Of a stretch of 24,964 nucleotides of DNA, positions 1 to 24,964 are shown in pieces. The DNA comes from Planctomycetia bacterium (GTDB taxonomy: Bacteria > Planctomycetota > UBA1135 > GCA-002686595): positions 1 through 24,964 of the forward strand of contig SXKQ01000043.1 in NCBI GenBank assembly GCA_005778045.1, in the 5' to 3' direction. The stretch's first letter is position 1, and the number at the start of each line of letters is the position of its first letter. The position numbers and the translations under genes were made by a program. The notes below the pieces were generated by a model, which was not told where the DNA came from, did not search any database, and saw nothing but the letters and a program-made list of their open reading frames with translations.

Positions 1-638
1 AACGCGCTCGCTGCGCGCTCGAACGCGCGCATGCGGGTGGGGTTGCAGTGCGCGCGGAGGTCGGTCTCGACCCACAGTTCCCCATGCGCGTCGGGCAGCT
101 CGCGACCGATGCGCTCTAGTGCCGGTCGGTCCACGATGCTCTTGTGAATCCCATCCCCCGTCCGCCAGCGCTCGCTTGGACGCAGGACGAGTGCATGCTC
201 GGGGAAGGGCTGCAGGGCGACGAACGCGGACAGCGCCGCGAGGGACTCACAGCGCTTGCCAGCGAACACGGCGTCGAGCGTGGCATGTCGATGGGCGTAG
301 CCGCGCCCGTCACGCGCATCCACGAGCACCAGCCACTCCTCGTCCGGCGTGAGCAGCGGCGCTGCGGGATACGGCACGAACGAACCTCCGCTCGCAATGG
401 CGAGCTCGCCTCCCCGCTCCGCGAGCGCCGCGCGCGCCTTCGCCTCCGCCGCTGCCCGCGGATCGAGCTCGCGCGCCACTTCGCCCGAGAACGCCCAGAA
501 GCGCTCGGTGTCGAGCGCCGCGACCCGCACTCCCGCGGGCCCGAGGCAGACGCGAAACGCCGGCCCGCTCGCGCACGCCTTGCCGTGGAGAGTCGTGACC
601 ATCAGCGTGCGCGAGCGGAAACGTCCCGCCGCGCTCAA
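1..638 (-). CDS. DUF6671-family protein, N-terminal part, cut by the left window edge
   Basis: An uninterrupted minus-strand frame runs from a TTG at 638 (an alternative ATG is at 602) off the left edge, giving about 212 residues. Recognisable segments in order are VTTLHGKA near the N-terminus, FWAFSGEVARELDPR, LAIASGGSFVPYPAAPLL, EEWLVLVDARDG, FPEHALVL, and near the edge WVETDLRAHCNPTRM. This order resembles my memory of DUF6671 proteins: a T-x-H-x-K-E N-terminus, an A-S-x-G-S-F centre, F-P-x-H-x-L, then E-T-D-x-R-A-x-x-N-P-T-R-M. The function of the family is not established and I do not propose one. The conserved LHGKA lies just after ATG 602, so I prefer the upstream TTG, which has an AAGG about 9 nt before it; the start is still uncertain. 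The C-terminus, where family members often have cysteine pairs, lies outside the window. It is divergent from moxR. Confidence 0.65.
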   Translation of the reverse strand, partial: MSAAGRFRSRTLMVTTLHGKACASGPAFRVCLGPAGVRVAALDTERFWAFSGEVARELDPRAAAEAKARAALAERGGELAIASGGSFVPYPAAPLLTPDEEWLVLVDARDGRGYAHRHATLDAVFAGKRCESLAALSAFVALQPFPEHALVLRPSERWRTGDGIHKSIVDRPALERIGRELPDAHGELWVETDLRAHCNPTRMRAFERAASA

Positions 639-787
639 GAGCGCGCCTTCACTGGCAGCCGAGCACGGCCCGCTCGACGACTCGACCAATGACTCGACCG
701 GGCGGCGTCGCGGTAGAGCCGGCCCAGCCCCGCGCCGATCCGCTCGCGCTGCATGACCAAAAGATCGCGTCCCAATCCGCGCGGACC

Positions 788-820
788 CAGCCTCCGGCTG
801 GAGGCGGCGGCAGGAGGCTG
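788..820. promoter_or_regulatory. Two mutually exclusive stem-loops in the leader region upstream of moxR
   Basis: The 285-nt divergent gap 639-923 holds no convincing gene. Within it, 790-795 can pair with 800-805 (6 bp, GGCT loop). The same left arm, extended to 788-795, can instead pair perfectly with 813-820 (8 bp). The two structures exclude each other, as in attenuators and riboswitches, but no known riboswitch class is recognised and the region is GC-rich enough for chance hairpins. A weak -10-like TATAGA lies at 895-900, 23 nt before moxR; if that is the promoter, the stems would lie upstream of the transcript. Confidence 0.25.
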
Positions 821-923
821 CCTACGCAGAATTCGCGTGGAGTCGATGTCGCCGCACCTAGATTTTGGAAAGATCTCGCGCGGCAGTCCGTCGGTATAGA
901 CCCCACCGCAGCCGCGCAGTCCC

Positions 924-1943
924 ATGCCCATGACGTCAAGCCGAGTTTCCGCTGCCGACCTCGCCGGTACCGAGGAGTACATCCGCCGCGTGCGCGAGCG
1001 CGTCGGCACCGTAGTCGTAGGCCAAGACGTGGTCGTCGAGCGCCTCCTGATCGCGCTCTTCTCTGGCGGCCACCTGCTCCTGCAGGGCGTGCCGGGCCTC
1101 GCCAAGACGCTGCTCGTCTCGACGCTCTCCAAGTCGATCGACTTGGGCTTCGCGCGCGTGCAGTTCACGATCGACCTGCTGCCCTCCGACATCCTCGGCA
1201 GCGAGGTGCTCGACCAGCGCACGAACGAGTTTCGCGTGCGCAAGGGTCCGATCTTCACCAACCTGCTGCTCGCCGACGAGATCAACCGCGCGGCGCCGAA
1301 AGTGCAGGGTGCGCTGCTCGAGGCCATGCAGGAGCGCAAGGTCACGATCGGGCCGGAGACGTTCCGCCTGCCCGCCCCGTTCCTCGTGATCGCGACGCAG
1401 AACCCGGTCGAGCAGGCCGGCACGTTCGAGTTGCCCGAGGCGCAGCTCGACCGCTTCATGCTCGTGCACCGCCTCGACTACCCCTCGCCGGCCGAAGAGC
1501 GCGAGGTGCTGAGGCGCAACGCCGCGCTCGGCATCCAGCGCCAAGAAAAGGGCGCGATCGTGCAGACGGAGTTCGACGTACTCGACTCCCGCCCGGTCGG
1601 CTCGGTGACGGAGATCGTCGCCGCCATGGAGGCCGTGAGCTCGATCCACGTCAGCGACACGTTCGTCGATCACGTCGTCGAGGTCGTACACCGCACGCGT
1701 GCGCACCCCGACGTCGAGCTCGGCTGCAGCCCGCGCGCGGGGATCTCGCTGATCAAGGCCTCGCGCGCGCGAGCGCTGATGCACGGTCGTTCCTACGTCG
1801 TCCCCGAGGACCTCTACGCGCTCGCCGAGGACGCACTGCTGCACCGTATGCGCCTCAAGTACGGCTCGATCGCCGAGGGCAAGACCGGCCGTCAGGTGCT
1901 CGACGAGATCCTGCGCTCGATGGGCGACGAGGCGCGCGCCTGA
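924..1943 (+). CDS. moxR: MoxR-family AAA+ ATPase
   Basis: This 339-residue protein has the usual MoxR length and motifs. The Walker A is GVPGLAKT at residues 55-62, the Walker B is LLLADEINRA with D118 and E119, and the sensor-1 region contains IATQNPVEQAGTFELPEAQLDRF split around residues 150-170. The C-terminal lid domain includes SPRAGISLIKASRARAL. MoxR ATPases act in the cytoplasm as chaperone-like partners of DUF58 and VWA proteins, which follow directly here. ATG 924 is the first start; a second in-frame ATG is at 930, and neither has a strong Shine-Dalgarno, so the exact start is open. The stop overlaps the next start by one base (TGATG), indicating translational coupling. It is the first gene of the Bat-like operon. 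Confidence 0.95.
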   Translation: MPMTSSRVSAADLAGTEEYIRRVRERVGTVVVGQDVVVERLLIALFSGGHLLLQGVPGLAKTLLVSTLSKSIDLGFARVQFTIDLLPSDILGSEVLDQRTNEFRVRKGPIFTNLLLADEINRAAPKVQGALLEAMQERKVTIGPETFRLPAPFLVIATQNPVEQAGTFELPEAQLDRFMLVHRLDYPSPAEEREVLRRNAALGIQRQEKGAIVQTEFDVLDSRPVGSVTEIVAAMEAVSSIHVSDTFVDHVVEVVHRTRAHPDVELGCSPRAGISLIKASRARALMHGRSYVVPEDLYALAEDALLHRMRLKYGSIAEGKTGRQVLDEILRSMGDEARA

Positions 1944-2842
1944 TGAGCGCGGGGCCGAAGGTCGACCCGGCGGTGCGCGCGCAGGAAGGCCACGTCGAGG
2001 AGCTCGCGACGCTCGATGCGCGACAGTTCGCCATCGCGATCCGCAAGCTCGCCGACAGCCTGTCCTACGGCATCGACAAGTCGGCCTATCTCGGCAGCGG
2101 CACCGAGTACGTGCAGTCGCGGCCCTACCACTGGGGCGACCCGATCCGCTCGATCGACTGGCGCGTCACGGCGCGCACGCGCAGGCCGTACGTGAAGGAA
2201 TACGAGGCGCCGAAGAGCACGCCCTGCTACCTGTTCCTCGACACATCGGCCTCGATGACGATCGCCTCGGGACGCGCCAGCAAGTACGAGCTCGCGCTCT
2301 ACATCGCGGGCGGCCTCGCGCTCGCGTGCCTCGACCGCGTGAGTCCGGTGGGTGTGATCGGCGCAGGCGAGCGCACGATGCGCGTCGAACCGAGCCTGTC
2401 GCGCGCGCGCGTCATGCAGTGGCTCCTGCAGCTGCGCACGCATCGCTTCGACGAACGCACGACGCTCGCCCAGCGCCTGCGCGAGGTGCTTCCGACGCTC
2501 GGTCAGCGCTCGCTGCTCGTCGTGCTGTCGGACCTGCACGACGAAGGTGCGCTCAAGGCGCTGCAGCACGCCGGCCACGCGCACGACTGCGTCGCGCTGC
2601 AGCTCGTCGACCCCGCCGAGTCCGGGTTGCGCGGCGCGGGTTTCCTGCGGGCGCGGGAGGCTGAGACGGGCCGCGAGTTCGTGACCAGCGGACGCGCGGC
2701 GTGGAGTGATCCGCGCGAGCTCGCGAGCGCCTTGGTGCGCTCGGGCGTCGACTGCCTGACGCTGCGCGCGGGCGAGCCGTGCGCGTCGAAGCTGCGCGAG
2801 ATGTTCAAGAACCGCGGCGGCGTCGCGCGAGGCACGCGATGA
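1943..2842 (+). CDS. DUF58 domain protein with VWA-like fold
   Basis: A 299-residue protein with the DUF58 signature: GSGTEYVQSRPYHWGD, then RSIDWRVTART, then VKEYEAP at residues about 50-95. A MIDAS-like LDTSASM follows around residue 100. There is no transmembrane helix, so it is expected to be cytoplasmic or peripheral. DUF58 proteins are almost always encoded next to moxR and are thought to be MoxR partners or adaptors. The ATG overlaps the moxR stop by one base, and the stop overlaps the next gene by four (ATGA). A longer reading of the same frame reaching upstream to about 689 is out-of-frame shadow over moxR and is not used. Confidence 0.92.
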   Translation: MSAGPKVDPAVRAQEGHVEELATLDARQFAIAIRKLADSLSYGIDKSAYLGSGTEYVQSRPYHWGDPIRSIDWRVTARTRRPYVKEYEAPKSTPCYLFLDTSASMTIASGRASKYELALYIAGGLALACLDRVSPVGVIGAGERTMRVEPSLSRARVMQWLLQLRTHRFDERTTLAQRLREVLPTLGQRSLLVVLSDLHDEGALKALQHAGHAHDCVALQLVDPAESGLRGAGFLRAREAETGREFVTSGRAAWSDPRELASALVRSGVDCLTLRAGEPCASKLREMFKNRGGVARGTR

Positions 2843-3660
2843 GCAGCTTCTTCCCCGGCTTCGACCTCTCCCTACCGCGCGGAGCGCTTCCGGGCGAGGA
2901 CCTGCTGCGCGCATCGCCATCGGTCGGCATGCCGGTGCGCTGGAACGACGTCGTGCTGCCGGGCACCGAGCTCGTCGCCGTCTCCGCGGACCGCGAGGCT
3001 CCGGTCGCGCTGCGCATCGTCGCTACGCGCCCGCACGGCGGCGCATTTCGCTACGACTTCGAGTACTGGGGCCTCGAGTCCGGCGCGCACGATCTGCGCA
3101 CGCTACTGCAGCGGCGCGATGGCTCGTCCACCGCCGACCTGCCCGAGCTGCGCGTCGAGATCCGCAGCGTGCTCGCCGCGGAGGGCGCGGTCCGGCCGAA
3201 CGCTCCGCGGCCGGTCGAACTGCCGCAGCTCGGCGGCTACGGCGCGCTGCTGGTCGCCGGCGGGATCGTGTGGATCGCCGGTCTCGTGGCGATCCTCGTC
3301 GTCGGGCGTCGCCGTCGCGCCGCGGAGAGCGCCGGGCAGGCGCGAGTACGCTCGCTCGCGGAGCGCCTCCAGCCGCTCGTCGAGCGCGCGATGCGCGGCG
3401 AACTCTCGCGCGAGGAGCGCGCGCAGCTCGAGCTGTCGCTCGTGGCGCTGTGGCGTCGCAGGCTCGGCCTCGAGGGGTCGCGCCCCGTGGAGGTCATAGC
3501 GCAGCTGAAGCGCCATCCCGAGGCCGGTCCGCTGCTCGTGAGACTCGAGGAGTGGCTCCACCGACCGGATGCGCGTGGCGCCGGCGAGATTCCCGCGCTG
3601 CTCGTGCCCTATCGCGAGCTCCGCGCAGACGAACTCGACGGCCCCGGAGGCGCGCGCTGA
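2839..3660 (+). CDS. Single-pass membrane protein of the Bat-like operon, unknown function
   Basis: This 273-residue protein has an N-terminal domain (1-130) rich in predicted beta strands, with no clear cleavable signal. One strong transmembrane helix spans about 133-155 (GALLVAGGIVWIAGLVAILVV) and is followed by a GRRRR stop-transfer cluster. A charged helical C-terminal domain (160-273) contains LAERLQPLVERAMRGELS and WRRRLGLEG. The positive cluster after the helix suggests the N-terminal domain is outside and the C-terminus inside. DUF4381-type proteins often occupy this slot between DUF58 and VWA genes, but I do not see their short proline/tryptophan-rich signature, so I leave it unnamed. 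It overlaps DUF58 by 4 nt and the following VWA gene by 1 nt, so co-translation is likely. Confidence 0.85.
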   Translation: MSSFFPGFDLSLPRGALPGEDLLRASPSVGMPVRWNDVVLPGTELVAVSADREAPVALRIVATRPHGGAFRYDFEYWGLESGAHDLRTLLQRRDGSSTADLPELRVEIRSVLAAEGAVRPNAPRPVELPQLGGYGALLVAGGIVWIAGLVAILVVGRRRRAAESAGQARVRSLAERLQPLVERAMRGELSREERAQLELSLVALWRRRLGLEGSRPVEVIAQLKRHPEAGPLLVRLEEWLHRPDARGAGEIPALLVPYRELRADELDGPGGAR

Positions 3661-4586
3661 TGGAAGTTCTCGCGTCGTTCCGCCACCCGTGGATGCTCGC
3701 GCTGCTCGTGATCCCGGCGTCCCTTTGCCTGTGGACGTGGCAGCGGCGCGGCCGCGCGCTCGCGCTCCCCTTCGACCACGTGCGGCGAGCACGCGACTCT
3801 CGCGTGCGCTTTCTGCTGCGCGTGGCGGAGTGCGTCCCCGCCCTGCTGCTTGGATGCGCGCTGTTCGTGCTCGCGGGCCCGCAGTCGTGGGCCGAGCCGC
3901 GCTCGAAGCGCGCGCTGACGAACATCCAGTTCTGCGTCGACGTCTCCGGCAGCATGTTGGCCCAGTTCGGGTCCGGTGATCGCTACGACGCCGCCATGGT
4001 CGCGATCAACTCGTTCGTCGACCTTCGCGAGGGCGACGCGTTCGGTCTCACGTTCTTCGGCAACAACGTGCTGCACTGGGTGCCGCTCACCAACGACATC
4101 TCGGCCTTCCGCTGCGCGCCGCCGTTCATGCACCCGCGCAACCTCCCGAGCTGGTTTGGAGGCACCGAGATCGGCAAGGCGCTGCGGGCGTGCCGCAAGG
4201 TGCTGGCAGAGCGTCCCGACGGCGACCGCATGATCGTGCTCGTGAGCGACGGCTTCAGCTCGGACCTCTCGGGCGGGCAGGACGAGGAGCTCGCGCGCGA
4301 GATGCGCGCCAACGGCATCGCCGTCTACACGGTGCACATCGCCGAGGGCGCCATTCCCGACGAGATCGTGCGCATCGCGACGCTCACCGGCGGAGATGCC
4401 TTCAAGCCGGAGGACGAGGGCGGACTCGAATCGATCTTCGCGCGCATCGACGCCATGGCGAAAGCCAAGCTCGAGAAGAGCCAAGCCGAGGCGTCCGACG
4501 ACTACGTCCCGTGGTGCCTCGCGGGCCTCGGGGCCCTGCTCGCCTTGCTGCTCACCGGCTTCGGACTGAGGTACACGCCGTGGTGA
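3660..4586 (+). CDS. VWA-domain membrane protein, BatA-like
   Basis: A 308-residue protein with the BatA/BatB layout. Two N-terminal hydrophobic helices lie at about 11-27 and 59-73, a VWA domain spans about 88-270, and a C-terminal helix spans about 286-306. The MIDAS metal site is complete in outline: D94-x-S96-x-S98 (FCVDVSGSM), a conserved threonine in FGGTEIGKAL, and an aspartate in VLVSDGFSS. This topology places the VWA domain between the helices on one face of the inner membrane, usually taken to be the periplasmic side in Bat proteins. The ATG overlaps the upstream stop by one base, and the stop overlaps the next GTG by four. The general role, MoxR-linked membrane complex assembly or stress tolerance, is inferred from family context. 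Confidence 0.9.
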   Translation: MEVLASFRHPWMLALLVIPASLCLWTWQRRGRALALPFDHVRRARDSRVRFLLRVAECVPALLLGCALFVLAGPQSWAEPRSKRALTNIQFCVDVSGSMLAQFGSGDRYDAAMVAINSFVDLREGDAFGLTFFGNNVLHWVPLTNDISAFRCAPPFMHPRNLPSWFGGTEIGKALRACRKVLAERPDGDRMIVLVSDGFSSDLSGGQDEELAREMRANGIAVYTVHIAEGAIPDEIVRIATLTGGDAFKPEDEGGLESIFARIDAMAKAKLEKSQAEASDDYVPWCLAGLGALLALLLTGFGLRYTPW

Positions 4587-5629
4587 CGCCCGCCGACCTG
4601 CCGGAGTCGCTGCCCGAGTGGTGCGCGGCGCTCGCGCTCGCGCTCGCGGCGCCGGCGGAGTGGCTGCACTCCCGGCGAGTCGCGCGCGTTGCGCGCCTCG
4701 CGTTCGGGCCGCTGGAAAGGCCTGCAGCGTGGGCCCTCGGGGCACCGTGGCTGCGCGCCCTATCGTGCTCCATGGTGGCGTGGGGACTCGCGACACTCGC
4801 CACCATCCCGCCGCGCGCCCACTCTGGCGACGCCGCGCTCGCGCAGCGCCTCGAGAATCCACGGCACGTGCTGATGGTGCTCGACGTGAGCCCGAGCATG
4901 CGCCTCGTCGACGCCGGCAAGGACCAGAAGCAGAGCCGCATGCAGCGCGCTCGCGACGTGATGGAGTCGTTCTTCGACCGCGTCCCGTTCGCGCAGACGC
5001 GCGTGAGCGTGATCGCCGTCTACTCGGGTGCGAAGCCGGTCGTGATCGACACGAGCGACTTTGAGGTCGTGCGCAACATCCTCGGCGACCTGCCGATGCA
5101 CCACGCCTTCAAGGCCGGCAAGACCGAGCTGTTCGCGGGACTCGAGGAAGCCGCGACGGTGGCGAAGGACTGGGAGCCCCGCTCGACCACGCTGGTCGTC
5201 GTGAGCGACGGCGACACGGTCCCGGCCACCGGCATGCCGCGCATGCCCGCCTCCGTCCACCGCACGATCATCGTCGGCGTCGGCGATTCCCAGACGGGTC
5301 GCTTCATCGACGGCCGCCACTCGCGGCAGGACGTGGCAACCCTGAAGCAGATCGCGGCGCGCCTCGGCGGCGTGTTCCACAACGCCAACGAGTCCCAGAT
5401 CTCGACGGCGGTGATCCAAGAGTCCTTCGCCAGCGAGGACGAGAGCCCCTTCGAGCGCCTGACGCGCCGCGAGTACGCGTTGCTCGCCATCGGCGTCGGA
5501 GCGGCCCTGCTCTCGCTCCTGCCCTTGGCCCTGCACCTCGCCGGGACCCGCTGGCGGCCCGGCGCGTCCACAGGGGAGTCCAGAGCCCAAAAATCCCGGG
5601 CCGCAGGCGCCCCGGTTGGGCTAGCATGA
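4583..5629 (+). CDS. Second VWA-domain membrane protein, BatB-like
   Basis: This 348-residue protein starts at GTG 4583, chosen because it overlaps the preceding stop by four bases. A hydrophobic helix lies at about 57-75 and a VWA domain at about 95-285, with MIDAS residues D101, S103 and S105 (LDVSPSM), a threonine in AGKTELFAGL and the aspartate of VVSDGDTVP. A strong helix around 293-315 is followed by a short basic tail. Paired VWA membrane genes are the hallmark of Bat operons (batA-batB). The two VWA proteins differ markedly, so this is not a recent duplication. Its last codons overlap a -10-like box (TAGCAT, 5622-5627), and its TGA overlaps an ATG that opens a 14-codon mini-ORF leading into the next gene. 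Confidence 0.9.
   Translation: MTPADLPESLPEWCAALALALAAPAEWLHSRRVARVARLAFGPLERPAAWALGAPWLRALSCSMVAWGLATLATIPPRAHSGDAALAQRLENPRHVLMVLDVSPSMRLVDAGKDQKQSRMQRARDVMESFFDRVPFAQTRVSVIAVYSGAKPVVIDTSDFEVVRNILGDLPMHHAFKAGKTELFAGLEEAATVAKDWEPRSTTLVVVSDGDTVPATGMPRMPASVHRTIIVGVGDSQTGRFIDGRHSRQDVATLKQIAARLGGVFHNANESQISTAVIQESFASEDESPFERLTRREYALLAIGVGAALLSLLPLALHLAGTRWRPGASTGESRAQKSRAAGAPVGLA
5622..5627 (+). promoter_or_regulatory. Candidate -10 box upstream of the selenoprotein gene
   Basis: The sequence GGGCTAGCAT contains TAGCAT, a reasonable -10 hexamer (TAnnAT), 39 nt before ATG 5667. Nearly identical CTAGCAT boxes precede the genes at 13617 and 20829. A matching -35 is not evident. If used, it would give the selenoprotein gene its own transcript with a leader of roughly 30 nt containing the GGGAGG ribosome site, despite lying inside the operon. 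Confidence 0.4.
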
Positions 5630-5670
5630 GCGCGCGCGCACCGGGCTCGCGGGAGGTTCGAAATCCATGA
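5626..5670 (+). other. Telescoped 14-codon mini-ORF bridging two operon genes
   Basis: The ATG at 5626 overlaps the TGA of the second VWA gene (ATGA). Its frame reads 14 codons and stops at TGA 5668-5670, which itself overlaps the ATG of the next gene at 5667 (again ATGA). It therefore bridges the only gap between otherwise overlapping genes. It could carry terminating ribosomes to the next start. No own Shine-Dalgarno is visible and the peptide (MSARAPGSREVRNP) has no recognisable function, so coupling rather than a product is the likelier role. It may be coincidence. Confidence 0.3.
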
Positions 5671-6416
5671 GAAAGCTCCTGATCTTCACCTGGTTGCTCC
5701 TGCCCGTCGGGGCAGCGGCGTACCACTACGGCCCCGGACAGGAACGTGTCCGCGAGGACGCCGCGGCGGCGCAAGTCGCGCTGGCGCAGGGTCACGTGCG
5801 CGAGGCGCGCGAGGTCGCGGCAAAGGAGGGCGATGCGGCGGCGCGCGGACTGTGGTCCGAGGTCGAGCGCACGCTCTCGGAGGCGATCGCGGCGCTGCCC
5901 GCGGAGCGCACGAGCGACCTGCGTCGCCTGCGCCTCGAGCGCGCCAAGGCGCAGATGTTCATCTCGAAGCTGCCCGAGGCCCGCACGGAGCTCGAGGGCC
6001 TGCTCGGCGAGCTCGAGTCCGATGCCAGCGCCGATCCCGCGCTCGTGCTCGACACGCGCGACGCGCTCGCGAACGCGCAGTACTACACGACCTGGCTGCT
6101 GCGCCTCGAAGGCGCCGCACCCGAGGAGTGGGAGCGCGAGATCGACGCCTCGCGCCAAAACTACAAGCTCGTCGCCGAGTCGCTGCTCGCCGAGGGGGAC
6201 GGTGACGGCGCCGCGCGCGCGCAGGAGAGCCTCGAGTCCTCGATCCGCCTCGCGCGAATGGACATCAAGGACCTGCAGGGCCTGCCACTGCCGTCGCAGT
6301 GAAAGGGCTGTGGATCGGGCCGCGGTCGCGGCTCCAAGAGCCAGAGCAAGGGACAGAAGCCTTCCGACGCGCGCGGTGCGAGCTCCGGCCCGCCGCCCGA
6401 CGGCGGCGGCTCCTAG
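5667..6416 (+). CDS. Candidate selenoprotein: secreted TPR-like Bat-operon protein with UGA-encoded Sec (UxxC) in its C-terminal tail
   Basis: The start ATG 5667 has a strong GGGAGG site at 5651-5656. Residues 1-18 form a signal peptide (MRKLLIFTWLLLPVGAAA), followed by an alpha-helical TPR-like region (about 25-205) with REAREVAAKEGDAAARG and ARTELEGLLGELE, resembling BatC/BatE-type proteins. A conventional reading stops at UGA 6300-6302 after 211 residues. The frame then continues for 36 codons to TAG 6414-6416 and encodes a Gly/Ser/Lys/Gln-rich tail beginning KGCGSGRGRGSKSQSKGQK, the type of low-complexity tail such proteins often carry. Read as selenocysteine, residue 212 forms U-K-G-C with C215, a UxxC pair analogous to CxxC. 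A SECIS-like hairpin with a GGUC loop sits at the right distance (6317-6334). The product would be 249 residues, exported or periplasmic. If the UGA simply terminates, the product is the 211-residue form. Sec decoding is inference. Confidence 0.75.
6317..6334 (+). promoter_or_regulatory. Bacterial SECIS-like hairpin downstream of in-frame UGA
   Basis: Positions 6317-6323 (GGGCCGC) pair with 6328-6334 (GCGGCTC) in 7 bp including one G-U, closing a GGTC tetraloop at 6324-6327. The loop begins after 21 intervening nt from the UGA. Bacterial SECIS elements lie in the coding region just after the UGA and carry a G in the first loop positions. In E. coli fdhF the SelB-contacted loop is also GGUC, about 18 nt after its UGA. 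The bulged U of the E. coli stem is not obvious here. The lack of a following T-run argues against a terminator. Confidence 0.7.
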
Positions 6417-6543
6417 TCGTCGGATCGTGCGCGGCCCGCGCGAGTGGGTCGCATCGCTTGTCCACTCGTCGGCGCTTCGCCTTCGCGCCCCTTTGACGCG
6501 CGTGCCACGCCGCCTTCCGCGCGGCAACTCGATGGAGATCAGG

Positions 6544-9500
6544 ATGCAGGCTCGAATGATGGCGCGCGCCCTCGCGGCGGCGCTCCTGTGGTGGTCCGCT
6601 GCCCACGCCCAGCCGGTCATCCAACTGGGCGAGCTCGGCTACGTGCAGATGGAATCGGGCGAAGTCATGGAGTTCGCCGAAGGCGACCAGCCCGCCGAGC
6701 AGGACGAGGCGAGCGAGAAGAAGCCCAGCAAGCCGGGCCCGCGCACGCAGAAGCTGCGGCAGCTCGGCTACGACCGGCGCCCCTCCGCGATCCTCGCGGC
6801 GTGGGCCAAGGTGCGCGAGACGCAGGTGGAGCCCTCGGAGGGCACGGGCGAGGTGAAGACCTCCGCCCTCGAGCCCGAGCCGAAGACCGGCGCATTCAGC
6901 GGCGCCGTCATCACCGCGGCAGGCTCCTCGACCTCTGTCGTCGTGAGCGGCACGACCGCGGCCATTCCGCTCACACTCATCCCCCCGACGGGCAGCACCG
7001 CGCAACCGGCGACGATCACCATCTCAGCCGGCAGCGCGCTCCCCACCGCGACCGCCACGGCGGCGCCCATTGCGACGGTTACGGCCGCTCCCAGCGCGAC
7101 GGCCTCGTCCGCGGGAGCAGAGCCTGCGGCCGCTGCGGCCGGCACGGAGGAAGCTGTCGCCATCGATCCGCGAGCCGAGGACGAGGCGCGCAAGGCGAAG
7201 GAAGAGAGCGCCCGGCAGGCCGCCGAGCAGAAGGCCATCGACGCGGAGCTGAAGCAGTTCCAGCGCGACGTCACGCTCGGCGAGTGGACTTCGGTCAAGG
7301 CCGCCTTCGCGCGCTGGCAGGAGGACGAGCAGAAGGCCGGCTACGAACAGCTGCTCAAGTCGCTGCAGGAGGGCCCGCGCGAGCGCGCGCAGGTGCACCC
7401 GCAAGGCCAGCAGTACATCGAGAAGAACCAGTTCTCCCCCGCCGACGTGCTCGGGCTCGCCGCTGCCTGTCCGCACAAGCTCTCCGACAAGGAACTCGCG
7501 GCCCTCGGCACGCTGCTGACGCAGGCCCTCGAGCAGGGCCACCAGATCTCGAGCTTCGTCGCCCTCGTGAAGGCGCGCGTGGACGAGCCCGGGTTCGCCG
7601 TCGATCGCCGCCAGATGGCGCGCATCCTCGTCGGTGCCGGCAAGCCCGACGAGCTCGAGCCGTTCGTCCCGACGCTCGATGAGGCGCTCGAGCGCGGCGA
7701 TCGCGAGGGCCTCAACCTGATCTCGCGGCTGTGCCTCGCGCGGCACGCGAAGGATGCGAGCACCGTCTGGCTCGAGCGCGCCTGGAACGCGACGCAAGCC
7801 GTGCTCGCCGTCGGCGAGGTCAGCGAGAGCGCCAAGAACGAGGCCATCACGCGCGCCGTCGAGCTCGCGCCGAAGCTGCGCGCGGAGCTCGGCGCCGCGT
7901 GGCTCGACGAGAGCTTCACAGCCCGTCCCGAGCGCGGCATGGAGATCCTCGCCGCCATCGGCTCGACGGCCTCGAAGGCGCTTTCGATGGCGCCCACCGA
8001 CGCGGATCGCCGCGAGCGGCTGCTCGAGCTGCAGTCGACGGCCGCCAAGGCGCTGCTGCGCGCCGCGCCCGAGCTCGCGGCGCGCTGGCAGCCCCAGCTC
8101 TCGCTGCTCGCGTCGAACTGGCTGCGCGAGGCGCTGCACAGCTACTCGAACGACACGTCGACGTCGCTCGGCCCGCAGATGCGGCGCGACATGTACGGCA
8201 ACTTCTTCTACTACGACTTCGACGACGAGCAGCGCGGCTGGAACGGTCGCGGCGGTGCCGCGGCGATCAAGACCGGCAAGATCCTCGAGGCCCGTCCGAG
8301 CGACGAGTGGGTCGAGCTCGTCGAGCCCACGCTGCGCCCGCGTCTGCGCGTGGCCTACGCGCAGCTGTTCCTGAAGGTCGGCGAGGAGATCGACGCCTTT
8401 CCGTACATCGAGGCGCTCGCGAAGACCGACCCGATCCCAGCCAAAAGCCTCGTCGACGAGTTCCTGCGCGTCTGGGCGCGCAAGCACGACCCCAACCAGA
8501 ATCAGGGCCGCTCGAACCCCTACATCTACATGTACGGCTTCGACCAGCGCGCCAACGCCATTCCGCTGACGCGCTCGAAGCAGGAGCGCGCGCTCGCGGA
8601 GCTCGGCGAGTGGGTCGGACGGCTGCGGGCGCTCGAGGTCGAGATCGATCAGAAGCTCGTAGCGGCGGCGTTCCGCGCCGCGCACAGCCAGGCCGAGATC
8701 TATCGCCTCGAGACGCTCGAGAGCATCTTCGGCTCGGTCGACGCGCTCGATCCCGAGACGCTCGCGGAGCTCGTCGGCGCGATGCGCACGAACCTCGCGG
8801 GCGTGTGGCGCGATCCCGCCCTGCAGAAGGACAAGAGCACCCAGCGCAAGCAGAAGGACATCGAGCAGGAAGTGCTGCGCGGCTACGGGCTCGCGCGCGC
8901 CACGCTCGACCGCGCGCTCGGGAAGCACGGCGACGCTTGGCAGCTGTGGATGGTCCTCGGCGCACTCGAGCACGACGAGAACCAGTTCCGCTACGAGCTG
9001 AAGAAGGACGCCGAGTACTCAACGCGCCGCACGAAGGCGTTCGAGACCTTCGCGCGCGCCGCCGAGCTCTATGCGGGCTCGCGCGCGAGCGCGGAGCCTT
9101 CGAAGGACTCCGCGCGACTCTACGAGACGTGGTTCTACGCCGCGCTCGGAGCCAGCGACCTCAACCGCATCGACGCGAAGACCCAGCTCGCCACGGGCGA
9201 GATCGCGCGCATCAAGGCCGCCCTTGAGGCGCTGCGGCCCGAGCGCGTCGCGCGCCACGTCGAAATGTTCGGCAACTCGCTCACGACGGGTATCGGCAGC
9301 TGCAATCCGGCCGTGAAGTCGCGCTACGTGCGCCAAGGCCTCGCCATCACCGGCGAGACGAAGATCACGCGCGAGCTGCAGCAGCTCGAGAGCTATTACG
9401 GCGACCTCGTCACCGAAATCCGCCTGCACGCGGAGGTCGACGGCCCGAGCGAGGTTGGCCATCGCTCCCCCTTCGGCCTGCGCATCGACCTGCGCCACAC

Positions 9501-10587
9501 GGTGGAGATCGAGCGCGAGTCGGGCGGCTTCGGCAAATACCTGCAGAACCAGAACAGCGTCAACTACGCGTGGAACTACGGGCGCCCGCTCGAGGACTAC
9601 CGCGACAAGTTCGAAGAAGGTCTGCGCGAGCGTCTCAAGGAGCGCTTCGACGTTCTCTCGGTGACGTTCAACCAGCCCGAGGCGCGCTCCCTGCCCGACG
9701 CCCAGCCCGGCTGGCGCGTGACTCCGTATGCCTACGTGCTGCTGCAGCCGCGCGGCCCAGAGGTCGATCGCATCCCGCCCGTCTCGCTCGACCTCGACTT
9801 CCTCGACACGAGCGGCTATTGCGTGCTGCCGATCGAGTCGGGCGAGCTCCTGATCGACGCGCGCGGGGAGCGCGGGGCGAAACGTCCGTTTGAGCGCCTA
9901 GCGCTGGTGCAGACGCTCGACGAACGTCAGGCGAAGTCCGGCAAGCTCGTGCTCGAGATGAAGGCCAACGCCGCGGGCCTCGTACCCACGCTCGAGGATC
10001 TCGTCACGCTGGCCCCGGAGGGCTTCGAGGTCGCTTCGAAGGACGAGCGTCCAGTCTCCGTCTCCAAGTTCGATGAGGATGGTCGCAGCGTGCTGACCGA
10101 GCGGCTGTGGACGATCGTGTTCCAGGGCCGTGAGGGACTTGCGCAGCTGCCGCGGGCGTTCGCCTTCGCCGTGCCCAAGGTCGAGGTCGCGTCGAGCGAG
10201 CACTTCCGCTACGCCGACGCGGATCTCGCGTCCGTCGGTTCGACCGTCGAGCTCGATTACGACTACGGCGAGACGAGCCCGCGCTGGCCTTGGTGGCTCG
10301 GCGGTGCCGCGCTGCTGGCCGCGGTGATCGCGTTTGCGCGACGCGCGCGTCCCGCGCAGCAGGCCCCCGCTGCGGCCGTCCGCACGATTCCCGAGCCGCT
10401 GACCCCGTTCAGCGCGCTGGGATTCCTGCGCGAGGTCCACGACGAGGGCGGACTCGAGGCGCCGCGCCAGCGTGAGCTGGCCGACGAGATCGCGCGGCTG
10501 GAGCGCGCCTACTTCGGCGACGCGCCGGGCGAAGAGCGGCCCGACCTGCAGCATGTCGCGCGCAAGTGGGCCACGGCGGCGCGCTGA
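6544..10587 (+). CDS. Large secreted, C-terminally anchored BatD-like protein
   Basis: A 1347-residue protein. ATG 6544 is preferred over ATG 6532 because GGAGATCAGG sits directly before it. Residues 1-22 are a signal peptide ending AHA. A low-complexity Ala/Thr/Pro segment (about 112-205) is followed by a charged helical segment and a long helical, TPR-like region (about 215-900). Then comes GSCNPAVKSRYVRQG near 918 and a beta-rich region (about 930-1240). A transmembrane helix begins WPWWLGG at W1248 (to about 1267), leaving an 80-residue cytoplasmic tail. This topology (export, long periplasmic region, C-terminal anchor) and the operon position match BatD, although it is about twice the usual BatD length and I see no clear BatD sequence signature. 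The gap to the upstream TAG is 127 nt without a gene. Its function is unknown beyond membership of the MoxR/VWA system. Confidence 0.85.
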   Translation: MQARMMARALAAALLWWSAAHAQPVIQLGELGYVQMESGEVMEFAEGDQPAEQDEASEKKPSKPGPRTQKLRQLGYDRRPSAILAAWAKVRETQVEPSEGTGEVKTSALEPEPKTGAFSGAVITAAGSSTSVVVSGTTAAIPLTLIPPTGSTAQPATITISAGSALPTATATAAPIATVTAAPSATASSAGAEPAAAAAGTEEAVAIDPRAEDEARKAKEESARQAAEQKAIDAELKQFQRDVTLGEWTSVKAAFARWQEDEQKAGYEQLLKSLQEGPRERAQVHPQGQQYIEKNQFSPADVLGLAAACPHKLSDKELAALGTLLTQALEQGHQISSFVALVKARVDEPGFAVDRRQMARILVGAGKPDELEPFVPTLDEALERGDREGLNLISRLCLARHAKDASTVWLERAWNATQAVLAVGEVSESAKNEAITRAVELAPKLRAELGAAWLDESFTARPERGMEILAAIGSTASKALSMAPTDADRRERLLELQSTAAKALLRAAPELAARWQPQLSLLASNWLREALHSYSNDTSTSLGPQMRRDMYGNFFYYDFDDEQRGWNGRGGAAAIKTGKILEARPSDEWVELVEPTLRPRLRVAYAQLFLKVGEEIDAFPYIEALAKTDPIPAKSLVDEFLRVWARKHDPNQNQGRSNPYIYMYGFDQRANAIPLTRSKQERALAELGEWVGRLRALEVEIDQKLVAAAFRAAHSQAEIYRLETLESIFGSVDALDPETLAELVGAMRTNLAGVWRDPALQKDKSTQRKQKDIEQEVLRGYGLARATLDRALGKHGDAWQLWMVLGALEHDENQFRYELKKDAEYSTRRTKAFETFARAAELYAGSRASAEPSKDSARLYETWFYAALGASDLNRIDAKTQLATGEIARIKAALEALRPERVARHVEMFGNSLTTGIGSCNPAVKSRYVRQGLAITGETKITRELQQLESYYGDLVTEIRLHAEVDGPSEVGHRSPFGLRIDLRHTVEIERESGGFGKYLQNQNSVNYAWNYGRPLEDYRDKFEEGLRERLKERFDVLSVTFNQPEARSLPDAQPGWRVTPYAYVLLQPRGPEVDRIPPVSLDLDFLDTSGYCVLPIESGELLIDARGERGAKRPFERLALVQTLDERQAKSGKLVLEMKANAAGLVPTLEDLVTLAPEGFEVASKDERPVSVSKFDEDGRSVLTERLWTIVFQGREGLAQLPRAFAFAVPKVEVASSEHFRYADADLASVGSTVELDYDYGETSPRWPWWLGGAALLAAVIAFARRARPAQQAPAAAVRTIPEPLTPFSALGFLREVHDEGGLEAPRQRELADEIARLERAYFGDAPGEERPDLQHVARKWATAAR

Positions 10588-10612
10588 GACGGGCGCTGCG
10601 CGGTTGGCTCCA

Positions 10613-10643
10613 CGGCGGGAACGCGTAGGTCGCGTTCCCGTCG
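10613..10643. terminator. Bidirectional stem-loop terminator between convergent genes
   Basis: Positions 10613-10625 pair with 10631-10643 over 13 bp with one G-U, closing a 5-nt loop (TAGGT). It lies between the end of the Bat-like operon (stop 10585-10587) and the end of the convergent kinase gene (stop 10649-10651), where a shared terminator is expected. T-runs are weak on both sides (GCTTTC on the plus strand), so it may rely on stem strength. Confidence 0.7.
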
Positions 10644-10648
10644 CGCTT

Positions 10649-13543
10649 TCAGGCCGGACGAAGCATCCGGCGCAGCGCGTGCGAGAGAGTCTCGAGGCTG
10701 AAGGGCTTGTAGAGCTGCGCGGTGAAGCGCAGCTGAGCGAACACCTGCGGATCAGCCTTCTGCGCGAAGCCGCTCGCGAGCACGATCGGCAGGTCCGGGC
10801 GTTGGCGCCGAATCTCGCGTGCAAGCTCGATGCCGTCCATCACGGGCATGTGCAGGTCGGTGATCACGCCGGCGACTTGGTTGGATTCGTCGCCAAGGAT
10901 CTCGAGGGCGCCGCGGCCATCCGCGGCAGTGCGGACGCGGAAGCCGATGGCGGTGAGGATCTGGCGGAACACGTCGCGCACCGCGGGCTCGTCATCGACC
11001 ACGAGGATCAGCTCGCCCGCGCCGCGCAAGCCCTCGGCTGGACGCGGCGTCGGTGCCTCGGGGGCGCGCTCGGGCTGCAAGTGCACTGGGAGCATCACGG
11101 TGAAGGCCGAGCCCTTGCCGGGCTCCGATTGCACGCGCAGGAAGCCGCCGTGACTGCGCACGATGCCGACCGCGGTCGACAAGCCGAGGCCCGTGCCCTG
11201 ATCGACGCTCTTGGTGCTGAAGAAAGGCTCGAAGATGCGCTCGATGAGTTCCGAAGGGATGCCGTGACCGGTGTCCTCGACCCGGAACTGCACGTATTCG
11301 CCGGGAACGCCCTCGCCCTCGTGGCGCACCTCCGCGCGCGTCAGCACGCGCCGGGAGACGGCCACCCGCAGGTCGCCCCCTCCGGACATCGCGTCACGCG
11401 CGTTGACGCACAGGTTGAGCAGCACCTGGTGCAGCTGTGTGGCATCCCCGAGCACCATCGGGACGGCGGGATCACTCTCGAATGTGAAGCGGATATTCTT
11501 CGGGAACGTACTGCGCGCGATGCGCTCGATCTCGGCCACGGCCGACTGCGGGCGCAGCGGCACGCGCTTGCCATCGACGCCCTTGGCGAAGGTGAGCAGT
11601 TGCTGCACCATCGACGCGCCACGGCGCGCGCTCGACTCCATGACGTCGACCAAGTCGCGCGACTCGGGATGGCGGTCGCGTATCAGGCCGCAGGCCAGCA
11701 GGATCGGCGCGAGCGCGTTGTTGATGTCGTGAGCCACGCCGCCGGCCAGCGTGCCGATGCTCTCGAGCCGCTGCACACGCAGGCCGCGGCGCTGGATCTC
11801 ACGGTGCTCGGTGATGTCCTGCCCGAGCCCGACGACACCGGTGACCTTGCCATCGCGATCCCGTCGCGTGCTGATGTTCAGCAGAAACAGCAACCCGCGC
11901 CCGTCGCGCGACTCCAGCGGCACTTCCACGTTGGCGCTCTCGATGCCGTGGCGAGCGGCGTCGAGCACGTCGCGAACGGTCCGGCGCTGGCCGGGCGGCA
12001 CGAGATCCGCTAAGGAGCGCCCGAGGACCTCGGCGCGGGGATAGCCGGTGAGGCGCTCGGCGGCGCCGTTCCACTCGTTGATCTGGCCTTGCATGTCCTC
12101 GCCGAGGATCGGCGCGTTGGCGGTCTCGATCAGGTGGCGCAGGTCGCGCGCGAGGGCTTCGGCCGCGGCCTCGGCCATCCGGCGGTCGTGGATGTCGACG
12201 CAGGCGCCGACGATCTCGACGGGGTTGCCGTCCGCGTCTCGCTTCAGCATGTACTCGTCGCGCAGCCAGCGATACGTGCCGTCGGGAAAGCAGAAGCGGT
12301 ACTCGAACGAGGACGTCCCATGGGAGACCGCGCGTTCCATGAAGCCGTAGGCCCTCACCGCGTCGTCCGGGTGCAGATGCTCGCGCCAGAAGTGCGGATG
12401 GCTCAGGTATTCCGCGGCTGGGTAGCCAAGCTGCGACTCGATGTTCGGACTCACGAAGGTGCTGCGGAAGTCGCCGCCGGCCTCGCAAGAGAAGATCACC
12501 GCCGACACGGACGTCATGACGTAGCGCAGCCGCTCCTCGGCCGACGCGAGCTTGCGGGCGCGCTCCTCGACGAGGCGCTCGAGCTCGAGATTGAGGCGCT
12601 GCAGCTCGGATTCGGCGCACAGGCGCCGGTCATTCTCGATGAAGATCAGCACGATCGCTGCCACCGCGAGCCCGAACTCCTCCTCGTCGTTCGTCCATTG
12701 CCGTGGATCGCCGATGTGCTCGCAGCACAGCACCCCCCCGACCGAGGCGCCGATACGCAGCGAGAGGTCGAACATCGAGGTGATGCCGAGCGGCTTCAAG
12801 TAGCCTTCCGCGAAGCTGCGCGTGGCGGGGTGCGTGAGCGCGTCGTCGGCCCGCACGGGCACGAGCGTCTCGAGCGCCTCGAAGTAGCTTGGGTGATCGG
12901 TCCGGAAGAGCTGCACCGCGGTGCGGCCAAGCGAGCGCCCATCGGCCCACATCTGCTCGCAGGTGATGCACGTGTGTCCCTCGTCGAACAGCCAGACGCT
13001 CGCGCGCGCGACCCCCAGAGCGGCCGCGACCTGCTGGGTGACGAGCGCGAGGAACTCGTCGCGGTGGTCCGGGCTGTTGGCACGCAGGATCGAGAGCACG
13101 CTGTGGAACAGCCTGCGCTGCTCGCGCAGCCTTACGAGCGACGGCGCCGAGCGGCCTTCGGGACTCAGCTCGCGGAACACGCCGCGCGTGACGCGGGGCA
13201 GTCCCCCCTCGAACTGCATCGTGACCTTGCCCTCGAGGTACACCGCCTCGCCGGACTTGGTCTCGAAGATCGCCTCTATCAGCCCGACGTCCTCGCCGGC
13301 CATGAGCCGCTGCATGTATTGCATGCAGTGATCGCGGTTTTCGGGGTGGATGATCTCGAAGATGTTGCGCCCGGCGACCTCGTCGAAGGAGTAGCCAAGC
13401 CGCTCCAGCCAAGACCGATTCACGAATCGGATCGAACCGTCGGGAAGGACGCTCTGGACAAGGTCAACCACCCCGTCCAACAGGTCGCGCAGCGCCAGGG
13501 AGTCGATTTCGGTCTGAACCGGGCGCGCGATCGGAGCCTTCAC
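10649..13543 (-). CDS. Hybrid sensor histidine kinase (PAS-GAF-PAS-PAS-HisKA-HATPase-REC)
   Basis: This 964-residue protein starts at GTG 13543, preceded by TGAGG. There are no transmembrane helices, so it is a soluble sensor. The order is PAS (about 15-130), GAF (about 145-305) with a CITCEQMW segment, a coiled coil (about 308-340), PAS (about 340-455), PAS (about 460-580), then the H-box GGVAHDINNALAP with phospho-acceptor H605. The ATPase follows with N-box LLNLCVNARDAM (709-719), VEDTGHGIP and GTGLGLSTAVGIV. The C-terminal receiver (844-964) has acidic D850/D851, phospho-acceptor D896 (ITDLHMPVMDG) and K946. Phosphate would pass from H605 to D896, and the attached receiver suggests an onward relay. 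No response regulator or phosphotransfer protein is adjacent, so it is an orphan. The GAF cysteines could bind a ligand, but this is not established. Confidence 0.95.
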   Translation of the reverse strand: MKAPIARPVQTEIDSLALRDLLDGVVDLVQSVLPDGSIRFVNRSWLERLGYSFDEVAGRNIFEIIHPENRDHCMQYMQRLMAGEDVGLIEAIFETKSGEAVYLEGKVTMQFEGGLPRVTRGVFRELSPEGRSAPSLVRLREQRRLFHSVLSILRANSPDHRDEFLALVTQQVAAALGVARASVWLFDEGHTCITCEQMWADGRSLGRTAVQLFRTDHPSYFEALETLVPVRADDALTHPATRSFAEGYLKPLGITSMFDLSLRIGASVGGVLCCEHIGDPRQWTNDEEEFGLAVAAIVLIFIENDRRLCAESELQRLNLELERLVEERARKLASAEERLRYVMTSVSAVIFSCEAGGDFRSTFVSPNIESQLGYPAAEYLSHPHFWREHLHPDDAVRAYGFMERAVSHGTSSFEYRFCFPDGTYRWLRDEYMLKRDADGNPVEIVGACVDIHDRRMAEAAAEALARDLRHLIETANAPILGEDMQGQINEWNGAAERLTGYPRAEVLGRSLADLVPPGQRRTVRDVLDAARHGIESANVEVPLESRDGRGLLFLLNISTRRDRDGKVTGVVGLGQDITEHREIQRRGLRVQRLESIGTLAGGVAHDINNALAPILLACGLIRDRHPESRDLVDVMESSARRGASMVQQLLTFAKGVDGKRVPLRPQSAVAEIERIARSTFPKNIRFTFESDPAVPMVLGDATQLHQVLLNLCVNARDAMSGGGDLRVAVSRRVLTRAEVRHEGEGVPGEYVQFRVEDTGHGIPSELIERIFEPFFSTKSVDQGTGLGLSTAVGIVRSHGGFLRVQSEPGKGSAFTVMLPVHLQPERAPEAPTPRPAEGLRGAGELILVVDDEPAVRDVFRQILTAIGFRVRTAADGRGALEILGDESNQVAGVITDLHMPVMDGIELAREIRRQRPDLPIVLASGFAQKADPQVFAQLRFTAQLYKPFSLETLSHALRRMLRPA

Positions 13544-13551
13544 GGCCTCAG

Positions 13552-13557
13552 ATTGTA
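13552..13557 (-). promoter_or_regulatory. Candidate -10 box (TACAAT) for the kinase gene
   Basis: Read on the minus strand, GCTACAAT places a near-consensus TACAAT only 8 nt before the GTG at 13543. A transcript would begin at or next to the start codon, which implies a leaderless or nearly leaderless mRNA. It shares the form CTAnnAT with boxes at 13602 and 20812. No clear -35 is seen. Confidence 0.45.
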
Positions 13558-13601
13558 GCGCTTACCGGCTTGGGTGGCTCCGACAAGGCCGGGAGCGGTG
13601 C

Positions 13602-13607
13602 TAGCAT
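13602..13607 (+). promoter_or_regulatory. Candidate extended -10 box (TGC-TAGCAT) for the FG-GAP gene
   Basis: GTGCTAGCAT provides an extended -10 (TGn before TAGCAT) ending 9 nt before ATG 13617. It sits back to back with the minus-strand TACAAT at 13552-13557 in a 73-nt divergent gap, so the two genes appear to have closely packed divergent promoters. No clear -35 is visible. Confidence 0.45.
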
Positions 13608-13616
13608 CGGACGCTG

Positions 13617-15383
13617 ATGGGCCCGTCTCCCTTCGCCCGCACCGTGGTCGGCTTGGCGTTCGCCGGGATGCTGGTGTCGGTGTGGCGCCTCGGCCGCTCG
13701 GAGGGGCCCGTGACAGAGGCGCAGGGCTTCCGGATGCGGGAACAGGCCGCCGAGCTCGGAATTCGCTTCCTGCATCGGGAGACGACCCTCGACCGCAAGC
13801 TCGACAACGTGGCCCCCCACGTCTCCGGCATGGGGGCCGCGGCTTCGCTCGTCGACTTCGACAACGACGGCTGGACCGACTTCTACGCCACGTCCAGTCG
13901 TTTCGGCACGCCCAACGCGCTCTACCGCAATGAGCAGGGACGCTTCCGCGACGTTGCCGCGGCGGCGGGGCTCGCGAACGTCAACCGCGAGGGCGAGGGC
14001 GTGTCGATGGGCTCCATCTGGGCCGACTACGACGGTGACGCGCTCGAGGACGTGTTCCTCTACAAATGGGGCCGCCAGCAGCTGTTCCGCAACCGCGGCG
14101 ATGGCACGTTCGAGGACACGAGCACGCGTGCGGGCGTGAATCGCTGGATGAACTCGAACAGCGCCTGCTGGCTCGACTTCGACCGCGACGGCTTCGTCGA
14201 TCTTTACGTCGCGGGCTACTTCCGCGAGGACATCGACCTGTGGAATCTCTCCTCGACGCGCATCATGCAGGAGAGCTTCGAGTTCGCTCAGAACGGCGGC
14301 CACAATGTGCTGTGGCGTAACCGCGGCGACGGGACGTTCGAGGACGTCACCGCGCGCACGGGTTGTGACAGCACGCGCTGGACGTTGGCGGTCGCTTCGG
14401 CGGACATGGATGGCGACGGCTTCGCCGATCTCTACCTCGCCAACGACTACGGGCCGGAGGAGCTCTTCCGCAACGTCGATGGCGAGCGCTTCGAGCGCGT
14501 GACGGATGCGGGGCTCGAGGAATCCTCGAAGAGCGGCATGAGCGTGACGCTCGGCGACTTCGAGAACGACGGCACCTTCGGCGTGTACGTGACCAACATC
14601 TCGAACCCCGGACACCTGTTCCAGGGCAACAACCTGCGCCGCAACCGGCTGGCGAAGAGCGGCAAGCTCTACAACATCGCCGATGCGTCGAGCAGCTCGT
14701 CGCGCGCCATCGTCGACTGCGGCTGGGCTTGGGGCGCACAGTTCGGCGACCTCGACAACGACGGGCGCCTCGATCTGTTCGTGACCAATGGCTTCGTGTC
14801 GGCCTCCAAAGAGCGCGACTACTGGTACGGCATGAGCAAGGTCGCCGGCGGTGCGAGCGAGATCTTCGAGGATGCGACCTTCTGGGAACCCATGGGCGAC
14901 GCGAGCCTGTCGGGCTTCGAGCAGAGCCGCGTGCTCAAGAATCTCGGCAACGGCCAGTTCCGCGACGTCGCGACGGCGGTGGGCGTCACCGATCTCGAAG
15001 ACGGTCGCGCGGTCGCTTTCGGCGACTTGCAGAACCGGGGTGCGCTCGACGCGGTGGTCGCGAACCAGAGGGGACCGCTGCAGGTGTACGTCAACGAGCC
15101 AGCCGCCGGCCGCGGCTGGGTCCAGCTGAAGCTGCGCGGACGGGGCGCCAACACGTCCGCAATCGGCGCCGTGGTCGAGTTGCGCTTCGCCGGCATGTTG
15201 CAGGCCCAGTGCGTGCAGGCCGGCAGCGGCTTCTGTGCCCAAAACGACCGGCGCCTGCATTTTGGCCTCGGCGGCGCCACCGCGATCGATTCCGCTCGCG
15301 TACGCTGGACTTCCGGGCAAGTGCAGGACCTCACTGCACTCGAGCCCGGCCGCCTGCATGTGATCGAGGAGCCGCAACTGTGA
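13617..15383 (+). CDS. FG-GAP/VCBS repeat protein with C-terminal ASPIC/UnbV domain
   Basis: A 588-residue protein with an N-terminal hydrophobic segment (about 8-26) serving as signal or anchor. At least six calcium-binding-type blades follow: DFDNDGWTDFYA from D80, DYDGDALEDVFL, DFDRDGFVDLYV, DMDGDGFADLYL, DFENDGTFGVYV and DLDNDGRLDLFV, alternating with LFRNRGDGTFED-type segments. The C-terminal region (about 500-585) is a clear ASPIC/UnbV domain with SAIGAVVELRF, GSGFCAQNDRRLHFGLG and VRWTSGQVQDL. Such proteins fold as seven-bladed propellers outside the cytoplasm; their biochemical role is unsettled. The TGA overlaps the GTG of the next gene by four bases, so it is coupled to the RnfD-like protein. 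A likely promoter lies 9 nt upstream. Confidence 0.93.
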   Translation: MGPSPFARTVVGLAFAGMLVSVWRLGRSEGPVTEAQGFRMREQAAELGIRFLHRETTLDRKLDNVAPHVSGMGAAASLVDFDNDGWTDFYATSSRFGTPNALYRNEQGRFRDVAAAAGLANVNREGEGVSMGSIWADYDGDALEDVFLYKWGRQQLFRNRGDGTFEDTSTRAGVNRWMNSNSACWLDFDRDGFVDLYVAGYFREDIDLWNLSSTRIMQESFEFAQNGGHNVLWRNRGDGTFEDVTARTGCDSTRWTLAVASADMDGDGFADLYLANDYGPEELFRNVDGERFERVTDAGLEESSKSGMSVTLGDFENDGTFGVYVTNISNPGHLFQGNNLRRNRLAKSGKLYNIADASSSSSRAIVDCGWAWGAQFGDLDNDGRLDLFVTNGFVSASKERDYWYGMSKVAGGASEIFEDATFWEPMGDASLSGFEQSRVLKNLGNGQFRDVATAVGVTDLEDGRAVAFGDLQNRGALDAVVANQRGPLQVYVNEPAAGRGWVQLKLRGRGANTSAIGAVVELRFAGMLQAQCVQAGSGFCAQNDRRLHFGLGGATAIDSARVRWTSGQVQDLTALEPGRLHVIEEPQL

Positions 15384-16267
15384 CGACCGCCACCGCGATG
15401 ATGCCGAATGCGCCCGCCACACCGCGCGGGGTCTGGTCGGGCCTCAAGCCGCAGCACATGGTCAGCGCCCTCGTGACGCTGTTCCTCGTGCTCGGCCAGT
15501 GGCGCTTCCAGATCATCAAGAGCTACCCGCTCACGGGCATCGGGTTCATCGACGACTACGCGGTGCTGATCGTCTCGCTCTCGACGGCTCTGGCCTTCGA
15601 GGCGCTGCTCTCGCGCTGGCTGCGCGGCGAGTGGCCGAGCGTGCTGTCCGCGTACATCGCGGGCAACTCCGTGGTGATCCTGCTCAAGCCGCAGGGCGGC
15701 CTGTGGCCCTACTTCCTCGCCTCGGCGATCGCGATCACGTCGAAGTACGTGCTGATGTACCGCGGCCGCCACCTGTGGAACCCGACCAACCTCGCGATCA
15801 GCTTCATGCTGCTCGCCGCGCCGAGCTCGATCACGATCCTCGGCCACGAGTGGGGCAACGAGCTGTGGACGGTGGGCGTGATCTGGTGCATCGGCCTCGT
15901 GGTCGTGAAGCGCGCCAAGCTCCTGCACATCAGCTTCACCTATCTCGTGAGCTTCTGCCTGCTGGCGCTCCTGCGCTGCGCCATCACGGGCGCTCACCCG
16001 CTGACCGAGCTCGCGCCAGTCACCGGCCCGATGTACCAGATGCTGATGTTCTTCATGCTGACCGACCCGCGCACGACGGTCAGCTCGCGCGCCGGCCGCA
16101 TCCGCGTCGTGATCATGATCGCGCTGATGGAGTGCGCCCTGCGCCTCGCCAACGACTTCCACCTCGCGTGGGCCGCTCCTTTCGACACCGCGCCCGCGAT
16201 CTTCGCGCTGGCGATCATCGGACCGATGGCGCTCGCGCTCGATCTGCGCCGCAAGGCGAGCGTCTGA
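15380..16267 (+). CDS. RnfD/NqrB-like polytopic membrane protein, orphan
   Basis: This 295-residue, very hydrophobic protein has about eight to ten transmembrane helices. It starts at GTG 15380, overlapping the preceding stop. Family-like landmarks are YRGRHLWNPTNLAISF near the middle and MFFMLTDPRTTVSSRAGR, which matches the F-M-x-T-D-P-x-T-S segment of the NQR2/RnfD/RnfE family. RnfD and NqrB carry covalently bound FMN on a threonine within S/T-G-A-T; I do not see that tetrapeptide here, so flavin attachment is doubtful. No other Rnf or Nqr subunits are nearby. Tight coupling to the FG-GAP/UnbV gene suggests the two proteins work together at the membrane. The stop lies 7 nt from the end of the convergent next gene. 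Confidence 0.85.
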   Translation: MTTATAMMPNAPATPRGVWSGLKPQHMVSALVTLFLVLGQWRFQIIKSYPLTGIGFIDDYAVLIVSLSTALAFEALLSRWLRGEWPSVLSAYIAGNSVVILLKPQGGLWPYFLASAIAITSKYVLMYRGRHLWNPTNLAISFMLLAAPSSITILGHEWGNELWTVGVIWCIGLVVVKRAKLLHISFTYLVSFCLLALLRCAITGAHPLTELAPVTGPMYQMLMFFMLTDPRTTVSSRAGRIRVVIMIALMECALRLANDFHLAWAAPFDTAPAIFALAIIGPMALALDLRRKASV

Positions 16268-16274
16268 GCGCGGC

Positions 16275-17663
16275 TCAGAGCTCGAGCACGGTGCGGGCGC
16301 CCTCGCCCACCGTGGTCTCGCCCAGCAGCGTGTCCGAGCTGTCGAACACGCGCACGCGCGCACCGACCTCGCCCTGAATCCACCACATCGCGTCAGGCGG
16401 CACCGAGAGTGCGTAAGCCAGGCGGCCTCCAGAGGGCGCGAGCAGCTCGACAACGATGTCTCTGGTCATGTCGCGGCGCGCGCGCAGGGAGATGCCGACG
16501 CTGCGCAGCCTCATGTCGAGGCGCACGCTCTGCTCGCCGGAGCGCACGGTGACGATGGACTCTGATTCGAGCCCGGACATGTCATCGCGCCAGTGCAGCT
16601 CGTAGGGTTGACCCGGAATCAGGCCCGACAAGCGGAACGCGCCCTCGTCATCCGAGCGAGCATGGGGCATCGGCCACTCGAACTGCCCTTGGATCCACCG
16701 CAGCGTGAACGGGCCCACTTCGTGCTGGCGCTCGCGGCCCAACATGCGGCCGACGGACCAAGCCGTGAACGACGCGATGTGCGGTGCGGAGCCCGACACG
16801 AGCCGACCGTCGATCACGCCACCCCGCTCGAGCTCGAGCACGGCGAGGCTCGCGCGCGCAGGCAGGAGCAACGTCCGAGGTCGCCAGCCATCGACACAGG
16901 CGACGAGGAAGAACGGCTCGCCGCAGGGCACGGCCATGTCGATCCGCGCGCTCCCCTCGACCGCGCCGCTCCACACGGCCAGTTCCTGACCCGGTGCGTC
17001 ACCCCGCACGGTGAGTGCCACCACCGTGACGACCGCCGACTCCCCAGCCGAGAGCAGCACCGAGATCTCCGGCTTGCACAGTCCCGGCAGCTCGAAATCG
17101 ACGGGGATCAGGAGCTCCCCGCCGCGCTCGAGCTCCGAGCGCGCGAACGGCACGGACACGATGCGCTCGAGCGGCAGCCACGAGCTCGACGAGATCTGCA
17201 CGTGCAGCTCGGTCAGCACGGCCTCGTCGTCGGGCGTGAAGCAGTGACTCACCTCGGAGCGATAGGTGCCGTCGGGCTGGAGGTAGGTCCATGCGGCGAG
17301 TCCGGTCGCCGCGCCGTGGTGACCGAGCTCGCCGAGCCGCGGACGGACGATCACGACCGGCTTGCTCTCCTCGCCGAGCGCACCTTCGACTCGACCCGTC
17401 ACGAATACGCGCGCCCAGTTGCGACGCGCCAGCGGATCCAGCCGCTCAGCCGGCTCCGGCGACGCACGCTCACCCGACTCCCCCACCGTTCTCGGGGGCG
17501 GTTCCACTTCGCCTGGAGTTCCCGTGCTGGACTCCGAGCTCGCGCTCGAGCGCGCGGCGTGCTCGCGCTCCGGCGGGCCGCGACGCAACAGCAGGATCGA
17601 CGCCGCCAGCGCGAGCAGGACCGCCAGTCCGAGAAGCGTGCGTTGCGAGCGGATCGGAGTCAC
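16275..17663 (-). CDS. Membrane-anchored, beta-rich (carboxypeptidase-regulatory-like) protein
   Basis: A 462-residue protein from GTG 17663. An N-terminal signal anchor (RTLLGLAVLLALAASILLL, about 8-27) is followed by a Ser/Pro/Glu-rich linker (30-75) and a long extracytoplasmic beta-rich region. The region containing DDEGAFRLSGLIPGQPYELH (about 330-350) has the form G-x-F-x-L-x-G-L-x-P-G-x-Y, typical of carboxypeptidase-regulatory-like or SpaA-like beta-sandwich domains. No catalytic motif is visible, so a structural or binding role is likely but unproven. It follows the GMC oxidoreductase by 32 nt on the same strand and may be the last gene of that cluster. GTGCTATTCC lies just upstream of the start and is a possible weak extended -10. 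Confidence 0.8.
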   Translation of the reverse strand: MTPIRSQRTLLGLAVLLALAASILLLRRGPPEREHAARSSASSESSTGTPGEVEPPPRTVGESGERASPEPAERLDPLARRNWARVFVTGRVEGALGEESKPVVIVRPRLGELGHHGAATGLAAWTYLQPDGTYRSEVSHCFTPDDEAVLTELHVQISSSSWLPLERIVSVPFARSELERGGELLIPVDFELPGLCKPEISVLLSAGESAVVTVVALTVRGDAPGQELAVWSGAVEGSARIDMAVPCGEPFFLVACVDGWRPRTLLLPARASLAVLELERGGVIDGRLVSGSAPHIASFTAWSVGRMLGRERQHEVGPFTLRWIQGQFEWPMPHARSDDEGAFRLSGLIPGQPYELHWRDDMSGLESESIVTVRSGEQSVRLDMRLRSVGISLRARRDMTRDIVVELLAPSGGRLAYALSVPPDAMWWIQGEVGARVRVFDSSDTLLGETTVGEGARTVLEL

Positions 17664-17695
17664 GGGCTACGGAATAGCACGCGCGGCGCGGATCG

Positions 17696-19312
17696 TCACG
17701 CCTGCGAGGCGCACCAGCGCCGGGCAATGCGCTCCGCATTCGCCATCAACGTGAAGGTGAGGTTCTTCGCCGGCAGGAAAGGGAACGTCGAGCCGTCCGC
17801 GAAGAACAGACCGCGCAGGTCGTGGCTCTCGCCGTCGGGCGAGGTCGCGAGCGGACGCGCCTGAGCGCTCATCGCAACGGTCCCCGCGTAGTGCACGCTC
17901 GCGCCCATCGGCCGCACGTGAGCCATCCCCGGCGGGACGATGCACCCGAGTTTCCAGAGAGCCTTTCGGACAGTCTTGAGCACGCTGCGCATGCGCTCCG
18001 GCTCCTCGCGGGCGGGCTCGTAGCGCACGAGCAGTCGCGAGCCCTCGCCATCGGCCTCGAGCTCGAGACGACATTCCGGCCGACGCTCGTCGTGGAAGTT
18101 GACGTTGACGATGCCCAGCGCCGCGTGCGCGTTGCGGAAGATCCACAGCGCGCTCTTCAGGTCGAACGGGACGCTCTGGACGATCGGGTGGATGAGTGCG
18201 GTCTTCAGCGTCGTGACGAGGCCGTGCACGTAGTGCCGCGGATCCTCGCGCTCGAGGCCGAGCGCGAGCTGGTGGTACTGGTACGAGTCGGGCTCGTAGC
18301 GCTGGCGCAGCATGGCGAGATGGATGTACGGCACGAGCACCTGCCGGTTGTCCATCAAGCCCTCGAGCACGGGCGCACGGCCGCCGTGGGCTCGCAGTGA
18401 GTCGAGGAACAGCTTGCTGGAGGCAAGCGTGCCCGCGGCGAGCACCACCGACGTCGCGTCGAGCGCCTCCGCGCGCCCGGACGCAAGCTCGACGAGGTGC
18501 AGCTTGCGCACGCGGTTGGCCTCGTCGGCCTCGATGCGCGTGGCGAAGCGACCATCGAGGTAGGTGAAGCGCTCGTGCTTCAGGAGCGCGCGCAGCGTGA
18601 TCGAGGGCGTGTACAGCGCCTCGCGCGGGCAGCTCCACAGGCAGCGACCGAGGTTCGTGCAGCCATGGCGACCGTCGCGCTCGTCGGAGCGCACCGCGGC
18701 ACGCGTGCGGCCCATCCAGACGCCGAGATCCGAGTTCAGCCGTTCACGCTCACGACCGTAGCGAGCGAGCAGCGAGCGGGAATGCGCGTCGAGCGGCAGC
18801 GACGGAGCGAGGTGCTCGTGAACCGGCGTGAAGCGAGAGAGGTCATCGTCCGTGCCACTGACCCCGATGCGCTCCGCGACGGTGCCGTAGCTCGCATGCA
18901 GCTCGCGTGCGTCGAACGGAAAGTCGCGCAGCTCGTGCTCATGGAAGGGGAACGCGCCGCCCGTCCACGCCTCGGCGAGCCCGCCGCGTGCGAAGCTCGA
19001 GAGCGGCTCGAACCCCTGCGCACGCGTACGGAAGCGCTCGAGCGGCGCGAAGATGAAGCCCTTGTGCGGCGGGAAGCCGTAGTACTCGCCCTTGGAGCCC
19101 GGGAACATCACGGCCTCGAACTTGCGGCCGAGGAAGTAGCCGGCCGGATCGTCGTGCTCGCGCTTGAAGCGCGCGAAGCCCGCATCTGGCAGCACCGGTG
19201 CGGGCGCCGTGCGGCCGACGTCGACCAGCGTGACGTGCGCGCCATGCTCGAGCGCAGTCTGCGCGAAGTGCACTCCACTCGCTCCCGAGCCCACGACGAC
19301 GACGCGCTTCAT
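17696..19312 (-). CDS. GMC-family FAD-dependent oxidoreductase
   Basis: This 538-residue protein is started at ATG 19312, where the Rossmann motif VVVVGSGASG (GxGxxG, residues 8-13) follows at once and D31 ends the second strand. The start overlaps the upstream stop by four bases. Internal landmarks are a cysteine group C-x5-C-x3-C (CTNLGRCLWSC), VVLAAGTLASSKLFL, and the C-terminal LFFADGSTFPFLPAKNLTFT. The predicted catalytic pair is H474 (SVHYAGT) and N517, 43 residues apart, the same spacing as the two catalytic histidines of glucose oxidase. Such enzymes oxidise alcohol groups by hydride transfer to FAD; the substrate here cannot be told. No signal peptide or Tat motif is seen, so it is probably cytoplasmic or membrane-associated through its neighbour. 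Confidence 0.9.
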   Translation of the reverse strand: MKRVVVVGSGASGVHFAQTALEHGAHVTLVDVGRTAPAPVLPDAGFARFKREHDDPAGYFLGRKFEAVMFPGSKGEYYGFPPHKGFIFAPLERFRTRAQGFEPLSSFARGGLAEAWTGGAFPFHEHELRDFPFDARELHASYGTVAERIGVSGTDDDLSRFTPVHEHLAPSLPLDAHSRSLLARYGRERERLNSDLGVWMGRTRAAVRSDERDGRHGCTNLGRCLWSCPREALYTPSITLRALLKHERFTYLDGRFATRIEADEANRVRKLHLVELASGRAEALDATSVVLAAGTLASSKLFLDSLRAHGGRAPVLEGLMDNRQVLVPYIHLAMLRQRYEPDSYQYHQLALGLEREDPRHYVHGLVTTLKTALIHPIVQSVPFDLKSALWIFRNAHAALGIVNVNFHDERRPECRLELEADGEGSRLLVRYEPAREEPERMRSVLKTVRKALWKLGCIVPPGMAHVRPMGASVHYAGTVAMSAQARPLATSPDGESHDLRGLFFADGSTFPFLPAKNLTFTLMANAERIARRWCASQA

Positions 19313-19749
19313 CGTGATGCTCCAAGGCGCGAAGCGAGCCAGATCGGGAGACTGAGCAACATGCCGCACGCGAGCAGCACGCCGAACACGACGCCCAGCC
19401 AGGTCATGTGCAGGAGCATTCCGGGAACCGACGCACCCGTCGGAGTGTCGAGTTCCTCGTCATGCGGCGCGCGCACCTCGTGAATCGCGAGCAACAGCAC
19501 CAGCTTGCGGCGCAGTAACCCTCCGTTCGAGAACACGCGCGCGTGGGCGTCGAGCGCACGCACCAGCACCGGCACGCTTCGCGCAAGGGACACGACCGCC
19601 CTCTCAAAGCCCGTCGTCGACGGCAGCTCGACAGCTCCGGCGGCATGCGCGGCCCGGTACTGCTCGCGCACGTATTCGTCCCCCGCGCTCGCGCCGAGAT
19701 AGTGCGCGAACGCATCGCACTCGCGGTCGAGCTCGCTGCGCTCAGCCAT
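19309..19749 (-). CDS. Small C-terminally anchored membrane protein, unknown
   Basis: A 146-residue protein. Residues 1-105 are soluble and helical (CDAFAHYLGASAGDEYVREQ; FERAVVSLARSVPVLVRALD), and one long hydrophobic segment lies at about 111-139 (MLLHMTWLGVVFGVLLACGM and on). I do not recognise the family. It overlaps the upstream SDR gene by 8 nt and the downstream GMC gene by 4 nt, so it is translated with both. It could serve as a membrane anchor or small partner subunit for the GMC enzyme, as small subunits do for other GMC dehydrogenases, but no sequence similarity to those is apparent. Confidence 0.8.
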   Translation of the reverse strand: MAERSELDRECDAFAHYLGASAGDEYVREQYRAAHAAGAVELPSTTGFERAVVSLARSVPVLVRALDAHARVFSNGGLLRRKLVLLLAIHEVRAPHDEELDTPTGASVPGMLLHMTWLGVVFGVLLACGMLLSLPIWLASRLGASR

Positions 19750-20665
19750 ACTTCAGCAGGTCGTCGAGCATCGCGTCGACGTTCCGCATCGAGCCGGCAA
19801 AGCGCCGCTGGAGCTCGTTGGGTCGCGCCGTGCTGTCGTACACGAATGAATAGAGCTGCCCCGCGCTCATCGGCAAGAGCGGCAGCGCCACCTTTTCGAG
19901 CTGCTTCAGCACCGCAATCGCACCCTTGCCGGGCAACGGCAGGAAGCGCGCGCTCCCGCGCTTGCGCCGCTGGATGCGGCCCAGAAGCTCGCGGAAGGTC
20001 AGCACCTCTTGACCGCCCAAGTCATACTCGCCGCGATCGAGCGCCGGATCCTGCAGCCATGCCTCGAGACACAGCGCGAGGTCGTCGGCGTGGATCGGCT
20101 GGATGTTGACGCGGCCGCCGCCAAACAGGGGCACCAGCGGCAGGGACGCGAGCCCCTCGAGCGAGTGCCAGATCTTCGCGCGGCGACTCATCACGATCGT
20201 CGGCCTCACGATCGTCCACTCGAGCCCGCTCGCGCGCACGAGCGCTTCGGCCTCGAGCTTCGAGCGCCCGTAGGGATAGGCGTCGTGCTCGGGATAGGTC
20301 GCGGCGATGCTCGACACGAACAGGAAGCGCCGCACCCCAGAGCGCTTGCATGCTTCGAGCACGCTGCGCGTGCCCTCGACGTTGACGCGCTGGAAGTCGG
20401 CCGCGCGCGCCTTGCCCGTGAGCGCGGCCATGTGGACGAACTCGCTGCAGCCTTCGAGCGCGCGCAGCCACTCCTCGGGCTCCGAGATCCGGCCGTGCAC
20501 GGCCCGGATGGCGGCCTCGGGAAAGGCGCTGACGTTGCGCGAGAGCACCGTGACGGCGGGCATGTTGCGACCGGCGGAACGCTTGTCGCCCGCGAGGCGC
20601 TGCAGGAGCGCGCGGCCGACGATGCCCGTCGCTCCCGTCATGAAGATCCTGCGCCCGTCGCCCAT
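19742..20665 (-). CDS. Extended SDR / NAD-dependent epimerase-dehydratase-like oxidoreductase
   Basis: This 307-residue protein from ATG 20665 has the nucleotide-binding motif MTGATGIVG (G11-x2-G14-x2-G17), VHMAALTGKA after strand four, FLFVSSIAA (S118/S119), and an active-site Y132-x3-K136 in PYGRSK, followed by WTIVRPTIV. These mark an extended SDR of the epimerase or atypical NDUFA9-like group. The exact substrate is not predictable. A longer reading from ATG 20710 would add an unmotivated 15-residue extension, so the shorter start is chosen. A -10-like TATCCT (20683-20678) lies 12 nt upstream. It heads a minus-strand cluster with the small membrane protein and the GMC oxidoreductase, suggesting a joint alcohol or sugar oxidation-reduction pathway (inference). 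Confidence 0.92.
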   Translation of the reverse strand: MGDGRRIFMTGATGIVGRALLQRLAGDKRSAGRNMPAVTVLSRNVSAFPEAAIRAVHGRISEPEEWLRALEGCSEFVHMAALTGKARAADFQRVNVEGTRSVLEACKRSGVRRFLFVSSIAATYPEHDAYPYGRSKLEAEALVRASGLEWTIVRPTIVMSRRAKIWHSLEGLASLPLVPLFGGGRVNIQPIHADDLALCLEAWLQDPALDRGEYDLGGQEVLTFRELLGRIQRRKRGSARFLPLPGKGAIAVLKQLEKVALPLLPMSAGQLYSFVYDSTARPNELQRRFAGSMRNVDAMLDDLLKYG

Positions 20666-20677
20666 GGCTGCGCTCGA

Positions 20678-20683
20678 GGATAG
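20678..20683 (-). promoter_or_regulatory. Weak -10-like box before the SDR gene
   Basis: On the minus strand GCCTATCCT contains TATCCT (TAnnnT) ending 12 nt before ATG 20665. No -35 is evident. It is placed in the 163-nt divergent gap 20666-20828, which holds no gene. Confidence 0.25.
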
Positions 20684-20811
20684 GCGAAGCGCGAGGCATG
20701 TTCGAGCCACGTGAAGTCACTCGACGCATCACTTCGGGGCCACTGGCCGGTTCCAGAGCCCGTCGTGCGCGCGTTCGATGGCCTGCGCGCTGCCCGGCCA
20801 CTAGCATTTAC

Positions 20812-20817
20812 CCCCCG
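20812..20817 (+). promoter_or_regulatory. Candidate -10 box (TAGCAT) for the large peptidase-fusion gene
   Basis: CACTAGCATTTA contains TAGCAT ending 11 nt before ATG 20829. This is the same hexamer seen at 13602 and 5622. The implied leader is about 5 nt or less, so the mRNA would be nearly leaderless; no Shine-Dalgarno is visible before the ATG, which fits. Confidence 0.45.
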
Positions 20818-20828
20818 AATCGCCTCCG

Positions 20829-23800
20829 ATGCTGCTGCACTTCCTGCTTGCCACCGCCCTGCTCGCGCAGGCCCCCGCTCCCGCGCCAAAGCCGGCGCAG
20901 GTTACCCCGTTCACGGTCGCCCTCGACGGGGCCCGCTCCGCGCTCGCTGTCAAGGACGTCGAGCGAGCCCGCGTCCAGCTCTGGCGCGCGCTCGAGCGCG
21001 ACTCTCGCTCCACCGCCGCGTGGGCGGTGCGTGCGGAGCTCGCGGCGGCGACCGGCGACCGCGACGAGGAGCTGTACGCGCTCCACACGCAGCTGCGGCT
21101 CTCGATCGCCCAGAAGCTTCCGAAGCCTGAGGTCGACGCCCTGCGCGCGCGCATCGTCGCGCTCGATCCGATCGCGGCCGACCTGTTTGGCATGAACGCG
21201 CGCTTCATCGGCACGCTCGAGCCGATCGCGGCCGCCTACGAGAAGGATGGTCGTCCGCACTCGGCGATCCGCGTGCACAAGCTGATCCTCGCGATCGACC
21301 CCGAGTACTCCGCCTCTCAGCAGGCCATCGAGCGCATCGCCGCGCTCCCCGATCCGAGCCTCGCCGGAGACGCGAAGCCCAAGGACCTGCTCGCCGACGT
21401 CAGTGCCGAGTGGATCGCGAAGTTCGATGCCGAGCACGCGACGTGGGACACGCGCGCGAGCCTCGAGCGCGAGAACTACACGACCTACACCAACGCCGGC
21501 TACGAGGTGCTCGTGCGCTCCGCCGAGGCGATGGAGCAGATGAACCGCTTCTACCGTGTCTTCTTCCAGTACGGCACGGAAGAGGACGGCAAGACGGTCC
21601 CGCGCATCGACCTCAACATCTTCAAGCTGCGCGACGAGTACCTGAAGCTCGGCCTCGGCCCACCCGTCGAGTGGTCGGGCGGGCACTTTACCGGTGGCGC
21701 GGTCGAGACCTACATCGAGGGGCAGGGCTTCGACGGCATGACGGGCACGTTGTTCCACGAAGCCGCGCACCAGTTCGTGTCGCTCGCCACGGGCGCGGCG
21801 GGCTGGCTCAACGAAGGCCTCGCGAGCTTCTTCGAGGGTTGCCGCATCCTCCCCAACGGCACGGTGCTCATGAACATGCCGGCCACGCACCGCCTGTTCC
21901 CGCTCGCGGAGAATATGGAGCGCGGCTGGATGAGCGGTCCCAACGACGGCATCGATCCGGCGAACCCCTCGAAGAGCGCTCCCGACAAGGCACCGACCTT
22001 CCGCATCGTGGTCGAGAACCAGTACGCGTGGGGCCCGCCGTGGTACTCGCCGACCTGGGGCGTGGTGTTCTTTCTCTACAACTATCAGGACCCCGTCGAC
22101 GGTCGTTTCATCTACCGGCGCGCGTTCCGCGAGTACGTCGACGCCTCGGGCGGCCTCGATGGCAAGACCGCCGTGCAGAAGTTCGAAGAGGTTGTGCTCG
22201 GCCAGCCGCTGCCGCCGATCAAGGGCTTCGACCGCGAGGACGCGCCCGACGTCGTGCTGCCGAAGTCGATCGACGAGCTCGACCCGATCTGGAAGACGTG
22301 GACGCTCGAGCTGCGCGACGAGCAGATCGGGCGCATCGAGCGCAGGCGGCCGTACCTGCGCTGGGCTCGCGCGGCGCTGCTCGCCAAGGATGACGTCGCG
22401 GCGCAGGAGCACTTCGAGAAGGGGCTGGTGTCGACGCCGGACGACGTGGAGCTCGCGCTCGAGTTCGCGGAGTTTCTCGCGGGGCGCAAGGATACGGACC
22501 GCGCGGCGCGACTCGCGCTCGAGGCGCTGCGCGAGCTCGAGACGCGCAAGCCCGTCGACGAGAAGGCGATCGACCGCGTCGACCGCTTGCTCTCCAAGTG
22601 GGATCCCAAGCGCGCGGGAATCGAGCGCGCGCAGCGGGATCTGCTCGCCGCCGCGCAGGGGCTGATCGACCGCTACGAGCAGGCCACCCGTCCGATGATG
22701 GTGATGGACCTCGCCTGGCGCCTCGGCCGCGACCTCCAGGAGCCGCAGCTGTTCGAAGCCTACGAACGCGCCCTGCGCGCGAGCGGCCGTTCGCTCGCGC
22801 TGTGGGAGCTCGCCTACAACGAGTCCAATCTCGAGGGCTGGGACAGCGGCGGAAACACCTCGTTCCAGGCGGCAGGGTCGTTCCTCGACGCTGCCTTCCG
22901 CGACTACGCGCCAGCGGAATTCGACTACCAGATGCTCGCCCTGCAGCGCGTCACGTCGGGCGACTACTCGCTCGAGGCGGACGTACTCGCGCAGCGCGGC
23001 GACTGCAACTTCACCGGCCTCGTTTTCGGCCGCAAGGACGCAAACAACTTCCACGCGCTCGTGCTGTTCCCCGGCGCGCCGCGGCAGAAGGACAGCAAGG
23101 CCGCGGACAGCGCGTGGATCGACCTGGCTTCCTTCTACGGCGGTGGCACCACCAAGACGTGGCGCCACGTTCCCGTCGCCGCCGACACGGCCGCCGATGG
23201 GCAGAGCGCGACGGCGCGCTGGCGCAAGCTGCGCATCGACGTCGCCGGCGCGAAGATCGACTGCTGGGTCGATGGCCAGCTCGTCGCCACGCACGAGTTC
23301 GCCTCGCGCGAGGTGCTCGCCGGTGAGATGGGATTGCTGCAGGGCCGTGGTCGCGCTCGCTTCAAGGACGTGCGCTTCCTCGCGCGCGACCCGCGCGATC
23401 CCGCGAGCCGTCTCGAGCGCGAGCTGCGCATGGAGAAGCTGCGCGCCTCGGGCGACGAGGCGATCGCCGGCAGCTACGTCGGGCTGATTCCGCGCTTCCC
23501 AGAAGTCACGCGCTGGGCGCGCGTGCCGCGCTCGAGCTGGGCGGAGGCGGGACTCGTGCCCCAGCTGCTCGTCTTGTGGTCGATCGAGCAGAACGAGCTG
23601 ATTCCGCTGCAGGAGTGGCTGCGCGACCTCGATGCCCGCTACGGCAAGGTCGGCCTGCGCATCGTGTCGATCGCGTCCCCCAACGACGACGGCAAGCTCG
23701 AGGCGTACCTGCGCGAGCATGCCTTCCCCGGCTCCGTCGGCGTCGATCGGCGCGAGGGCACGGGCCTGGGCCTGACGCAGAAGCGCTTCTTCATCGAGCG

Positions 23801-24512
23801 CTTCAACCTGCCCCGGCTGCTGCTGCTCGACATCGACGGCAAGGTCGTCTGGGAAGGTGATCCCGGCTTCAAGATCGGGGATCGCTGGGCTGCCGGCGTG
23901 GAGAGCTACCTCGACGCACCGCTGGCAGAGCTCGTCAAGACGCGCAAGCTCGACGTGCTGCGCGAGTGGCTCGAAGGCTGGACGAGCGCGGGCGCCGCGG
24001 AGCTCGCTGCAGGCGACCTCGAGAAGGCATGGCCGCGCATGCAGGTCGCCAAGGAGCTCGACGGCCAGCTCGTGCCTGCGGCCGTCGACGTGCAGCGCAA
24101 GCTCGCAGCGCTCGAGGCCGTGTTCGCTGACCTGCCGCGCGAAGGCGCGCGACTGGAGAAGGAGGGTCGCGCCGCCGCGATGCGCCAGCTCGTCGCGTGG
24201 GCGAAGCTCGCGGGCATCGAGCCGGACAAGGCGCTCGCCGCGAAGCTCAAGCCCTACCTCGAGGGATCGCAGGCGGCCCAGTGGGAGCGCGTCGCCAAGA
24301 CGCTCGAGACCTACGCGCCGCGTATCGCGAAGGATCCCGGCCTCGGCGCCGAGCTCGCGGACAAGCTCGCTGCGATCAAGAGTGAGTTTGCAAAGGAACT
24401 CGCGGCCGATGTGCGCTCCGCGAGCGGCGATACCAGCCGACTCTCGGCCGTGATCGCTGCGGCAAGCCGTGCGCCTGCACGCTGGCTCGCGCGCGAACGC
24501 TTCGGCTGGTAG
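20829..24512 (+). CDS. Secreted multidomain protein: TPR, gluzincin-type peptidase (DUF1570-like), lectin-like and thioredoxin-like domains
   Basis: A 1227-residue protein. The signal peptide (MLLHFLLATALLAQA) is followed by TPR-like helices (about 28-200). A metallopeptidase region (about 205-450) has zinc motif H310-E311-x-x-H314 (FHEAAHQF) and a candidate third ligand E329 in WLNEGLASFFEG, the DUF1570/peptidase-MA pattern. More TPR-like helices lie at about 505-575. A lectin-like/DUF1080-like beta sandwich (about 663-855) contains YSLEADVLAQRGDCNFTGLV, LRIDVAGAKIDCWVDGQLVA and ARFKDVRFLARD. A thioredoxin/TlpA-like fold (about 890-1020) has LLVLWSIEQNE and a cis-Pro-like NLPRLLLLDIDGKVVW; the usual WCxxC cysteines are replaced (S918, Q921), so it should not be redox-active. 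A helical C-terminus ends the protein. Action is likely outside the cytoplasm; the substrate is unknown. Confidence 0.88.
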   Translation: MLLHFLLATALLAQAPAPAPKPAQVTPFTVALDGARSALAVKDVERARVQLWRALERDSRSTAAWAVRAELAAATGDRDEELYALHTQLRLSIAQKLPKPEVDALRARIVALDPIAADLFGMNARFIGTLEPIAAAYEKDGRPHSAIRVHKLILAIDPEYSASQQAIERIAALPDPSLAGDAKPKDLLADVSAEWIAKFDAEHATWDTRASLERENYTTYTNAGYEVLVRSAEAMEQMNRFYRVFFQYGTEEDGKTVPRIDLNIFKLRDEYLKLGLGPPVEWSGGHFTGGAVETYIEGQGFDGMTGTLFHEAAHQFVSLATGAAGWLNEGLASFFEGCRILPNGTVLMNMPATHRLFPLAENMERGWMSGPNDGIDPANPSKSAPDKAPTFRIVVENQYAWGPPWYSPTWGVVFFLYNYQDPVDGRFIYRRAFREYVDASGGLDGKTAVQKFEEVVLGQPLPPIKGFDREDAPDVVLPKSIDELDPIWKTWTLELRDEQIGRIERRRPYLRWARAALLAKDDVAAQEHFEKGLVSTPDDVELALEFAEFLAGRKDTDRAARLALEALRELETRKPVDEKAIDRVDRLLSKWDPKRAGIERAQRDLLAAAQGLIDRYEQATRPMMVMDLAWRLGRDLQEPQLFEAYERALRASGRSLALWELAYNESNLEGWDSGGNTSFQAAGSFLDAAFRDYAPAEFDYQMLALQRVTSGDYSLEADVLAQRGDCNFTGLVFGRKDANNFHALVLFPGAPRQKDSKAADSAWIDLASFYGGGTTKTWRHVPVAADTAADGQSATARWRKLRIDVAGAKIDCWVDGQLVATHEFASREVLAGEMGLLQGRGRARFKDVRFLARDPRDPASRLERELRMEKLRASGDEAIAGSYVGLIPRFPEVTRWARVPRSSWAEAGLVPQLLVLWSIEQNELIPLQEWLRDLDARYGKVGLRIVSIASPNDDGKLEAYLREHAFPGSVGVDRREGTGLGLTQKRFFIERFNLPRLLLLDIDGKVVWEGDPGFKIGDRWAAGVESYLDAPLAELVKTRKLDVLREWLEGWTSAGAAELAAGDLEKAWPRMQVAKELDGQLVPAAVDVQRKLAALEAVFADLPREGARLEKEGRAAAMRQLVAWAKLAGIEPDKALAAKLKPYLEGSQAAQWERVAKTLETYAPRIAKDPGLGAELADKLAAIKSEFAKELAADVRSASGDTSRLSAVIAAASRAPARWLARERFGW

Positions 24513-24561
24513 GCGCGCGGCCACGAAGGAAGCTCGCCGCGGCGGAGCGAACACGTCGCGG

Positions 24562-24964
24562 TCATCCCGCGCGCGGCCTCCTGGAGCCGGACGTACCCCA
24601 CGGCGGCCAGCAGGTCACCCGACATGCAACCTCGTTGGAGACCTCCAGCGAGTGGCTCGCGCCCTCGGAAGTGCCCTGCGCGACGGTCGCGACCTGTTCC
24701 GTGTCCGCGGTGATCGCCGCCCTCCAACTCGTGGCTCGCGACAGTTTCTGGCTGCTGTCCTTCGTCATCGCCGTCGGTTCCTCGACCGCGGCGGCGATCG
24801 TCGTCTTCAGGTTGTCGATCTCGCGGAGGATCACGCCGCTGCGCGAGATGCCCTCGAAGGTGCCGCGCGAACCGGACTGTACGGCTCCGATCTTGGCGCT
24901 GAGGTCCGTCGACGCATTCGCAGTCTCCTCGGCGAGCTCCTTCATCTCCTTCGCCAGCACCGCA
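24562..24964 (-). pseudogene. Decayed methyl-accepting chemotaxis protein signalling domain, cut by the right edge
   Basis: The minus-strand frame enters from the right edge, and its translation begins AVLAKEMKELAEETANAS, typical of the MCP cytoplasmic four-helix bundle (V-x-N-E-V-K-x-L-A-x-x-T). The hairpin tip reads IAAAVEEPTAMTKDSSQ, where MCPs almost always have EEQ; the Q to P change and nearby substitutions indicate decay. After SLEVSNEVA the frame breaks: the expected continuation, MSGDLLAAVGYVRLQEAARG, lies in the neighbouring frame, consistent with a one-base deletion near 24627-24632. The original frame then runs to a TGA at 24562-24564 through WPPWGTSGSRRPRAG. The 5' part with sensor and membrane helices is outside the window. 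A sequencing error could explain the frameshift but not the hairpin changes. Confidence 0.75.

Follow-up and report, generated by a model that had tools for sequence, protein, structure and literature searches.

A candidate selenoprotein family in Bat-like MoxR-DUF58-VWA operons of planctomycetes, with a predicted Sec-Cys redox tail

The 24,964-nt stretch of DNA analysed here (contig SXKQ01000043.1 from a Planctomycetia bacterium, referred to as the window in the rest of the text) carries, downstream of a set of MoxR, DUF58 and VWA genes, a reading frame in which a UGA codon is followed by an open tail. An earlier note on this DNA had read the UGA as selenocysteine (Sec) and had proposed that an exported TPR selenoprotein provides the MoxR/VWA machinery with a redox centre. 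Two questions arise from this proposal: is the UGA decoded as Sec, and what would such a residue do beside a MoxR ATPase? The features of the locus are listed in Table 1.

Table 1. Features of the candidate selenoprotein gene and of its neighbours, in order along the window.
Feature	Position	Strand	Basis
MoxR AAA+ ATPase gene	924..1943	+	Pfam AAA_3 (4.8e-62), AAA_lid_2
DUF58 gene	1943..2842	+	Pfam DUF58 (2.1e-35); ATG at 1943 overlaps the MoxR stop
Family-less gene between the DUF58 and VWA genes	2839..3660	+	Open frame; one hydrophobic stretch by eye
First VWA gene (BatA-like)	3660..4586	+	Pfam VWA_2 (6.7e-15); NCBIfam BatA_Lepto (1.1e-14), under cut-off
Second VWA gene (BatB-like)	4583..5629	+	Pfam VWA_2 (9.8e-12); NCBIfam BatB_Lepto (6.1e-6), under cut-off
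Candidate selenoprotein gene, 249 residues with UGA as Sec	5667..6416	+	Reading frame; conserved relatives
Predicted N-terminal membrane helix, residues 2-20	5670..5726	+	Model helix 2-20; hydrophobic sequence
TPR-like helical body, residues 23-204	5733..6278	+	Structure model; fold matches
In-frame UGA, predicted selenocysteine 212	6300..6302	+	Frame reading; relatives' codons
Conserved Gly/Arg/Lys-rich tail, predicted disordered	6303..6413	+	Conservation; low pLDDT
Partner Cys 215 codon	6309..6311	+	Cys in 34/37 rows of alignment A1
SECIS-like hairpin, loop GGUC 6324-6327	6317..6334	+	Fold; covariation; loop 21 nt past UGA
Large downstream gene, 1351 aa	6532..10587	+	Open frame; relative downstream in 68/69 loci

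The UGA is in frame and the frame runs on to a TAG at 6414-6416, as previously described, although the tail comprises 37 sense codons and not the 36 reported. The UGA corresponds to residue 212 and is followed by K-G-C-G, which agrees with the U-K-G-C motif proposed for residues 212-215. At 72% GC, a stretch of 36 codons stays open by chance with a probability of 0.54, or about half the time, so that openness of the tail is by itself weak evidence, and it is conservation that counts; the high GC at third positions, which had also been invoked, carries no weight by itself. A scan of one genome per species (GTDB) yielded 38 loci, of which 31 have UGA and five have TGC (Cys) at the Sec codon; of the other two, L037 is ended by the end of its contig and L038 is distant. 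All 36 UGA and TGC loci keep the tail, which opens with U/C-x-(G/N)-(C/T) and closes on a motif like PPPDG(S/G)GS, so that homologues extended past the annotated stop provide both the conserved tail and the Cys variants that the earlier note had named as support. In the alignment, conservation of Sec or Cys is limited to residues 212 and 215, and no Cys of the body is conserved. Between close relatives, codon differences amount to 27 synonymous and 26 nonsynonymous in the tail compared to 252 and 137 in the body, indicating that at this distance constraint on the tail is not above that on the body.

Of the 392 planctomycete genomes sampled, 49 have the family. In 35 of these carriers the frame contains one or two TGA codons and in the remaining 14 no stop, and none of the 49 has an in-frame TAA or TAG. 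One of the stop-free carriers, L093, is a partial match and, like L037 and L038, was left out of further counts as partial or distant. A sample of 288 genomes of Verrucomicrobiota yielded 8 carriers, two of them with TGA, and conservation of the tail spans two phyla. Rubritalea profundi, a cultured carrier, has the UGA form (L036), and Haloferula sp. BvORR071 has a Cys form (L035). Among the 120 listed of 1047 protein database matches, 119 stop at the residue preceding the UGA or Cys codon. In P0020, the remaining one of the 120, the Sec codon is replaced by a Cys codon and the protein continues across the tail, the frame matching in all other respects; the tree groups it with the UGA form L011 as its fully supported sister.

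The SECIS-like hairpin described in the earlier note is indeed found at the right place, with its GGUC loop 21 nt past the UGA and a stem that covaries. Of the 55 distinct UGA rows, 53 have a GGT at one of codons 8-11 past the UGA, compared to 2 of 14 Cys rows; over the 200 codons upstream, GGT accounts for 15% of the Gly codons of the UGA rows. Minimum-energy folds place GGU (GUU in a deep clade) in an apical loop in 51 of the 55 UGA rows, and the stem loop lies 18-33 nt past the UGA, or past the first of two. Compensatory changes on both sides were seen at all six stem pairs, and the covariation score was matched by none of 500 shuffles on a set of 20 cores and by none of 300 when all 37 distinct cores were used. 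The 20 cores were picked by hand from the 55 UGA rows as varied examples, with the deep clade excluded, and the outermost stem pair is unpaired in half of them. Folding energy relative to synonymous shuffles was alike in UGA and Cys forms (mean z of -1.08 and -1.12, respectively); on the sequences compared, it is the conserved loop and the covarying stem, and not folding energy, that tell the two forms apart. No SECIS family of Rfam matched. The double-UGA locus L022 has its own GGU 21 nt after each UGA, and L018 and L023 retain GGU solely for the second. The motif R-G-R-G is absent from the Cys forms among the 120 listed matches, and P0020, a Cys form that stands beside a UGA form, retains it. 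This conserved protein motif is largely the hairpin itself.

The genome G001, from the same species as the window, encodes the whole set of Sec genes that the earlier note had proposed to look for, namely a tRNA-Sec (71 bits, anticodon UCA), SelB (305), SelA (499) and SelD (306). The SelD gene of G001 (L097) holds an in-frame TGA of its own, as do five of the seven SelD matches in the eight genomes searched. With the two genome samples taken together, SelB or tRNA-Sec was detected above cut-off in 58 of 59 UGA genomes compared to 6 of 17 non-UGA genomes (P = 2e-8, Fisher's test). The sole UGA genome with neither above cut-off is G030, of 1.2 Mb; the tRNA match of G035, barely above cut-off, is a tRNA-Ser according to ARAGORN and was not counted. 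The general frequency of SelB is 236 out of 392 sampled planctomycete genomes. Because related genomes are not independent, the supported independent contrasts are limited to three, and a tree-aware test of UGA against Sec machinery is in line with the association and not significant (median P = 0.5). The Cys-form genome G020 lacks tRNA-Sec, SelA, SelB and SelD above cut-off. Four other Cys forms, L074, L087, L088 and L089, coexist with both SelB and tRNA-Sec in their genomes (G095, G082, G378 and G115, respectively), suggesting that Cys is not simply a consequence of the loss of the Sec machinery.

The kept tail, the Cys relatives, the covarying hairpin and the Sec machinery of the same species all support the selenoprotein proposed in the earlier note, and as far as sequence can tell the UGA is almost certainly read as Sec. 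Were the UGA instead an ordinary stop, the likeness downstream would be due to chance or would be a relic. The database records, which end the protein at the UGA, fit such a stop, as does the ease with which an open run of this length arises. The conservation of the tail in two phyla, the Cys codons that replace UGA, the lack of UAA and UAG in all 49 carriers and the covariation of the hairpin speak so strongly against it that we give it almost no weight. The number of rows with an in-frame TGA also led us to weigh a genome-wide reassignment of UGA, or its suppression without selenium. We found no evidence for either. L006, L007 and others end the same gene on a UGA after the tail, showing that UGA also works as a stop, and in all five loci scanned for a tRNA with a UCA anticodon this tRNA is tRNA-Sec; reassignment or suppression is thus extremely improbable.

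As for the genomic setting, the genes follow one another as MoxR, DUF58, an unnamed gene, two VWA genes, the candidate gene and the large gene, and from MoxR to the second VWA gene consecutive starts overlap the preceding stops by 1-4 bases. According to Pfam, the MoxR, DUF58 and VWA genes are consecutive in the window as they are in a Bat operon, the name used in the earlier note. However, Pfam scans of the operon genes of the window detected no BatD domain, and the name holds only in part; from its sequence the operon would be better described as Bat-like, of the MoxR-DUF58-VWA type. A Pfam scan gave no match for the unnamed gene, and the 1351-aa product of the large gene has no Pfam or NCBIfam family above cut-off. 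The closest relative locus compared, L001, shares 95% DNA identity with the window across 11,454 aligned bases.

This setting is shared by most of the 76 loci that entered the context counts (the repeats L045-L049, L051, L055 and L056 were excluded). Of the 74 loci whose upstream sequence extends for 1.4 kb or more, 64 have a VWA gene upstream in the same orientation, which in 56 of them is no further than 400 nt away. With at least 4.7 kb upstream, MoxR is present in 34 of 41 loci and DUF58 in 35 of 41, and of the 69 loci that extend 1.4 kb or more downstream, 68 have a relative of the large gene there. The 10 loci without an upstream VWA gene include L015, L027, L033 and five of a deep clade with adjacent Cys and Sec, of which six other loci (L080-L084 and L086) have the complete gene row.

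Three further observations concern the genes of the window. The first VWA protein has a Cys in the sequence F-C-V-D-V-S-G-S-M, beside its MIDAS motif, that is shared by 41 of the 42 rows in the alignment. ARAGORN called a tRNA-Ser (cga) at 9072-9154, inside the 1351-aa frame, which is probably a false call. A 1227-aa frame at 20829-24512 has a C-terminal part that looks thioredoxin-like by eye and is devoid of CxxC.

Turning to the protein, the description of the product as an exported TPR protein is supported in its TPR part by a structure model that aligns to TPR chains and by fold matches, and export is a prediction. Pfam yields no TPR match for the window's protein, whose Pfam rows are all below cut-off and which matches no NCBIfam model above cut-off; a Pfam TPR domain is detected in 3 of 120 listed relatives. 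The modelled body is predicted to be a TPR solenoid and the tail to be disordered. The N-terminal helix is predicted to act as an anchor that leaves the body of the protein extracytoplasmic.

Sec and Cys in the tail differ widely across the family in number and arrangement. The commonest forms are UxGCG and UxGCS, and most UGA forms have one Sec and one Cys. The spacing of the pair varies (UxGC, UxGTU, UxxxxxU, CU), which a flexible redox pair would tolerate, and there are also Cys-cluster forms such as CxGCCSGxCxC. Six loci with a double UGA would hold two Sec in the tail (UQGTU in L018, L022 and L023; USGNGTU in L068-L070). L073 has a Sec with no nearby Cys. The loci L075-L086 have a tail with G-G/A-C-U-Q-G, in which Sec directly follows Cys and has a shifted position, along with their own GGUU-loop hairpin; they form one fully supported clade of planctomycetes, the deep clade referred to above. 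On the best tree (91 bodies, excluding the same repeats as in the context counts), a minimum of 10 changes of the UGA/Cys label is required. The well-supported branches alone force at least four changes for UGA with one Sec and at least five for Cys. L091 is labelled N in the tree though its tail has CPGGQC; L090-L092 were excluded from the count of 10 changes and kept as non-UGA in the pairs test.

We thus consider it probable that the selenoprotein is a membrane-anchored TPR subunit, as predicted, of a MoxR-DUF58-VWA (Bat-like) machine, and that its flexible Sec-Cys tail serves as a redox arm in the envelope; this role of the tail is one that we infer. In such a system, SelB bound at the hairpin would bring Sec-tRNA to the UGA, and the membrane TPR adaptor would hold the flexible arm close to the VWA proteins. 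The Sec and Cys of the tail would alternate between selenol/thiol and selenenylsulfide, and the arm could reduce or isomerise disulfides, or clear oxidant, in clients remodelled by the ATPase-driven VWA complex. The electrons would perhaps come from a DsbD-type carrier; 16 of the 17 genomes examined encode DsbD_TM. Cys lineages have at least three cysteines at the same spot.

The main rival to a redox arm is an arm that hands over metal, the Sec and Cys of the selenoprotein tail binding a soft metal such as Cu(I) or Zn and passing it to a client opened by MoxR/VWA, by analogy with NorQD and iron. MoxR/VWA pairs involved in metal insertion are described, at abstract level, in PMC13036017, and the Cys-rich forms favour a metal site as well, 118 of 120 listed Cys-type matches having CxxC and at least three Cys among the first 14 residues of the tail. 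A metal arm is disfavoured by how much the would-be ligands differ in number and spacing, from forms rich in Cys down to the single Sec of L073, and by the retention of just one Sec and one Cys in most UGA forms, and we regard it as unlikely. Alternatively, the protein could be a genuine selenoprotein that stands outside the MoxR/VWA machine, shares the operon for co-regulation and acts on its own, for instance as a peroxidase-like reductant of the envelope. The loci without an upstream VWA gene would be explained in this way. However, the gene is accompanied by VWA, MoxR and the large downstream partner in most loci, and TPR bodies usually bind proteins, which makes an independent role improbable. 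The redox arm of a MoxR/VWA machine remains the reading that we prefer.

Several known systems resemble parts of this one. The Bat gene set, in which the TPR proteins BatC and BatE are found beside MoxR, DUF58, BatA, BatB and BatD, is outlined in PMC5700661 and has in common with the window a MoxR gene, a DUF58 gene and two VWA genes before a protein that, in the window, is modelled as TPR-type. The window differs by having a conserved tail with Sec or clustered Cys, by the lack of BatD in Pfam and by BatA and BatB models that score below their cut-offs. The name Bat is no proof of a role in oxygen defence, since deletion of all bat genes of Leptospira biflexa was reported to cause no oxidative-stress phenotype (summarised in PMC3557215). 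In NorQD, a MoxR AAA+ ATPase and its VWA partner remodel a client, and MoxR and VWA are shared with the present locus; the abstract names no selenoprotein and no TPR arm (PMC13036017).

The likeness to two other Sec-bearing proteins would lie in the way they work. Thioredoxin reductase ends in a C-terminal Gly-Cys-Sec-Gly, a redox pair on a flexible arm that recalls the adjacent Cys-Sec of L075-L086. In contrast, the candidate protein has no Pfam match above cut-off to a flavin or NADPH domain. Eukaryotic selenoprotein S is tied to the AAA+ ATPase p97. Like selenoprotein K, it is a membrane protein with a near-C-terminal Sec, paired with Cys (outlined in PMC3628699 and PMC5725882). Unlike these, the candidate has a body predicted to be a TPR solenoid, a hairpin of the bacterial SECIS type and neighbours of the MoxR/VWA kind, and the likeness would be one of function.

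A 2026 inventory comprises 119 prokaryotic selenoprotein families, among which a UxxC-type motif and a hairpin right after the UGA are common too, and its Table 1 has no TPR, VWA or MoxR entry (PMC13188914). No matching selenoprotein appears in the parts consulted of PMC12013277, PMC2398784, PMC9312934 and PMC5029168. Selenoproteins have been reported in two planctomycete strains (PMC4807772). A full-text search, chiefly of open-access articles, for a selenoprotein together with MoxR, VWA, Bat or TPR returned no relevant report among the matches listed. NCBIfam and Pfam have no model naming the family of the candidate product. Altogether, with no family model, no inventory entry and no relevant paper among the matches listed, the locus appears to represent a new selenoprotein family and a new form of MoxR/VWA (Bat-like) operon.

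One consequence for planctomycetes is that a selenoprotein family with UGA in 35 of 392 genomes is shortened in the public protein records. A more far-reaching possibility, which we put forward tentatively and hold to be doubtful, is a selenium-powered branch of MoxR/VWA systems, in which ATP-driven remodelling would be coupled to a Sec arm that swings from an extracytoplasmic TPR adaptor, a single step both opening envelope clients and resetting their disulfides. The chemistry of the arm (Sec-Cys, Sec-Sec, Cys-Sec or multi-Cys) would then have changed repeatedly at one fixed site in two phyla. A reactive Sec on a flexible arm would be a chemical handle for catching the clients of the machine, by alkylation, 75Se or trapping of mixed selenenylsulfides, and the repeated exchange of Sec and Cys at a single site amounts to a natural experiment on the benefit of Sec.
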